From Acidobacteriota bacterium (GTDB taxonomy: Bacteria > Acidobacteriota > Terriglobia > Acidiferrales > UBA7541): a stretch of 64,000 nucleotides of DNA. Location: assembly GCA_003223215.1 (NCBI GenBank), contig QHYH01000084.1:248001-312000 (forward strand), read 5' to 3'. Made by a program: the position numbers and the translations under genes. Shown piece by piece: positions 1 through 64,000 of the stretch (the stretch's first letter is position 1; every line of letters begins with the position of its first letter). The notes under the pieces are model-generated. The model was not told the DNA's origin. It searched no databases and saw only the letters and a list, made by a program, of their open reading frames with translations.

Positions 1-2
1 TC

Positions 3-360
3 CCATCGGCAGAGGCATCGAGCGACAAGATCAGTCCCGGCGGTCACCCTTGGGAGAACAAAGCACTCTGGGAAAAAGTCTCCGCGTTGTACCGTGTGAA
101 TAACATTACGACCCCCACTCTCTTCATGGGTGGGAGATTGGCTGGAACGTCCCCATCCTTGGTGGTGATCAGATGTACAGGCCTTCAAGCGCCTCGGCTG
201 TACCACAGAAGTCGTCGTCTACGCCGGCGAATACCACGAATTCAAGACGCCATCCCACGCCAAGGAGCGCCTAGAGCGCTACCTCGCCTGGTATGCCCAC
301 TTCGTGAATGGTGACTCCAGTCCTGCTCGTCCCGAACCATCTCAAAAATCTGGAGAATAG
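3..360 (+). pseudogene. C-terminal end of an S9 (prolyl oligopeptidase-type) peptidase, frameshifted twice
   Basis: The left edge cuts into this gene. Frame 3 reads PSAEASSDKISPGGHPWENK and continues through LYRVNNITTPTLFMGG, the usual C-terminal alpha/beta-hydrolase stretch of acylaminoacyl/dipeptidyl peptidases of family S9. At about position 134 the frame changes and IGWNVPILGGDQMY follows; at about 178 it changes again and continues as AFKRLGCTTEVVVYAGEYHE to the TAG at 358-360. The final His of the catalytic triad is in GEYHEF. Both shifts look like single-base losses, at GGG|AG and TAC|AG. The product would be a secreted or cytoplasmic oligopeptidase if intact. Either the gene is decaying or the assembly has indels here; neighbouring permeases are broken too. 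Identity of the family is fairly sure, functional status is not. Confidence 0.75.
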
Positions 361-505
361 TGAAAACTCGAGTCTTCCCTTCGGATGGGAGGGGCTCGCG
401 TCCGCCCCCTCTTTCCGAAATCACGGCTGCGCGATCGCTGTTTTCGGTGCTTAATCCACGTGACATTCGGTCTCGCCGGTCGTCTGATACAGCCAGGGGG
501 ATGCT

Positions 506-1890
506 ATGACCTCGTTCTGGCGCGACCTTCGCCATGCTTTGCGGTTTCTTCGCCTCAGTCCCGGCTTCACCCTCGTCGCCGTCTTCACCCTTGCTCTCGG
601 AATCGGCGCCAACACCGCCATCTTCCAGCTCATTGACTCCATCCGCTTGCGTACCATTCCCGCCAAGAACCCTCAGGAGTTGGGGACGATCAGAATCGCA
701 GACCGCCACTGGGGCTCCGGCCAGTTCTCCAGCCAGTATTCCCAGCTCACCTTTGGCCGTTTGGTCCGACCAGCGGTTCAATCTGACCACGGGCGGGGAG
801 GTCCGCAAAGCAAAAGGCATCCGCGTCAGCGGCGATTTCTTTCACGTCCTCGGCGTCGAGCCGATTCTGGGGAGGCTGCTTGGTCCGGCGGATGACCAGC
901 CGGGTTGCGGCATCTCTGGAGCAGACATCAGTTACGCCTTCTGGCAACGAAACTTTGCCGGCGATCCTTCGGTGATTGGAAAACGCCTCACCCTGGATGG
1001 CAATTCCTTCCAAGTGATCGGCGTCACGCCGCCTGGTTTCAATGGCATTTCCATAGGCGACACCTTTGACGTTGCCGTGCCGATCTGCGTCGAACCCATA
1101 CTTAGCCCGCGCAACAACCGCCTAACGCGCCGTCATGCCTGGTGGCTCGCCACCATTGGCCGCTTGAAACCTGGATGGACCATCGCGCGCGCCAACGCCC
1201 AAATCCTCGCGGTCACGCCCGCCATTTTGCAGGAAACGATTCCTACCGTTTACGATGCCGAAGCAACGAAGAAGTATCTCGAATATAAGCTCGGCGCGTT
1301 TTCCGCCAGCACCGGATTTTCGGAATTGCGCTCGGATTCCGAGACTTCCCTGTGGTTGCTCCTGGGAATCTCCGGACTGGTCTTGCTCATCGCTTGTGCC
1401 AACCTGGCGAACTTGATGCTCGCGCGCGCCAGCGCCCGCGAGCGGCAAATCACCATCCGCCGTGCCCTCGGAGCCACACGATGGCGAATGGTTCGCGAAT
1501 TGCTGTCGGAAAGCTTGTTGCTCGCAGCAGCCGGGTCAACTTGCGGACTGTTTTTGGCTTTCGCGATAAGCCGCATGCTTGTGACTTTCATTAGTACAGA
1601 GCAGAATCAGATTTTTCTGGATCTCGGAATGGATTGGCGCGTCCTGGCGTTCACCACCGGAGTTGCGGCCGTGACGACCGTTTCCTTTGGGTTGGCACCT
1701 GCCCTGCGTGCAACGCGAGCCGAGCCCGCTATGCTACTCCAGTCGGGGAGCCGGGGAGCGACTGTCGGCCGCGAGCGCTTTAGTCTTCGGCGCATTCTTA
1801 TCGTCTCGCAAGTGGGCCTCTCCGTTGTCCTTCTGATGGGTGCGCTGCTTTTTGTCCGGAGTTTGCGCAACTTGACCACCCTGAATGTCG
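506..1890 (+). pseudogene. Broken MacB/FtsX-like ABC transporter permease (ADOP type)
   Basis: The ATG at 506 opens MTSFWRDLRHALRFLRLSPG followed by the TM1 signature [16 protein letters not shown], the hallmark of the long ADOP permeases of Acidobacteria. At about 750-756 the frame changes, with roughly ten codons apparently missing before WSDQRFNLTTGGEVRKAKG. The periplasmic MacB core follows (VIGVTPPGFNGISIGD), then the central membrane block LLLGISGLVLLIACANLANL with the ARERQITIRRALGATRWRM loop, and ILIVSQVGLSVVLL. Similarity stops at about 1885 (LRNLTTLNV), where a normal protein would continue for another 350-400 residues. So the gene has an internal frameshift or deletion and has lost its C-terminal half. 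Such permeases are thought to form substrate-export or lipoprotein-handling ABC systems; this copy should be dead. Confidence 0.8.
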
Positions 1891-2260
1891 GCGACGCGCA
1901 GTGCCGCACCGTCAGGCGCGTCGCATCTGCAGTGGGGAGGGCGCCACTGCGATCTAGCTTGTCCACGAGTACTTGCGCGCAGCATGATCGCCACAAAGTA
2001 CAGACTCTTCAGCGCCGAACCGAAAGCTAGTAAGTTCCCAAGATACGCGCACACTGAGGAGGGGCGGTACTCGGTATTTCGATTTGGGTCGCCACGCGAT
2101 AAGTCACGGATGGTCGGCTACCGGAAGCTATCCGGCTTCGACGGCGGGATTAGTCCCGGGAAGCCTGGTTCGGGGACATGACCGGTGATCTTCTCGAACC
2201 CCGTTTCTGGAACACGAGGGACGGCTGTCCGGGACCAGACTGCGGGTGGCGGCAACTAAA
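1891..2260. other. Unassigned stretch after the truncated permease
   Basis: The sequence following the permease break does not continue the permease in any frame. It contains short open frames on both strands, none with a recognisable domain or a convincing ribosome binding site. It probably represents a recombination or deletion scar between the two gene remnants on either side. Confidence 0.4.
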
Positions 2261-2568
2261 TCACCGCGACAAGCCGACGCGGCGCAATTTTTCCTGGAAG
2301 TGAGGGTCTGACCTCAAGTTGTCGAGTCGGGGATCCACCCCGATAAGGGGCAGTCAATCGAACGGTCGCGATATGCCTTCTCAAGCCAGGCGAGTGCCTG
2401 CTGTTTATCTCCCAGCACAGCATAGACGCCAGCTTCGTTGAATCCGCAGACATAGCGCTCTCGAGCAGAGCCCTCGATTCCGGGGAGCATCGCACGAGCT
2501 TCCGGTTTGTACCATCCGGGAGTTGAGAGGTGAAGGTCGCGTCCAAACTGCAACTGGGTCAGAAAGTC
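2261..2568 (-). pseudogene. C-terminal tail of a TPR protein, frameshifted
   Basis: On the minus strand one frame reads FGRDLHLSTPGWYKPEARAM and then NEAGVYAVLGDKQQALAWLE, a TPR helix pair. After DRSI the reading frame changes at about 2352 and the family's usual ending continues in another frame as LPLIGVDPRLDNLRSDPHFQ and EKLRRVGLSR before a stop at 2261-2263. This pattern (a TPR, then DPRLDNLRSDPHF) is the conserved tail of acidobacterial winged-helix or serine/threonine-kinase proteins with C-terminal TPR sensor regions. Only the last ~100 codons remain; the upstream part is missing where the tricorn gene ends at 2604. It is a gene fragment with no expected product. Confidence 0.7.
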
Positions 2569-2603
2569 GCGTCTGCACTTCGAGCAGGTCAGAACCCACC
2601 GAA

Positions 2604-5600
2604 CTAGCGTGGGTCAGCCTCTTTCGAATGATAGTTGGGATACGCTGGGCGATGAGGATGCGGAAGCGGGTTTTGCTTCAACTCTTCCATCACCACCTGA
2701 ACGGCCTTCTCCAATTGCGGATCGCGGCCCTTAAGAGTGAGTTCCGGATCGAGCTCCGCTTCGATATCCGGGGCGATACCGTGATTTTCCACTTCCCACT
2801 GGCCATTGGGATTCCAGACGCCGGAGCTCGGCGCTGAGACGAAACCGCCGTCCATCAGCTCAGGGGCCGCAGCTCGTCCGACTAAACCGCCCCAGGTTCT
2901 CTTGCCAATCAACTTGCCGACACCGGCACGCCGGAAGTACCAGGGCATAGCGTCTCCGCCTGAACCCGCAAATTCGTTGATGATCATGACCTTCGGCCCA
3001 AAGATCGCGCCTTGCGGCTGATCCTCGTCTTCTCCGTCTCGTGTGGCGACCAAACTCAGCAGCCTGCGCTGAAGGATCTCGATGATGTCGGTGGCCAGCG
3101 CTCCTCCGCCGTTGAACCGCTCGTCAACAATGACTGCTTCTTTGCCGACTTGCGCGAAGAAATAACGGGTAAAATTGGTGTAGCCGCCAAACCCAGTGTC
3201 TGGCATGTAAACGTAGGCAACGCGTCCCTCCGTCATCTGGTCCACTTTGCGACGGTTGTCCTCGATCCAGGCCAAGTTGCGTAACCGGGTTTCGCTGGAC
3301 ACCGGGACGACCGTGACTTCACGGGAGTTTGCGCCGGTAGGGTCAGAACCAACCTTCAGAACGACCTGTTTGCCTGCGGTTTCCTCGAAGAAGGAATAAA
3401 TGTCATCGGTGCCGAGGATCGGCCGTCCATTCACTGCCAATAGGTATTCTCCTGCGACCACGTTGACACCCGGCTGAGTAAGCGGCGCCTTGAGGTCGGT
3501 GTTCCAATTCTCCCCGGTGTAAACCCGTGCGAATCGGTAGCGGCCGTTCTCAATTCTGTAATCCGCACCGAGGAGTCCTGTCTGAACATGTTTTACTTCA
3601 GGACTATCGCCGCCAAAAATGAAAAGGTGCCCTACTGTCAGTTCGCCAAGCATCTCGGCAAATAGATAGTTCAGATCCTGCCGCGAGCCGATACTCGCAA
3701 GGTAGGGTGCATACTTCTTCTCTGCAGCCGTGAGGTCGAGACCGTGGTAGCCGGGATCGTAGAAGAAATCGCGCTCCACGCGCCAAACTTCGTGATACAT
3801 CTGCTTCCATTCTTCCCGCGGCTTCACACGCACTTCCAGGCCGTCGGTTTTTAATAATCCCTCGCTGGCGTCGCCGCCGGGAGGTTGGGGCCCTGGGCCG
3901 TCGCTCGACATAGGTTTGGGCGCCTTAATGAACCAGTGGTCGCCCTGCCGGTAAAGCATCTTCTCGCCATTTTGCGAGATCTCGAAGAAACGCACACCGC
4001 TCAAGGCCACGTCTGCCTTTCGCTTCTTCAGGTCGAAGCGATGAACCGTCAGACTGAACTCCTGGCCGGGGCTCGGGGCAGGAGCTTCCAAAGAGTAGAG
4101 TTCGCCGGACTTTCCGACCTGTAAACCGACGTAACGCCGCATCGGCAAAGAAAGTGCCAAGATTCGCTGGCCTATGTTGTCGAAATCAATCTTGACAAGG
4201 ACTTTCTCGGGAGGCTTGTCTTTGGCCGTGTCCGGTTTCTCTTCTTCTTTCTTGTCCGCTGACTTCTTTTCCTCGACGGGCTTCTCCTCGTCACTCTCCG
4301 GCGCCAGCGGAGAGGGTTGGTCCTTCGCCAGCACGACCAAATAAACGCTGCGTGTCACGGGGCGCGTTGCACTGTGGATGTCGGGCTCCAAAGAAGGTCC
4401 AGAGTCTGTGCTGGCGGTGAAGTAGAGGTGCTTGCCATCCTTGTCGAACATCGGGTTTCTGGCGTCACTCATGCCATCGGTGAGTTGTGTGTGTTTTCCC
4501 TCGTCAATGGAATAGAGAAAGATGCCGCTCAGGTGGCTAGGAAGTCTTCTCTCATAAGCCAGCCAGCGGCTATCGGGCGACCAGGCCGGCGGCGGCCCGC
4601 CGAAGGTCCAGAAGATGTCATGATCTATTTTGACGGGCTTCTTCTGTTCCACGTCTACGTACCAAACGCTGAGGTGGTTGTCGCGATAGGCGATCTTTTT
4701 GCTGTCGGGCGACCAGCGAGGAGAGAAGAAGAAGCCTGTTCCGAGGCTGATCTTCTTCACCTCGCCGGTTCCATTCTGGTCGCGGATATGGAGCGCATAC
4801 TCCCCTCCTTCGTCGGAAAAGTATGCGATTGTCTTTCCATCGGGAGACCAGGCAGGATCGCGCTCCATCACCGAAGAGCTGTTAGTGAGGTTGCGCGCGT
4901 CGCCCTTTTCAGCCGGGACGGTGAGGATTTCGCCATGCGCCTGGAAAACTGCACGCGCACCGGTCGGAGAAATGTGAGCGTTCTGGAGGCGCTTTCCCAC
5001 GTTCACGAAGTGATCGCGAAGCTCAAGCAGGTCGCCGGCTATCCGGACATTCACCTGCTTCGTTGTGCCGGACTTCAAATCGTAGAGATGCAAAGAGCCA
5101 AACTGCTCGTAAACAATGGCATCGGGACCGGCGGAAGCTGACTTCAGATCCAGTCCACGATTCTCCAGCTCCTTCTTGACCTCCTTTGCATGCATATCGT
5201 ACGAAAACAGGCTCACCGGCCCGTCCCGGTCGGACAGGAAGTAGATTTTGTCGCCCACCCACATAGGGTTGAAGTCGTTGGAATTGTCCCGAGGAATCTT
5301 CTCGATTCGTCCACTGGATAGGGTGGCGATCCAGATTGGAGTCGTCTGCCCGCCGCGATACCTCTTCCACGCCTGTTGCCACTGCGCAATCGGGACGTAG
5401 GCAATCCGCGAACCATCTGGCGAAAACGAACCTTGTTGTGCCATGGGAAGCGGCAGTTCTGCAGGAAATCCGCCTTGGACCGGAGCGGTAAAAAGCCGGT
5501 CGAAATAGGAGAAGCTGTTTCGTGCGGAACGGAAGAGCACCTGTTTGCCGTCAGGCGTCCAGCCCACGGCAATGTCATCGCCGGGATGATGCGTAAGCCG

Positions 5601-5900
5601 TTTGGGAAAACCGCCCTCCGCGGGCATCACAAAAACGTCGACATTTCCGTCATACTCGCCGGTAAATGCGATTTGTGTTCCATCCGGCGAGAACATCGGA
5701 TCGGTCTCCACACCGGCTCCGGTCGTGAGCCGCTTAGCGTCGCCACCCTCGCGCGGTACGCTCCAGAGATCTCCCGCATAGACAAAAATGATCTGCGTGC
5801 GACTGAGCGCAGGTTTTTGCAGGAGCAGAAGTGAATTGTCTTGAGCGGCGCAAATGGTCGCCGCCATAAACAGGCACAACACCCAAACGAAGCGTGGCAT
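2604..5900 (-). CDS. Secreted tricorn-type protease, S41 family
   Basis: This 1098-residue protein starts with a signal peptide (MPRFVWVLCLFMAATICAAQ). The first half is a TolB/WD40-like beta-propeller region with repeated FSPDGTQIAF, WSPDGKTIAY and WSPDSKKIAY blades. A Lys/Glu-rich linker lies around residues 530-570, followed by the tricorn C1 domain (EVWRVERDFFYDPGYHGLDL), a PDZ domain and the S41 tail-specific protease core. The putative nucleophile is Ser980 in NEFAGSGGDAMPWYF. The likely catalytic His is in ELTVGHLFIFGG. Length and domain order match bacterial tricorn homologues, which degrade peptides; the export signal suggests periplasmic or extracellular use. It is intact although genes on both sides are broken. 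It is probably monocistronic: an ATG at 5900 is preceded by a GGAGGTCTCAC-type RBS. Confidence 0.93.
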   Translation of the reverse strand: MPRFVWVLCLFMAATICAAQDNSLLLLQKPALSRTQIIFVYAGDLWSVPREGGDAKRLTTGAGVETDPMFSPDGTQIAFTGEYDGNVDVFVMPAEGGFPKRLTHHPGDDIAVGWTPDGKQVLFRSARNSFSYFDRLFTAPVQGGFPAELPLPMAQQGSFSPDGSRIAYVPIAQWQQAWKRYRGGQTTPIWIATLSSGRIEKIPRDNSNDFNPMWVGDKIYFLSDRDGPVSLFSYDMHAKEVKKELENRGLDLKSASAGPDAIVYEQFGSLHLYDLKSGTTKQVNVRIAGDLLELRDHFVNVGKRLQNAHISPTGARAVFQAHGEILTVPAEKGDARNLTNSSSVMERDPAWSPDGKTIAYFSDEGGEYALHIRDQNGTGEVKKISLGTGFFFSPRWSPDSKKIAYRDNHLSVWYVDVEQKKPVKIDHDIFWTFGGPPPAWSPDSRWLAYERRLPSHLSGIFLYSIDEGKHTQLTDGMSDARNPMFDKDGKHLYFTASTDSGPSLEPDIHSATRPVTRSVYLVVLAKDQPSPLAPESDEEKPVEEKKSADKKEEEKPDTAKDKPPEKVLVKIDFDNIGQRILALSLPMRRYVGLQVGKSGELYSLEAPAPSPGQEFSLTVHRFDLKKRKADVALSGVRFFEISQNGEKMLYRQGDHWFIKAPKPMSSDGPGPQPPGGDASEGLLKTDGLEVRVKPREEWKQMYHEVWRVERDFFYDPGYHGLDLTAAEKKYAPYLASIGSRQDLNYLFAEMLGELTVGHLFIFGGDSPEVKHVQTGLLGADYRIENGRYRFARVYTGENWNTDLKAPLTQPGVNVVAGEYLLAVNGRPILGTDDIYSFFEETAGKQVVLKVGSDPTGANSREVTVVPVSSETRLRNLAWIEDNRRKVDQMTEGRVAYVYMPDTGFGGYTNFTRYFFAQVGKEAVIVDERFNGGGALATDIIEILQRRLLSLVATRDGEDEDQPQGAIFGPKVMIINEFAGSGGDAMPWYFRRAGVGKLIGKRTWGGLVGRAAAPELMDGGFVSAPSSGVWNPNGQWEVENHGIAPDIEAELDPELTLKGRDPQLEKAVQVVMEELKQNPLPHPHRPAYPNYHSKEADPR

Positions 5901-6204
5901 GTGAGACCTCCGTTTCAGGACGATTAATATAGCCCGATTCGCAGAAGGCGTGCCTTTCTATCCATGGCGCCAGGGCAGCCGATGAAGACGGGGTTGTTTC
6001 CATGCAGGTCATAGCACCAATGAACTTCGTCTAGCTGTTCGAAAAAGACAGGGGTCATTTGGTCCCAAGCGTCGTTGGGAGAGTTAACCACCCGGATTAC
6101 GGGCAACTCTGACGTAACGATTTAGGTAAGGGTTGCCGACCATCTGTCCGGAATCCCTGCTTCCAAGCGCGTTTCTCATACAAACCTGGAACGGAGGTTG
6201 GCCC
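5901..6204. other. Intergenic region between divergent tricorn and PadR genes
   Basis: This should contain the promoter of the leftward tricorn gene and upstream sequence of the rightward PadR gene. A 60-codon open frame on the minus strand (5924-6106) matches nothing I recognise and has no good RBS, so I do not call it. A TTGACA hexamer lies at 6205-6210, just outside, without a clearly spaced -10 box. Confidence 0.4.
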
Positions 6205-6235
6205 TTGACATGCCTTGCTAACAATTCGAACGTGC

Positions 6236-6250
6236 CATAGTCTAACTATG
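6236..6250. promoter_or_regulatory. Perfect palindrome, candidate PadR operator
   Basis: CATAGT-CTA-ACTATG is an exact inverted repeat (6-bp arms, 3-bp centre). It lies 14 bases before the PadR start codon and overlaps the space where the ribosome binding site begins. PadR repressors usually bind short AT-centred palindromes in their own promoter, so autoregulation of the PadR-permease operon is a reasonable inference. A TTGACA at 6205-6210 could be the -35 element, but the spacing to any -10 is not ideal. Confidence 0.5.
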
Positions 6251-6264
6251 CCAGGGGTGATGCC

Positions 6265-6594
6265 TTGCACCGAGACGAGATTCCTCCAGGAACACTTTAT
6301 CTGCTGATCTTGAAAACTTTGGCGCGCTCCGGCGAGATGCATGGATATGAGATCGCCAATTCTATTCAGCGGATATCGGATGACGTTCTCCAAGTCGAAG
6401 AAGGCTCGTTGTACCCCGCGTTGCAGCGGATGCTCATCAAGGGATGGGTGACCGCGAAGTGGGGCACGACGGCTGGCAACCGCCGGGCTCGTTACTACCA
6501 GCTGACTGCAGCAGGCCGCAGACAATTGGCCGTCGAGATGTCGCAGTTCGAACGCGTCATTGGCGCGATCACGCGTGTGATTGAAGCGGTCTGA
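6265..6594 (+). CDS. PadR family transcriptional regulator
   Basis: This 109-residue protein is a one-domain PadR winged helix of the short kind. The diagnostic N-terminal stretch is [20 protein letters not shown], then [10 protein letters not shown] and the wing signature [15 protein letters not shown]-terminal helix ([20 protein letters not shown]) serves dimerisation. The start is TTG at 6265: an in-frame TAG at 6238 excludes earlier starts, and AGGGG at 6253-6257 gives a 7-base spacing. The next gene begins 13 bases downstream and is an ADOP permease, the standard partner in Acidobacteria, so this regulator most likely represses its own operon. The permease partner is broken, leaving the regulator possibly without a target other than itself. 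Confidence 0.9.
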
Positions 6595-6607
6595 AAGGAG
6601 CTCCGTT

Positions 6608-9009
6608 ATGGACTGGCTGCGCGAACTGGCAAGGCGCCTCAGCATGCTGATGCATCGCCGCCAGTTTGATGCCGACCTCGAAGAGGAGGTGCGCCTGCAT
6701 TTGGAATTGCGGCAAGAAGAACAGTTCGAGTCCGGCATGACGGCAAACGAGGCTCGGGCCGCTGCTCAGCGCCGGTTTGGCAACGCAACGTACCTGAAGG
6801 AAGAAAGCCGCATCGCGTGGGGCTGGGAATGGTTCGAGAACTTGGCGCAGGATGTTCGCTACGGCCTGCGCATGTTGCGCAAGTCCCCGGGCTTCACGGC
6901 TGTCGCCATCCTCACCCTCGCTCTCGGCATCGGCGCAAACACAGCGATATTCAGCGTGATCAATGGAGTGCTGCTCAGTCTGCTTCCCTACAAGAATCCG
7001 AAGCAACTCGTAGTCATAAAGGAAAACGATTCGCTCCCGAACGTGATCGATATCCAGAGACAGACGCGCTCATTCTCACAGGGGGGCGGAATCAACGTCG
7101 AGAAGATGGATTACATAGGCGCAACCGAACCTGTGCAAGTCCGGGCTCATCAATGCGGGGTTTCTCGAAACGCTAGGCGTGCAGCCGATGCTGGGCCGGA
7201 TCATTTCGCCTGGGGAAGATGTACAAGGCGGGCCGCGTCTCGCCATGGTAAGCAACCACTTCTGGCAAAACTACCTCAGCAGCGATCCACATGCTGTGGG
7301 CAACACGATTCAACTGGGCGGAAACTCTTATACGGTGATCGGCGTAATGTCCGCGAGTCTTGCTCCGCCAGCGGAGCATGCCGACGTTTTCGTTTCACTC
7401 ATCGTCCGCGACCCGGGAGCGGGCGCTGAGCGCGATTTGCACTTCTGCATACCTACTGGCGAGTGAAGGAGGGCGTTACGCTGGCGCAGGCGCAGGCCGA
7501 TATGGCCGCGATCGACCGTCGGCTCGCGGAGCAGTATCCGGCCGAAGAAAAAGAACGGAAGAGCCAATTAGTGCCGCTGCATGAATGGCTGGTAGGAGAC
7601 GTGCGGTCGGCACTGCTGGTGCTCTTCGGAACTGTAGGCCTGGTTTTGCTGATTGCGTGCGCGAATTTCGCGAGCTTGCTAATGATGCGGGCGGTTGCGG
7701 AGCGCCGGGAACTGGTGATTCGGGCGGCCCTGGGCGCGGGCCGCGGCCGGCTCATCCGGAAAACGCTGACAGAGAGCGCACTGTTGTCGGTCCTCGGCGG
7801 TGCGGCCGGACTACTGTTCGCGAAGTTAGGCACGAGCATGCTCCTGACCTTGAGGCCGGAGGAACTGGCCCGGCTGAGCGGGATTCACATGGATACACGA
7901 GTGCTGCTGTTCGTCTTCGTGGTCTCAGTGCTGACCGGCATCGTGTTCGGAATGGCGCCGGCATGGATCGCGGCTCGTGCGGACGTTGCCGAGGCTCTGA
8001 AAAAGAGCGGGCGGAGCACAACCTCCAGCACGATGGGGCATAGCATACGGAAAATTCTGGTCACATCGGAACTGGCGGTTGCCTTGGTGCTGCTAGTGGG
8101 GGCCGGGTTGTTGATCAAAGGATTCTCACGGTTGCGCTCGATGAACCCCGGTTTCAATGCCGCGAACGTAATGACGATGTATCTCCAATTGCCCAAGACG
8201 CGATACGGCGAAATCCCCAAACAAACCCAGTTCCGCCGCGAGTTGCTCAGCCGCTTGAACTCCCTACCGGGCGTGCAGGCAGCGATGGTGACTGATATAC
8301 CGCTCGGCGGGAATTATGTGGGCCACCGTTTCGTCATCGCCGGACGCCCTCCTGTGGCCGTGGGGGGTGAGCCCAAGGTGCAAACCCTTTCTGTGATGGG
8401 CGATTACTTCCACGTGATCAGACTCCCCTGCGTGCGGGGCGCGACTTCACCCCCTTGGACCGCGAAGGGCAACCGTTGGTGGCACTTGTAAACGAGGAAA
8501 TGGTGCGGGAATTTCTCCCGCACGAAAACCCAATCGGCGTGCGCATTCGCTGGGCGGGCGACACAGGGCCGCCACACTGGATGACCGTTGTCGGCGTTGT
8601 GGGCGACGTAAAACATTCAGGATTGAATCAACCGACGGATCCCGCTGTGTATACCCCTTTTTCGCAGTCCGACGAAACCTGGAGACGATTTATGACGCTC
8701 GTCATCCGGGCTCGGGATGCGGCTCCTGGGCTCGTTGAAGAAGTGAAGAAGCAGATCTGGAGCGTGGACAGCCAGATCCCGGTAAGCGACGTGCACACCA
8801 TGGACGACCTCATAGCTGTGTCGCTGGCGCAGCAACGGTTCAACATGCTGCTCCTCGGACTCTTCGCCGCGCTCGCGTTGATCTTGGCTGCGGTGGGAAT
8901 TTACGGCGCGATGGCCTATGCCGTGAACCAGCGAACGCATGAGATCGGCATACGGACAGCGCTGGGAGCGCAGCGACGCGATGTGTTGCGGCTCGTTGTG
9001 AGAGATTAA
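6608..9009 (+). pseudogene. ADOP-type MacB/FtsX-like permease with three frameshifts
   Basis: ATG 6608 (AAAGGAG upstream) opens an N-terminal cytoplasmic region typical of PadR-linked ADOP proteins ([20 protein letters not shown]), then [20 protein letters not shown] as TM1. The reading frame changes at about 7140, again at about 7440 (before YWRVKEGVTLAQAQADMAAI) and at about 8430 (before [20 protein letters not shown]). Between the shifts the protein is well conserved: VLLIACANFASLLMM, AERRELVIRAALGAGRGRLI and [21 protein letters not shown] stop after LRLVVRD at 9009 removes the last membrane segments; degenerate matching sequence (GARIVSMSP) can still be read just after it. Gene length would be about 810 codons if repaired. 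It lies directly after the PadR gene and would be cotranscribed with it. Confidence 0.85.
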
Positions 9010-9146
9010 CCGCACGGGGCGCGGATTGTCAGCATGAGTCCGACTAGCACAGCTAGCCGAACTTTCGCAGTTGAGCACATCTGAGCCGGTTAAGTGCTTT
9101 GGAATCAGTCGAGGTTAGGGAAAGGTCTCCACCACAAAATAGGCTC

Positions 9147-9362
9147 CTACCGGACGGTTTGTACTTCGATTTCGTAACTCTGTTTTTGCGCGACCAGGCG
9201 CGGTGGCGGCTGGCTCGGCAACTGCAGCTTCAGCTTTTCGATGAGCAGCTTGGTGTCGAGAGCAGGCTGTGTGTAGCGCGGCAAGATCAACCATCGTTGA
9301 TCGACGGTAGGAATCCACACATCAATCATTTTGATTTCGGCTAACTTCTCCAGCACCGCCGT
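9147..9362 (-). pseudogene. Remnant of an IS4/IS1634-like transposase C-terminus
   Basis: The minus strand reads LEKLAEIKMIDVWIPTVDQR, then WLILPRYTQPALDTKLLIEK and LKLQLPSQPPPRL. The pattern of a 'DVWIPT.D.R.L...RYTQP' block followed by a leucine-rich helix and a P-rich ending is what I recall from the C-terminus of IS4/IS1634-type transposases. Only about 70 codons survive and no inverted repeats are visible. The fragment begins immediately after the stop codon of the neighbouring beta-helix gene. Family assignment is from memory of the motif and should be treated as likely, not certain. Confidence 0.55.
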
Positions 9363-9366
9363 TGCG

Positions 9367-11208
9367 CTATTGCTCGTAGGCGCCGATGTCGATGTTACTG
9401 CCTTGTACGCGCGGATTGGCAGCAACGTCTAATATACCTACGACCGTCGGCCCTAAGTTGATGCCCGCGTTGACGCCCGGTGAAGTCGGCTGGATTTGCA
9501 GGTTAGGCGTGGTCAGGCTCAAGAACTGCGGATCCATATACTGAGAATGGCTATCCTTCCCGGTCGCTGATTGGAAGGTCGAGAAACCACTGTGGGGTGT
9601 ACTATTCCAGATAAAGCTCGCCATTGAAGAATTCAACAAGGAGTAATACAGGTTGTAATCCACGTCCGCCGGGTCGGGCTCGCTGTTCGTGTAGTTGTTG
9701 ATAAACAGGCCCTGCGACGAGGCATAAACAATATTATTCTTGAAAACGTTGTTCGTCGCGTAGTACTGGATCTGAAACTCACCGCTCCCTGTGTTTTTCG
9801 TATCGTTCTGGAACAGGGTGTTATTGACAATCGTGCAGTGGTCAGTGCCGCCCACGTTGCTGGCGTATCCTCCAATCGTGATGCCGATCGAATTCGCCGA
9901 ATACACTAGGTTGTTCCGCGCTATCACAAAGCTAGTTACGTGGCCCCGGTGCTCGCTGGCCATCTCGATACCGATGTCTACGTGATGGATCAGGTTGCGC
10001 TCGATAACCACCTGAGAGCCACCATCCACATAAATGCCATTGGCATCGTACTGGTTACCTTCCCCAGGATTGTTGATCGCCGAAATGTTGTAGACGGTAT
10101 TACCCGCGACCGTACCGTTGCGGGCGTAATCGTACGAAGGGTCGGGCGAAACGCCTTCGAAACCAATAACGTCGATGCCGATGTTGTCGTTGTCGTGGAT
10201 GCTGTTGTTTGTGATGACGAAGTTTGTGACGTTCCCATCGACGTTGACCGATTCGCTTTGACCGGTCTTGAGGTTATAAACCTGGTTGCCGCTGATCGTG
10301 ACGCTATCGAGGGAAGCGGGTGCTGCCGTGCCGTAAACGGCGATGCCAAAAGCGTTGCCGCTGGCTTCAGAGGTAGTCACGATGTTATGAACCACGTTGT
10401 TCAGTATCTGGATGTTGCTGCCTGAGCCCGACACCCAGATCCCTGCTGGAATAGCAGACGCACTGGAAGTCTGGTAGTTGCGGATCTCAAACCCCTGGAT
10501 AGATATGTAGCTTTGATTCGTTATGTTGATTAAACCTTGCGTGCTCGAGGTGGGGGGCACTAGTCCCGTGCCATCTACAATCGCGGTCTCACCGGGGTAG
10601 CTTTGGAATGTAATCGGGCCTGCTATAGCTGACCCTGATACAGAAATGTTCACCGATTCGTTGAACACGCCACCACGCACGTAGACGATGTCCCCGGCCT
10701 GTACGGAATTGGCCGCACGCTGGATAGTTCTCCACGGAGAGGAGAGTGTGCCCGGATTGGAGTCACTGCCCGTGGTCGAAACGTAGAAAGCTATGCCTGC
10801 AACCGCCGTGATCGTCACTTGCGCCGCGGCTGACTTTGTGGCGTCCGCCTGAGATACGGCTGTCACCGTCACGGTGGCCGGATTCGGGACGACTCCAGGC
10901 GCTGTGTACAGACCCGAACTCGAAATCGTGCCTACCGTTGCATTGCCCCCGGTCACCCCGTTCACTTGCCAAGTCACCGCGGTATTGCTGGTGTTCTGCA
11001 CCACCGCGCTAAACTGCTGTGTTCCGCCGGCGGCCACCGTCGCCAAGATAGGCGAAATGGTGACGCTCACCGAAATAGGCGTCGGTGTCGTGGACACGCC
11101 CGCACAGCCAACGGTCTCCAATACAGTCACTCCCACGGCGGCGAGCCACACCCAAGAAGCAAGTAGGTCTAGCGTTTTTCGTGTCCAACCACGGCGATCA
11201 GTTTTCAT
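9367..11208 (-). CDS. Exported parallel beta-helix protein with N-terminal Ig-like domain
   Basis: This protein has 613 residues. The N-terminus has a twin-charged start, a hydrophobic stretch (LLASWVWLAAVGVTVLETVG) and Cys at about 35, so it may be a lipoprotein, although the lipobox (TVGC) is poor. Residues ~45-135 form a Big2-type Ig-like domain (SVTISPILATVAAGGTQQFS). Then comes a DUF1565-like opening, FYVSTTGSDSNPGTLSSPWR, and a long right-handed beta-helix with repeated N-rich rungs (IQILNNVVHNIV, FVITNNSIHDND). The ending DIGAYEQ is typical of this class. Such folds are used by pectate lyases, polysaccharide epimerases and adhesins; no catalytic set can be assigned. It lies close to the exopolysaccharide locus but on the opposite strand, so a role in glycan modification is only a guess. 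Confidence 0.85.
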   Translation of the reverse strand: MKTDRRGWTRKTLDLLASWVWLAAVGVTVLETVGCAGVSTTPTPISVSVTISPILATVAAGGTQQFSAVVQNTSNTAVTWQVNGVTGGNATVGTISSSGLYTAPGVVPNPATVTVTAVSQADATKSAAAQVTITAVAGIAFYVSTTGSDSNPGTLSSPWRTIQRAANSVQAGDIVYVRGGVFNESVNISVSGSAIAGPITFQSYPGETAIVDGTGLVPPTSSTQGLINITNQSYISIQGFEIRNYQTSSASAIPAGIWVSGSGSNIQILNNVVHNIVTTSEASGNAFGIAVYGTAAPASLDSVTISGNQVYNLKTGQSESVNVDGNVTNFVITNNSIHDNDNIGIDVIGFEGVSPDPSYDYARNGTVAGNTVYNISAINNPGEGNQYDANGIYVDGGSQVVIERNLIHHVDIGIEMASEHRGHVTSFVIARNNLVYSANSIGITIGGYASNVGGTDHCTIVNNTLFQNDTKNTGSGEFQIQYYATNNVFKNNIVYASSQGLFINNYTNSEPDPADVDYNLYYSLLNSSMASFIWNSTPHSGFSTFQSATGKDSHSQYMDPQFLSLTTPNLQIQPTSPGVNAGINLGPTVVGILDVAANPRVQGSNIDIGAYEQ

Positions 11209-12181
11209 GGCTTGCTAACATAGCATCGTGTAGAAACCGGCGTTCGCTGAATAGCTGCCTATGAATCCTAAAGGTACATGTCCCCTTGCAGGCGAGGACT
11301 CTTCTTGCGTTGCGGAACACAGAAAGGCGGGTACGCACTTCCTTCAAGCAGACCCGAGGGTGTTGCGCGCCAAGCGGCCATCCATGGACGGACAATGCGG
11401 ATCGTTGCGGCGCACAATGCCAACGTGTAATCGCCCTGGGCAAATGAAGACTATAAAGACTGTGAAGGCTATGAAGACGGGGCACTCTGACTGTCTCCCT
11501 ACCGTGTCGCCAAGCTCACCTCCGTCGATCACGAGATCGGCGTCAATCCTGCCTGGCCTGTCAATCAAACTTCAAGTTTATTCGGATTCGGGGCAGTACA
11601 CCCACCAGTTTTTCGATTTTCCCACTATCCAGCAGGCGCCTGCGATGGCTTCATCCACACTTTTTTGCTTTCTTTCCTCCTTGGGAAACAGCCGACGCGC
11701 CACCTCCCAGCTGGCGACCGTGGCAGAGATCGGCAATCTGAATGGCCTGAATGGCGTCTGGCGTAGCAGTTTGGGTGTGTCGCGGCGGACCCTTCTACTC
11801 TTCTTCGCCCGTGCCGAACGCCTATTTGGGCCTCGCGAAAGCAGGAGTTTTGCCTACAGGTTCTTTATGTATGCAAAAATAGGAGATTAACCGGGTAGTT
11901 TCCTGGTGGCGCGGGAGTAACATGGTTCCAGCCACGGGAGGGTGTCACGTTTATGGCCTCCCACAAGGGGAGCGCTCAAAAAAGAATCCGACGGTGCCCC
12001 CTAGGATTTGCTAGGTGCGGGACCCGACCGCCGCGGGGGTGCGAACAGAGATGATGTCCGTCAATCATCCCCTGTCCCTCGAACACCCAGAGGAAAGTCG
12101 ATCGCAATCACAATCCGACGCAGACGTCAGAGGAAACCGCGCGAGATTTGGCTCTCAGATCTTTCGTAGAGAAAGTAACGA
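11209..12181. other. Long non-coding stretch, 973 bases
   Basis: No convincing gene. It contains a 9-bp tandem repeat (noted separately) and an inverted repeat near 11927-11977 (GGGAGG...CCTCCC). On the minus strand around 11500-11565 the phrase GRIDADLVIDGGELGDT faintly recalls the TsaC/Sua5 family, but it is too short to call. The last 150 bases should hold the promoter of the LuxR-type gene. Confidence 0.4.
11447..11480 (+). repeat. 9-bp tandem repeat, about 3.7 copies
   Basis: The units are AAGACTATA, AAGACTGTG, AAGGCTATG and AAGACGG, imperfect but in register. It lies in a long gene-free stretch. Its function, if any, is unknown; slippage origin is plausible. Confidence 0.6.
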
Positions 12182-12793
12182 ATGAGTGTGGCCATGGACG
12201 TTCCATCAAAGTTGAAGGAGTCGGTCGCCCAAGCAGTCCCGCCGGTGCCGAAGGAGGGAGAGGGTCCGCGCAAGAATGCGTCAGGATTCCTTCTAATGGA
12301 CTCCTCACTGCGCCCCGCCTGGTGCAATGCCGAGGCCATTAGGATCCTTAGTTATCCCGACAAACTCGCAAACCTAACGCCTGATGTCCTCCTTACGGCA
12401 AGAATTCAGTCGAGCCTAGTAAGCCGGCAGGCCCGTGGGGAATCGCCGTTTGTGAGTGAGTTCTGGTCAGGCAGGCGACGTTATTCTTGCCGCTCATTGT
12501 TCTTAGATTCATGTGCCGAAGACCCTCCGCGCCCGTACATCGGCGTCCTGCTAGAAAGAAGGCCCTCCGGATTGGCCCCATGGTCGCAAATCTCGGGGCT
12601 GTTCAACCTCACGGAACGTGAGCGAGAAGCGTTGGAGTATTTGCTGCAAGGTCTAAGCAACAAGGCGATTGCGAATCGCATGAACATCAGCCCCAACACA
12701 GTGAAGGCCTATATGCGCACGATCATGATCAAGACCGGCGCTACTTCGCGGTCCGCAATGCTACGCAAAATTATCTTGGGCCAACCGCAGTAA
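12182..12793 (+). CDS. LuxR-type transcriptional regulator
   Basis: The protein has 203 residues. The C-terminal ~60 residues are a GerE/LuxR helix-turn-helix: FNLTEREREALEYLLQGLSN, then KAIANRMNISPNTVKAYMRT with the conserved L-T-x-R-E, the scanning helix and the VKxxM recognition helix. The N-terminal part (GFLLMDSSLRPAWCNAEAIR) resembles a small PAS-like sensor, common in acidobacterial LuxR proteins lacking a receiver domain; there is no phosphoacceptor aspartate pattern. The ATG at 12182 has a weak upstream RBS (GAGAAAG). It stands alone, 480 bases before the secreted deacetylase gene and on the same strand. Control of the exopolysaccharide locus is an inference from position. Confidence 0.82.
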   Translation: MSVAMDVPSKLKESVAQAVPPVPKEGEGPRKNASGFLLMDSSLRPAWCNAEAIRILSYPDKLANLTPDVLLTARIQSSLVSRQARGESPFVSEFWSGRRRYSCRSLFLDSCAEDPPRPYIGVLLERRPSGLAPWSQISGLFNLTEREREALEYLLQGLSNKAIANRMNISPNTVKAYMRTIMIKTGATSRSAMLRKIILGQPQ

Positions 12794-13275
12794 GGGGCCC
12801 ATCTTGAAGCCTTGTAGGTTGAACGCGCTGAAGGATGCGGCTACCCTGAGGCTTTCCGGCTTGTCCAGACAACAACGAATCAACCGCCAGTGCAGAGCGA
12901 GTCGGCCAGCCCATTCGGCGTCCTTCACGTTCGTCAGGAACGTTGTCGACGCGTGTGCGCCGAAGGTGCATGAATTTCGAAGGAAAGGCCTGCCTGATTG
13001 TGCATTCTATTACCCTAATCTAACGTACTAGCCGCATATGTTAAGTCACCTGATTAATCCCTTTGTAGGCAGAATTTTTGTTAGGCCAATTAGAACAACC
13101 ACCGGATTGCGGTCAACACTGCGGATCACTACCCTGACTGGGACCGCGCCAGAAGCCCTGTGCGCCGACGCTACGCGACCAGAAATCAGCTGAACTTCGC
13201 AGTCGGGCCTTGGACGTATAACTTGCCGAGCCTGCGTTTGGGATCCAGAACCGTTTCTGAGTCAACGGAGGTATT
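12794..13275 (+). promoter_or_regulatory. Upstream region of the exopolysaccharide locus
   Basis: 482 bases without a supported gene, relatively AT-rich around 13000-13090. It is the only sizeable space in front of the six-gene exopolysaccharide cluster and therefore must hold its main promoter. The start codon at 13276 is preceded by GGAGG at 13266-13270. I could not assign -35/-10 boxes or an operator with confidence. Confidence 0.45.
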
Positions 13276-15909
13276 GTGATGAAGCAGCCGTTCCGCTTTT
13301 GTGCTATTTCCACCGGATTCGTGGTCCTCACGTTCATGCTCTGTTCGGCCACAATACAAACCGCGCAAGCCCAGACTTGCTCGACGTCGACGATCGACAT
13401 GAAGCTGCTGGTGGTCACGAATGGAAGAACGGAGGCCGATTTCCCAGCGATTAAGCAGATCCTCGACTATCTGGGCACGCCCTACGACGTTTTGGATATG
13501 ACCGCCAACACAGGAGGAATTACTGCCTCGATGTTGTTCGATGGCAGTTGCCACGGTTACTACCAGGGCGTGATCTTCGCCTATGGCGGATACATCTATA
13601 CGCTACCAGGCATGTCGATCCTGACCGCCTACGAACAAAAATTCGCGATACGCCAAGTGAACTGGTACATGTATCCGAACAACGACTTTGGATTCAACTA
13701 TCCCTATAACGGCGTTATTACTTCCGCTGGCACCGCCAGCGCCAGCTTTACCAGCGCGGGGGCATCGACTTTCTGGTATGCAAATACTGTCACACCGCTT
13801 ACCATCTCGAATGCTTACACCTATCTGGGCACACCGCTCAGTGCGCTGCCGTCGGGGGCTTCGGTAACGCCCTTGCTCACGGACGCCTCCGGCAATGCCC
13901 TGGTGCTGATCTACGCCCTTGGCGATGGGCGGCAATATCTCACCCAGACCTTCGACAGCAGTCCATATCTAATGCATGATTTGATCCTGGCCTATGGTCT
14001 TATCAACTGGGTTACGAAGGGCATTTTCCTCGGCGAATATCACGTGTTTGCTGCCGCGCAGGTGGACGACTTTTTCATTAATGGCTCGGAATGGACACCG
14101 GGGACGCCGTGCACCAATCCAGTAACTCACGACCGCACCGCGCCGGACGCCACCTCGCTGCCGTTTTTTAGAATCAACTCCGCGGACATGAATTCCTTGG
14201 TGGCTTGGCAGAACAAGTTTCGAAGCGACCCCTTACTTTCAAATTTCAAACTGACCCTGGCCTTCAACGGCGTCGGCACGACGGGCAACAAGGACTGGAC
14301 CGGCCTCCCCTCCCCTGGCGTCGCCAATGACGACTTGACCGCTAACGTTCAGAACTACCAACAATACTTCCACTGGATCAGTCACACCTACGACCACCCA
14401 AACAGCCTGAACGGCTTGCACAAATCCGATCCATATGGCGACCCGGACACCCCGCAAGTTGACTCCATCGATCTGGAGATCCTGACAAACCAGTACGTGG
14501 CAAACGGCACAGGCCAGAACCTGGATCCAGACCCGAGCGACAGCGTCAGCCCGATTCATTTGACGGACTTCAATCCGGCGAACCTTGTAACTCCAGGCGT
14601 CACAGGTCTGAACGACACTTTGGTTCCCTCTTATTTGGTTCAGGATGGCATCCGCTACGTGGTGAGCGATACCTCGGTCCTCGGACAGGCGAATAATGGT
14701 CCCAATCCATCCCCGAACGTGGGCATGGTTAACAGCTATGCGCCCAGTGTGTACGAGGTGCCACGACATCCGAACGACATCTTCTTCAACGCAGTGAACT
14801 GGGCCGACGATCAAGCCGAGTTTTCCTGCATCTACAATAATCCCGTACAACCGCCCTTTAACACCTTTGCCGCGCCACAGATTCTCGATTACGTGAGCTC
14901 AAGCTTCGTTTCGAACATGTTGATCGGAGATATAGACCCGCAGATGTTCCATCAGAACAACCTGCACGACTATGACGGGCAAGGTCACTCGTTGCTGAGT
15001 GATGCGTACGATCAGACTTTCAGCAAGTACGAACGGGTCTACAACCTGCCGGTCCTCAGCCCCACGCTCGACCAGTTGGGGCAGAACATGCAAAATCGCA
15101 ACGCCTACAACCTGTCGACCGCCACGGCGAGCCTCACGGGCCTCGCCGGATCGAATCTGACGATCAGTATCACCGTGCCTGCGACAGCAACCGTTCCGAG
15201 CGCGACCATTCCGGTCACCGGCCTGTACACTGTCGGAGCGGAAAGCTATGGAGGACAACAAATCTCCCACGTGCCGGTGAGCAGGGGCCTGACGATCACA
15301 CTGCCCGTGACACCTGCACCTCCTATAGGTATCTATTCGCTGACATTGAACCCAACCAGCGTCACAGGCGGCGGCCCGCAACCCTCCATCGGCACAGTGA
15401 TGCTGAGCGGGTTAGCTCCGGCAGGCGGTACACAAGTTACTCTTTCCAGCAGCAGCGCGTTAGCTAGCATTCCTCCCAGTGTGGCGGTTCCGGCGGGAAG
15501 CACCACCGCAACCTTCACGATCAACACCAGCGCGGTGGCCACATCGACGGTAATCACGATCTCAGCGTCCTATGCTGGCGCGAGCAAATCGGCGTCGCTC
15601 ACCGTGACTCCTCCACTCCTTCCAATGGTCTCTTCGCTGACGTTGAACCCTACCAGTGTCGTTGGCGGCGTGCAATCCTCTACCGGCACGGTGACGCTGA
15701 GCGGGCCCGCTCCCACAGGCGGTGCGCAAGTTACCCTTTCCAGCAGCAACGGGGCGGCCAGCGTTCCGGCTAGCGTGACGGTTCCGGGCGGAAGCAGCAG
15801 CGCAACCTTCACGGTGAACACATCTATCGTTCTCGTGTCAACTTCTGCCACGATTTCGGCTTCCTATAGCAGTACGACTCAAACAGCAAGTCTCGCGGTA
15901 TTGTTGTAG
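13276..15909 (+). CDS. Secreted NodB-fold polysaccharide deacetylase (Agd3/CE18-like) with two C-terminal Ig-like repeats
   Basis: This 877-residue protein carries a signal peptide (cleavage near residue 33, AQA-QTC). Residues ~40-250 form an N-terminal domain (KLLVVTNGRTEADFPAIKQI) with the layout of the carbohydrate-binding region of Agd3. The catalytic domain begins at AAAQVDDFFINGSEW, with Asp264/Asp265 as candidate base and metal ligand, and includes SHTYDH with His370 and His374 as the other metal ligands: the D-H-H set of NodB-fold deacetylases. Residues from ~690 on are two tandem Ig-like domains (SLTLNPTSVTGG and SLTLNPTSVVGG). Fungal Agd3 de-N-acetylates galactosaminogalactan. With PelF, a spherulin-4-like glycosidase and a PelG-like protein downstream, deacetylation of an amino-sugar polymer is the likely role. 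The CE18 assignment rests on architecture and motif pattern only. Confidence 0.7.
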   Translation: MMKQPFRFCAISTGFVVLTFMLCSATIQTAQAQTCSTSTIDMKLLVVTNGRTEADFPAIKQILDYLGTPYDVLDMTANTGGITASMLFDGSCHGYYQGVIFAYGGYIYTLPGMSILTAYEQKFAIRQVNWYMYPNNDFGFNYPYNGVITSAGTASASFTSAGASTFWYANTVTPLTISNAYTYLGTPLSALPSGASVTPLLTDASGNALVLIYALGDGRQYLTQTFDSSPYLMHDLILAYGLINWVTKGIFLGEYHVFAAAQVDDFFINGSEWTPGTPCTNPVTHDRTAPDATSLPFFRINSADMNSLVAWQNKFRSDPLLSNFKLTLAFNGVGTTGNKDWTGLPSPGVANDDLTANVQNYQQYFHWISHTYDHPNSLNGLHKSDPYGDPDTPQVDSIDLEILTNQYVANGTGQNLDPDPSDSVSPIHLTDFNPANLVTPGVTGLNDTLVPSYLVQDGIRYVVSDTSVLGQANNGPNPSPNVGMVNSYAPSVYEVPRHPNDIFFNAVNWADDQAEFSCIYNNPVQPPFNTFAAPQILDYVSSSFVSNMLIGDIDPQMFHQNNLHDYDGQGHSLLSDAYDQTFSKYERVYNLPVLSPTLDQLGQNMQNRNAYNLSTATASLTGLAGSNLTISITVPATATVPSATIPVTGLYTVGAESYGGQQISHVPVSRGLTITLPVTPAPPIGIYSLTLNPTSVTGGGPQPSIGTVMLSGLAPAGGTQVTLSSSSALASIPPSVAVPAGSTTATFTINTSAVATSTVITISASYAGASKSASLTVTPPLLPMVSSLTLNPTSVVGGVQSSTGTVTLSGPAPTGGAQVTLSSSNGAASVPASVTVPGGSSSATFTVNTSIVLVSTSATISASYSSTTQTASLAVLL
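15335..15906 (+). repeat. Two tandem Ig-domain coding repeats
   Basis: The units at about 15335-15630 and 15631-15906 share long stretches at DNA level, for example the CCAGCGTC, GGCGGT and TTTCCAGCAGCA segments. Each encodes one ~92-residue Ig-like domain ending in TISASY. Recent internal duplication within the deacetylase gene is the simplest explanation. Confidence 0.75.
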
Positions 15910-16088
15910 AAACATGCAGACGTCAAAGAATCCAAATAGCTGGTGCGCGGATCCAGGAGATCTTCGATTTCGAGTCTCGAAAAGGTCCGGCGACGCAGCA
16001 TCCAGTCGACGCCCAGGATCTGGCACGTACAGGTGCCAAACACTGTTACTGCCAGTGCTTTAGACAGGACAGATAGAAAGGGGTTACC

Positions 16089-17324
16089 GTGAGCAAGATA
16101 TTCGACGCCTTGACCATCGTGCGCGAGGAGAGGCTAAAATCTTTGCCGCCCGTAGACAGGGAGCCCGGGCGCGGCTCGTCCGATGTCTTGCAGAGGTCCG
16201 TCGTTCCCACGGACGTGGATCTGTTCGGCGGGTTGGAACCTACCACCCGGCTTCCCGGCAAGGTCGCCTTATCACATAAAAAGATCAGAAATTACTTGAT
16301 GCTTGCCCTTTTTGCAGCCGGGCTGGTGCTGCTGGGAACGAATTATGCATTTCACCCGCATGGAAATGTATTCGCCAACAGCCAGTCGGTCTACGGAGTG
16401 GCATTCGAAGGCACAGTTCGCCCGGCCAGTGAGATCCGCATCACGGCCGAGTCCACCGGCACGGTCTCCAACATTTCGGTCAAGGTGGGCGATAGGGTGC
16501 AAACGGATCAGCAGCTTCTGAGAATGGATGATCGCGACGCGCAATTGGCCGTCAAACAGGCGAGCGTCGAGCTCCAGACGGCCCGGGAAAAACTTGACAG
16601 ATTTCGCGGACAGCTGGCCGACGCGGACGCCCGAGTGGCCATATCGCAGCGTCAAGAGCAGCTAGTACCGACCCGGCAATGGCGGGACTCTCCCGAACGG
16701 GCTGCAGCCGCTTACGACATAGCTTCGCTCAACTACGGCCGTGCCAAAAAACTGTTCGAAGCAGGACTCATTGCGCAACAAGAGCTGGATGCTCGAGCTA
16801 CGGAGCTGCGCATGGCCCGGGATGACCTGGAAAACGCCAAGCAGCTGGCGGCAGTATCAACGAAACTGGCGCACGATCAGGTCGACCAGGCCAACCTGCA
16901 AGCCAAGGTCACGCGCGAGGAATTACAAGAGCAATTGCGCCAGGCGGAAGTGAATTATGAGCGCGCCAAGCTGCAGGCCGATCGAACCGTAGTGCGTGCC
17001 ACGACTGCCGGTGTGGTCTCCGAAATCCCCGTGCGCTTGGGAGATCGTGTTCCTGGCGGCGCGGTCCTTGCGCGGCTGGCAAAGCTCGATCATATGATCG
17101 CGGAAGTCCCGGTGGCAGCGCAGATGATTTCGGAGCTGAGCCTCGGCCAGTCGGCGCAAGTGGGGCTGTTTTCTTCTCCCCCGCGCAAGGTGGAAGGCAG
17201 AATCCGAACCATCGATCCGCTCCCCTCTCAGAACATGACCCACATCGTCGAAGTGGAATTCGATAATCCAACTATCCTGCTGGTGGCGGGTCAGCCGGCA
17301 GAGGTTAAATTTATGAAACCATGA
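16089..17324 (+). CDS. HlyD-type membrane fusion (periplasmic adaptor) protein of the exopolysaccharide locus
   Basis: This protein has 411 residues, with a GTG start at 16089 preceded by GAAAGGGG. A ~65-residue cytoplasmic head (MSKIFDALTIVREERLKSLP) resembles the first helix of polysaccharide tyrosine kinases (Wzc/CpsD type). One membrane helix spans residues ~69-88. A lipoyl-like half motif follows (TAESTGTVSNISVKVGDRVQ), then a long alpha-hairpin of ~150 residues, the second lipoyl half (VRATTAGVVSEIPVRLGDRV) and a beta-barrel. HlyD proteins bridge inner-membrane transporters to the outer membrane. No ABC or RND pump is encoded nearby, so the partner may be the PelG-like flippase. The stop overlaps the next start (ATGA at 17321-17324), which implies translational coupling to pelF. 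Confidence 0.88.
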   Translation: MSKIFDALTIVREERLKSLPPVDREPGRGSSDVLQRSVVPTDVDLFGGLEPTTRLPGKVALSHKKIRNYLMLALFAAGLVLLGTNYAFHPHGNVFANSQSVYGVAFEGTVRPASEIRITAESTGTVSNISVKVGDRVQTDQQLLRMDDRDAQLAVKQASVELQTAREKLDRFRGQLADADARVAISQRQEQLVPTRQWRDSPERAAAAYDIASLNYGRAKKLFEAGLIAQQELDARATELRMARDDLENAKQLAAVSTKLAHDQVDQANLQAKVTREELQEQLRQAEVNYERAKLQADRTVVRATTAGVVSEIPVRLGDRVPGGAVLARLAKLDHMIAEVPVAAQMISELSLGQSAQVGLFSSPPRKVEGRIRTIDPLPSQNMTHIVEVEFDNPTILLVAGQPAEVKFMKP

Positions 17325-18853
17325 ACGACCAAGAACCGATTTCCGTTCTGCTGACAACGGAAGGAACGTATCCCTTCTATACCGGTGGTGTGAGCACGTG
17401 GTGCCATCGGCTCACGCACGGCTTGCCCGACATAGACTTCACGGTGCTCGCCGTGGTTACCAACCCGTCGCCCCGGTCAAAATACGGCCTCGCACCCAAT
17501 GTGCGGGAGGTGATTAAAGTGCCACAATGGGGCCTGCTGCAGCCCGCCGAATATTCAGGTCATCAACCGACTTCTGTGGTGCTGCACCATCTATGGAATA
17601 CCACGCCCCACGTCATCGCTGCCCGTTTCAAACCAATCTTCCAACGATTCCTTGGTCTTTTGTTCTCTCCTAATTGTGACAAGGAAGAACTTGGCCAACT
17701 TTTGCTCCAATTGCATCTTTACTTTCAATGGTTCGACTACCAGAAAACCATGGATTCTCTAGACGCCTGGAACGCCCTTCAGGACGCGCTCGCCGCTGCA
17801 TGGGCGCGCCGTCCACCGCCCACGGAACAGCCAACCCTCGCTGAAGTGAAGCAAGTCTATCGTTTCTTATATCACTTGCTGATGGTGCTGCACTTCCCCA
17901 TTCCTAACTCAGACATTGCCCATTCGTCGGCAGCGTCTTTCTGCGGGGTTCCCTGCGTGCTGGCAAAGCTCGCGCATGGCACGCCCTATCTGCTGACCGA
18001 GCACGGGGTCTATTTGCGCGAGCAATATTTGAACCTACGTCGGCAGGTGGAGTCATTTGTTGTTCGCTGGTTTCTTTACCGCGTGATTGAAAACGTGGTC
18101 GAATTGAATTATTACTTTGCCGACCTGGTCGCGCCGGTGTGCGCCTTCAATGCGCGCTGGGAAAAGCATCTAGGCGTGCCCGAGAGCCGCGTCCAGGTAA
18201 TCTTCAATGGTGTTGATCCCGAGAAATTCAGCCCCCAGCGGCAGGAAAACGGCCGCCGCGCGCGGGTTTCGAGTCTCGGCCATATTTATCCCCTGAAAGG
18301 GCAGCGCGATTTAATTGATGCAGCTGTCATGCTCAGGCCGAAGTTCGACAACCTGGAAGTATGTTTCTATGGGACGCCTTCCGACCGCGAATATTTCGAG
18401 TCCTGCCTAGCCAAGGTCGCGCAGTCGAAACTGGACGACTGCGTCAGTTTTGCGGGCCCCACAACGGAGCCGTGGAGAGCGTACAACGAAGCCGAGGTCA
18501 TGGCTTTCCCTAGCATTTCCGAGGCCTTTCCCTACGCTGTGCTCGAGGCTATGTCGTGCGGCGCCGCAATCGTTGCCACGGACGTGGGAGGAGTAAGAGA
18601 AGCCTTAGGCGATTGCGGGCTGCTGGTCCCCGCCAGGACGCCGCAGGCGATGGCCGAGGCCATTTGTTTCTTACTGAGCAGTCCGACAACGCGCAAACAA
18701 TTGGGGCAGATGGCACGGGCGCGCGTGCTCAAACATTTTACGGAGGAACAATTCTTGAGGTCGTACGCAAGCACTTACTCAAAGTTGCGTTGCGACCGGT
18801 CCCAGCAGCTCTTACCGGCAGATCATCCGAAATCGGAGTATGTGTGCGGTTAG
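17321..18853 (+). CDS. pelF: Pel-type exopolysaccharide glycosyltransferase PelF (GT4)
   Basis: The 510-residue protein opens with the PelF hallmark VLLTTEGTYPFYTGGVSTWC, followed by PDIDFTVLAVVTNP and VPQWGLLQPAEY. The donor-binding half has VIFNGVDPEKFSP, the GHIYPLKGQRDLI strand-loop and the GT4 E-x7-E motif in SEAFPYAVLEAMSCG (Glu401 and Glu409). PelF is the cytoplasmic UDP-sugar polymerase of the Pel pathway, using UDP-GalNAc in Pseudomonas. It overlaps the HlyD gene by 4 bases and the following glycosidase gene by about 10, so it sits in the middle of a tightly coupled operon. The family assignment is strong; substrate specificity here is inferred. Confidence 0.92.
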   Translation: MNDQEPISVLLTTEGTYPFYTGGVSTWCHRLTHGLPDIDFTVLAVVTNPSPRSKYGLAPNVREVIKVPQWGLLQPAEYSGHQPTSVVLHHLWNTTPHVIAARFKPIFQRFLGLLFSPNCDKEELGQLLLQLHLYFQWFDYQKTMDSLDAWNALQDALAAAWARRPPPTEQPTLAEVKQVYRFLYHLLMVLHFPIPNSDIAHSSAASFCGVPCVLAKLAHGTPYLLTEHGVYLREQYLNLRRQVESFVVRWFLYRVIENVVELNYYFADLVAPVCAFNARWEKHLGVPESRVQVIFNGVDPEKFSPQRQENGRRARVSSLGHIYPLKGQRDLIDAAVMLRPKFDNLEVCFYGTPSDREYFESCLAKVAQSKLDDCVSFAGPTTEPWRAYNEAEVMAFPSISEAFPYAVLEAMSCGAAIVATDVGGVREALGDCGLLVPARTPQAMAEAICFLLSSPTTRKQLGQMARARVLKHFTEEQFLRSYASTYSKLRCDRSQQLLPADHPKSEYVCG

Positions 18854-19974
18854 CTTTGGCTACTATGACGCTCGCCGGGTCAAGCTTGTTTTTTGCCAAG
18901 ACCATCGTCCCGGCCACTACTTCGACTCTCGCGCGCCTGGCCATCTATTACGGGTATCCCAGTCTGGTCAATGGGGCCAACGGAGATTTGGAGAAGGCGG
19001 CACGTGTGTTTAGTGCGTACGACGTGGTGGTCTTGGGCGATGGCCTGGAGTTCCCGGACCAACAGTCCGGGCGCTACCCCCCGGGGGACCCCGGGGAGCA
19101 CCAGAAGACCCTTGGGATAATCGCGGCTGTCCGGGATCTCAGCCCCGGGACGCGTTTTTACGGTTACGTCTGCCTGGGTGAGATTCCAGATCCTGAGGGA
19201 GAAAAAATATCTCTCACGCCCGGGCAATTGGAAGAACGCGTGCGCCTGTGGAAACGCATGGGTGTGGCAGGCATTTTTCTGGATGAGGCTGGCTACGACT
19301 TTGCTGTAGTCACTCGCAAGCGACAGAATATGGCCGTCAGGATCATCCATGAGCTCGGCCTCAGCGCGTTCCTGAATGCGTACTTTCTTGACCATTTGTT
19401 CAGCCTGGAAGACAAACTCCCTTACGCGAATGGTGCGGCGAAGAATCCTGAACGTTTGCCTCCGCTCTTAGACCGGCGTGATCTTTTCCTGCTGGAATCC
19501 TTTCAGGTGCGCAAGGGAAACTACGAAAGTGCTTCCGCCTCGCAAGCACGCTTGAACCAGGCTCTCGATTATCGCCGACGCTTCGGGCCCCGCATTTTTG
19601 CCACCACCACCACGACAGAGCAGGAGCCCTTCAGCGCGGAGAAGTTCAATTATGCTTGGTGGACCGCCCTGCTCTACCGCCTGGATGGTTTTGCGTGGGG
19701 GGAGCCGAACTTTGCTGCGCTGAGCAACACCTTGCCTGATCGTCGCTGCAGCCTGGAGGCCGCCGTGCTCCGGGCTGTTAAACAGTCATCCGCGGTCGAT
19801 TCTGATGGGCGGCGCTTTTGGAGGAGAGCGGGCAGTTTCTTAGTTGTTGCCGATACCGCTACCCATTCCGTCTATCGCGTCCCCACCGATGGCTCGGTCG
19901 AGCCAAAGGAGATCGAAACGCTGTTCAATTCTCCCCGACAGCGATCCGTTCTGACCTGCGGGGGAGGCGCATGA
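18844..19974 (+). CDS. Spherulin-4/GH135-like (TIM-barrel) glycosidase
   Basis: The start is GTG 18844, overlapping the pelF end; ATG 18865 is an alternative. The first ~25 residues are a short hydrophobic export signal (LATMTLAGSSLFFAKTIV). The remainder reads as a beta/alpha barrel: RLAIYYGYPSLVNG, YDVVVLGDGLEF, TRFYGYVCLGEIPD, then GVAGIFLDEAGYDFAV with the Asp147-Glu148 pair at the end of a strand. These strand motifs match the spherulin-4 (GH135) layout and the related GH114 and PelA GH166 domains, all alpha-1,4-galactosaminidases. It probably trims or releases the polymer made by PelF, taking the place of the hydrolase half of PelA. Exact GH family cannot be settled by eye. The stop overlaps the next start (ATGA at 19971). 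Confidence 0.72.
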   Translation: MRLALATMTLAGSSLFFAKTIVPATTSTLARLAIYYGYPSLVNGANGDLEKAARVFSAYDVVVLGDGLEFPDQQSGRYPPGDPGEHQKTLGIIAAVRDLSPGTRFYGYVCLGEIPDPEGEKISLTPGQLEERVRLWKRMGVAGIFLDEAGYDFAVVTRKRQNMAVRIIHELGLSAFLNAYFLDHLFSLEDKLPYANGAAKNPERLPPLLDRRDLFLLESFQVRKGNYESASASQARLNQALDYRRRFGPRIFATTTTTEQEPFSAEKFNYAWWTALLYRLDGFAWGEPNFAALSNTLPDRRCSLEAAVLRAVKQSSAVDSDGRRFWRRAGSFLVVADTATHSVYRVPTDGSVEPKEIETLFNSPRQRSVLTCGGGA

Positions 19975-21506
19975 ATTATCAAGAGGATCAAAAGCTGTTG
20001 TTCGACGGTCGCGAAGGTGCGGTACCGGTCGTGCATGCCAACGAGGTGGCAGCCTTGATGGAGTCTCGGGGGTATACCGATCTCTACGTGAGACAGTGGG
20101 GCTTCCCGGATATTTTTTCCTCAGCCGAGCATCTGTTCACACTCCTTCGACAAAACCCTCTGTCGGACGAGCGGGCCAAACACAAGGGCGGCCGGTTTTC
20201 CCTTTGGGCAGAAACCAGATGCGCGCTGAGGAAGATTTCGCTTAGCTTGGCTTACGCCATCCCTTGGGCGGTGATGCTGACCTTAGAATACTTGCGACCG
20301 GATGCTCTGCGGGTTTCCCCCGAGATCGGGGGGGCATTAAGTCTTTCGCTCATCGCCAGCCTTATAACCACCGGCGGCTGCGTCCAGATGATCTCCCGCA
20401 GCGGGAACTTCTATTACGGGCTGAAGGAGCCCGTTTTGGCGCATCGCATCTGCCTCTCACTCCTGAACATTGCGCTGACCGGCAGTCTTTTTCTGGCGTT
20501 GCTAGGGATGATCGCGGGCGCTTACTTTCATCTATTTGCCGGCAACTACCTGGTGCTGGCGGCCGTCAACTACCTGGCCCTGAGCCTGTTGTGGATGGCC
20601 TGCGCCGTGCTTTCCGCGCAGGGGATTGGCTGGTGCATCCCGTTCATTTTTTTTCTCATTATTCTCGCAAGTTGGTTGATAAAGATTCTCATAAACCCGG
20701 GTACCACCATTCTGTTGATCCTCTGCCCGTTGTTGGCGGTCGGGTGCGCTCTCGGTTGTGTGCTGGCCGGTGCTCATCACGCCGAGAGCAAGCATCCGCA
20801 GAGCAGGCAGAGCGCTCCTCCACGACGCGGCATCCTGCTTATCTCGTTGGTCCCGTTCTATATCTACGGAACCCTCTATTTCAGCTTTCTCTTTGCCGAC
20901 CGACTGGCCGCGGGAAGCGCGGTTCCCTGGGTTTCCGGCTTAAGTTTTGGAATTGACGCCGCATATAAGCAGGCCACGGATATGGTCCTGCTGGCTTTTC
21001 TGATCACCGCCGCACTAGTCGAATATCTCGCTGATTCATTCCTGCGGTTCTGGCAAAGGCTGGCTTCGGAACTGCCGCAAACCGCAAGCGAGCAACTGAC
21101 GGTAAGTCTGTGGAAACGCCACTCGAAAACGATGTCGGCGATCCTTACGGCCTTCGTGGTGGTTGCGTTAAGCGCTTGGTTCGCCTTCTCCCGCTCCAAC
21201 GGCCTGGCGCCCCTTCCCCGATTATTACCGACGGCTGTTCTCGGCGGCATCGGATATCTCCTGCTAAGCCTGGCGCTGCTAGAAATCATTATATTGGCCA
21301 GCACAAACGCTATCTCGATGGCCGCATTTGCTGTAGCACTGGGGCTGGCAGTGAACCTGCTGACTGGATATGGGCTCAGCCATTTGTGGGGAGTGCAATA
21401 TGCCGCCGCCGGGCTGCTCGCCGGGGCTGCTGTGGTTCTGTTGATATCTAATGCGGCGGTTCGACATGTCCTGCGTCACCCTGATTATCATTATTCCATT
21501 TCGTGA
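19971..21506 (+). CDS. Polytopic membrane protein, PelG-like exopolysaccharide transporter
   Basis: This 511-residue protein starts at ATG 19971 inside GGGGGAGGCGC-ATGA, a strong RBS formed by the end of the previous gene. About 90 cytoplasmic residues come first (ALMESRGYTDLYVRQWGFPD), then roughly 12 hydrophobic helices. ISRSGNFYYGLKEP, SFLFADRLAAGSAVPWVSGL, FGIDAAYKQATDMVLLAFLI and LVEYLADSFLRFWQ follow the pattern of PelG, the MATE/MOP-type inner-membrane protein that moves the Pel polymer. PelG of Pseudomonas is about 456 residues, so the extra length is at the N-terminus. Position next to pelF supports the call. I am reasonably sure of the transporter type and less sure of orthology. 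Confidence 0.68.
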   Translation: MNYQEDQKLLFDGREGAVPVVHANEVAALMESRGYTDLYVRQWGFPDIFSSAEHLFTLLRQNPLSDERAKHKGGRFSLWAETRCALRKISLSLAYAIPWAVMLTLEYLRPDALRVSPEIGGALSLSLIASLITTGGCVQMISRSGNFYYGLKEPVLAHRICLSLLNIALTGSLFLALLGMIAGAYFHLFAGNYLVLAAVNYLALSLLWMACAVLSAQGIGWCIPFIFFLIILASWLIKILINPGTTILLILCPLLAVGCALGCVLAGAHHAESKHPQSRQSAPPRRGILLISLVPFYIYGTLYFSFLFADRLAAGSAVPWVSGLSFGIDAAYKQATDMVLLAFLITAALVEYLADSFLRFWQRLASELPQTASEQLTVSLWKRHSKTMSAILTAFVVVALSAWFAFSRSNGLAPLPRLLPTAVLGGIGYLLLSLALLEIIILASTNAISMAAFAVALGLAVNLLTGYGLSHLWGVQYAAAGLLAGAAVVLLISNAAVRHVLRHPDYHYSIS

Positions 21507-21515
21507 GTTTTCCTG

Positions 21516-23294
21516 ATGCCCGCTCTGGATGCCGTAAAGGCTTTTTGGATCCTCGGCATCTTCCTTTGCATGTTTTTTTGGCTTCCCACGCGTCTATTTT
21601 CGGGCAGACCGAATTTTTCCGCGGTCATTTGTATGGCCGGCAACTGGGCCCGTATGGTGCTGTGTGTGACGATCTTCGTTTTTCTCTTGAGCGGTTTGAA
21701 GGTGTTCGGTGCGATCACCGTCGTGCTGCTTTTTTTGGGCGCGATAATTGTCAGTTGGTTTCGCAAGCGTACGGGAATGTCTCGGCGCTTGTTAACAAAC
21801 CTGCAAGCTACGACGATAAATCTAATACGCCACTTTGAATCTCGGTCGTTTGGCCGGTTCCTCGTGCCCGGCAAGAGCTCGTCCAGATCGGCCCGCCCGT
21901 CTTGGGCATCACGCGTAGAGCCGTGGCTGAAAATGCTGGAAGGCAGGGAACTACTGGGCGCCTCCCTTGTCGTGGTGCTGGCAACAAGCGCCGTGCTGCG
22001 CACCGAACATGCGGTTCGGGAACTGCGTTTTGATCAACCTGAACAATACTCTGCTCTGCTGCGCGCACGACAATTGATGCTCAATATCCACCCTGCCGAG
22101 CGACCGGTCGTATTTCCGGCGATGATCGCAACCACGTCCTTCCTTAGCAGTACCGATCCGATGCAGGTCACCCGCTTCCTAACGCCGGCAATCGGCCTAT
22201 TACTGGTTCTGGCCACCGGCTTGCTCGTTCAGGTATCCGCGCGTGCGGGTGTTGCGTCGGTCGCCGCCATGTACTGCCTGGGAGCAGCTGGGTTCCCGCC
22301 CGCCATAAACCAAACAGGCGCGGCAGTTTCCACGACGGGAAAAATGGAGACGATTTTCAGCGCTTCCCCGGCAACCATCCGACCCAGTCCCGAATTTGCG
22401 GTCGGCTTACTATTCCTTCTCTTAGCTCTCGTTTTTCTCGCCGACTGGTATAGGAACTCGCGGGGTTGGGATTCCTTGTTGGATTTCACATGCTGCCTGT
22501 TGTTGACTGCCATGGTTTCCGAAGTTTTGCTCGTAATATTGGTGTTGGCGGCCGGGGTTCTGCTGCTTCGGCCGATGGCGGGCCTCTTCGCTCTGGTGAT
22601 GCTGTGTTATGGATTGGTAGCGTGGGCGTCTTTGTCCGCCGGTATCCATATCCCTGACGAAATGCGCACGATCTTACCGGTTGCCGCAGCCATCCTGGTG
22701 GGTTGCGCCCTTGCGTTTATAAAAGCGCCACTCGTCGCGCGCACCGGCAGGACAACCGCAACGGTACTTCTCGCTGCCTGCCTGGGCGTCGCGGTTATTT
22801 GGTTACGACCGCAAAGGTTCGTTGGCCGATGCCTCGAGTATGAAGCCGCAGCCCGTGCCACCCAGGAAATCGCCTATTCCTTTCCTCGGCAGACGTGGGT
22901 TGTGGCGGCGCCCGTAGAGCAGTTAGCCGAAACATTCGGCTTGGGAGGGCATGAAGATCTGGCCGGATTTGTCCAGAACTATCGCAGCCAGGTCTCGAGC
23001 CCGCGTTTCCACTTTCCGGATGCACGGCAAGATCTGTTTATTTACGTGGAGAAGAGACCGTTTCAGATTTTCTCCCGCGAACCTGAGAAGGTCTCTTTCT
23101 CCGTGCTCAGCGACCCCACGTACCGCAATTATCGCTCACCGGGAGGGCGGGCCAGCTTGGAGGCAGCGGCGCTGCAACTCTGTGAGAACTACCGGCAACA
23201 CCATTCCAACGTCGATGTTTTCTTTGAGAACGAAGTTCTCCGCATCTACCACATACACCAGCAACAAGCTTCGGCCAGCGTGGCTGGACACTGA
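21516..23294 (+). CDS. Unknown polytopic membrane protein closing the exopolysaccharide locus
   Basis: The protein has 592 residues and starts 10 bases after the previous stop. Two N-terminal helices (residues ~10-75) are followed by a basic cytoplasmic loop (~85-140) and then by about eight more helices up to ~445. The last ~150 residues are soluble (TWVVAAPVEQLAETFGLGGH). The layout (helices, then a soluble tail; LNIHPAERPVVFPAMIATTS in the first loop) is vaguely like GT-C/PMT-type glycosyltransferases, but I see no Asp-Glu catalytic loop I would trust. I do not recognise a family. Tight linkage to pelF and the PelG-like gene suggests a part in polymer synthesis or export, possibly standing in for PelD/PelE. 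A hairpin terminator follows 19 bases downstream. Confidence 0.7.
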   Translation: MPALDAVKAFWILGIFLCMFFWLPTRLFSGRPNFSAVICMAGNWARMVLCVTIFVFLLSGLKVFGAITVVLLFLGAIIVSWFRKRTGMSRRLLTNLQATTINLIRHFESRSFGRFLVPGKSSSRSARPSWASRVEPWLKMLEGRELLGASLVVVLATSAVLRTEHAVRELRFDQPEQYSALLRARQLMLNIHPAERPVVFPAMIATTSFLSSTDPMQVTRFLTPAIGLLLVLATGLLVQVSARAGVASVAAMYCLGAAGFPPAINQTGAAVSTTGKMETIFSASPATIRPSPEFAVGLLFLLLALVFLADWYRNSRGWDSLLDFTCCLLLTAMVSEVLLVILVLAAGVLLLRPMAGLFALVMLCYGLVAWASLSAGIHIPDEMRTILPVAAAILVGCALAFIKAPLVARTGRTTATVLLAACLGVAVIWLRPQRFVGRCLEYEAAARATQEIAYSFPRQTWVVAAPVEQLAETFGLGGHEDLAGFVQNYRSQVSSPRFHFPDARQDLFIYVEKRPFQIFSREPEKVSFSVLSDPTYRNYRSPGGRASLEAAALQLCENYRQHHSNVDVFFENEVLRIYHIHQQQASASVAGH

Positions 23295-23313
23295 GGACCT
23301 TTTGAAGTCACAT

Positions 23314-23335
23314 CCTCGGCCTAAAAACGCCGAGG
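23314..23335 (+). terminator. Hairpin terminator after the exopolysaccharide locus
   Basis: A perfect 7-bp stem (CCTCGGC/GCCGAGG) with an 8-base A-rich loop, followed by CTTTA. The T-run is short, so termination may be partial. It sits 19 bases after the last gene of the cluster. Confidence 0.55.
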
Positions 23336-23715
23336 CTTTACGGCCACCTGGTAAAGAAGTTTGGTTCGCACGCGGGGCAGCTCGAGACGCCCAATGGTGT
23401 GAAGTCCATCACCGATAAATTGATGGAGCGCCCAGCTCCTTTAATGGCTTGGGAGAGTTCGAATTGGTCAACCATAATCAAAGTCGTCATCGTACGAATA
23501 TAGTACCTTAGGAAATATGACCGGCGAAAAAAATGCGTCCTACTTCTCCCGGCTGCCGACTCGGGTGTTTGCCCGAGTCATTTTCCCTGTCATTACTCGG
23601 TTGAGCTAGCTTCACGGGCCTGTTACCCATACTTCAACCTCTGGGTGAGTTGCGGTCCGGCAAGCGAGGCCCAACGCAGTGGTTGTTCGCGATTTCAATA
23701 TGAGGGGTAAAGCCC
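23336..23715 (+). other. Intergenic region with an orphan reading frame and a second hairpin
   Basis: A frame from 23334 to 23510 reads YGHLVKKFGSHAGQLETPNG, then VKSITDKLMERPAPLMAW. The 'SIT..L..P.P..AW' pattern slightly recalls phage-type exonucleases, but no start codon or RBS supports it and it may be a fragment or chance. At 23558-23579 lies an 8-bp perfect hairpin (GACTCGGG/CCCGAGTC) followed by ATTTT, a plausible second terminator. The 3' part must hold the promoter of the Crp/Fnr-type gene. Confidence 0.4.
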
Positions 23716-24495
23716 GTGCCCGAAGTGCAATCTGCAGGATCTTATGGCGCTGTGCCGCTGGTACCGGTGGCATCGGCGCGAGAATGCAATACTTTCCGCA
23801 AGGTGACGTTGGTTCAGCACTCGCCGCTGTTCGCCAACGTTTCCCTTGCCGACTGCCGGGAAATCGTATCCGCGGCCCGCGAGAGCGAGTTCTCGCGCCG
23901 CGATACCATCTTCCTGGAAGGCGATCCCATCCGCCAAGTCATCCTATTGACCTCCGGTAGCGTCAAAGTCATGCGACTCGGTCGCAATGGCACGGAGGTT
24001 ATTCTCCGGCTCGCAGGGCCGGGTGATGTAGTCGAGTTGACGGGGCTTTCTGCCCAGTGTCGTCACGGCTCCATGGCGCAAGCCCTCAGTGCTTCCACCG
24101 CCCTGATCTGGGAGGCCAGCGCATTCCGGGCCCTGGCAGAGCTCTTCCCGGCGCTGCGGAGCAATATCATAAAAGTGGCTGCACAGCGCCTCGAAGAACT
24201 CGAGGAGCGTTACCGCGAGATTTCCACGGAAAAGGTGGCGACACGGCTGAGTCATCAACTGCTGCGCTTGTTTAACCAACTGGGGCGTCGCGTAAACGGG
24301 AATGCTACGCTCAAGATCAACCTTTCCCGCGAGGTGTTGGCGCAGATGACCGGCACGACTTTGTTTACCGTTAGCCGTTTGCTATCCGAGTGGAAGGAGC
24401 GCGGCGTGCTGACCGCAGGACGCGAATGCGTCTATGTACACAACATCCAGGCTCTTCGCGAATTCGCCGACAATGAATGCACGATTCTGAGGTGA
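23716..24495 (+). CDS. Crp/Fnr family transcriptional regulator
   Basis: This 259-residue protein starts at GTG 23716, with GAGGGG 9 bases upstream. Residues ~35-150 are a cyclic-nucleotide-binding-type beta-roll (IFLEGDPIRQVILLTSGSVK, then GPGDVVELTGL), then the long dimer helix (RLEELEERYREISTEKVATR) and a winged HTH (INLSREVLAQMTGTTLFTVS, RLLSEWKERGVL). The cAMP-binding Arg of true CRP is not evident, and there is no Fnr-type cysteine cluster, so the effector is unknown; c-di-GMP or a redox signal are options. It is separated from the exopolysaccharide locus by two hairpins and is transcribed in the same direction, so it is probably its own unit. Regulation of the neighbouring locus is possible but unproven. 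Confidence 0.88.
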   Translation: MPEVQSAGSYGAVPLVPVASARECNTFRKVTLVQHSPLFANVSLADCREIVSAARESEFSRRDTIFLEGDPIRQVILLTSGSVKVMRLGRNGTEVILRLAGPGDVVELTGLSAQCRHGSMAQALSASTALIWEASAFRALAELFPALRSNIIKVAAQRLEELEERYREISTEKVATRLSHQLLRLFNQLGRRVNGNATLKINLSREVLAQMTGTTLFTVSRLLSEWKERGVLTAGRECVYVHNIQALREFADNECTILR

Positions 24496-24787
24496 GGCGT
24501 CTACCCGGCTTTTCCTGCAAGACGGAGAATTGGTCTCTCTCGGTGTGTTCGTCGGTGCGGCGTCCGTTGGGCGCTACACACTTTCTGTCATTACCGATCC
24601 CAAGCTTCTGAGTAGCTTAGTTCATTCCTTCTTGAGAGTTTTCCCTGGAATTGAACGCGGGGTCCAATTCCGTGCCACGACTGCAACCGTCATCGGACGC
24701 GTTGAACCTCCCTTGGATCGCAACATTCTTCGTGGCTCAAGGTGGATTATCGAGCAGATCAGCGCGCAAAAAGCGGGTAATCGAACT

Positions 24788-26083
24788 CTATTCCGAGCCG
24801 AGGAACGCATAGCGCAGCACGAATAAAATGGCGAGGATCCACATCAGCGGACTCACTTCACGGCGCTTGCCGCTACCGAGTTTCACGAAGGTGAAGGACA
24901 ACACGCCCAGGCTAAGACCTGTGGCAATGCTGAACGTCAACGGCATGGTCACAAGCGTCAGGAAGGCAGGGAAGGATTCGCTGAAATCGTCCCATCGGAC
25001 GCGCGCGACGGCTCCGCACATCAGAACTCCCACGAGTACCAGCGCAGGAGCGGTTGCATAAGCCGGAATCGCCGCGACCAATGGCGCGCAAAACATAGCC
25101 AAGAGAAACAGCATCGCGATAACGATGTTGCCCAGACCCGTACGTGCGCCGGCCGCCACCCCGGAAGCACTCTCGATGTAACTCGTTACTGTGGAAGTGC
25201 CCGTGAGCGCGCCAAACATCGTCCCAATGGCGTCAGCCACCAGAGCGCGGCTGGCGCGTGGAAGTTTCCCGTCTCGCAGGAACCCGCCCCCTTCGCAAAC
25301 ACCGATGAGCGTCCCCACGTTGTCAAACAGATCCACGAAGAAAAACACAAAGATCAGCTCCCCGAGTCCAATTTTAGCGGCCGCTCGCAGATCGAGTTGC
25401 AGAAAAGTACCCGAGGGATGCGGTAGAGAAAAGAAGCGAGTCGGCCAATGACTGAGCCCGAGCGGAATGCCGGCGAGGGTGATTGCCACAATTCCCAACA
25501 GAATGGCGCTGCTGAACCGTCGAGCCATGAGAATGGAAATCAGCACAAGACCCGCGGTGGCAAGCAGAACCTCCGGGTCGGAAATTCTTCCAAAGCCGAC
25601 ATACGTAGCCGGATTAGCGACGATCATCTTCGCGTTGCGCAAGCCGATAAACGCGATAAACAAGCCGATGCCGGCGGCTGTTCCATGTTTAAGGCAATCC
25701 GGTATGGCGTTGACGACCTGCTCGCGAATGTTGCTCAGCGTAAGCAATAGAAAAAGGACGCCGGAGAGAAATACCACTCCGAGCGCAGTCTTCCATGGCA
25801 CGCCGCGGCCAAGAACAATGGAATAGGTGAAGTAAGCGTTCAACGACATTCCCGGAGCGAGGGCAATCGGATAATTCGCCCAGAGTCCCATAACGACCGT
25901 TGCCACCGCGGAGGAAATGCAAGTGGCGAACAGCACGCCGTCGACTGGCATCCCGCTCTCGGACAGAATCTGCGGATTCACGATCACGACGTAAGCCATG
26001 GTCATGAAAGTCGTCAGACCCGCGAGCAGTTCGCGGCGCACGGTGGTCTGGTTTTCCTTCAGATGAAAAAGGCGTTCAACCAA
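24788..26083 (-). CDS. NCS2 family purine permease (AzgA/PbuG-like)
   Basis: About 431 residues if started at TTG 26083, which has GGGAGAG 8 bases upstream; the open frame continues up to 26188 but that part has no protein-like character. The N-terminus LVERLFHLKENQTTVRRELL and GLTTFMTMAYVVIVNPQIL are typical of the AzgA-like branch of NCS2 transporters. Further motifs are ALAPGMSLNAYFTYSIVLG and FVDLFDNVGTLIGVCE, with GTMFGALTGTSTVTSYIESA being the conserved half-helix. It has roughly 14 hydrophobic segments. These proteins import adenine, guanine or hypoxanthine with protons. The gene is divergent from a secreted adenosine deaminase, which supports a purine-uptake role. Confidence 0.92.
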   Translation of the reverse strand: MVERLFHLKENQTTVRRELLAGLTTFMTMAYVVIVNPQILSESGMPVDGVLFATCISSAVATVVMGLWANYPIALAPGMSLNAYFTYSIVLGRGVPWKTALGVVFLSGVLFLLLTLSNIREQVVNAIPDCLKHGTAAGIGLFIAFIGLRNAKMIVANPATYVGFGRISDPEVLLATAGLVLISILMARRFSSAILLGIVAITLAGIPLGLSHWPTRFFSLPHPSGTFLQLDLRAAAKIGLGELIFVFFFVDLFDNVGTLIGVCEGGGFLRDGKLPRASRALVADAIGTMFGALTGTSTVTSYIESASGVAAGARTGLGNIVIAMLFLLAMFCAPLVAAIPAYATAPALVLVGVLMCGAVARVRWDDFSESFPAFLTLVTMPLTFSIATGLSLGVLSFTFVKLGSGKRREVSPLMWILAILFVLRYAFLGSE

Positions 26084-26200
26084 GCGGAATCTCTCCCTGT
26101 CTCCTGATATGCTGTGCGGCGCGAGCGAGAGTGTACATCGAAGAGAGCGGTTACCCATTGGAATTCTGCCGAGCTCCAAAAAGGGCAAGAGGAAAAGAAC

Positions 26201-27820
26201 ATGACGGGACTCGCAAGGACTCGTTCGAGCGATTCATTCCAGCCCTTCTTGTCAAGAGTCGTTTGTCTGGGCGGCGTTTTGCTCCTTTGTGCCCCTTGGG
26301 CCTGGGCGCAAACCAAAACCCGGCATTCCGCCACCGCCCAGGCCGAAGGGGAGCGTCGCGGTACGCTCAACTTGGAAGCGGCGCGAACAAATCCCCTCGA
26401 ACTCCGTAACTTCCTCAAGAAAATGCCCAAGGGCGCGGACCTACACAATCATTTGAGCGGCGCTGTCTACGCGGAATCCTGGATCCGTGCCGCGGCGGAA
26501 GATCATCTGTGCGTGAACCTCGCATCTCTTTCGTTCGCAAAACCGCAGGCGCGGTCCGAAAAGGATTCGAACGAAACAAACTGTGGAAGCGGTACAGTCG
26601 CCGCCGCACACGCCTATGAGGATCAGCATCTGTTCGACGCATTGATCGACGCCTTCTCCATGCGCGGTTTCGTTCCGTCGCCCGGCGTAACGGGACACGA
26701 CCATTTCTTCGATGCGTTCGCAAAGTTCGGCGGCACCGATCATCGTCACCTGGGCGAGTGGCTCGACGAAGTCGCCTTCCGCGCGAATGCGCAGAACGAA
26801 CAATATCTCGAATTGATGCATACGCCGGAATTTGCCCACGCCGCCGCCATCGCGTCGCAAATCGGCTGGCAGCAAGACTTTGCCCAGTTTCGCGACACGT
26901 TATTGGCGCACGGCTTGCGCGACGAGGTCGCTACTGCAACGAACGCCCTGAACGAGGCGGAAACTCTTCGGCAAAAACGCGAACATTGCGGACAACCGGA
27001 CGCCGCCTCGGCTTGCCGGGTCCAGATTCGTTATCTGTGTCAAGTTCTACGCGGCTTTTCCAAGCAGCAAGTATTTGCGCAAACACTGCTTTGCTTTGAA
27101 ACGGCCATGTCTGATCCGCGCTTCGTGGGCGTTAATTTTGTCATGCCTGAGGATGGATACATTTCCATGTCCGATTACGCGCTGCACATGCGCATAATTG
27201 CGTTTCTACACCAATTTTACCCAAAGGTTCGCTTGACCCTGCACGCGGGCGAATTGGCGCCCGGCCTCGTGCCGTATGAAGGCCTCTGTTGCCACATTCG
27301 CCTCGCCGTCGAGGAAGCCCAGGCCGAGCGCATCGGACACGGCGTGGACGTGATGTACGAAGATCGTCCTCACGAATTGCTCAAGGAAATGGCGCGCAAA
27401 CACATCCTGGTGGAAATCAGTCTCACGAGTAACGACTTAATCCTCGGCATAAGCGGAAAAGATCATCCCTTTCCGCTGTATCGCCAGTTTGGCGTGCCTG
27501 TCGCGCTTGCCACCGACGACGAAGGCGTCTCGCGCATCGACCTGACTCACGAATATGTGCGGGCTGTGCAAGCGTATGGACTCAACTACCGCGATCTCAA
27601 GCACATCGTACGCACAAGCATCGAACACAGTTTTCTCCCCGGCGAAAGCTTGTGGCGCGCGCACGACAACTTCACGGCGGTCATATCTGCTTGCGGGAAA
27701 GACTCTCTGGGAAATGACAAGCCCTCTTCGTCGTGCGCTGCTTTCCTGGAGTCCAGCGAAAAAGCGGCGCAGCAATGGGAACTCGAACGCCGCTTCCGCA
27801 AATTTGAATTCGAATTGTAA
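26201..27820 (+). CDS. Secreted adenosine deaminase-like amidohydrolase
   Basis: The 539-residue protein starts at ATG 26201, with an AAGAGGAAAAG RBS. Residues 1-36 are a signal peptide (VVCLGGVLLLCAPWAWAQ). The metal and active-site signatures of adenosine deaminase are complete: GADLHNHLSGA (His82 and His84), LTLHAGELAPG, ERIGHGVDV, ISLTSNDLILG and ALATDDEGVSR. At 539 residues with an inserted region after the first motif it resembles the exported ADGF/CECR1-like branch rather than the ~340-residue cytosolic enzyme. It would turn extracellular adenosine into inosine. The gene is divergent from the NCS2 permease, 117 bases apart, suggesting joint control of purine scavenging. Confidence 0.9.
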   Translation: MTGLARTRSSDSFQPFLSRVVCLGGVLLLCAPWAWAQTKTRHSATAQAEGERRGTLNLEAARTNPLELRNFLKKMPKGADLHNHLSGAVYAESWIRAAAEDHLCVNLASLSFAKPQARSEKDSNETNCGSGTVAAAHAYEDQHLFDALIDAFSMRGFVPSPGVTGHDHFFDAFAKFGGTDHRHLGEWLDEVAFRANAQNEQYLELMHTPEFAHAAAIASQIGWQQDFAQFRDTLLAHGLRDEVATATNALNEAETLRQKREHCGQPDAASACRVQIRYLCQVLRGFSKQQVFAQTLLCFETAMSDPRFVGVNFVMPEDGYISMSDYALHMRIIAFLHQFYPKVRLTLHAGELAPGLVPYEGLCCHIRLAVEEAQAERIGHGVDVMYEDRPHELLKEMARKHILVEISLTSNDLILGISGKDHPFPLYRQFGVPVALATDDEGVSRIDLTHEYVRAVQAYGLNYRDLKHIVRTSIEHSFLPGESLWRAHDNFTAVISACGKDSLGNDKPSSSCAAFLESSEKAAQQWELERRFRKFEFEL

Positions 27821-27972
27821 ATTGGTTTTCTTTTGCCTCTCTCGATAAACTGCCTCTCCCGAAGCTCTCTTGCGAGAGTCTCTCCTTCCTGAGGAGAATA
27901 GCCAAGGCAAACAATCCCCTGACAGCGGACATCTTAGTTGGCGTCAAACCGCGAGAGGGGGGCCCTTCCGGT

Positions 27973-29011
27973 ATGAACTGCAGGACCGCATTCGTGGGTT
28001 TGTTGACCATCCTCAGCTTTCCGTCCTGCCTGCGGGCCCAAACCGCTTCGATAGCGGGCTCAATCACCGACAGCACAGGCGCGGCGGTGTCGAACGTGAA
28101 GATCACCGCCCAGAATGTCGATACGGGTGTAGCGCAAACTGCTCAAAGGGATGAGTCTGGCGTGTACCGGATGACCAATCTGAATCCCGGCATCTACGAC
28201 ATCACCATCGAGCATCCCAGTTTCAAGGCAGCTTTCAAGACCCGAGTTTTCACGTGCACCAGCCAAGGGCAATCGGCAAATGTGGATGTAGGCACGCCCA
28301 ACGCTCCAAACAACGGCACGAATTTTGGCGCCGGACGTTTGCCGCGCGATCCCATCAGGCTGATACGGTCGAGAGTGCACAATCATGCAGCAAATCCTTG
28401 CCGTTTACCCAGACCCGAACGGGACGATCCTCGACGGTGCGCGGCCTCCTGCACTTCCTGAGTCACTCACGCGCAAACGCCAACAACGTCACCGGGCGCA
28501 TCGACCATGATTTTTCCGAGCAGGCTGTCCTATCGCTCCGATACACCTTCAATCAGTATTCCGACTCCAATTATCAGCACGAAGACTTTCTCCCCGGCAT
28601 CGGCGGGGTTTCCACGCTGCATCACAATCACAACTTTACCGCTCGTTTGACCTCTACGGCCGCGCGTGGACTTATCAATGAGCTTCATCTCGCTTTCAAT
28701 CGCCTGGAATTCCCGCTGACGTGCACGTTCCGCCGTTTGGTTCTGGCGGCAATCTGGGCCGCAACCACCTCTGCGGGCCTGGCATCAACAACTTCGATGT
28801 GATCGTGGGTAAGCATGTAGGAATTCACGAGCGCCTGAAACTCGACATGCGCTTCGAATTCTACAATCTCTTCAACCGCGTGCAGTTCAGTCAGCCCGAC
28901 AATCTTATGGCCGACACGATCCTCTTCGGTCACTCCACTGCGGAGACGTTCCGGCCCGACTTTACCACTGGCGCGCGTCAGATTCAGTTGGGCATGAGGC
29001 TCAGCTTCTAA
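27973..29011 (+). pseudogene. Decayed Oar-like TonB-dependent receptor
   Basis: Three blocks of one outer-membrane receptor remain in different frames. The first (27973-28350) has a signal peptide and a carboxypeptidase-regulatory-like domain (TASIAGSITDSTGAAVSNVK, then GVYRMTNLNPGIYDITIEHP). The second (about 28420-28710) is barrel sequence (NNVTGRIDHDFSEQAVLSLR). The third (about 28730-29011) is the C-terminus, with RFEFYNLFNRVQFSQPDN and ending in the outer-membrane signature LGMRLSF. A complete Oar-like receptor has ~1000-1200 residues; the plug and most strands are missing, so deletions accompany the frame changes. The family imports or senses polymers in Acidobacteria. No product expected. 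Confidence 0.85.
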
Positions 29012-29018
29012 AAAACAC

Positions 29019-30347
29019 CTATCTGCCGTCCCCTCGATCTCCCAGCGCTTCCACTTTCGTCACCGAGTCGGTAGCTGCGGTGCCCGTGATCAGCCGTGCG
29101 CCCCGGCTGAACGTAAGATACTCGAATCCCCACTGAATGAAAACCAGCACGCGGCTTTGGAATTCTACGATGTACATCAAGTGGACAAAAAGCCAGATGA
29201 GCCAGGCGGGCCACCCGGAGATATGCACGCCAAAAATATTGGCGACCGCCGCAGCTCGTCCGATGACCGCCAAATCGCCTTTGTTGCAATAATGAAACGG
29301 GCGAACCTGCGGCTTCCCTTCCAGGCGCGCTCGAATCGTCTTCGCCGCGTAGGCTCCGCCTTGCATGGCCACTTGCGCGACTCCCGGCAACGGCTTCCCC
29401 TTTTCCTCTTCGGCATGCGCCAGATCGCCAATAATAAAGATGTCCGGATAATTCGGAATCGTCAGGTCTCGCTGCACCTTTATGCGCCCGCTGCGGTCGG
29501 TTTCCGCTCTGGTGCGTCGCGCAAGTTTTTCGCCGAAAGGCGTGCTCGTCACGCCGCCGGCCCACAGCACGGTCCTTGCGGCGAGCGACTCGGTGGATTC
29601 CCCGCGCTTGAACGTTACGCCTTCGGCACCAATTTGCGACACCATCACGCCTTTGATGACTTCCACACCCAGCCGCGTGAGCAGTTTCTCGGCTTTCGCC
29701 GACAAATCCTCCGGATATGCCCCCAACACGCGCGGCGCGCCTTCCAGCAACAGGATGCGCGCCTCCTGCGGTCGAATCTTCCGAAAATCGTGCCGCAACG
29801 TCTCGCGCGCAATTTCCGCAAGCGCCCCGGAAAGCTCTAGGCCGGTGGCCCCTGCGCCGACGATGACAAAGGTCAACCAGGCCCGCGCCTCCTCCTCCGT
29901 CGCCGCCCGCTCGGCACGCTCGAACGCATACAGAATCTTGTGCCGGATGGCCGTGGCTTCTTCGACCGACTTCAGGCTCGGCGCCCATTGCCGCCACGAA
30001 TCATTTCCGTAGTAGGACGTTTGCGAACCGGTGGCCACGATCAACGAGTCGTACGCGTAGGTGTCCCCGTCGCGCAGGATCACGCGCTTCGCCTGGGGAT
30101 CCACATCCACGGCCTCGCCGAGAAGCACCGAAGCATTTTTCTGTCGTCTCAGTACGCTCCGCAGCGGCGCCGCAATTTCTCCAGGCGAAAGCGATCCGGT
30201 AGCCACCTGATACAGCAGCGGCTGAAACAAATGGAAATTCCTGCGGTCGATCAGCGTAACTTCCACCGACGCCCGCTTCAGTTTCTGCGCGGCCGCCAGT
30301 CCGCCAAATCCTCCGCCGAGAATCACCACTTTATGTTTTGGCGCCAT
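29019..30347 (-). CDS. ndh: Type II NADH dehydrogenase (NDH-2)
   Basis: This 442-residue flavoprotein has two Rossmann motifs: VVILGGGFGGLAAAQKLKRA at the N-terminus for FAD and FVIVGAGATGLELSGALAEI near residue 165 for NADH. Other NDH-2 signatures are NFHLFQPLLYQVATGSLSPG, VLWAGGVTSTPFGE and the FAD-contacting IFIIGDLAH. A C-terminal hydrophobic, amphipathic region (WPAWLIWLFVHLMYIVEFQS) matches the membrane-anchoring segment. It passes electrons from NADH to quinone without pumping protons. ATG 30347 is the likely start. It is transcribed alone and converges on the dead TonB receptor 8 bases away, so its terminator must lie inside that remnant. Confidence 0.93.
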   Translation of the reverse strand: MAPKHKVVILGGGFGGLAAAQKLKRASVEVTLIDRRNFHLFQPLLYQVATGSLSPGEIAAPLRSVLRRQKNASVLLGEAVDVDPQAKRVILRDGDTYAYDSLIVATGSQTSYYGNDSWRQWAPSLKSVEEATAIRHKILYAFERAERAATEEEARAWLTFVIVGAGATGLELSGALAEIARETLRHDFRKIRPQEARILLLEGAPRVLGAYPEDLSAKAEKLLTRLGVEVIKGVMVSQIGAEGVTFKRGESTESLAARTVLWAGGVTSTPFGEKLARRTRAETDRSGRIKVQRDLTIPNYPDIFIIGDLAHAEEEKGKPLPGVAQVAMQGGAYAAKTIRARLEGKPQVRPFHYCNKGDLAVIGRAAAVANIFGVHISGWPAWLIWLFVHLMYIVEFQSRVLVFIQWGFEYLTFSRGARLITGTAATDSVTKVEALGDRGDGR

Positions 30348-30400
30348 TTCCCCGCCTCAGCGCAACCCCATTCGAAAGAACATCATCTCATTTACCGTGA

Positions 30401-31204
30401 TTGCTTTGCCTCTCACACGCAGGAACCCCTCGTGCGGCTTCCGGTTTGAATCTTCTTTCGCCGGCGCTTCCGCTGGCGTTCGGCGCCACGGCCTGCGCGG
30501 TGCGCCCTGTTACCGAGCGCCACGACTGGCCTTCTGTTCCGCCCGCGTCGCTCGGGACCCTGAAGCAACCTGTGATCGTTGTTGGCTTCGTCGGAGGCCT
30601 AGTGAAGCATGACGACCCCATCCACTGCGAAGTGAAACTCGCCGCGCATCTCCGCACCGAATATTCCGCCGGCGTGTACGTCCAGACCTTCGAGAATCGC
30701 CATCGCGAAGAAGCCATGCACGCGATTCTCACACAATTGGGCGCCGATCGTTCCGGGCTGCTGTCAGAAAACCAGAAGCGGCAGGCACGCATCATTCTGT
30801 GTGGTCAAAGCCGGGGCGGTTCGGCAATGGTCGAGATTGCCCGCGAACTCGGGAAGCACGGAACTCCCGTTCTTCTTACCGTTCAAGTCGACGGCGTGAA
30901 GTGTTTCGGCGCGGATGATGGCGTGATTCCTCCAAACGTAGCTCGCGCAGCGAACTTCTATCAGCCCGACCGCATGGTCCGTGGGCGGGAGGAAACCCGC
31001 GCCGCCGATCCCTCGAAAACGCAAATCCTTGGAAATTTTCGTTTCGATTACAAGGAACACCCGATTCATTGTCCCGAGTACCCTTGGTACGATCGGACCC
31101 TTGCGAAGACGCACACAGAGATTGCTTGCCGCCTTGCCACCTGGTCTCGAGCCGAAGCGCTCATCCGGCAGCAGATTTCGCCGGCGAGCGCGAAGCAGGA
31201 TTGA
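30401..31204 (+). CDS. Alpha/beta-hydrolase-like exported protein
   Basis: Up to 267 residues from TTG 30401, which directly follows an in-frame TGA; a later TTG (LNLLSPALPLAFGATAC) would give a shorter lipoprotein-like signal ending in ATAC. The nucleophile elbow is GQSRGG in IILCGQSRGGSAMVEIAREL, with Ser in G-x-S-x-G. Preceding text VIVVGFVGGLVKHDDPIHCE fits the oxyanion strand. Later parts (NFYQPDRMVRGREETRAADP, HCPEYPWYDRTLAKTHTEIA) give no clear family, but a His near the end could complete a triad. Substrate unknown. The next gene starts 4 bases after its stop, so it heads a three-gene operon. Confidence 0.65.
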   Translation: MLCLSHAGTPRAASGLNLLSPALPLAFGATACAVRPVTERHDWPSVPPASLGTLKQPVIVVGFVGGLVKHDDPIHCEVKLAAHLRTEYSAGVYVQTFENRHREEAMHAILTQLGADRSGLLSENQKRQARIILCGQSRGGSAMVEIARELGKHGTPVLLTVQVDGVKCFGADDGVIPPNVARAANFYQPDRMVRGREETRAADPSKTQILGNFRFDYKEHPIHCPEYPWYDRTLAKTHTEIACRLATWSRAEALIRQQISPASAKQD

Positions 31205-31208
31205 GTTT

Positions 31209-31571
31209 ATGGCTACATCTGAACCGGCGAGTCGAACTTTACTTGAAAGAAATACCCTCCGCTTCTTGTGTTCGGTCCTGATTCAGGGGGGAACGCGCGG
31301 GGAAATCTGCCGGTTGCTTGATCCCGGAGTTTTTCAGGATCCTCTGCGCCGCGTCGTCTTCGAGGAGATTCGCCAGCTGGGCTCGATCGATTCCCGCCGC
31401 TTGCGCGAGCTTCTTCCCGCCCGCGTCACCACTCGCGGTTTTCCCGACTTCGACCTCCACGCCTTCCTGGCCCCCCAGGAAGTCAGCGAAAAAGAAATCG
31501 ACCAGCTTTTTGAAAGCGCCCTGCAGCTTCTCGATCTGAGCCATCCGGGCGAAGAAAATATCAGGGACTAG
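31209..31571 (+). CDS. Hypothetical protein of 120 residues
   Basis: ATG 31209 starts 4 bases after the previous stop. The sequence (LERNTLRFLCSVLIQGGTRG, then FQDPLRRVVFEEIRQLG) is a compact all-helical domain; its pattern of 'L..L.........F.DP..R.VF..I..L' resembles the helical N-domain of DnaB or the C-domain of DnaG, but it is far too short to be either. It has no membrane helix and no signal. It lies between a hydrolase and a CPBP-like membrane protein, 7 bases before the latter, and should be cotranscribed. Function unknown. Confidence 0.65.
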   Translation: MATSEPASRTLLERNTLRFLCSVLIQGGTRGEICRLLDPGVFQDPLRRVVFEEIRQLGSIDSRRLRELLPARVTTRGFPDFDLHAFLAPQEVSEKEIDQLFESALQLLDLSHPGEENIRD

Positions 31572-31578
31572 CCGCGCG

Positions 31579-32220
31579 ATGACGCAAAAAACTTCACCGC
31601 TCTTGCCTCTCATCGAAGCTCTTGCCTTCGCCGCCTTTGCCGGCTGGTTCATCTGGCGGCTTCAGGAGGCCTCTCGATATGCTTGGATGGCGTTCCCCAT
31701 TTGGCTGATGGCCAGCTTCGCGGCGAACCAGGACACGCCGCGATCGCTTGGATGGCGCGCCGACAATTTGTGGAACGCAACGAAACGCTCGTCACTCATC
31801 CTTCTTCCCTGCGCCATCGCCATCGCCGTTACGGGTTTGTTTCTCGGCGGGCGTCACTCGCTCCCTCACGTCATCCTTCCCGGGCGCTTCCTCGGCTACA
31901 TGTCTTTCTGTTTGGTGCAACAAATCGGCTTAAATTCTCTCGTCACCAATCGTTTGCTCGCCGCCGTATCGAGCCCCGTTACGGTTTCTCTTATCGCCGG
32001 CGCGCTCTTTGCCTTGCTCCACTGGCCCAATCCCGTCCTCGTCCCGCTCACTCTGATTGGCGGCGCCTTAATGGCATGGTTGTTCGGTAAGCAACGCAAC
32101 ATTCTTCCGCTTACTTTGTGGCAATCGGTTCTCGGGTCGCTGGTGTGGTGGGCCTTTCCGATCGCCTGGCATCACAGCATGCGCGTCGGACCGGGCTTCT
32201 ATCGATTCCATGCGCCGTGA
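31579..32220 (+). CDS. CPBP-type intramembrane protein with altered active site
   Basis: The 213-residue protein has about six or seven hydrophobic helices. The layout matches CPBP (CAAX/abortive-infection) intramembrane proteases: motif 1 region CLVQQIGLNSLVTNRL and motif 2 region ALFALLHWPNPVLVPLTLIG with the expected His. In active members motif 1 carries Glu-Glu and an Arg (EExxxR); here the pair is Gln-Gln, with an Arg nine residues later. It may therefore be a non-catalytic relative, or the family may tolerate this change. It is the last gene of the hydrolase operon. No substrate is evident. Confidence 0.7.
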   Translation: MTQKTSPLLPLIEALAFAAFAGWFIWRLQEASRYAWMAFPIWLMASFAANQDTPRSLGWRADNLWNATKRSSLILLPCAIAIAVTGLFLGGRHSLPHVILPGRFLGYMSFCLVQQIGLNSLVTNRLLAAVSSPVTVSLIAGALFALLHWPNPVLVPLTLIGGALMAWLFGKQRNILPLTLWQSVLGSLVWWAFPIAWHHSMRVGPGFYRFHAP

Positions 32221-32346
32221 AGCGCGGCGTTCATTCCTTTCCCCACTAGGCCATAATGCCTCTTTTGCTTGACACGAAATTGCGCTAAACAGGGCGTCTG
32301 GCAATTCAACTGAACGAGAATGAGTTGCTCAAGGAAAGTGAGTCTC

Positions 32347-33360
32347 ATGAGCACAGCTGTTTCGTTCGAGGCCGCGAACTATCAGCCGCCGGCGTGGGAG
32401 GCCATTTCCCGGGCGCATGCTCTGATCGCCCCGCGGATTCACCGCACGCCCATTTTCACTTCTACTTCACTCGACACACTGGCCGGAGCCCGTTTCTTCT
32501 TCAAATGCGAGAACCTGCAGAAGACCGGCTCCTTCAAGATTCGTGGCGCCGCCAACTCCATTCTGTCGCTTTCCTCTGAGCAAGCCGCCCGCGGCATCGT
32601 TACGCAGTCGAGCGGCAATCACGGTGCGGCGGTGGCCTGTGCCGCAGCCTGGCGCGGCGTGCCCGCTTATATCGTCATGCCGAAAAACGCGCCGAGAGTG
32701 AAAATCCAGGCTATCCAAGTCTACGGCGGCAAAATCACCTTTTGTGAGCCCAAGGTTTCCTCGCGCAAGGAAGTCTGTGACCGTGTGCAGGAGGAGACTG
32801 GCGCCTATCTGGTTCATCCGTATGACGACGACCGCATCATCGCCGGCCAAGCCACAGCCGCCAAAGAGTTTCTCGAAGAAATACCAGACCTCGACGCTGT
32901 GTTCGCTCCCGTCAGCGGTGGCGGACTGCTCAGCGGAACCTGCCTCGGCGCAAAAGGCATTCGAAAGGACATTCGAATCATTGGCTGTGAGCCTGCCCGC
33001 GCCGACGACGCCTACCGCTCTCTCACTACCGGAACGCTCGAATCCCTCGAGTCGAGCGACACCATCGCCGACGGGTTGCGCGCTTCCCTTTCTCCGCGCA
33101 CTTTCGCGATCTTGCGCAAGCATGTGGACCGCATCCTGCTCGTCAGCGAAGAAGAAATTATCGCGACCGCCCGCCTGGTCTGGGAGCGTATGAAAATCAT
33201 CGTCGAGCCCTCCAGCTCCGTGGCGCTTGCTCCCCTGCTCAAGCCCGCTGCCGTCAAGTCTCTCAACCTGCCGCCTCGCTCCGACGGCAAGCCGCCCAAG
33301 CTCGGCGTCATCTTCTCGGGCGGAAACGTCGATCTCAACGCCCTGCCCTGGCTGCCCTAG
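32347..33360 (+). CDS. Serine/threonine dehydratase-type PLP enzyme (threonine dehydratase or serine racemase family)
   Basis: 337 residues from ATG 32347, with AAGGAAAG upstream. It is a fold-type II PLP enzyme: KTGSFKIRGAAN carries the Schiff-base Lys64, SSGNHGAAVACAAAWRGVPA is the substrate-carboxylate loop, and APVSGGGLLSGTCLGAKGIR is the phosphate-binding glycine loop. KIIVEPSSSVALAPLL and VIFSGGNVDL are standard C-terminal elements. There is no ACT regulatory domain, so it resembles the catabolic threonine dehydratase and serine racemase group (about 320-340 residues) rather than biosynthetic IlvA. It would deaminate L-Thr or L-Ser, or racemise Ser. It stands alone, 127 bases after the CPBP gene. 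Confidence 0.9.
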   Translation: MSTAVSFEAANYQPPAWEAISRAHALIAPRIHRTPIFTSTSLDTLAGARFFFKCENLQKTGSFKIRGAANSILSLSSEQAARGIVTQSSGNHGAAVACAAAWRGVPAYIVMPKNAPRVKIQAIQVYGGKITFCEPKVSSRKEVCDRVQEETGAYLVHPYDDDRIIAGQATAAKEFLEEIPDLDAVFAPVSGGGLLSGTCLGAKGIRKDIRIIGCEPARADDAYRSLTTGTLESLESSDTIADGLRASLSPRTFAILRKHVDRILLVSEEEIIATARLVWERMKIIVEPSSSVALAPLLKPAAVKSLNLPPRSDGKPPKLGVIFSGGNVDLNALPWLP

Positions 33361-33596
33361 CACACTCGGACAGCATTCCGACGCAATCGGCAGGCGCCAC
33401 TGGCCGTCAACCGGCACTCCGTCTTCCTGGACGACGGGAAAATTTCCGCCCATGATGGTTATCTCCGTGGATGGAATGTGCAAAAGGCAACCGAACGGCA
33501 GGGCAAGACCCCTGCTTTCCCATTGAGAACTAATGACTTAGCAGACTAGGTGCTTTGGCTTCTCGCTTGCTCAAGATTATCCCCGGTTGGCTTCAC

Positions 33597-33794
33597 ATGA
33601 ACGGACACGTGCACGATCGCGTCGACGAGCATCGCGCGGCGGTGCTCTTGGGACTGCCTGAATCGGACCTTCGCCGCTACTCCCGAGCCTCCGGTTTGGG
33701 TCACGTGGAGAACGACGACAAGGGCCAGAGGGTCGTCTTTACCTACGAGGAATTGCGCCAGATCTGTTTGCTGGTGGCACAGTCTTCGAAATAA
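33597..33794 (+). CDS. Small hypothetical protein, possible MerR-like DNA-binding domain
   Basis: 65 residues from ATG 33597 (or 80 from an earlier TTG at 33555). It reads HDRVDEHRAAVLLGLPESDL, then RRYSRASGLGHVEND and a final FTYEELRQICLLVAQ. An early helix, a short turn 'LGLPESDLRRYS' and 'FTYEELRQI' at the end follow the plan of a one-domain MerR/excisionase-like winged helix (A-x-x-L-G-L...; F/Y-T-x-E-E-L). Start site and function are uncertain. Nothing nearby suggests a target. Confidence 0.5.
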   Translation: MNGHVHDRVDEHRAAVLLGLPESDLRRYSRASGLGHVENDDKGQRVVFTYEELRQICLLVAQSSK

Positions 33795-34014
33795 CCGCGC
33801 AGGGTTTTGTTTTGACGGGACTTTTGCTTCCCCCCTGTAGTACTCGCCTCGGCTCCGGGCGTCTACCCCCACAGATGCCCGGGGCCCTCTCCTTCCAAAG
33901 GGCATCACTTTTTTCAGCGGCCTCAATTGAAAACAGGAAGCTTTCGGCTCGAGGAAAAACGAGGGAAAGGCGCCACCGCGGTTTGCCGGAGAATCCGCTC
34001 TTGGTAGACCGAAG

Positions 34015-34266
34015 CTATTTCTCTTTAAGCTTCAACTTGCCTTCCGCCTTGTTTTCTTCGAGAAATTTGCGGAGGTCGGGAGACGCGTCGAGAAGCCGGA
34101 CCCACTGCTCGTAATACAGCGTCACGGGAAAGCGCCCGAGGCCATAGACACTGACGCCGCCTTTTTCGCCCACGCGAAATTCCAGCGAGCCGGTCCGGCG
34201 GATAGGGCCTTTCTTTTCCAATTCGGCGACGCGGGCCTTGAGTTCTTCATAGCTTGGCTCCGACAT
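34015..34266 (-). CDS. Conserved small hypothetical protein, 83 residues
   Basis: The sequence starts with a coiled-coil-like helix (SYEELKARVAELEKKGPIRR), continues with a small beta-rich region (LEFRVGEKGGVSVYGLGRFP) and ends in VTLYYEQWVRLLDASPDLRK with a Lys/Glu-rich tail. The codon pattern is clean and the ATG is preceded by GGAGG (CCTCC on the plus strand), so I believe it is real. I have the impression that such short proteins recur in Acidobacteria, but I cannot name a domain. Cytoplasmic, function unknown. Confidence 0.6.
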   Translation of the reverse strand: MSEPSYEELKARVAELEKKGPIRRTGSLEFRVGEKGGVSVYGLGRFPVTLYYEQWVRLLDASPDLRKFLEENKAEGKLKLKEK

Positions 34267-34366
34267 ATGGCCTCCAGGTGAGGATTAAGCAAGCTCGGAT
34301 TATACAATGACTCATACGTTTCTACGGCGCGCCATCAACGCCTCGAACTTGCACCATACAAGCTGC

Positions 34367-34690
34367 TCAAAACTGGGCGGGCCCCAGGGCAGAAAGCGGC
34401 AACACCACGAAATACATGAACAGGAACAAGTTCGCCGTTAGAGCCGTCCGCACAGAACCGCGTGCTCAACCATTACGCGGACCACCCGGCTCGCAAGGTA
34501 CTAAACCGCTGCGGCCATAAATGCGATGGTGAAATGAAAGATCGGCGCGAGCACGGCGGACGTCCAACCCATCTCGCTGGAGCGGGATCAAAAACTCCTC
34601 CGGCAATGGGCCGCAAGATGCGAAACGGTTTCGCTCCCAGGAGTCCAAACCCGATAAAGGCCAGGGTGATATCAAGGATCCCTCAATGCT
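34367..34690 (-). pseudogene. Remnant of a small four-helix membrane protein
   Basis: Four pieces of one hydrophobic protein can be read on the minus strand. ILDITLAFIGFGLLGAKPFR and ILRPIAGGV come first (about 34590-34680), then WTSAVLAPIFHFTIAFMAAA, then an in-frame TAG where Tyr is expected, then YLASRVVRVMVEHAVLCG, then in another frame LFLFMYFVVLPLSALG to the TGA at 34367. This order (an 'LRxIAxGxLG' helix, an 'HFxIAFxAAAVYYLASR' helix and a final 'FMxFVVxPLSA' helix) matches a family of small bacterial membrane proteins of the DUF1440 kind. At least two frame changes and one nonsense codon make it dead. Confidence 0.6.
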
Positions 34691-34829
34691 ATCCGCCCGA
34701 GGAAATTGCCGCCATTGCGCGCTCCGGCGCCCCGCCAGCCTGCTCGGAACTCGCCGGCCGGACCCGACTCTCCCTGCGGTCTTGCCTTGGTGAAAGATGA
34801 TCTCGTTTTGTTATTTGTCGAACCATGAC

Positions 34830-37298
34830 TCATTCATAGCGAAGGGCTGTGAGTGGATCAATACGCGTGGCGCGGTGCGCGGGGACCCAACACGCAAAAA
34901 GGGCAATCGCGGTGAGCAGGCAAACGACAACCGCGAACGTTAGGGGATCGGTCGGCTTAATGCCAACGATAAGCCCGCTCAGCACGCGCGTGCCCGCCAA
35001 CGCAAGAACCAAGCCCAGCGTCAGGCCGATGCCTACCACGGTCAGCCCCTGGCGCAAAACCATTTTGAGGATGTCCTGCGGAGAAGCGCCCATCGCCACG
35101 CGAATCCCGATTTCTTGCGTGCGCTGCGTGGCCGCGTAGGAAACTACGCTGTAAATCCCAACGACCGCAAGAATCAAACTGAGAAGACCCATTGTTGAGG
35201 TCAGCTGCGCCCCAAAACGGAAAAGAAAGAAACCGTTGGCGCCCTCGAGGGCTTCGTTCATGGTTTTGACTTGGGTGATGGGCACATCGGGAACGGCCTC
35301 GTGGATGACGGACTGAATTTCGAGGGCCAGAGATTCAGGCGGCACAGTTGTGCGCACATGGATGGTCCGCAAAGAATTGTAACTCTGCTCGAAAGGCACA
35401 TAGTAGAAAGCGCGAGGGTCCTCCACCAGGCTCTGATACTTCGCGTCCTGAACGATGCCGACGACCTCCATGAACGGGCCATTGGCGCTTTTGGTCCCGA
35501 AATGTTTGCCAAGCGCGTCCTCGTTAGACCAGAACTTCTTGGCCATGGTTTCGTTGATGATGGCAACGGGCGGAGCTTTTTCGCTGTCGGCATCGGAGAA
35601 CTTGCGCCCGCCGAGGAGCGGGATTTGCAAAGTGTCGAAGTAAGCTGGAGTGATCTGGTTGAAGGGAATTTCCTGAGGCTGCTGGCCGGCCACGTAGGGG
35701 TGTTCTTGAATCCAAATGCGGTCATTGGCACCCACGTAGCCCAGGGGAACGGTGAAGGCTTCGGCGACGGACTCGACGCCGGGAAGGGCGCGAATTCGGT
35801 TCTCGATATCGCGGTAGGCTTCGCGAGCCCGGGGCTCTTTGTACCCCACTTGTTCGACGTCCACCGACAGATCGAGGACATGGTCGGGATTGAAGCCAAG
35901 ATTCATTTTCTCGGCCTTGTCGAGACTGCGGACGAACAGACCAGCTACGATCAGCAGCACGAGAGAACCCGCCACCTGCGCAACCACCAGGACACTCCTT
36001 GCGAATTGACGGCGTGGACCGGACGACGACCCGCGTCCCCCTTCATGAAGGACCGCACTAACATTCGCGCGAGCGGCACGCCAAGCCGGCATCATCCCCA
36101 CAAACAAACCCGTAAACAAAACCGCGGCGAGGGCGAAAAGGTAGACACGCGCGTCAGGCCGAAAATCCAGTCTTAGGGGTAGATCCGTGCCAAGAGAAAG
36201 CGAACTTAGGAACCCGCAAGCCCAGGACGCGAGCACCAGTCCTGCGCCACCGCCCAAAAGCGCAAGCAGGAGACTTTCCGTCAAATACTGCCGGACTAGG
36301 CGAGTCCGGCCCGCACCGAGTGCGGCGCGAATGGCCATTTCGCGCTGGCGGACCGTCGCGCGCACTAAGAGAACGTTGGCGATATTGAAACATGCAACCA
36401 AAAGGACGAGCAGAGCGAGGCACATAAAAGCAATCGAGGTGGCGGGAATGGGGTTTTCCGCATCCGGCTCTGGCCGCGCCAGCCTTTCCGGAAAGAGTTG
36501 CACTTTTATCCCTTTCTCGGTGTCCGGATGAGCCTCGGCAATGCGATCCGCGACTACATTGAGCGATGCCTGGGCTTGCTTGATGTTCACGCCGGGTTTG
36601 AGCCGGCCCATGACGGTAAGGCTACGATAGCCGCGGCTGGTCCAGATTTTCTCTACCGGATTGTCCGGATCTTCAGCGGTTTCCGCGCTCAAAGGTACAT
36701 ACGCTTCCATATCCATAACCGGATACGTGCCGCGGAATTCGCGTGGAGCCACACCTACCACCGTGAAGGAGCGGTCGTTTAATTGCACTTTTTGGCCGAC
36801 AATCTTGGGATCACCCGCAAATCTGCTACGCCAGTAGGAGTACCCAAGAACAATGATGGGGTCACCGCCGGGAATGCGGCCCTCGGTCGGAAGGATGAGC
36901 CGTCCATAGGCGGGCTTGACGCCGAGCGACGTGAAATAGTTGTTGCTAACCCGGCTGAACAGGCAGTGGTCGGATTTGTGGTCCACCGTGAGCCCACCGA
37001 GCGATACCCTATAAGCGAAGACGTCACTAAAGGAGCCCGTTTGATCGCGCAGATCCCCGTAAGTGGGATAGGAGAAGCGATAGGTGCCGGCGACGGAGGA
37101 TTGCTTCAGTGCGAGCACCGTAATTTGCTCGGGATGTGGCACGGGAAGAGGCCGAAGCAGAAAACCGTTGACGACGCTGAAAACGGTGGTGTTTGCGGCC
37201 ATGCCGAGAGCGAGGGTCACAATTCCGATGACGGCAAAGCCGGGATTGTTCGCAAGCGTCCGCAGTGCAAAGCGAATGTCTTTTGCAAAATTGCGCAT
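34830..37298 (-). CDS. MacB/FtsX-like ABC permease (ADOP type), intact
   Basis: The 822-residue protein is a full-length counterpart of the two broken permeases at the left. The first helix region is LANNPGFAVIGIVTLALGMA; the first periplasmic MacB domain follows, containing IIVLGYSYWRSRFAGDP. The central helices are FMCLALLVLLVACFNIANVL with the REMAIRAALGAGRTRLVRQY loop; a second periplasmic domain has VAIINETMAKKFW. It ends with ILAVVGIYSVVSYAATQRTQ, the EIGIRVAMGASPQDILKMVL loop and PAHRATRIDPLTALRYE. No ATPase gene is adjacent, as is common for these proteins, and no PadR gene precedes it. ATG 37298 is preceded by GAAGGTCC. Transported substrate unknown. Confidence 0.92.
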   Translation of the reverse strand: MRNFAKDIRFALRTLANNPGFAVIGIVTLALGMAANTTVFSVVNGFLLRPLPVPHPEQITVLALKQSSVAGTYRFSYPTYGDLRDQTGSFSDVFAYRVSLGGLTVDHKSDHCLFSRVSNNYFTSLGVKPAYGRLILPTEGRIPGGDPIIVLGYSYWRSRFAGDPKIVGQKVQLNDRSFTVVGVAPREFRGTYPVMDMEAYVPLSAETAEDPDNPVEKIWTSRGYRSLTVMGRLKPGVNIKQAQASLNVVADRIAEAHPDTEKGIKVQLFPERLARPEPDAENPIPATSIAFMCLALLVLLVACFNIANVLLVRATVRQREMAIRAALGAGRTRLVRQYLTESLLLALLGGGAGLVLASWACGFLSSLSLGTDLPLRLDFRPDARVYLFALAAVLFTGLFVGMMPAWRAARANVSAVLHEGGRGSSSGPRRQFARSVLVVAQVAGSLVLLIVAGLFVRSLDKAEKMNLGFNPDHVLDLSVDVEQVGYKEPRAREAYRDIENRIRALPGVESVAEAFTVPLGYVGANDRIWIQEHPYVAGQQPQEIPFNQITPAYFDTLQIPLLGGRKFSDADSEKAPPVAIINETMAKKFWSNEDALGKHFGTKSANGPFMEVVGIVQDAKYQSLVEDPRAFYYVPFEQSYNSLRTIHVRTTVPPESLALEIQSVIHEAVPDVPITQVKTMNEALEGANGFFLFRFGAQLTSTMGLLSLILAVVGIYSVVSYAATQRTQEIGIRVAMGASPQDILKMVLRQGLTVVGIGLTLGLVLALAGTRVLSGLIVGIKPTDPLTFAVVVCLLTAIALFACWVPAHRATRIDPLTALRYE

Positions 37299-37512
37299 GG
37301 ATGGACCTTCAGCGTTAGACCAAAGTTTCGAGGCAGCTTGAATGCCTTCGCGTATGGCACTGTAAGCTCTTTGCCGTCTTGCGATTAGGTGTCAAGGCAG
37401 GCACCTTTATCCCACCCCCTCGTTCGATTATGGGATTTTCGATCTCGGTAACGAACATACTTCGCAGGACCGGAAAGGAGGTGTATCTTTGGAGCCCAGT
37501 TTGGAGGGACAA

Positions 37513-38376
37513 ATGTCCACGATGACGAGGAGAGAGTTCGTGAGAAGGACTGCCAAGCACGCCGCCGTGGCTAGCGCGCTCTGCGCGGGGGCGGTGGAGC
37601 TAGGCGCAAATCCGTTGGGGCTGCCGATCGGATGCCAGACCTGGCCGGTCCGGGAAATGATCGCCAAGGATTTTCCCGGCACCATCAAGGTGCTTGCTGC
37701 TGCGGGATTTCAGGCGATCGAGCTGTGCTCACCGGTAGGTTACGCGGATTCGGGTTTCGCCGGACTAGCGAAATACACGCCCGCGGAACTCCGGAAAATT
37801 CTGAGCGATCGAGGTGTGACGTGCGTCAGCTCGCACTTTGGCATTGGCGAGCTGCGGAAGGACCAGCCGGGCCGCATCGCCTGGGCAAAGGAAATGGGCC
37901 TGACGCAAATGCTCGTGCCGAGCCTTGACGGGCCGAAAAACCCCACGCTGGATGACGTGAAGCGCGCCGCTGACGAATACAACCAAATGGGCGAACGGGC
38001 GGCCGCGGCCGGAATATCGCAAGGTCTGCACAATGAGGACTTTGAGTGCTCGATGGTGGACGGCAAGCGCACCTATGACGTGTTATTCGGGCTGCTCGAC
38101 CCGAAGCTGGTCAAGTTCCAGTTCCAGGTTTCCACCATCGCCCAGGGATTCGATGCGGGGGAATACCTCACGAAATATCCCGGCCGCTTTATTTCCATGC
38201 ATGTACAAGGCTGGTCCGCGGAGACGAAGAAAATAACGCCTGTTGGGAAGGGCACTTTGGACTGGAAGAAGATCTTTACCGCGGCAAAGACGGGCGGCAT
38301 CCAGAATTATTTCGTCGAAATGAACCTCGACTTTATGAAAGCCAGCGTTCCCTACCTTCGCAACCTGCAAGTGTGA
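37513..38376 (+). CDS. Tat-exported sugar phosphate isomerase/epimerase-like TIM barrel
   Basis: 287 residues from ATG 37513, five bases after GGAGGG. The N-terminus MTRREFVRRTAKHAAVASAL is a twin-arginine-type signal (RREFVRR) followed by a weakly hydrophobic stretch. The mature part is an AP-endonuclease-2-like TIM barrel: GCQTWPVREMIAKDF, AAAGFQAIELCSPVGYAD, GVTCVSSHFGIGEL, GISQGLHNEDFECSM, FISMHVQGWS and NYFVEMNLDFM. The Glu in AIELCSP and the His of LHNEDF are likely metal or catalytic residues. Acidobacteria have many such exported proteins, thought to act on keto-sugars or inositols. It is monocistronic. The precise substrate cannot be inferred. Confidence 0.88.
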   Translation: MSTMTRREFVRRTAKHAAVASALCAGAVELGANPLGLPIGCQTWPVREMIAKDFPGTIKVLAAAGFQAIELCSPVGYADSGFAGLAKYTPAELRKILSDRGVTCVSSHFGIGELRKDQPGRIAWAKEMGLTQMLVPSLDGPKNPTLDDVKRAADEYNQMGERAAAAGISQGLHNEDFECSMVDGKRTYDVLFGLLDPKLVKFQFQVSTIAQGFDAGEYLTKYPGRFISMHVQGWSAETKKITPVGKGTLDWKKIFTAAKTGGIQNYFVEMNLDFMKASVPYLRNLQV

Positions 38377-38716
38377 AGATGGCCGGAATTCTTCCGTGAC
38401 GGGCACGCAGGGCCGGGCGTCCCATCCCGCGCTGCCGCCCGAGCAAACGGGAAGACTGGCGCGGCCACGCGGGTCTTACGAAGGCGGGCCTTACGCCGAG
38501 GGCTTCCTACCCTGGGTGGCCAGCTCAAGGGAACGCCGGACGTTCTTTGATTGTGCGATCGAACGATGCGGAAGAGATCCGCGCCCATTTCTCCGGCGAT
38601 TCGTGGGCTCGAAAGGATCGTCCACGCGTCAAGCAGGCTGTTCCTTGGCCGCCACGCTTAAAGCCCACTCGGCTAGCGGGCTAGACGCGGCGTGTTCCTC
38701 GAACCTGAGTCGAAAA

Positions 38717-40069
38717 ATGAAAAACAGAGCGTTGCTGGTTCGCGCCTCCCAACTCGTTTACATTGGCGCGATGGCCTGTACGGCGCGCATGGCGGCGCAA
38801 ACGCCGGCAATTGATACGGCCAAGGCACGGCAGTATTTCGCAGAGGCGAAAGCCCTCTCCGACCGCGACAACGGCTCGCTATGGAGAGTCGAGCTGTGCG
38901 GGCCGCTCCTTTTCGTGGATTACGGCACACGTTACGCCGTCGCGAACCAGGCGGACCGAGACGGCAAGCTGAAGTCGCTCGACGGCGTGTTCGTTGGGAC
39001 CGCTTCCCCGGAATTGGGCGTGGCAAATACGGCGACGAAATGGGCTGGCGTCGAGTGGACCATGGTGATGTGGCCCGTGCCGCAGTACAAGCAGCCCCGC
39101 ATGCGATTGATGCTGCACGAGTGCTTTCATCGCGTGCAGGCAGAGATCGGCCTGGAAGGAAAGGATGCGCAAAACGAACACTTGGACTCGCTCGAAGGAC
39201 GGATCTGGCTGCAGATGGAATGGCGCGCGCTCGAGCACGCGTTCTGGCAGCAAGGCGAAGAACGCAAGCGAGACGTGGCGGATGCCCTTTATTTTCGAAA
39301 TTACCGGCGTTCGCTTTTTCCCGCAGCCGATGCCAAGGAGGATGCGCTGGAAATGAACGAAGGGATGGCTGAGTACACAGGCTTTAAGTTGAGCACATCG
39401 TCGCCGGAAGAATATGCGGTAGCAGTGGCGGCTTGGCTGCGTGCGGCGCCGACGCGTACGCCGAGCTACGGCAGGTCGTTCGCCTATACCTCAGGCCCGG
39501 CGTACGGCGGATTGTTGGATCTGGCGAACAAGAATTGGCGCACCGGGCTGACGCCGGCAACCAATCTCGGGCAATTGCTCGGGCAAGCGTATGGAGTGCA
39601 GGTTCCCGCCGCGACCGCGCTGAACAAAACGGAAGCGCTGGGACGCGCTGAACGCTACGACGGCGGCGAAGTGGTGGCAATCGAGACCGAGCGCGAAGCA
39701 AAGTATCAGGCGCGCATAGCCGCAGCGAGAAAAACCTTCGTCGACGGACCGGTGCTGATGCTGCCGGTGGGCCAGGAGTTCCACTACACGTTCGATCCGA
39801 ATGCGGTGCTGGGCCTGGACGACAAATTGACGCTGTACGAAGGCGAAATCCAGGTGAGCGATGCTTGGGGACTGCTAAAAACGACGGAGGGAGCGCTCCT
39901 TGTACGCGGTAACGGTAGATTGGTGCGGGTTCAGGTGCCCGCGCCGGCATATGCGAGCAAAAGCCACATGACCGGCAAGAGCTGGACGCTCGAGTTGAAG
40001 CCGCCCTGGCAGGTGGTTCCGGAAGGCCGGCCCGGGGATTTTGCGGTGCGGCAGAGGAGCGAGCCGTAG
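38717..40069 (+). CDS. Secreted putative zinc metallopeptidase (HECFH motif)
   Basis: 450 residues from ATG 38717; the frame stays open back to 38396 but that part looks non-coding. Residues 1-28 are a signal peptide (ALLVRASQLVYIGAMACTAR). A zincin motif is present: LMLHECFHRVQAEIG with His134, Glu135 and His138, and an NEGMAEYTG segment with Glu215 placed about 77 residues later as a third ligand, in gluzincin style. The C-terminal third reads as a small beta domain (LTLYEGEIQVSDAWGLLKTT). It does not match a peptidase family I can name. It is likely periplasmic or extracellular. The gene is monocistronic and lies just before the duplicated leader module. Confidence 0.7.
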   Translation: MKNRALLVRASQLVYIGAMACTARMAAQTPAIDTAKARQYFAEAKALSDRDNGSLWRVELCGPLLFVDYGTRYAVANQADRDGKLKSLDGVFVGTASPELGVANTATKWAGVEWTMVMWPVPQYKQPRMRLMLHECFHRVQAEIGLEGKDAQNEHLDSLEGRIWLQMEWRALEHAFWQQGEERKRDVADALYFRNYRRSLFPAADAKEDALEMNEGMAEYTGFKLSTSSPEEYAVAVAAWLRAAPTRTPSYGRSFAYTSGPAYGGLLDLANKNWRTGLTPATNLGQLLGQAYGVQVPAATALNKTEALGRAERYDGGEVVAIETEREAKYQARIAAARKTFVDGPVLMLPVGQEFHYTFDPNAVLGLDDKLTLYEGEIQVSDAWGLLKTTEGALLVRGNGRLVRVQVPAPAYASKSHMTGKSWTLELKPPWQVVPEGRPGDFAVRQRSEP

Positions 40070-40317
40070 GAACGGCGACTCAAGCGGAGCGGCAGCGAAA
40101 GAGATCAGCGGCACTTTCCACAGCAACTCGCGCGCACCTTGGCGCGGACCGTTGTGTTGTATGAAGATGCGCGAACTTTTCTGTGGCATGGCGGGAATAA
40201 GAGTTTTGCTCGAAATGGCTGAAGTAAGTTGGGAATAAGCAAAGGATCGCTGCGGTTAGGGATATACGGAGAATTCCGCAACGCCAGCAAACACATGACG
40301 CTTCCGTCCAACCGAAT

Positions 40318-40530
40318 GGCGTCGAGCAGGCAGACTCCCTAAGTACTCGAGAGTGTTGGGGATGAAGTGTGATAACCTTTGGACGCTAGATGGTGGGGCC
40401 GCTTCTTTCTTGTTCCCCAGTCCGCGACGTGCCGCCTCCTCGAGAATCGTGTCTTGCGAGCGGAGGCGATTTCCAGCCGGAAGCGATCTTAAGCGTTCGA
40501 TCTCAAATCTGCACACAGAATGGGTAGACC
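40318..40530 (+). promoter_or_regulatory. Duplicated 5' leader, copy A (possible structured RNA)
   Basis: This 213-base leader is largely identical to 44486-44692 in front of the next giant gene. Conserved blocks include AACCTTTGGACGCTAGATGG, CCCCAGTCCG, GTGCCGCCTCCTC and GGCGATTTCCAGCCGGAAG, and the identity reaches the start codon and fades within the signal peptide. A hairpin can form: CGCCTCC (40433-40439) with GGAGGCG (40462-40468), enclosing TCG...CGA. No protein is encoded. It may be a promoter plus a cis-regulatory RNA. It does not fit any riboswitch I know. Confidence 0.65.
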
Positions 40531-43500
40531 ATGAAATGCCATGCCTTGCTCGTTCGTACTTCCGTTTTACTCTCCTTGGCATTCCTAGTTGTCGAAACGC
40601 CGCGCTTTGCCGCCCAATCGAACCCCCAAGCCGCAAGCCCATCCTCGATCGTGCAAACGCCAGCAGTAGCGGCCCGCATTACGCAAGCGATTGATGAGAC
40701 GCAACTGGTGCGTCTGAAGGGCAACGTGCACCCGCTGGCGCGCCCGGAGTTTGATCAAGGGCTGGTGAGCGATGCCACAACCATGAAGCGGATGATGCTG
40801 CTCCTGAAGCGTAGCCCAGAACAGGAAGCGGCGCTGCAACAGTTCATGGCAGAGCAGATGAGCAAGGAATCCCCCAACTATCACCGGTGGCTGACGCCGC
40901 AACAATTCGGAGCCCAGTTTGGTCCCGCTGATGCCGACCTGCAAGCCGTAACAGGTTGGCTGTCTTCGCACGGATTCACTGCCATCCGTGTGGCACCGGG
41001 ACGCAACGTGATCGAATTCTCCGGAAACGTCGGGCAGGTGCGCTCTGCCTTTCACACGGAGATTCACAAGTTCGTAGCGAACGGCGAGGAGCGCCAATCA
41101 AACACCAGCGACCCGCAGATTCCCGCGGCCCTGACGCCGGTCGTGGCCGGGATCGTTTCCCTTCATAATTTCCCGAGCAGATCGCTGCGGCAGGTAGTGG
41201 GTCAGTTCACACAGTCACGAGCAACGGGAGAGATCACGCCGCTGTTCACGACAACTTCCGGTTGCGGCACAGGCCAGGCGCAACCTTGCTACGCCCTCGG
41301 ACCCGCCGATTTTGCAAAAATCTACAATATTCCAGCGTCGCCTGACGGCACAGGCGGGAACATCGCGATCATCGGACTCTCAGACATTAGCGTCACCGAC
41401 GTAAGCGACTTTAGGGCCTTGTTTGGGCTGCCGGCGAATGACCCGGTGGTCGTGCATAACGGCCCCGACCCCGGAACGGATCTCGCTGGCGGCGAGGGCG
41501 AAGCTGATTTGGACGTGCAATGGTCAGGAGCGGTGGCCCCAGGCGCGACCATTCACTATATCGTGTCCGAAGGCACGTTGACCTCGGACCCCATTTTCCT
41601 GGGGGCCGAGTATGTGATCGACAACAATTCAGACGACGTGATGAGCTTGAGCTTTGGCAACTGTGAAGCTGCTATGACCGCCGCGACTCTCAGCTTCTTC
41701 AATACCCTTTGGGAGCAAGCGGCGGCGCAAGGAATTACCGTGACCGTGTCCGCCGGAGACAATGGAACGGCGGGATGCGATGACTTCAGTACTCAGACGA
41801 CTGCTGCTGCCGGAATCGCCGTGAGCGGGATTGCGTCGACGCCCTTCAACATTGCGGTTGGCGGGACCGATTTTGACGACGCGGGAACTCAGGTAAGCGG
41901 AGGTTTCTGGAGCGCGACTAATTCCACAGATGGAAAACGGGAATCGGCTCAGGGCTATATTCACGAAATACCCTGGAATGATTCCTGCGCCGCGACAGCG
42001 ACTTCATCTAACCTGACGACGGTATGCGCTACGGCAAACAATATCGTTGCCGGCAGTGGCGGGCCTAGCGCGGTTTATGCAAAGCCGTCGTGGCAGAACG
42101 GGATTATACCGAACGGAATTGCGGCGGGGGATAACCACCGATACCTACCTGATGTATCGCTGTTTGCGAGCGACGGGCCCGCAAGCCTGAGCTTCTATGT
42201 GGTGTGCCAAGCTGACGCCGTGACTGCGGGAAGCCCGCCCTCGTGTGTGCCCGACGCTCAGGGGCATTTGAGCTTTTTGGGCGTAGGTGGAACCTCTGCT
42301 TCGTCGCCGAGCTTCGCTGGAATCATTGCCTTGATTGGGCAATCCGAATTCAATGCGGGCCGAAGCCGTCGCCAGGGAAACGCCAACCTGGTGCTCTACA
42401 AGATTGCGCAAACCGCAGCGAATTCTTGTAATTCGAGTACACAGCCCCTAACTCCTCCGGCGACATGCGTTTTCTACAATCAAACAAAGAACACCAATGC
42501 TGTGCCGTGCGCCGGCGGCTCAGCGAACTGCAGCAGCACAACCTCGGGAACGAACGGCGTGCTGGTTACGACCAGCGGAACAACCAAGACTCCTGCCTTT
42601 ACGGCCACTGCGGGGAGCGGATTCATCCCCAGCTATAACCTGGCGACAGGGTTGGGGTCCGTGAACGTCGCGAACCTGGCCAGCGCCTGGGGAACCGCAG
42701 TCGGAAGCTTTAATGCCACCGCGAGCACGTTGACCATCAACGGCAGCTTAGCACCGGCGCCAATCACCCATGGAACTGCTGTCACGGCTACTGTAACTGT
42801 TAGCCCCGTGGCTCCGGCGACCGGTACCCCAACAGGGGACGTTGCCGTCCTAGCGCCTTTGGGAACGACTAACGGAGGGGGCACTGGTGGTACGCTTTCC
42901 GCCGGCACCGTAACCATCAATGGTGTCATCCTGCCGGGAGGAACCTACAACGTTACGGCTCACTATGCGGGTGACGGAACATTTGCACCCAGCGATTCTC
43001 TCGGCGTACCTATCACCGTGAATAAGGAAAACAGCGCCCTGCAGTACGGCATTGTCACGTTCAATATGACAACGGGCGCCATCGTGAGCACTAACGCCAC
43101 GTCTATTGCGTATGGCTCGCCATACATACTGCGGTTTGACATCCTAAATAGCAAGGGAACTGCCTGCACTCCTGTTTCAGCGCCTCCCGTGATTACGGGT
43201 TGCGCGCTCGATGCAACGGGCAGTGTCACCATCACCGACAACGGCAGTCCTCTCGATCAGGGAACTTTCCCCGTGAACGCCGAAGGCAGCGGCGAGGATC
43301 AGCCGATCCAACTCCCGCCGGGAACTCACAACCTGTCGGCAAGCTATTCGGGTGATAACAGCTACAACGCCAGCGGCCCGGTGGCAGATAGCGTCACAGT
43401 GACCAAGGCCACGACAAGCACAGCAGTCACAGCTACTCCTTCGACTATAACAACCTCCACCTCAGTCACACTGACGGCCACCATAACCACGCAGAGCAAC

Positions 43501-43926
43501 GGAGCAGCACCTACAGGAACCGTGCAATTCCTGAACGCCGCGACACCCATCAGCGGAACGGTTACTTACACGGGGCTAAGTGGCCCGCAGAATACGACGG
43601 GATTGGCCATGCTCACGGCCACGCTCACCACAACTCTTTCGGCGCTGCCGATCGGCCCCGAGCCGCGAGGGCCGCTACCCTTCGCGCCGCTGTTGCTGCT
43701 GGCCTGCGTAAGCCTAATTCTCGCACTAGTGGTTTTGCGGTTATTCCGAGACAGGCGACGCGGTTACGTTTATGCGACATTGCTCTTGCTACTGGGATTT
43801 GTTGCTGCGGTTGCCGGGTGCAGCAGCGGATCAAGTGGGCCGAGCACGATATCCATAACCGCGCAGTACTCGGGAGATTCCAATTACTCGGCCTCAAGCG
43901 GAACAAGCTCAGTGACAAAGCAGTAG
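40531..43926 (+). CDS. Sedolisin-type serine-carboxyl peptidase (S53) with C-terminal Ig domains and membrane insertion
   Basis: The protein has 1131 residues. A signal peptide (LVRTSVLLSLAFLVVETPRF) is followed by a pro-kumamolisin activation domain (SPNYHRWLTPQQFGAQFGPA). The S53 catalytic core has Glu324 and Asp328 in GEADLDVQW, the oxyanion Asp in TVSAGDNGTAGCDD and Ser589 in GVGGTSASSPSFAG. From ~720 onward there are Ig-like repeats (NVTAHYAGDGTFAPSDS, LSASYSGDNSYNASGP). The last Ig domain is interrupted by a hydrophobic helix (~1049-1069), an Arg-rich loop (RLFRDRRRGY) and a second helix ending in lipobox VAGC with Cys1097; then Ig sequence resumes (YSGDSNYSASSG). It is likely a secreted, self-activating acid protease held in a membrane. 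It shares leader and signal peptide with the next giant gene. Confidence 0.92.
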   Translation: MKCHALLVRTSVLLSLAFLVVETPRFAAQSNPQAASPSSIVQTPAVAARITQAIDETQLVRLKGNVHPLARPEFDQGLVSDATTMKRMMLLLKRSPEQEAALQQFMAEQMSKESPNYHRWLTPQQFGAQFGPADADLQAVTGWLSSHGFTAIRVAPGRNVIEFSGNVGQVRSAFHTEIHKFVANGEERQSNTSDPQIPAALTPVVAGIVSLHNFPSRSLRQVVGQFTQSRATGEITPLFTTTSGCGTGQAQPCYALGPADFAKIYNIPASPDGTGGNIAIIGLSDISVTDVSDFRALFGLPANDPVVVHNGPDPGTDLAGGEGEADLDVQWSGAVAPGATIHYIVSEGTLTSDPIFLGAEYVIDNNSDDVMSLSFGNCEAAMTAATLSFFNTLWEQAAAQGITVTVSAGDNGTAGCDDFSTQTTAAAGIAVSGIASTPFNIAVGGTDFDDAGTQVSGGFWSATNSTDGKRESAQGYIHEIPWNDSCAATATSSNLTTVCATANNIVAGSGGPSAVYAKPSWQNGIIPNGIAAGDNHRYLPDVSLFASDGPASLSFYVVCQADAVTAGSPPSCVPDAQGHLSFLGVGGTSASSPSFAGIIALIGQSEFNAGRSRRQGNANLVLYKIAQTAANSCNSSTQPLTPPATCVFYNQTKNTNAVPCAGGSANCSSTTSGTNGVLVTTSGTTKTPAFTATAGSGFIPSYNLATGLGSVNVANLASAWGTAVGSFNATASTLTINGSLAPAPITHGTAVTATVTVSPVAPATGTPTGDVAVLAPLGTTNGGGTGGTLSAGTVTINGVILPGGTYNVTAHYAGDGTFAPSDSLGVPITVNKENSALQYGIVTFNMTTGAIVSTNATSIAYGSPYILRFDILNSKGTACTPVSAPPVITGCALDATGSVTITDNGSPLDQGTFPVNAEGSGEDQPIQLPPGTHNLSASYSGDNSYNASGPVADSVTVTKATTSTAVTATPSTITTSTSVTLTATITTQSNGAAPTGTVQFLNAATPISGTVTYTGLSGPQNTTGLAMLTATLTTTLSALPIGPEPRGPLPFAPLLLLACVSLILALVVLRLFRDRRRGYVYATLLLLLGFVAAVAGCSSGSSGPSTISITAQYSGDSNYSASSGTSSVTKQ

Positions 43927-44056
43927 AAAGCAAGCGCTATTCTGGGCGAGCTCCAGGGTACGGGGCGCCCTTCTTGTTGAACGTGGAGCAGAGCACCTGC
44001 ATTTACGGTGTGGGGCAGGGAACGGAAAACGAAGCAAGCCGTTTTCGGTCAAGGGG

Positions 44057-44470
44057 TTAGAGACGGAGTTCAAGTAAAGCTTTCACTTCCCGGACTCCAT
44101 CGCCTTTTTTTTGAAAAGAGTCGGAAGGCAAACAATCGAAAACAGTTGCCATTGCTTCTTGGCCAAACGAGAACCCACGGTGCAGCGGCACTGTCACGGG
44201 AATAAGCGACCCTTCTGGATTCAGCTGCGCGGGCCGCACAACGTTCACTTGGACTTTCTGCTGTGTCCGCGGATTCTCGAGAATGAATTTTGTTCTTGCT
44301 TCGAGACCTTGGCGAAGAATGATCATGTTGTCGGAGGCGCTGACAGTGTCGGTGGTCCCTTCGATGAGTTTGTCTCTGACCTGCAGGTGAACTCCGGAAT
44401 CCGTGAAATGGCGCCTGTGTTCGGATGACGGAATCTGTATGTCGAGGAATGTGAAAAGGTAGAACGCCAA
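44057..44470 (-). CDS. Degenerate PilZ-like protein, duplicate of the PilZ gene at 49054
   Basis: Up to 138 residues from a TTG at 44470. The core KLIEGTTDTVSASDNMIILR, QGLEARTKFILENPRTQQKV and VNVVRPAQLNPEGSLIPV is nearly identical to the PilZ protein encoded at 49054-49455. Upstream of this core the copy has diverged: the RxxxR c-di-GMP motif of the partner (RRAQRVLLR) is replaced by SEHRRHFTDSG, and the C-terminus runs into an unrelated tail (FDCLPSDSFQKKGDGVREVK). It faces the sedolisin gene and ends 130 bases from its stop; on its 5' side only 15 bases separate it from the second leader copy. It is probably non-functional in ligand binding, and may be a pseudogene. Confidence 0.6.
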   Translation of the reverse strand: MAFYLFTFLDIQIPSSEHRRHFTDSGVHLQVRDKLIEGTTDTVSASDNMIILRQGLEARTKFILENPRTQQKVQVNVVRPAQLNPEGSLIPVTVPLHRGFSFGQEAMATVFDCLPSDSFQKKGDGVREVKALLELRL

Positions 44471-44485
44471 GCCGTCGGAATGCCC

Positions 44486-44692
44486 GGCATCGAGCAGGCA
44501 GAATCCTCAGAATCCTAAAGCGTTTACATGAAGTGTGCTAACCTTTGGACGCTAGATGGTGGCCCGCTTCTGTTTTATTCCCCAGTCCGTGAAGTGCCGC
44601 CTCCTCTGAGAATCGCGCCTTGCGAGCGCAGGCGATTTCCAGCCGGAAGTGTGTTGCGGCGTTCGACCTCAAATCTACAGAGTGGGTAGACG
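44486..44692 (+). promoter_or_regulatory. Duplicated 5' leader, copy B (possible structured RNA)
   Basis: This 207-base copy of the leader at 40318-40530 stands in front of the sortilin-like gene. The conserved blocks are in the same order and end at GTGGGTAGACG-ATG, against ATGGGTAGACC-ATG in copy A. In this copy the inner hairpin is stronger (TCGC at 44613-44616 with GCGA at 44622-44625) while the outer stem is shortened to CGCCT/AGGCG. Maintenance of pairing potential in both copies hints at a structured RNA, though two sequences are too few for covariation. Confidence 0.65.
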
Positions 44693-47600
44693 ATGAACCT
44701 CCATGTCTCGTTGGTCCGCACTTCCCTTCTCGTTTCGGTCGCAGCCCTGACCTGCTGCTTCGTTCCGATGACTCGCGCCCAGCAGGATCCTGACGCCGAT
44801 TCCAATACCGCAGCGACAGCGAAGTTTCCCGCTGCCAAAAGACCCCCAGGGCAGCGCACAACTGTCGCGAACACGAACGCACAGACCACCAAAGCACCCA
44901 AGCCCGAGAAAGACGGCGCCGATACCATTCGCAAACGCGAACAGTGGTTTTACAAACCGCGCGCATCCGCAAACGGTCACATTCCAGCGGGCGCGCGACT
45001 TCGCGCTTTGCAGCACATGCAGCGAATGATGCTCGCGGAAGGCAAACTGGTCGAACGGCCGGATGGCTCGTTCGCCGAAGTCGCCCCGCAATTCGCGGCC
45101 GCACCTCTAGCCACAACCGTGACGAACCCTTGGACCTCCATTGGCCCGACCCCCACTACCGGCAGCTCTTTTTTCAGCCCGGTAACCGGGCGCATCACGG
45201 CGATCGCGGTCGATCCGTCGGACCCCACCGGTAACACAGTTTTGATTGGTGGTGCGCAAGGCGGCATCTGGCGGACAACAGATGCAGGTGCTACCTGGAC
45301 AGCAGTGGGTGACCAGAATGCGTCCTTGGCCATGGGCTCGATTGCGTTTGCGCCTTCCTCGCCCACAACGGTCTACGCTGGCACCGGCGAGCAAGCGTCC
45401 ATCGGATTCGACGTTTATTACGGTGCAGGCGTACTCAAGTCAGCCGACGGAGGAAAAACCTGGACGGAAAGCTGCACGGTGGCGGGCCCCACTTGTCCCT
45501 TCATTGGTCCTTATAGCAACGCTAGTCCATTTGGTTTCTTTACCCTGGGTGGAACGCGCATCAGCTATGTGGCTGTGAATCCTTCCAACCCGCAAATGGT
45601 TTTGGTTGCCGCGCAGCAATTTGGGCACGGAGCGACCGAAGGAGTGTATTGCTCTGCCGACGGAGGCAGCACTTGGAACATCGTACCCTCGGCGTCAGGG
45701 GATATGGGAACGTTCGTGGGTTTTGCCTCGTCCAGCGTGGCTTTCGCGGCTCTCGGATTTCCGTATCCCGGCGCGACGGTGAATGGGGTCTACGAATCGA
45801 CGAATGCAACGAGTTGCTCGCTCACATTCTCCCTGCTGTCTGGCGGACTTCCCACATCGAATGTGGGCCGCATCGATCTTGGAATCTCCCCACAGTTTGC
45901 AACCGACAATACGGTGTATGCCTCGATCTCGGATTCCTCCAACGGATCAAGCACGAACCTTGGCGTCTTTGTGACTACGAATGGGGGAACCTCCTGGACG
46001 CAAACCACCGCACCTGACATCTGTCAGATGCAATGCTGGTACGACAACGTGGTTAAGGTAGACCCCAACGGCGGTGCGCACGCGTTCTTCGGCGGTGCAG
46101 CGGTCTTCGATTCCGGCGGAAACCCAAGTTGGGTGATGAGTACGGCAAACACCGGCGCGACGTGGACTTCCGTCATTCCCAACCTGGCGGGCGGTAGCCC
46201 GGGTCTGCCTCACGTGGACCATCACGCCATTGCTTTCGCGAAGTTAAGCACGGGCAAGATTCGGTTGTATCTGGGAAATGACGGCGGAATCTGGCGAACG
46301 GACGATGCGGAAGCCGCCACCGTTGTCTGGACAAACTTAAACGACTCGCTGCTAACCTTGACGCAGTTTTATCCCGCCCTTTCCATCCATCCGTCGTCGC
46401 AGGCGATCGCGTTTGCGGGAACCCAGGACAATGGGAGCCAAATCTACGCCGGACCTAATACGGCTTGGACCGACAGCAATACTTGCGGTGATGGCACGGG
46501 CACAGCCATCGACAATGTGTTTCCGAGCACGGTATATGTGGCTTGCAACGGCGACAATGTCAACGTGTCGGTTACCAACGGCGCGGCGCAGTCTTACGTC
46601 CTGTCAGCAAATGGGATCAATCCATCGGACAACTCCAACTTTGTGCCTCCACTTGTAACGGATCCCGGGGCGGCCAATACCGCATACCTCGGGACCACAA
46701 AGGTCTATCAAACCGTAAATGCAGGTACAACTTGGACAGCCCTGAGCGGGGATTTGGTCAGCGGAGGCAATCTCGATTCTTTGACCGCGCTGGCGGTCGC
46801 TCCCATGACCTCAGCTTCTTCGGTTGTCTACGCCGGCGCAGACACGGGCCAGATCTTTGTAGCTACGAACATCACTGCAGGGACGGGCACATTCAATCTT
46901 GTCACCGGACAGAGCAGCCTCCCGGCGCGCCAAGTTCAGGCGATCGCCGTCGACGGGACGGACGCAACCGGGAAAACCGCCTACGCCGCGTTCTCAGGAT
47001 TTTCGTTTGTGCAGGGCCCCATCAACGATCCTAAGGGCCATCTGTTCAAAACCACCGATGCGGGAGCAACCTGGACGGATGTGAGCTGCACGGTGGCGAA
47101 CTGCTCGACACCGGCAGCAACCGATTTGCCGAATTCTCCGGTCAACGATGTGGTTATCGATCCTGACGTTCCGGGAACCCTCTATGTTGGAACAGACATC
47201 GGCGTATTCCAGGGAACATGCACGACAACTGCGCCTGCGACTTGCAACTGGGCTACGCTAAGCACGGGCTTGCCGAGAGCAGCCGTACTTTCTCTCAAGC
47301 TGCATCGCGCATCGCGAACACTTCGCGCTGCCACTCATGGGCGCGGGGCGTGGGACATTGTGCTGAACAATTTTACGTTTGTCGGCCCCCATATTTCTTC
47401 GATTTCGCCGGTTTCGGCGCTGGCTGGTTCCGCCCAGTTTACCTTCACGGTCAATGGAAGCGGGTTGACCGGGGGAACGGTCGAATGGAACGGTTCGGCG
47501 GTTTCTACCACTCCTGGTACTGATTCCCAACTGACCGCCACCATTCCTGCCTCGCTCGTCAGTGGATCGGGAACGCCACAAGTTACGGTGAGCGTCGCGA

Positions 47601-48931
47601 CCACAACCAGCAACGGGCTTACGTTCACCGTTCTTGGTGGTCCGCCAACGATTAGCTCGCCGGTGAGTCCGGCCAATGCGCCTGTAAACTCGAATGCGAC
47701 GACGATTACGGTGAACGGAACGGGCTTTTCCTCAACTTCCGAGGTGTTGATGAACCCCGATCTGGCCGGGACGCCTATCGCTACTACGTTCGTGAGCTCG
47801 ACGCAACTCACGGCTACGATTCCTGCCAGCTTCATGGCCGGTTTTGGTAGCACAAATTCCCTTGGCGTGCAAAACCCGCCGCCGGGCGGCGGTACGACCG
47901 TTACCACGTCGACGGTAACATTGCCCACGTTCGTGGTGATAGCCCCCGCCCCGACGAATGACAACTTTGCGAACGCGATCAACATCACGTTGGCAAGCGG
48001 TTCCTTCACGGATACGAAAGACAGTTCGGGAGCCACAACCCAGACGACCGATCCGATACCCACATGTGTCGTTGGGTCCCCAAACACCATCTGGTACAAG
48101 TTCACGCCAACAAGCAACGGAACGATAACCGACATAGACACGATCGGCAGCAGTTATGACAGCGTGCTGTCGATTTGGACGGGCACGGCCGGAAGTCTCA
48201 GCCCAGTCGCTGGGTGGTGCAACGACGACATCGTTCCGGGGATCGTCCTCCAGTCTCAGATCCAGAACCTCGCGGTCACCGCTGCGACGACCTACTACAT
48301 CATGGTGAGCTCTTTTGGAGCACCCGATCCCAACCCCGTCGCCTTTGGCGGGAAGAGTGTCCTGAACGTCAGCTTCAGCGCGACAAGTGGAGGGGGTAGT
48401 GTATCAACCACAACGACGGTGACGGGCTCGCCCACGAGTATTGCGTCGGGCGGCAGCGTGACGCTGACCGCGACGGTTGTAGGCACCGGTACGGGCGCAA
48501 GTCCGACGGGAACCGTGCAGTTCATGAACGGAACGACCGCGCTTGGCACCGCGCAAACGTGCACGGCAGTGTCCGGCGCAACGTCGCCCACGTGCACCGC
48601 TACGCTGATGACGACACTGGCCTTCCTGGCGCCGCCGGCGGGACCGAATCGTATGCCGAGCCCTCGCGTCGTACCCTGGATGATGCCGGCGAGCTTCGTT
48701 CTCCTGGTTCTGCTCCTGCTTGGCTTGATGCGAGTGCCGAGACGGTATCGCCGCGTCTATGCCCGCGCGAGCTTGTTGTTGCTCGCGGGGCTTGTGGCCG
48801 GGCTGGCGGCCGGTTGTGGCGGCGGCTATGGCGGAGGCGGAACACACTACGACAGCATTACGGCCGTATACAGCGGGGATGCAACCTACGCCGGATCAAC
48901 TTCGTCCGCGATCACCATCACCGTTCAATAG
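44693..48931 (+). CDS. Giant exported sortilin/BNR-type beta-propeller protein with IPT, pre-peptidase and Ig domains
   Basis: The protein has 1412 residues. The signal peptide (LVRTSLLVSVAALTCCFVPM) resembles that of the sedolisin. Residues ~140-900 are a VPS10/sortilin-type propeller with BNR Asp boxes such as IWRTTDAGATWTAVGD, LKSADGGKTWTES, YCSADGGSTWN and FKTTDAGATWTDV. Two IPT/TIG domains (SISPVSALAGSAQFTFTVNG; NATTITVNGTGFSSTSEVL) and a bacterial pre-peptidase C-terminal-type domain (NDNFANAINITLASGSF, IWYKFTPTSNGTITD) follow. The last Ig domain carries an insertion of two membrane helices with an RVPRRYRRVY loop; the second helix ends in lipobox LAAGC (Cys1375) and a Gly-rich tether before the Ig sequence resumes (YSGDATYAGSTS). 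No catalytic residues are assignable. A surface adhesion or binding role is likely. Confidence 0.87.
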   Translation: MNLHVSLVRTSLLVSVAALTCCFVPMTRAQQDPDADSNTAATAKFPAAKRPPGQRTTVANTNAQTTKAPKPEKDGADTIRKREQWFYKPRASANGHIPAGARLRALQHMQRMMLAEGKLVERPDGSFAEVAPQFAAAPLATTVTNPWTSIGPTPTTGSSFFSPVTGRITAIAVDPSDPTGNTVLIGGAQGGIWRTTDAGATWTAVGDQNASLAMGSIAFAPSSPTTVYAGTGEQASIGFDVYYGAGVLKSADGGKTWTESCTVAGPTCPFIGPYSNASPFGFFTLGGTRISYVAVNPSNPQMVLVAAQQFGHGATEGVYCSADGGSTWNIVPSASGDMGTFVGFASSSVAFAALGFPYPGATVNGVYESTNATSCSLTFSLLSGGLPTSNVGRIDLGISPQFATDNTVYASISDSSNGSSTNLGVFVTTNGGTSWTQTTAPDICQMQCWYDNVVKVDPNGGAHAFFGGAAVFDSGGNPSWVMSTANTGATWTSVIPNLAGGSPGLPHVDHHAIAFAKLSTGKIRLYLGNDGGIWRTDDAEAATVVWTNLNDSLLTLTQFYPALSIHPSSQAIAFAGTQDNGSQIYAGPNTAWTDSNTCGDGTGTAIDNVFPSTVYVACNGDNVNVSVTNGAAQSYVLSANGINPSDNSNFVPPLVTDPGAANTAYLGTTKVYQTVNAGTTWTALSGDLVSGGNLDSLTALAVAPMTSASSVVYAGADTGQIFVATNITAGTGTFNLVTGQSSLPARQVQAIAVDGTDATGKTAYAAFSGFSFVQGPINDPKGHLFKTTDAGATWTDVSCTVANCSTPAATDLPNSPVNDVVIDPDVPGTLYVGTDIGVFQGTCTTTAPATCNWATLSTGLPRAAVLSLKLHRASRTLRAATHGRGAWDIVLNNFTFVGPHISSISPVSALAGSAQFTFTVNGSGLTGGTVEWNGSAVSTTPGTDSQLTATIPASLVSGSGTPQVTVSVATTTSNGLTFTVLGGPPTISSPVSPANAPVNSNATTITVNGTGFSSTSEVLMNPDLAGTPIATTFVSSTQLTATIPASFMAGFGSTNSLGVQNPPPGGGTTVTTSTVTLPTFVVIAPAPTNDNFANAINITLASGSFTDTKDSSGATTQTTDPIPTCVVGSPNTIWYKFTPTSNGTITDIDTIGSSYDSVLSIWTGTAGSLSPVAGWCNDDIVPGIVLQSQIQNLAVTAATTYYIMVSSFGAPDPNPVAFGGKSVLNVSFSATSGGGSVSTTTTVTGSPTSIASGGSVTLTATVVGTGTGASPTGTVQFMNGTTALGTAQTCTAVSGATSPTCTATLMTTLAFLAPPAGPNRMPSPRVVPWMMPASFVLLVLLLLGLMRVPRRYRRVYARASLLLLAGLVAGLAAGCGGGYGGGGTHYDSITAVYSGDATYAGSTSSAITITVQ

Positions 48932-49053
48932 TAGCGACAAAACGTAGCAAGCGAGAACGGTGTGGATGCTTCATCTCGACCCGAGATCGGCGAACCAATC
49001 TCAGCAGCGCACGCTGCCCCAACCAAAGAAGCGGCCCTGAACCTCGGGGCTGC

Positions 49054-49455
49054 TCAATTCACGATAGGCGGGAAGAAGATGTTCCAAAACTGCGGGGCGG
49101 GCGAGAGGAACTCCACGGGAACAAGCGACCCTTCTGGATTCAGCTGCGCGGGCCGCACGACGTTCACTTCGACTTTCTGCTGTGTCCGCGGATTCTCGAG
49201 AATGAATTTGGTTCCCGCTTCGAGACCTTGGCTTAGAATGATCATGCCGCCGGTGGCGCTGACGGTGTGAGTGGTCCCTTCGATGGGTTTGTCTCTGCCT
49301 TTCAAGTGGACGAGGACGGGAACGCGCAAAAGGACGCGCTGCGCGCGCCGGCGCTCCTCCGCCGTGGGCTGGCGCTGCAGCGCAGGGCGCACACCCTGCG
49401 ACTGGCCAGGCTTGGGATTCATCCCCGGCTTCACACCGGGCAGCGGTGGCCTCAC
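49054..49455 (-). CDS. PilZ domain protein
   Basis: 134 residues if it starts at GTG 49455, which overlaps the stop of the upstream PilZ gene (GTGA); ATG 49422 (MNPKPGQ) is an alternative. After a basic linker, AEERRRAQRVLLRVPVLVHL carries the RxxxR c-di-GMP motif, and THTVSATGGMIILSQGLEAG corresponds to the D/N-x-S-x-x-G motif, here with Ala-Thr variation. TKFILENPRTQQKVEVNVVR and FLSPAPQFWNIFF complete the barrel. It probably binds c-di-GMP or is a PilZ relative with altered affinity. It is translationally coupled to the second PilZ gene and faces the end of the giant gene. Confidence 0.8.
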   Translation of the reverse strand: MRPPLPGVKPGMNPKPGQSQGVRPALQRQPTAEERRRAQRVLLRVPVLVHLKGRDKPIEGTTHTVSATGGMIILSQGLEAGTKFILENPRTQQKVEVNVVRPAQLNPEGSLVPVEFLSPAPQFWNIFFPPIVN

Positions 49456-49796
49456 AGTTCCAATCCCCAGAAGTCCATTTCCGGCGCCAGCAGTTCCACA
49501 CCATACTCCCAGCCGTCGGGCCGCGCTTGGCCTTTCCAGACAATGATGGCCGCGTTGCTGGACTTGGTGGCAAGGTTGGTGAGGGCTACACGCTGCTCGA
49601 GCCCCAAAGCCTGCGGGAGAACCACCATGCAGCCGTAGGGATTGACGATCCGGGTATGGGCCTCCGCGCTGGAACGCTTTCCGGAGGCTTCGTCCCACTC
49701 CAGGCGCACCGGAACGCGGGAGTTCATACGCCGGCCGCGGCGTCGTTCCGTGGACTGCCCAGGGACATTCTTCGTTTCACGTACTTTTGTGGGCAT
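49452..49796 (-). CDS. PilZ domain protein, first of a coupled pair
   Basis: 114 residues from ATG 49796, preceded by an AGAGGGAAGA RBS. TERRRGRRMNSRVPVRLEWD holds an Arg-rich N-terminal c-di-GMP-type motif; TRIVNPYGCMVVLPQALGLE is the position of DxSxxG (here NPYG), followed by VALTNLATKSSNAAIIVWKG and the ending YGVELLAPEMDFWGLEL, typical of small acidobacterial PilZ proteins. The changed second motif leaves ligand binding open. It is cotranscribed with the PilZ gene at 49054, and the pair sits upstream of and divergent from hpnK. Confidence 0.78.
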   Translation of the reverse strand: MPTKVRETKNVPGQSTERRRGRRMNSRVPVRLEWDEASGKRSSAEAHTRIVNPYGCMVVLPQALGLEQRVALTNLATKSSNAAIIVWKGQARPDGWEYGVELLAPEMDFWGLEL

Positions 49797-49919
49797 TCTT
49801 CCCTCTAAAGGGCCATGCTAGAGTTGAGCCGCAACGCGGTCAATGGTACGAAAATGTATGAAGGCGCGAAAGAATAGCTGTCCGGACGAACAGGTAACAT
49901 CACCGGAGCAGGACAGGTC

Positions 49920-50804
49920 GTGAAAAACCTGATTGTCAATGCGGATGACCTGGGTTGGACGGACGGAGTGAACCGGGGCATCCTGGACGCTTTTCGCGGC
50001 GGGATCGTGACCAGCACTTCCCTGCTGGCAAACGGGAGTGCGTTTGTGGCGGGCGCCAAGGCGGCCAAGACCGCACCCGGTCTTGGCGTGGGCGTGCACT
50101 TGAATTTGAGCGATGGGGCGCCCGTGGCGGAGCCAGGAAGCGTGATGAGCTTGCTCGACGGCCAAGGCAAGTTTGCCGGCGGGCCGGAAAGCTTGCTGTT
50201 GAGACGGGCGCGGCGCGGCCTGCTTCTCGCTGAAGTCGAGCGGGAATGGGATGCGCAGATTCGCAAGGTGCGCGAGGCAGGCATCCGGCCAACGCACCTT
50301 GACGGCCACAAACACGTGCACATGCTGCCGGGATTGTTTGAAATTGCGCTGCGGCTGGCGAAGAGCCACGGCATCGAAGCGATCCGCGTGTCGCTGGAGG
50401 AATCGAGCCTTCGCGCGGCGCTCTCTTCGAGTGGAAAGCACCATCCCGGCGTGGTGATCAAACAAGGCGTGCAGGCGCGCGGATTAAAACTGCTGGCACG
50501 CGACGCGCGGGAGCAGGCTCGGCGCGCCGGGCTTGCCACCGCCGATTATTTTTGCGGCATCGCACAAACTGGGGAACTCACGCGCGAGGGCGTCGAACTT
50601 TTTCTGAAGAGATTGCCGGAAGGCACCACCGAACTGATGTGTCATCCGGGCTATGCGGATGAGGCCCTGCAAAAGTCCGCGACGCGGCTGCAGGCGTCGC
50701 GCCCAAAAGAGCTGGAGATCCTGACCGACACCCGGATTCGAAATCTTGTCGCTTCTCAGGGGATTCGCCTGATAGACTATGGCTGCGTCACTCAGGAAGC
50801 GTGA
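49920..50804 (+). CDS. hpnK: HpnK/ChbG family deacetylase
   Basis: The 294-residue protein starts at GTG 49920. NLIVNADDLGWTDGVNRGIL has the metal-binding Asp-Asp of YdjC/ChbG-type carbohydrate deacetylases, GVGVHLNLSDGAP the first His, and IRPTHLDGHKHVHMLPGLFE the His cluster. ELMCHPGYADEAL completes the active site. The sequence matches the hopanoid-associated HpnK subgroup, which deacetylates an N-acetylglucosaminyl side-chain precursor. No other hopanoid gene is in the window, so the name reflects subgroup resemblance. The glycosyltransferase gene starts 21 bases later and is surely cotranscribed. Confidence 0.85.
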   Translation: MKNLIVNADDLGWTDGVNRGILDAFRGGIVTSTSLLANGSAFVAGAKAAKTAPGLGVGVHLNLSDGAPVAEPGSVMSLLDGQGKFAGGPESLLLRRARRGLLLAEVEREWDAQIRKVREAGIRPTHLDGHKHVHMLPGLFEIALRLAKSHGIEAIRVSLEESSLRAALSSSGKHHPGVVIKQGVQARGLKLLARDAREQARRAGLATADYFCGIAQTGELTREGVELFLKRLPEGTTELMCHPGYADEALQKSATRLQASRPKELEILTDTRIRNLVASQGIRLIDYGCVTQEA

Positions 50805-50825
50805 AGGGGAGCGCCGAAGTCTTCA

Positions 50826-51848
50826 ATGAAAAACGATCCGCCCATCCAGTTCTCCATTGTTGTTCCGTTCTTTAACGAGCAGGAAAACATCCCGCCTTTG
50901 TACATGAGGCTGACCGAGGTGATGGACGGAATCGGCGAGCCCTATGAGCTGGTGTTCGTGGATGATGGCAGCAAGGACAACACCTTCAAAGTGCTTTCCG
51001 ACATCTACGAGCACGACCGCCGCGTGAACATCGTGCGGCTGCGGCGAAATTTCGGCCAGACGGCGGCGCTCAAGGCGGGGTTTGATTTCGCGCGCGGCGA
51101 AGTGATTATCTCGATGGACGGCGACCTGCAACACGATCCCGACGAGATACCCCGCTTCGTGGAAAAAATCGAGGAGGGGTACGACCTGGTCAGCGGCTGG
51201 CGCCACCAGCGCAAAGACGCCTGGCTGACGCGGCAGGTCCCGAGCCGCGTGGCCAACTGGATGATGGCGAAGCTCTCAGGCATCGAATTGCACGATTTCG
51301 GAACGACTTTCAAAGCTTATCGACGCGAGATCATCCAGGAGATCCAGTTGTACGGCGAACTGCACCGTTTCATCCCGGCACTGGCCGGGTCGAGCGGCGC
51401 GAAAATTGCGGAAGTGCCGATCGAGAATCCTCATCGCAAAAATGGCAGATCCAATTACGGAATCGGCCGCACGATTCGCGTGTTTCTGGATTTGATGATC
51501 GTGAAGTTTTTGCTGGACTATTCCACGCGGCCGCTGCAATTCTTCGGATTTCTTGGAATTTGCGGCGCGTCGGCGGGGATGGCGATCGCCGCCTATCTGG
51601 GAATCGACAAACTGCTGCACCACACGGACGCCATCTCGGAGCACGGACCGCTGATGCTGCTGGCCGTCGTGCTGTTCCTGAGCGGCGTGCAGCTACTCTC
51701 GCTGGGCTTGCTGGGAGAAATCACCTCGCGAACCTATTACGAATCTCAGAACAAGTCGATCTACGCGCTGCGCGAAGTAAAGAGCCACCGCAAAGAAACA
51801 GGCGATTCCGCCGAGTCCTCACGCGCTTCGGGCAGTTCCGAACGATAA
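50826..51848 (+). CDS. Membrane-anchored GT2 glycosyltransferase (GtrB/DPM-like)
   Basis: 340 residues. The GT-A domain has FSIVVPFFNEQENIPPLYMR, ELVFVDDGSKDNT, RNFGQTAALKAGFDFARGEV and the metal motif SMDGDLQHDPDEIP. EVPIENPHRKNGRSNYGIGR is the conserved loop before the membrane part. Two membrane helices near residues 234-258 and 276-300 (LQFFGFLGICGASAGMAIAA; LLAVVLFLSGVQLLSLGLLG) are those of GtrB-type polyprenyl-phosphate glycosyltransferases. It would load a sugar onto undecaprenyl phosphate for later transfer. The partner hpnK gene suggests an amino-sugar that is then deacetylated, as in lipid or hopanoid decoration. Confidence 0.9.
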   Translation: MKNDPPIQFSIVVPFFNEQENIPPLYMRLTEVMDGIGEPYELVFVDDGSKDNTFKVLSDIYEHDRRVNIVRLRRNFGQTAALKAGFDFARGEVIISMDGDLQHDPDEIPRFVEKIEEGYDLVSGWRHQRKDAWLTRQVPSRVANWMMAKLSGIELHDFGTTFKAYRREIIQEIQLYGELHRFIPALAGSSGAKIAEVPIENPHRKNGRSNYGIGRTIRVFLDLMIVKFLLDYSTRPLQFFGFLGICGASAGMAIAAYLGIDKLLHHTDAISEHGPLMLLAVVLFLSGVQLLSLGLLGEITSRTYYESQNKSIYALREVKSHRKETGDSAESSRASGSSER

Positions 51849-51948
51849 CGAGTTCTCCGTTCAACGGCTTCTGGCGATCCACACAATGGAGAGGCGGTGG
51901 CGTGACCAACCGCGCTTTGCACGAGGCAGCCGCATCGCGGGAGGAACT

Positions 51949-52689
51949 GTGAACCGGGAGCATTTCTACGCCTTGATGGGCGGCGAAGGCACGCTGGATT
52001 ACGAACTGTACCTGAACACGAAGACGCTGCTTTCCTGCCAGAGCAAGTTTGCGGACTTTTGCAACAAGGATGAGCTGCAATTCCAGATCGTGCACCAGAT
52101 CGAGGAGTTGTGGATGAAGCTGATTGCCTACACCCTGCTGGATATCGACGAATACCTGCAGCAGCAAAACACCAACCGCGTGTTAACGCTTTTTCGCCGC
52201 GTGCACATCGCCCAAAAACTGATGAGCGAGCAACTGGCGTTGCTCGAAACGATGTCGCCCAAGGAGTATCAGGAAATTCGCAAGAGGCTCGGCAACGGCA
52301 GCGGGCAGGAATCGCCGGGCTTTCGCGTGCTGCTCAAGATGTACCAACCCATCTGGAATTCGTTCCAGACGCATTATCTGGACGGGCACGGGATGACGGT
52401 CGAAAAAATCTACGATACCGAGTATTCGCACAGCGACGCCTACGTCGTGGCCGAGGCGCTTGCCGAATTCGACGAACTTTTCCAAAAATTCCGTCAGGAA
52501 CACATGCAGCTGATTCACCGGACTATCGGCTTTGCGGCAAAATCGCTCAAAGGCCGGCCGGTGGAAATCCTGGAAGAAGGCATGCGGCAGAAGTTTTTCC
52601 CGGAACTGTGGGAGATTCGCACGCGAATGACGGACAAGTGGGGCGCGGAGTACGGCGTGAAGCGCGACTCGCTCGGCGGTCATCACTGA
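51949..52689 (+). CDS. kynA: Tryptophan 2,3-dioxygenase
   Basis: The 246-residue protein is read from GTG 51949 with GGGAGGAACT before it; the frame continues upstream to 51886 but without protein character. LDYELYLNTKTLLSCQSKFA, ELQFQIVHQIEELWMKLIAY and SPGFRVLLKMYQPIW are TDO signatures; the haem-ligand His is in MQLIHRTIGFA. It opens the kynurenine route by oxidising L-tryptophan to N-formylkynurenine. It is shorter than the classical ~280-residue enzyme but matches the compact bacterial form. No other kynurenine gene is adjacent, and it stands as a single unit downstream of the glycosyltransferase gene. Confidence 0.92.
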   Translation: MNREHFYALMGGEGTLDYELYLNTKTLLSCQSKFADFCNKDELQFQIVHQIEELWMKLIAYTLLDIDEYLQQQNTNRVLTLFRRVHIAQKLMSEQLALLETMSPKEYQEIRKRLGNGSGQESPGFRVLLKMYQPIWNSFQTHYLDGHGMTVEKIYDTEYSHSDAYVVAEALAEFDELFQKFRQEHMQLIHRTIGFAAKSLKGRPVEILEEGMRQKFFPELWEIRTRMTDKWGAEYGVKRDSLGGHH

Positions 52690-52690
52690 G

Positions 52691-52718
52691 AAAAGCCACA
52701 AGTCTTCCTCATGACTTG
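52691..52718 (-). terminator. Hairpin terminator of the cofE-cofD-flavin reductase operon
   Basis: Read on the minus strand: CAAGTC, an 8-base loop, GACTTG, then TGGCTTTT. A 6-bp perfect stem and a short T-run, 23 bases after the flavin reductase stop. Efficiency is probably modest; it may also slow transcripts arriving from kynA on the other strand. Confidence 0.45.
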
Positions 52719-52740
52719 CCTCTAAGAACTGAGGACTTCC

Positions 52741-53238
52741 TTACTGCCCGGCGACCTGACGGTACTCTCCGCGAAAGAAAAGAAGCGGCTCCCCGCCTGG
52801 GATTTCCGCATCCTCGACCCTTGCGACGATAATCGTGTGATCACCTGCCAGGTGCGTCGCGACGACCGTGCAGCTCAACTGCACGACGGTATCTTCCAGA
52901 ACGGGAACTCCCTCGGGCGTCCAGCGATAATGCAGTCCCAGACGGTGCTCCGCTTCGGAGTGCTGCTCCGCTTGCGCGAAATACTCCGAGACCGCTTGCT
53001 GACCGTGCTTTAACACGCTGATCCCGAAGCTTTTTTTCTTGTGGAGCATGGGAAGGATTTTTGCGCGTTCATCCACGCAGACCAGAATCAGCATGGGGTT
53101 CAGCGAGACGGAGGTAAAGGCATTGGCGGTCATCCCGAAAACCGACCCCGGTTCGCGCTCCACGGTGATCACGGTTACACCGGTGGCGAACTGTCCGAGG
53201 GCGTTGCGAAATTCGCGGGCGGTGAGTGCCGTGGCCAT
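52741..53238 (-). CDS. Flavin reductase-like domain protein (split-barrel FMN-binding)
   Basis: 165 residues from ATG 53238, or 175 from an upstream start at 53268. The sequence ALTAREFRNALGQFATGVTV, VFGMTANAFTSVSLNPMLIL, VCVDERAKILPML, KSFGISVLKHGQQAVSEYFA and HTIIVARVEDAEI is the classical flavin reductase-like (HpaC/ActVB) fold; TANAFTSVSLNPML is the flavin-phosphate loop. It would reduce FMN/FAD with NAD(P)H for a partner monooxygenase, or act on F420 given its neighbours. It follows cofD by about 30 bases on the same strand and so is part of the F420 operon. Confidence 0.88.
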   Translation of the reverse strand: MATALTAREFRNALGQFATGVTVITVEREPGSVFGMTANAFTSVSLNPMLILVCVDERAKILPMLHKKKSFGISVLKHGQQAVSEYFAQAEQHSEAEHRLGLHYRWTPEGVPVLEDTVVQLSCTVVATHLAGDHTIIVARVEDAEIPGGEPLLFFRGEYRQVAGQ

Positions 53239-53269
53239 CGTCTCGGAGTTTTTTTGAAGATACCACAAC

Positions 53270-54217
53270 TCACAGGTTGAGAAGAGCCCGCGCCAATTTG
53301 TCTTTCTGCGCGCGAGTCTTCATGACCGTAGGCAAAACCGCGACTTTCATCCCCAGCGCGGAAATGGCAACCGCCTGCGCCTTGTCCGCGGGATCGATGA
53401 CAAAAGTCCCTGTGAAATCGGCGTAAAGCTTGGCCACACCGAGCGCCGTTGGCTCATGGCCCAACTGAACGAGCATTTTGTCGGAAGGGCCTTTGAGCGA
53501 CTTGCCCGCAACGATGGGACATACGGCAAAAACGTGTGTCTTGCGAACCCGCAATTGCTCGCGGACGCCCGAAACGGCCAGGATCGGCCCGATGCTGATC
53601 AACGGGTTGCTCGGACAGATAATGATACGGCTGGCTTCGCGGATGGCTTCGAGCACGCCCGGGGCAGGGTGCGCCGCCCCGACTCCTTCGAAACGGATGC
53701 CTTGGACGACGGGCTCGGCGCGCCGCTTTACCAGATATTCCTGGAAGTGCAGCTGGCCTTTGTTCGATTCGATGATGGTTGGCACCGGGTCATTCGACAT
53801 CGGAAGAATACGCGCCCTCACACCGAGCGCAGTTCGAATCAACTCCACCGCCTCCGCGAGAGTCTTCCCTTCCGCGAGCAGTGCGGTGCGATGAATATGC
53901 GTGGCCAGGTCGCGGTCGCCCAGATTAAACCAGTTCGCGCGGCCGTACCCCGCTAGCCGCTTCAACGCATGGAATGTTTCTCCGCGAATTCCCCATCCTT
54001 TTGCCGGGTCGACGATTCCCGCGAGCGTGTACGTCACGATGTCAAGATCGGGAGAGATTTTCAGCCCGTGGAGTTCGATATCATCGCCGGTGTTGACGAT
54101 GATGGTCAGGCGGGCGGGGGCAGAAACTTCGTAAAGGCCCAGAAGCAATCTCGAAGCGCCAACACCGCCGCCGAGCGCCGTGATTTTACGGAGTTTTCGA
54201 CCTTCGACGAGAGGCAT
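53270..54217 (-). CDS. cofD: 2-phospho-L-lactate (or phosphoenolpyruvate) transferase CofD/FbiA
   Basis: 315 residues. ITALGGGVGASRLLLGLYEV is the nucleotide-binding glycine loop; TIIVNTGDDIELHGLKISPD, LDIVTYTLAGIVDPAKGWGI, NLGDRDLATHIHRTALLAEG and ILPMSNDPVPTIIE are diagnostic for CofD. SRIIICPSNPLISIGPILAV is the second conserved block. It joins the lactate/enolpyruvate phosphate moiety to the deazaflavin Fo to make F420-0. It lies directly downstream of cofE in the same direction (68 bases), and the window shows no cofC, cofG or cofH. Confidence 0.95.
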   Translation of the reverse strand: MPLVEGRKLRKITALGGGVGASRLLLGLYEVSAPARLTIIVNTGDDIELHGLKISPDLDIVTYTLAGIVDPAKGWGIRGETFHALKRLAGYGRANWFNLGDRDLATHIHRTALLAEGKTLAEAVELIRTALGVRARILPMSNDPVPTIIESNKGQLHFQEYLVKRRAEPVVQGIRFEGVGAAHPAPGVLEAIREASRIIICPSNPLISIGPILAVSGVREQLRVRKTHVFAVCPIVAGKSLKGPSDKMLVQLGHEPTALGVAKLYADFTGTFVIDPADKAQAVAISALGMKVAVLPTVMKTRAQKDKLARALLNL

Positions 54218-54285
54218 GAAACGGCCGCAGAAATGGCTCGCATGAATTTAACACAGGAGCTGCGATGCGTGGGGCGGTCAAACCG

Positions 54286-55101
54286 CTAGCGGAAGAGGTC
54301 TTCCGAGGCGGGCCGGACAATTCCGGCGGCCTTTTCGGAGGCCGGCTTGAACCGATAGCCCCGAATCAGCACCGCGGGCGTTCCTTCGGCTTTCCCCATC
54401 AGTAGACCGGCAGCGGCTGCTAACTCATCGGCCACGGCAAGAACCGTGGCGGTGAGCGGCTTGCCGTCCCGGTCGCGGGTGCCACGCAAATCCACGAGCA
54501 CTGGCAGTCCCGACGCACCGATGGCCACGTTCGTCAGTCCCAGACGCCACGGCCGGCCAAACGTGTCGGTGATGATTACGGCGATGCGCTTTCCGGTTAT
54601 TTTGCGCAACGCTGCCGCCAATTTTTCTGCAGAGCCATCGGGGTCGCGCGGGAGCAAAGTAACCAGGTCATCGCCGGGCACGTTCGAATGATCGACACCC
54701 GCATTCGCACAAACAAATCCATGATGCGTCTCGGCAATCAACACGCGGTCGCTGCGCAGAATGCGCCGCGACTCGCGCAAAACAAGCTCAATGGCACGCG
54801 GGTCTTTTTTCAATTGTGCGGCCAGTGCCTGCGCTTTCGCCGACGGTGTCACGTTTCCCAGCGAGACCAGCAAACCTTCTGCCTTGGAAACAATTTTCTG
54901 CGCAACGACGAGAACGTCGCCTGCTGCGAAGGGCAATCCCGCTTTTCTCGCGGCAGCCACGATGCTCTTGGCCAAATCCTCGCCCTTTCGAATCTCCGGC
55001 AGCCCGGGAATGCGAAACAGGCACAGCTTCTCATCGGTGCGCTCGCAGTCACTGCTCAGGGCAGCCCGCGGCCTGGAACTTCCTCGGTAGGGCTTCTTCA
55101 T
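54286..55101 (-). CDS. cofE: Coenzyme F420-0:L-glutamate ligase CofE
   Basis: 271 residues, with ~25 poorly conserved N-terminal residues before LCLFRIPGLPEIRKGEDLAK. The CofE signature ADVLVVAQKIVSKAEG-like text appears as GDVLVVAQKIVSKAEGLLVS, then ESRRILRSDRVLIAETHHGF, VCANAGVDHSNVPGDDLVTL, RIAVIITDTFGRPWRLGLTN and LAVADELAAAAGLLMGKAEG. It adds the glutamate tail to F420-0 using GTP. Length matches archaeal CofE and lacks the nitroreductase-like C-terminal domain of mycobacterial FbiB; the flavin reductase-like gene downstream might fill a related reductase need, which is an inference. It is the first gene of the three-gene operon. Confidence 0.93.
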   Translation of the reverse strand: MKKPYRGSSRPRAALSSDCERTDEKLCLFRIPGLPEIRKGEDLAKSIVAAARKAGLPFAAGDVLVVAQKIVSKAEGLLVSLGNVTPSAKAQALAAQLKKDPRAIELVLRESRRILRSDRVLIAETHHGFVCANAGVDHSNVPGDDLVTLLPRDPDGSAEKLAAALRKITGKRIAVIITDTFGRPWRLGLTNVAIGASGLPVLVDLRGTRDRDGKPLTATVLAVADELAAAAGLLMGKAEGTPAVLIRGYRFKPASEKAAGIVRPASEDLFR

Positions 55102-55288
55102 GGGTGCGGCTGAAAATGCTACGCGATTTGCGGCTATCTTTCACTGGGGACAAGCAAAAGGTCCGTTTGCGGGAGCAGCACAACTCGGTCACGCGAAAAC
55201 CAGCCCAGTCTGTTTTGTCCTGCCCTGATCGAGCGCCGGCAAATTCAAAAGACGGAGAGCCTGCGCAAAGGGGAAAACCGGCGTGCAG

Positions 55289-55332
55289 AAAAAAGAAAAA
55301 GGGCGAGCGCCCGCCGTAACGAACGCCCGCCC
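55289..55332 (-). terminator. Strong rho-independent terminator of the first DUF6600 gene
   Basis: On the minus strand GGGCGGGCG pairs with CGCTCGCCC (9 bp, one G-U), followed at once by TTTTTCTTTTTT. It lies 22 bases after the stop of the gene ending at 55355. This is the clearest terminator in the window. Confidence 0.85.
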
Positions 55333-55354
55333 GAAATTTAAAGCTACCGTGCTC

Positions 55355-57592
55355 TCACCGGTGTGGTTTGTCTGACTTAGACGGTTTGTCCTGTTTTGCC
55401 GCCTTGTCTTGCTTCGCAGGGTTCTGGTGTTCCTGCTGCTGCCTCTGTTCCACCCTTTGCTGCTGTTGATCGTGTCTTTGCTCGAGTTGTTGCAATTGCT
55501 GGTTTTGCCTCTGCTCGAGTTGCTGTTGTCTCTTTTCGACCTGCTGTTGTTGTCTTTGATCGGTCTGCTGTTGTTGTCTTTGAGCGGTCTGCTGTTGTTG
55601 CCTCCGCACATTGTCCTGGTCGAGCTTCTGCCGTTGCTGGGCTTGCTGCTGTTCGACCTTCTGGCGCTCCTGGTCCTGCTTGGTCCGCAGATCCTGAAGT
55701 TCCTGCTGGTGCTTCTGCTCGCGCTGCGCGTTGTAGTTATTCGCGCCGGAATTGCCGGGCTGCGAAGACGGCGGACGGTCGTTATACCTGCTGGAATTGC
55801 CGGCGGCCTCAGCACCATTCCCCGGGCGAGTGCTCTGATTCGGCTGGCTTGCAGCGTTCGGCGGCGCCGGCCGATCCGCATGGTCCGGCCTGACCATTGG
55901 TGCATTCTGTGCCGGCCCGGGGCGATTCGCGTTTCCTTGCGGGATGTCTGCCCGGTTCATCGGTGCGTTCTGTGCCGGGCCCTGCCGGATGGGAGGCGCC
56001 ATCTTAATGTTAGGACGAGGCGCCTCGACATTCTCAGGCTCCCTGCGCCTCAGCTCCGAAATCGCTGGGGGCCTGCCGCCATTTTCGCGAACGATCTCCT
56101 GCTGCTTGACGAAGGAGACAGGAGGAGGCGGAGGCGCCATCTTGGCCACCACCGGACGGCTCAGAATCGGGCTTGGCGGCCGTACGCGGGCTTCGGCTCC
56201 GGCGCCAAGGACGCTGCGCTGCTGCGGTGCAACTGCCGGGGCGATTGGAGCGACGGGTGCCGATGCGAATTCCTTCTGGCCCACACGAATCAAATTATTG
56301 TGAACGGGTTGCGCAGAAACGAAGGTCTGGTGCGAAACAGCGGTTACCGCGTTGGGCGCAGTCTGGTTTTGATACCTCACATTCGTGACGTTCACCGTCT
56401 TGTTCACGTAAACGTTGTTGTAGACGTTGGTGACTTGCGTTCTGTTGATGATGGTAGTGTTCGAAACGTTGACGTTGGTGACGTAGGTCTGGCTCACGCG
56501 GTACGACGGGCAATAGACGTCGCGCGGTCCCAAGGGGAACCACGCCACGCCTGTGGCTGGCGCACTGCCAACGGCCACGCCGACTCCCCAATGTGCGCCG
56601 CCGACCCACGCGACGAGCGCAGGCGCATACACCGGGCGCACATAAGCAACGGTAACCACCGCCGGTCGCGGAGGGCACGGCACCCAGCCCCACACGCCGC
56701 CGACAGCCACCCAACGGCCATAGTGGAACGGAGCAAAGCCCCACGGTTCGTTGTCAACCCAAGTCCAGCCCCAAGGCGCGATCCACACCCAATGGCCGTA
56801 ACGATAGGGCGCCCAGCCGACAACGACGGTATGAGGAAACCACACGTTGCCGTACTCCGGCACGGCGCGCCAGCCACCGTATTCATCCAGGTCCTCGTAG
56901 CCGACGACATCATCGGAAACATAGCGCGAAGAAACGGAGTGATCGTCGCGACGATCCCGCTCGTTGCACCATTGATCGAACTCATCCTCATCGTAACGGA
57001 TTCGCTCGACATCAGCGTCCAACTGATCCGTGCCATTAAAGACGCCTTCTTCGCGCGCGTGAACGGCGTAGGCGGATCCGCCGCTAGTGACTTCTCCCTG
57101 GCCATCGCGGACCGCCACAATCGTGGCGTCGCCCGCTTCATTCACGTTGATGCGGTAACGCCCGGGGCGAAGAATGGAAAACGCCAGATTGGGAGTATCT
57201 ACCTCGAAGGTTTCGTCATCGCCGAGCCGGCGCACGCGAATGTACAGCGTACCCTCGGTCAGGCGAAGCTGGGTGATCTCGTCGCTCAGGTTCAAGAACG
57301 AAAAACCAGTGTGGTCGGACAGCCGGATGACTGCGGTGTCCAGATGCAACTCCGCGCGGGATCGGTCATCGGACCAAAGTTTATCTCCCGTGGTCATCGG
57401 GCGGTTCACGACCGCGGCAACCCAATCGTCCGTCCCTGCCGGATTGAAAGAAATATTGCCGTTCGTGTACGCAAGACGCGCCACGCGGCTGGGTGGATCA
57501 TCGTCATCGGCGGCGGCGCGCTCGACGGCAAAAAGCAACACCGCCAGCGCAATGCTCCCGAGACTCATCCATTTCAGCAGCTGTTTTCTCAT
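55355..57592 (-). CDS. FecR/DUF6600 exported protein with Gln-rich coiled-coil tail
   Basis: 745 residues from ATG 57592, with GGAGAGAAGGCC before it. Signal peptide: WMSLGSIALAVLLFAVERAA. Residues ~30-190 form a FecR-like beta domain (RVARLAYTNGNISFNPAGTD, MTTGDKLWSDDRSRAELHLD). DUF6600 follows, full of aromatic residues: GGWRAVPEYGNVWFPHTVVV, GWAPYRYGHWVWIAPWGWTW and EPWGFAPFHYGRWVAVGGVW. After an Asn/Val stretch (VNVSNTTIINRTQVTNVYNN) and a Pro-rich region, the last ~150 residues are Gln/Arg/Glu-rich coiled coil (QQQQTAQRQQQQTDQRQQQQ). It is likely periplasmic or surface associated; function unknown. It is paralogous to the gene at 57944, same strand, but each has its own terminator. Confidence 0.85.
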   Translation of the reverse strand: MRKQLLKWMSLGSIALAVLLFAVERAAADDDDPPSRVARLAYTNGNISFNPAGTDDWVAAVVNRPMTTGDKLWSDDRSRAELHLDTAVIRLSDHTGFSFLNLSDEITQLRLTEGTLYIRVRRLGDDETFEVDTPNLAFSILRPGRYRINVNEAGDATIVAVRDGQGEVTSGGSAYAVHAREEGVFNGTDQLDADVERIRYDEDEFDQWCNERDRRDDHSVSSRYVSDDVVGYEDLDEYGGWRAVPEYGNVWFPHTVVVGWAPYRYGHWVWIAPWGWTWVDNEPWGFAPFHYGRWVAVGGVWGWVPCPPRPAVVTVAYVRPVYAPALVAWVGGAHWGVGVAVGSAPATGVAWFPLGPRDVYCPSYRVSQTYVTNVNVSNTTIINRTQVTNVYNNVYVNKTVNVTNVRYQNQTAPNAVTAVSHQTFVSAQPVHNNLIRVGQKEFASAPVAPIAPAVAPQQRSVLGAGAEARVRPPSPILSRPVVAKMAPPPPPVSFVKQQEIVRENGGRPPAISELRRREPENVEAPRPNIKMAPPIRQGPAQNAPMNRADIPQGNANRPGPAQNAPMVRPDHADRPAPPNAASQPNQSTRPGNGAEAAGNSSRYNDRPPSSQPGNSGANNYNAQREQKHQQELQDLRTKQDQERQKVEQQQAQQRQKLDQDNVRRQQQQTAQRQQQQTDQRQQQQVEKRQQQLEQRQNQQLQQLEQRHDQQQQRVEQRQQQEHQNPAKQDKAAKQDKPSKSDKPHR

Positions 57593-57891
57593 GGCCTTCT
57601 CTCCTGAACATCCGCGGCGCTCGTTCGCTTTGCCACAGCTTCGATCACAGCGTGATCCATTCCACCTGAGCCCGTTCGTTGCATTCCCTTCGAGCCTAAC
57701 ACTTTGTCTTTTCAAGTTTCGTTTCGCCACTTCCGTTTTGTCGAATCAGGAAATAGCGAGCGCGAGTTGCTCTAGTTACCTAAACACCCCGCGAGAAAAA
57801 GAGTTTTGAGACGAAGCGGGCGACAGTGCTCGCTAGAGTGCGGAGCTGGCGTGCGAGGAAAGAATTTAGAAAGAAGTAGAGTTCGAAAGGC

Positions 57892-57920
57892 AAAAACCGC
57901 GCCCCGAACTTTCCGGGACG
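57892..57920 (-). terminator. Hairpin terminator of the second DUF6600 gene
   Basis: Minus strand: CGTCCCG, loop GAAAGTT, CGGGGCG (7 bp with one G-U), then CGGTTTTTG. It begins 23 bases after the stop codon of the gene ending at 57944. Confidence 0.7.
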
Positions 57921-57943
57921 GGCTCGATGGTCAGAAACCAGAA

Positions 57944-60202
57944 TTATCGATGTGGCCTGCCGCCACCGCCACCACCACCGCCACCGTGTGAGCTGCCACC
58001 CCCTCCGCCACCGTGGTTACCGCCCCCACCGCCCCCGCCGTGATAACTTCCACCACCGCTATAACCGCTCCCACCGCCATAACTGCCATGGTAGCCGCCT
58101 CCGCCACCATAGCTGCCTCCCCCTCCACCATAACTGCCACGGTATCCACCGTAGCTGCCTCCGCCACCGGAGCTGTAGCTGCGGCTAGGCGGGGAGTAGG
58201 AACGAGACGGCGCCGGATAGCTGCGGCCCGGTGAAGAATAGGTTCGCGGCGTATAAGAAGGCTGCTGGTTGTAACCGCGGTTCTCGTATGACGGCCTGCT
58301 CGAACCCCGTTGCGGCGGCTCGGAGGAGCGCCCACGGTTAGGCGCTGAAGACCGCGACGGAGCGTTGTTCCCAGTCGGACCGCCGTTGCCTGCCCAGGGC
58401 GGACGATCGGCATAAACGCGAGCCGAGTTCCGCGCTGGTCCGTTGCTTGGACGGCCTGAGCCGGATCCCGGCTGCGGACGATCGTTGGACGTACGCGGCG
58501 AGCTCGCGGCCGGCGCGTTCGTCGGCCGGTTCGAACCGAAACCCTGAGGCGCCCGCCCGCGGTCGGTGGCATTGCCTTGTGCTTCCGAGGTACGCGTCGT
58601 GCTGCCTGGACTCGCCGAGGGCGGCCGGTTCTGCATCATCTCGCGCTGCCGCGCCGTCGTTCTGGCATTCGCCTGGGCATTTCCCGCTCTGCTCTCAAGG
58701 CCTGCATTGGCTCTCACCGAGCCGTTCGCATGCGGGTTCCCAAATCGCCCGGCGCGCAATTCGCCGCCATTGAGCGTCCGCACGGGAGAACTTGCCGCGC
58801 GCGTGGATGGAGCAGTACGAGCCATAACCGCACGGCTCTGCACGCCAACCGGAGGACGCGCCGCGTGGGAATTGAAATTCGCGGCACCGAGCGTGCTGTG
58901 CTGCGTGGGATGGATGCCGACCGAATTCGTTGCGCGAGTGCCGTTCAAGGAAGCTTGTGTGAGGCGCTGTCCGGCACGATTGATGCGCCCACCATTCACG
59001 AATGTGGTGCGCGATGTCGTAGTGACGGCGCGGAGGTTGTGCGCGTTCACGAAATTCACGTTACGAACATTCGTGTTCAGAATATTGACGTTTCGAATGA
59101 ACGTATTGTGGACGTTGATGCCGTTGATGAACCTATGGCTGCACGGGAACCAGGGGAAGAACGGCTCACCCCAGCCCAGCGGGAACCAGCCCACGCCAAA
59201 GCCTAATCCAAAGCCCCAGCCGCCACCGAGGAAACCGACGAACGCCGGTCCATAGATCGGAGAACCAAAGAACGGTCCCGGGCACCAACCCCAGGCCCCA
59301 CCAACGAACGCCCAGCGTCCATAGTGGAAGGGAGCAAAACCCCAAGGGGCGTAATCGATCCAAGTCCAGCCCCAAGGAGCAACCCAGTTCCAGTAGCCAT
59401 TGCTGTAAGGCGCCCAGTTGGGAGGCACATCGGCCGGATACCACACGTGCCCATACTCCGGCTCGTCGCGCCAGGTGCCAGACTCATCGAGATCGTCGTA
59501 GCCAGGCATGTCGCGGGAAACATACTGTCCGGAAGCCGACCGGTCTTCTTTCTGGTCGCGCTCCTGAGCCCATTGGTCGAGCCCGTCAGGACCGGGCCAG
59601 TGAAGGATGCTGTAGGTGGGGTTTTCTGCCCCGTTAAATTCTGCTTGCTCGCCGGCATGCACTTCGTAGGTTGTTCCTTCGGTGCTGATTTCTCCTACGC
59701 CGCGAATCACGGTGATGCGAGACGAGTCGCCCGCTTCGTTTACATCGATGCGAAAAGCTCCGGCTTCCTTAACGTTGAACACCACATTCGGAGTATCGAC
59801 TTCGTAGACATCACCCTGCCGCAATTCCCGAACGCGGAAATTCGCGGCGCCCTCCGGAATGCGAACCTGGGTGATGCCTGCGTCGAGGTTCAGGAAAGAA
59901 AACGCCGTCATGCCACCAAAATGAAAAGTTGCTTCACCGGCTTGCAATTCGGCGCGGGAGTCTTTGTCCACCCAAAGTTTGTCACCGATGGTCATGGGGC
60001 GGTTACGAGCCGCCTCTCCCCAATCGCCTTCCCCGCCGGGCTGCAACGAAACGGATCCTTCTACGATGCTGATCCGTGCGACGCGAGTGGGTGGGTCCTT
60101 GTCTTCATCGGCGCGCGCCTGCGGTGGGACCAAAAGCAAAAGACCGGCAACACAAAGCAAAAGCCCCAATTTGCTTCCGCTGCTCCATGTTATCGTCTTC
60201 AT
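57944..60202 (-). CDS. FecR/DUF6600 exported protein with Gly-rich tail
   Basis: 752 residues from ATG 60202, with a GGGG RBS seven bases upstream. Signal peptide: SKLGLLLCVAGLLLLVPPQA. The FecR-like domain (RVARISIVEGSVSLQPGGEG, MTIGDKLWVDKDSRAELQAG) and DUF6600 (ESGTWRDEPEYGHVWYPADV, APYSNGYWNWVAPWGWTWID, APWGFAPFHYGRWAFVGGAW) align end to end with the product of 55355. After these, the protein changes to an Arg/Ser/Pro/Asn-rich region and ends with a ~75-residue Gly/Ser/Tyr/His tract (YGGGGGSYGGGGGYHGSY). The tail is low-complexity and likely flexible; it may mediate assembly or binding to surfaces. No enzymatic role is visible. Confidence 0.85.
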   Translation of the reverse strand: MKTITWSSGSKLGLLLCVAGLLLLVPPQARADEDKDPPTRVARISIVEGSVSLQPGGEGDWGEAARNRPMTIGDKLWVDKDSRAELQAGEATFHFGGMTAFSFLNLDAGITQVRIPEGAANFRVRELRQGDVYEVDTPNVVFNVKEAGAFRIDVNEAGDSSRITVIRGVGEISTEGTTYEVHAGEQAEFNGAENPTYSILHWPGPDGLDQWAQERDQKEDRSASGQYVSRDMPGYDDLDESGTWRDEPEYGHVWYPADVPPNWAPYSNGYWNWVAPWGWTWIDYAPWGFAPFHYGRWAFVGGAWGWCPGPFFGSPIYGPAFVGFLGGGWGFGLGFGVGWFPLGWGEPFFPWFPCSHRFINGINVHNTFIRNVNILNTNVRNVNFVNAHNLRAVTTTSRTTFVNGGRINRAGQRLTQASLNGTRATNSVGIHPTQHSTLGAANFNSHAARPPVGVQSRAVMARTAPSTRAASSPVRTLNGGELRAGRFGNPHANGSVRANAGLESRAGNAQANARTTARQREMMQNRPPSASPGSTTRTSEAQGNATDRGRAPQGFGSNRPTNAPAASSPRTSNDRPQPGSGSGRPSNGPARNSARVYADRPPWAGNGGPTGNNAPSRSSAPNRGRSSEPPQRGSSRPSYENRGYNQQPSYTPRTYSSPGRSYPAPSRSYSPPSRSYSSGGGGSYGGYRGSYGGGGGSYGGGGGYHGSYGGGSGYSGGGSYHGGGGGGGNHGGGGGGSSHGGGGGGGGGRPHR

Positions 60203-60533
60203 GACGAATCCCCTGTTCTCGGAAGGGACATGCAACTTGCACGGGACCTGGCTCGAAACGGTCCTTCCGATGGAAGCCTAACACTTTTGGCTTCCTCTAG
60301 GTTAAACCCCAGGCCGGGAAAGAAGTTGCCCGGTTCGCGCTGCACCGGGACTTCTGACCTTGAGCGGGGGCTAATCATGAGACGCATATGCCGGTCAACC
60401 CGTTATACTCGCGCCTGCCGACAGACAGAATGCACCGCTTCTTTCCCTTATCTTATTGAAACAACGGCACTTATTGGCAGACCAGGGCATCTCCAAATCC
60501 TTCCCGGTAGAGACGTCAGAAATGCCCGTCCGC
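60203..60533. other. Intergenic region between the DUF6600 and nucleoside hydrolase genes
   Basis: About 330 bases with no supported gene. Both flanking genes run leftward, so this holds the promoter of the DUF6600 gene at 57944 (near 60203-60320) and the 3' end of the nucleoside hydrolase transcript. I see no clear terminator or repeat. Confidence 0.4.
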
Positions 60534-61496
60534 TCAGCCGAGGGCGAGAAACAAGGCCTGCTTCCAGCAGGCAATGTCGATCTTCCAGACCACCTTGGTC
60601 TTGGTGCCAGCCTTTAGCACCGGCGCCCAGACCGCCTTGTTGCGATCATTCTCTGCCACGTGGAGTCGGTCGACCACCGTCATGCCGCGAGTGAGTTCGC
60701 TACTGGTCTCGACGTCGACGTAGTTTTCCGTTTGCGCGGTGACCACGCCAGGGTCCAAGGCGATCGACATCGCCACTGGATCCGGCAAGGAAATACCATG
60801 CTCCCCCGTTTGTTCGAAGTAAGCCTCCTGGGCGCGGCTGTTGCATTCGATGGCAAAGCGTGCCAGCGGTGTGTCCAGACTGAGGACGTGTTCGATGTCG
60901 CTTAAATTCAACGCTGCAAGGCCCCGGCAAAGATGCCAGCCGACCAATTCCACCGGCAGGCCGCTGCGTATCACGATGCGCGCCGCCTCCGGATCGCACC
61001 AAATGTTGTACTCCGCGGCGGGTGTGACGTTGCCTTCGCAACAGAGCGCCCCACCCATAATTACGCAGCGACTTACTTTTTCCGCGATGCCAGGATTGCG
61101 CTCGAGAGCGAGGGCAATGTTCGTCAGCGGTCCGAGTGTCACCAAAACCACCCCCGGACTGGCCGCGATGGTCTCGACCATCGCTTCGACGGCAGGCTGC
61201 TTTTCCGGTGAACGCCGCGGCGCCGGATAGTTGTGATCGCCCAGACCGTCCTTGCCGTGGAACCAATCCGCGCTTTGATGCTGGCGCCGCAGAGGTTTTT
61301 CCGCGCCAACAAATACAGGGACGTTCGAACCGCAAAGTTCGGCCGTGTACAGCGCGTTTCGGGCTGCTTGCTCGACGCCTATGTTTCCCGCGACTGCCGT
61401 AATCGCCAGCACGCGAACCGCCGGCGAACGAAGTGCCATGATCAGAGCAACGGCGTCGTCCGACGCGGTATCCGTGTCGATAAGGAAGGATTTCAC
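60534..61496 (-). CDS. Inosine/uridine-preferring nucleoside hydrolase
   Basis: 320 residues. The calcium-binding cluster is at the N-terminus: FLIDTDTASDDAVALIMAL with Asp7, Asp9, Asp13 and Asp14. Further family motifs are ITAVAGNIGVEQAARNALYT, GADKPLRR-type text (GAEKPLRRQHQSADWFHGKD), VTLGPLTNIALALERNPGI and AEYNIWCDPEAARIVIRSG; the active-site His-Asp is in SLPDPVAMSIALDPGV. It cleaves the N-glycosidic bond of ribonucleosides to ribose and base. No signal peptide is seen, so it is cytoplasmic. Together with the NCS2 permease and secreted deaminase elsewhere in the window it supports a nucleoside-salvage capability. It is monocistronic. Confidence 0.93.
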   Translation of the reverse strand: MKSFLIDTDTASDDAVALIMALRSPAVRVLAITAVAGNIGVEQAARNALYTAELCGSNVPVFVGAEKPLRRQHQSADWFHGKDGLGDHNYPAPRRSPEKQPAVEAMVETIAASPGVVLVTLGPLTNIALALERNPGIAEKVSRCVIMGGALCCEGNVTPAAEYNIWCDPEAARIVIRSGLPVELVGWHLCRGLAALNLSDIEHVLSLDTPLARFAIECNSRAQEAYFEQTGEHGISLPDPVAMSIALDPGVVTAQTENYVDVETSSELTRGMTVVDRLHVAENDRNKAVWAPVLKAGTKTKVVWKIDIACWKQALFLALG

Positions 61497-61550
61497 GTAC
61501 CGCTAGGATAACAAAATGGGTACAAAATCCGTTTGCGCCCCGAAACTAGT

Positions 61551-62253
61551 TCATTCTGGGAGGTTACAGGTTTTGCGACGAAGCTTGATCGCTTGCCAGG
61601 CGACGACGAACACCCACAGGCAATACGAAGCCACAATGAGGCGATTGGCCCATCCATCCAATCCAAGCACTCCGGGAGGCAGGGATTTCGGCGCGTGCTC
61701 AGGTAAGTGGCCGCCACTGGCCTTGGCAAGTTGCATGGTCATCAGAACCAATGTGGCCACCAACAGCACCACGCTTATCCAACTCAGATTGGCGATCCAC
61801 AGAAGCGTCTTTTTAGTGCTACTCCACGCTTCGGTGCGGCCAAGGCTAGCGCTCAGCAGCAATGCGGCAACGGGGAAACCCCCAACTCCCAGTAGCCCGG
61901 CGATCCCGTGCCCCGTGTCATGGGTGACGTCAAAAAACGAGGCCATGGCTTCGCCAATACCGGCAACCACCAGAAACCACAATCCGACTTTGCCGGAATT
62001 AGTGTTAACTTGCGACCAAATCGCCATCGCCAACGCCCAGGAGCTAACTTCCCAGGACAGAAACATCAGCGATAGCACCCACCGGTAATGACCGAACGCA
62101 TACTCACTGACCATGCGCCAGGAAGGATCAAATTCGGGGCTCAAGCGATGCAGGCTTGCCACAGCAACATCGTCGCCGCCGTCAGAATCATGGCCAGCCA
62201 GGCCGCCGGCGCTACAATCTTTGATGGATCGCTCGCTCGAAGTGGCATTGTCA
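61551..62253 (-). pseudogene. DUF998-like membrane protein, frameshifted near its start
   Basis: The main reading frame covers SPEFDPSWRMVSEYAFGHYR, WVLSLMFLSWEVSSWALAMA, FFDVTHDTGHGIAGLLGVGG and three further helices to LPE, a good match to the DUF998 six-helix family (the 'SPEFDPSWRMVSEYA' phrase is typical). The first helix, however, is in another frame: from ATG 62253 MTMPLRASDPSKIVAPAAWL and AMILTAATMLLWQACIA, ending in TGA at 62141. One shift between about 62141 and 62180 would join the two. Either the gene is inactivated or a base is wrong in the assembly. It is divergent from the oxidoreductase genes to the right. Confidence 0.7.
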
Positions 62254-62412
62254 TGTTGCTTCGCACGTGCGTGGTGACGCGATTCCCTGCTCTTGTCGGG
62301 CCGCGCCATTTTAGCGAAGCCCCGCTGCCTTGTTAAGGCGTATGATGGATGCGCCCTGGCCGAAATTCTGGTATCTTCTGCAGCGCTGGATCGGTCCCCA
62401 CCGGAGAAGGTC

Positions 62413-62877
62413 ATGAACATCAATCTCACCATCAATGGAAAAAGCTATTCCCAAGATGTCGAACCACGCCTGCTGCTCATCCATTTCCTGCGCGACGTCG
62501 CAGGCCTCACGGGCACGCACATGGGCTGCGAAACTTCGCTCTGCGGAGCGTGCACCGTGGAGCTGGACGGCAAAGCCATCAAAAGTTGCACGATGTTTGC
62601 CGTGCAAGCCAACGGCGCGGAGATCGTAACCGTGGAAGGCCTGGCAAACGATGGCAAGCTCGATCCCATGCAAGAAGCGTTCTGGAACGAGCACGGCCTC
62701 CAGTGCGGATTCTGCACTCCGGGAATGATCATGGCCGCAAAGCAGATTATCGACCGCCACCCGTCACCCACCGAAGATGAGATTCGCCACGGCCTGGAGG
62801 GCAACGTGTGTCGCTGCACCGGATACCAACACATCGTCAACGCGGTGAAGGCCGCCGCGGCCGGCGCGGGAAAGTAG
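62413..62877 (+). CDS. 2Fe-2S subunit of a xanthine dehydrogenase/CO dehydrogenase-type oxidoreductase
   Basis: 154 residues from ATG 62413, with GGAGAAGGTC just upstream. The plant-type ferredoxin domain has Cys39, Cys44 and Cys47 ([16 protein letters not shown]) and Cys59. The second helical 2Fe-2S domain has Cys98 and Cys101 ([13 protein letters not shown]) and Cys133 and Cys135 ([13 protein letters not shown]). This is the CoxS/XdhC-like small subunit, carrying electrons from the molybdenum site. It lies 9 bases before the large-subunit gene. No FAD subunit appears between them; it may follow beyond the window. Confidence 0.95.
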
Positions 62878-62886
62878 GAGGCGACC

Positions 62887-64000
62887 ATGGCCACTACCAC
62901 CACCAAAACCGAAACTTTTGTTGGCAAGCGCGTTCGCCGCCGCGAAGACCCGCGGCTCATCACCGGCACGGCCACCTATGTGGAAGACATCCAGATGCCG
63001 GGGATGCATTACGCCGTAATTCTGCGCAGCCCGCACGCCGCAGCGCGTATTCGGTCGATCAAGGCCAAGCAAGCGGAAGCCGCTCCCGGTGTCGTCTGCG
63101 TTTTCACTGGCAAGGACACGAAAGGCGTTGGTGTTGTGCCGTGCGGCATTGCGATGCCCGACTTGCGCGTGCCCCAGCACAACATTCTCGCGACCGACCG
63201 CGTTTACTTCGTCGGCCATCCGGTCGCGGTGGTCGTGGCGCGCGACCGCTACCTCGCGCGCGACGCCGCCGAGCTCATCGAAGTGGATTATGACATTCTG
63301 CCCGCAGTGGCCGATCCGGAGAAGGCGCTCACGAAGGGCGCGCCGGCCGTGCATCCCCAGTGGCCGGATAATATCGCGTTCACCTATCACCAGGATGGCG
63401 GCAATGTAGACAAGGTGTTTGCCGAAGCCGACGTCGTCGTGAAGCAGCGCATCGTCAGCCAGCGGCTCGTGCCCATGGCCATGGAAACGCGCGGCGTGGT
63501 GGCGGAGTGGCGAGGCGCGGATCGCCAGCTCAACCTGTACACCTCGACACAAATTCCCCACCTGGTGCGCACCCTCGTGGCCGGAATGCTCGGCTTGGAA
63601 GAAAACCGCACACGCGTGATCGCACCCGAGGTCGGCGGCGGATTCGGCAGCAAGCTGAATGTCTACGCGGAAGAAGCCCTGATGGGCTTCGTTTCCATGA
63701 GAATTCAGAAGCCTGTCAAGTGGATTGAGTCACGCCGCGAGAATTTCACCTGCACTACCCACGGACGCGGCCACGTGGATTATTACGAAATCGCTGCCAA
63801 GCGCGACGGCACTATCCTCGGCATCAAGCTGAAGCTCATTCAAGACGTCGGCGCGTATCACCAGTTGCTGACGCCGCTCATTCCGCAGTTGAGCGTGCTG
63901 ATGATGCCGGGGCTGTACAACACGCAAAATATTCGCGCCGACATCGTCGGCGTGTTTACGAATTGCGTGCCCACCGATGCGTACCGCGGCGCGGGCCGCC
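62887..64000 (+). CDS. Molybdopterin-binding large subunit (CoxL/XdhA-like), cut by the window edge
   Basis: The first 371 codons of a protein usually of ~770-800 residues. Start ATG 62887, with GGAGGCGACC overlapping the preceding stop. It has the aldehyde oxidase a/b hammerhead domain (RREDPRLITGTATYVEDIQM, GMHYAVILRSPHAAARI, DRVYFVGHPVAVVVARDRYL), then the first molybdopterin domain (RGVVAEWRGADRQLNLYTST, IAPEVGGGFGSKLNVYAEEA, VKWIESRRENFTCTTHGRGH). The last visible residues are TDAYRGAGR, the active-site loop of 'form II' CoxL-like proteins, whereas true aerobic CO dehydrogenases (form I) have AYxCSFR. An aldehyde or other hydroxylation substrate is thus more likely than CO. It is cotranscribed with the 2Fe-2S subunit gene. 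Confidence 0.95.
   Translation, partial: MATTTTKTETFVGKRVRRREDPRLITGTATYVEDIQMPGMHYAVILRSPHAAARIRSIKAKQAEAAPGVVCVFTGKDTKGVGVVPCGIAMPDLRVPQHNILATDRVYFVGHPVAVVVARDRYLARDAAELIEVDYDILPAVADPEKALTKGAPAVHPQWPDNIAFTYHQDGGNVDKVFAEADVVVKQRIVSQRLVPMAMETRGVVAEWRGADRQLNLYTSTQIPHLVRTLVAGMLGLEENRTRVIAPEVGGGFGSKLNVYAEEALMGFVSMRIQKPVKWIESRRENFTCTTHGRGHVDYYEIAAKRDGTILGIKLKLIQDVGAYHQLLTPLIPQLSVLMMPGLYNTQNIRADIVGVFTNCVPTDAYRGAGR

Follow-up and report, generated by a model that had tools for sequence, protein, structure and literature searches.

A probable PelF-dependent exopolysaccharide locus of Acidobacteriota, related to Agd3-PelF operons and carrying an HlyD adaptor and a conserved membrane protein

Six neighbouring genes in an 8.8-Mb draft genome of an Acidobacteriota bacterium raise the question of which exopolysaccharide system they might encode, and by what route its product would cross two membranes. 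A sequence-only reading had taken them for a hybrid of Pel and fungal galactosaminogalactan (GAG) loci. The window, the whole stretch of DNA that was analysed, comprises 64,000 nucleotides of contig QHYH01000084.1 (C215 of the draft; positions 248,001 to 312,000).

Gene content and layout

A check of the open reading frames in the window identified six plus-strand genes at 13276-23294, all intact and uninterrupted, in the order deacetylase, HlyD, PelF, glycosidase, exporter (G5) and P6, in agreement with the six same-strand genes described from the sequence. The ATGA overlaps reported at 17321 and 19971 are likewise present, the first joining the HlyD stop to the PelF start and the second the glycosidase stop to the exporter start. 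These genes and two flanking ones are as follows.

9367..11208, minus strand: DUF1565 right-handed beta-helix protein, secreted, with an N-terminal Ig-like stretch (Pfam Beta_helix 33.2 bits, DUF1565 28.6 bits, both above cut-off)
12182..12793, plus strand: LuxR-type transcriptional regulator (GerE HTH, E 3.7e-17)
13276..15909, plus strand: Agd3/CE18-type polysaccharide deacetylase, secreted, 877 aa (Pfam Agd3_CE, 6NWZ profile match)
16089..17324, plus strand: HlyD/RND-type membrane-fusion (periplasmic adaptor) protein, 411 aa (HlyD_D23, TIGR01730)
17321..18853, plus strand: PelF, GT4 glycosyltransferase, predicted polymerase, 510 aa (NF038011, DUF3492, EX7E motif, tree)
18823..19974, plus strand: Spherulin-4-like TIM-barrel glycoside hydrolase candidate, secreted (orthologue matches; approximate start near 18843)
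19971..21506, plus strand: MOP-superfamily exporter (G5), distantly PelG-like, 511 aa from ATG (AF2, Foldseek, hhalign)
21516..23294, plus strand: P6, membrane protein of 592 aa, polytopic and ending in an alpha/beta domain (conserved after the exporter; no database family)

The deacetylase gene is separated from the HlyD gene by 179 bp, so it may lie on a separate transcript from the other five genes. The mechanical ORF of the glycosidase opens at 18556, within pelF; judged from its translation, the true start has to be close to where pelF ends (18853), ahead of a signal-peptide-like stretch.

Secreted enzymes

By profile comparison, the first gene product is a true homologue of the Agd3/CE18 deacetylases. 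Its architecture comprises a signal peptide, a CBM87-like N-terminal domain, a NodB-fold CE domain and two Ig-like C-terminal repeats. The CE domain scored 64 bits against Pfam Agd3_CE (cut-off 27.6), and the N-terminal domain scored 24.8 bits against CBM87_Agd3, just under the cut-off of 27.6, with a profile alignment to residues 27-267 of 6NWZ (i-Evalue 1.2e-9). When a profile of five deacetylase homologues was searched against the whole PDB, a single protein was returned at E < 0.01, namely Agd3 itself (6NWZ, E 3.1e-16), and the QVDD, SHTYDH and MFHQ motifs align with the catalytic motifs of that structure (Asp-Asp, His-x3-His and a late His, respectively). The Ig-like repeats are missing from the relatives in L034, L036 and L068, and the tails are thus not essential.

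The fourth gene encodes a candidate Spherulin-4-like TIM-barrel hydrolase. Orthologues match Pfam Spherulin4 below its cut-off (E 1.6e-5, 25 bits against 30.2, and E 1.2e-3), and the window protein itself has no Spherulin4 match in Pfam and no sequence match in the PDB. HHalign gave 44% for GH114 and 29% for Spherulin-4, neither of which settles the family. The acids in DEAGxD and LLESF are invariant across seven aligned members and occur in the same order as the Asp/Glu pair of Sph3, Ega3 and PelA, a comparison by order and not by superposition. Neither GH114 nor GHL13 was found anywhere in the genome that holds the locus.

PelF and the exporter

PelF scored 136.7 bits against the NCBIfam equivalog NF038011 (cut-off 100) and 137 bits against DUF3492 (cut-off 23.3), and carries a GT4 domain with the EX7E motif EAFPYAVLE at residue 401. 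In an unrooted tree of 17 rows, all Acidobacterial PelFs that were included form one clade (100/99) that joins the PelFs of Agd3 operons, and the canonical pel PelFs are split from both at 100/100. Annotated Agd3-PelF operons were found on plasmids of Streptomyces, Kocuria, Deinococcus and Thermus.

The AF2 model of the exporter (pLDDT 79, pTM 0.80) matched MOP proteins in Foldseek, namely WzxE, MATE and MurJ, the best match being the lipid III flippase WzxE (E 1.6e-5). Superpositions on these three gave Z 13.6-21 over ~370-410 residues at 4-5.4 Å, with Z ~20 for MATE and WzxE. The window exporter has no Pfam hit, PelG included; two orthologues match Pfam PelG below the cut-off (7e-6, and 1.2e-5 with 24.9 against 29 bits), a family on which a true PelG scores 431 bits. 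With hhalign, the exporter gave only 6% against four canonical PelGs, and 98.9% (E 3e-17) against the PelF-adjacent membrane proteins of the Agd3 operons of Streptomyces, Kocuria, Deinococcus and Thermus, with which it has an N-terminal domain in common. The fifth gene product is thus a predicted MOP-fold exporter that is distantly PelG-like. On these comparisons, PelF and the exporter belong with the Agd3 operons, not with canonical pel.

The HlyD adaptor

The HlyD protein exceeds the cut-offs of both HlyD_D23 (63.4 against 30 bits) and TIGR01730 (RND_mfp, 112.5 against 94.9), and has a cytoplasmic N-terminal extension followed by one TM helix at residues 66-88. The N-terminus, encoded at 16089-16150 of the window (MSKIFDALTIVREER), resembles the MSRI-type leader found on tyrosine autokinases that serve bacterial polysaccharide systems. 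Searches with Pfam and NCBIfam revealed no RND, ABC or MFS transporter and no TolC partner among the six genes, and no gene for an outer-membrane channel lies within the locus; the genome as a whole contains 38 matches to TolC-family (OEP) domains.

For the genes treated so far, the sequence-only reading holds for the secreted NodB-fold Agd3/CE18-type deacetylase with Ig tails (Agd3_CE above cut-off, 6NWZ motifs aligned), for the clear PelF (equivalog cut-off exceeded) and for the HlyD adaptor (both profiles above cut-off). Its spherulin-4/GH135-like glycosidase survives as a TIM-barrel resembling Spherulin-4, with GH135 membership unproven at sub-threshold Spherulin4 scores, and its PelG-like flippase is borne out in the MOP fold and in orthologues near the PelG threshold, but not in direct similarity to PelG, which is weak, or in a Pfam PelG match.

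P6 and the GT-C question

P6 and its relatives match no meaningful Pfam or NCBIfam family. Its AF2 model is poor (pLDDT 46). Only the C-terminal domain is well modelled; it shows a weak likeness, at background level, to domains of AftD and AglB, both GT-C enzymes (Z 5-6, Foldseek E > 0.3). Because of the poor model, a GT-C reading rests on these weak structural matches and on inspection of the first long extracytoplasmic loop, which carries a [DE]-x-Y motif. Of 10 aligned members, 9 have an acid two residues before the invariant Tyr; this acid is absent in L036 and shifted in L069 and L070, two short members, in which it lies one residue later. More distant relatives in L122 and L125, assigned partly by their position directly after the exporter since the matches are weak (E 1e-7 and 9e-6), have a GT-C-like first loop (SDSYVHLY). 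P6 is perhaps GT-C-derived, which these features do no more than suggest.

If P6 were an active GT-C glycosyltransferase with a lipid-linked donor, the MOP protein would flip lipid-linked sugars, and assembly or modification of the polymer would take place at the outer face of the membrane, not by PelF alone. The loops of L122 and L125, the [DE]-x-Y motif in most members, the likeness to AftD and AglB and the lipid III flippase as top Foldseek match of the exporter all point in this direction. Set against them are the low confidence of the model, structural scores at background level, and the loss or shift of the loop acid in L036, L069 and L070, and we regard an active GT-C enzyme as rather unlikely.

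Conservation across Acidobacteriota

The six-gene set recurs in six further genomes: three of the same genus (L033, L034 and L035), at 77-94% identity if the deacetylase tail is left aside, and three from other families (L036, L068 and L070 in G167, G468 and G483), at ~22-51% identity. A lack of such conservation was among the findings that would have refuted the sequence-only reading, and none of those findings was made. In L035 the contig stops within the deacetylase gene. The close relatives that share these genes are MAGs of Acidobacteria gp2, and the genomes compared are mostly draft MAGs. Gene order varies, with at least three arrangements among genomes that have the full set; that the six genes stay together in different orders across six genomes indicates a functional unit.

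Agd3_CE, the DUF3492 domain of PelF and P6 were counted in 396 Acidobacteriota genomes, sampled evenly. Of these, 2 contain Agd3_CE, 9 PelF and 8 P6, the last comprising 7 of the 9 PelF genomes and one other; this co-occurrence has a hypergeometric p of ~1e-12, or 4e-11 without the genome that holds the locus, kinship being ignored. Exporter and P6 genes stand side by side in six families, and some of the PelF-exporter-P6-HlyD cores (G063, G267 and G346) are spread over more than one contig. With P6 in most PelF genomes and Agd3 rare, the core in this phylum is PelF, exporter, P6 and HlyD. A TIM-barrel hydrolase usually accompanies it, and Agd3 is an add-on in some lineages. Several PelF-P6 loci lack Agd3, and deacetylation by Agd3 is therefore not obligatory.

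HlyD and P6 might still be chance neighbours without function, beside an ordinary Agd3 operon that moved into Acidobacteria. Streptomyces and Kocuria share its core (Agd3, PelF, a membrane protein and Spherulin-4/GH), and Bamford et al. 2020 (PMC7229062) supply a published precedent. But rearranged loci of several Acidobacteriota families still carry HlyD and P6 alongside PelF and the exporter, even where Agd3 is absent, and P6 tracks PelF over the 396 genomes. This co-conservation largely refutes the chance-neighbour account, which we judge improbable.

The proposition that every Acidobacteriota PelF locus carries Agd3 was rejected, as several do not, and in G223 PelF adjoins a true PelG instead. 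The latter locus (L126, 1392-12950), from an Acidobacteriota MAG, has the look of canonical pel, and its PelG scores 431 bits; in a sample of 149 Acidobacteriota genomes, no PelG above the cut-off was found. The hydrolase beside P6 in two Agd3-less relatives (L117, 11722-12624; L119, 10496-11524) is of a different TIM-barrel type, GHL15/GH114-like, which indicates that the hydrolase slot has been exchanged. A PIG-L type N-deacetylase lies near an Agd3-less PelF-exporter-P6 locus (L125, 16558-17316), and could be an alternative deacetylase or a chance neighbour. In G482 (87% complete), the exporter and P6 genes stand at a contig end, no deacetylase core was found, and a 1407-aa surface-adhesin-like repeat protein adjoins the exporter gene (L069, 3333-7556).

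Comparison with known systems

Bamford et al. 2020 (PMC7229062) reported that bacterial agd3 homologues share operons with genes for a glycosyltransferase, a polytopic membrane protein, GH114 and, in Actinobacteria, Spherulin-4, and that Gram-negative operons of this sort include Pel outer-membrane components; the text consulted names neither Acidobacteria nor an HlyD protein. Our locus has the same content: agd3, a cytoplasmic glycosyltransferase, a polytopic membrane protein and a Spherulin-4-like gene, the hydrolase scoring below threshold. It thus resembles operons of this type in its Agd3-type deacetylase, GT4 enzyme (PelF in the annotated examples), exporter-homologous membrane protein and GH114 and/or Spherulin-4. 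However, the operons of this type that we examined have no detectable relatives of HlyD or P6, and they often include epimerase/nucleotidyltransferase genes and GH114, the last absent from the window's genome.

With canonical pelABCDEFG and Gram-positive pelDEA_DAFG, the locus has in common PelF, a MOP-type exporter, a NodB-fold deacetylase and a TIM-barrel hydrolase. Unlike in canonical Pel, the PelA activities are on two proteins, the exporter is only distantly PelG-like and PelF falls in a separate clade. Pfam and NCBIfam searches of the locus revealed no PelA fusion, PelB, PelC, PelD or PelE among the six genes or their immediate neighbours. The fungal GAG cluster (Agd3, Sph3, Ega3, Gtb3, Uge3) likewise encodes a CE18 deacetylase and a Spherulin-4-like hydrolase as separate secreted proteins, whereas the bacterial locus has a GT4 PelF, a flippase-type exporter and an adaptor, and no Ega3/GH114. 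For the adaptor, a parallel exists in cyanobacterial cellulose export, where the HlyD-like XcsB has been proposed, not proven, to link the synthase complex to TolC (PMC12430437); the XcsA-XcsB-TolC system differs in using a cellulose synthase and in having no MOP exporter.

The 'undescribed branch' of the sequence-only reading thus stands in part. The combination of Agd3, glycosyltransferase, membrane protein and glycoside hydrolase is already present in Bamford et al. 2020, so the kind of operon is known; what is new is the Acidobacterial architecture, with HlyD and P6 where PelB/C/D/E would be. Our search of the open-access literature returned no text naming PelF with HlyD, and for PelF with Acidobacteria only an unrelated phylum survey.

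Proposed mechanism

The analysis establishes which genes are present, the families to which profile or fold assigns them, and their joint conservation; the substrate, polymer identity, direction of export, passage via adaptor and TolC, and what P6 and the hydrolase do are inference. We consider it probable that the locus encodes a PelF-dependent exopolysaccharide system, an Acidobacterial branch of the Agd3-PelF operons, that works as follows. PelF would polymerise an amino-sugar nucleotide in the cytoplasm, most likely UDP-GalNAc, the GalNAc specificity being extrapolated to this branch. The chain would cross the inner membrane through the MOP-fold exporter, aided by P6, and the HlyD adaptor would connect, across the periplasm, with a TolC-type channel in the outer membrane whose gene lies elsewhere; this route would take the place of PelB/PelC. 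The abundance of HlyD proteins and the lack of an outer-membrane channel in the locus count against this last step. Outside the cell, the secreted Agd3-type enzyme would strip part of the N-acetyl groups, leaving a cationic, sticky polymer, and the secreted Spherulin-4-like hydrolase would trim it.

That the cluster instead degrades or remodels a foreign GAG- or Pel-like polymer, for instance a fungal one, with PelF coming from another pathway, is very improbable: the deacetylase and hydrolase are predicted from sequence to be secreted and GAG is present in soil fungi, but the genes for PelF, the MOP exporter and the adaptor lie together with start overlaps and are kept as a set, and the six-gene set includes no uptake or sugar-catabolism genes.

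The synthesis and export reading may be extended to a machine of Acidobacteriota's own, in which PelF, the MOP exporter, a GT-C-derived P6 and HlyD-TolC replace PelB/C/D/E altogether. This machine would be older in the phylum than Agd3, with P6 as a new co-polymerase or polymer-modifying subunit. We hold this extension tentatively, as plausible rather than probable.

A PelF-dependent system of this kind would extend cationic galactosamine-type polymers, known as Pel in Pseudomonas and GAG in Aspergillus and typical of biofilms of bacteria and fungi, to a dominant soil phylum, and would suggest a different crossing of two membranes, by an adaptor and a TolC channel in place of PelB/PelC. P6 represents an unannotated conserved protein family tied to PelF, and the optional nature of Agd3 provides natural pairs with and without the deacetylase in the phylum.

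Related loci and flanking genes

Loci in other phyla were also noted. On a mobilizable plasmid of Kocuria rosea (NZ_CP126484.1, L065, 10705-19773), an Agd3-PelF-membrane protein-Spherulin4-GH114 cassette lies between two copies of the transposase WP_284563886.1 in opposite orientation, an arrangement suggestive of a composite transposon with an exopolysaccharide operon as its cargo. Burkholderia stagnalis has Agd3 homologues at 12010-14130 of L060 (105.7 bits) and 12001-13998 of L061, with no PelF-type neighbour found in these stretches. On a Sulfitobacter plasmid (L076, 4354-10411), pelF and pelG stand beside an OPX-type polysaccharide export protein, without annotated PelB/PelC, which we read as another outer-membrane exchange in Pel-like loci.

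In the genus of the window genome, the beta-helix (DUF1565) gene accompanies the cluster in G419, G412 and AA101, on differing sides, and its product is probably an accessory of the cluster. The LuxR gene is kept beside the cluster in L033, L035, L037, L039 and L043, which makes its product a candidate regulator. The two genes occur as a pair at either end of the cluster (9367-12793 in the window, 9876-13055 in L035 and 3-2066 in L039), as though the pair belonged to the same module and could change its place there.
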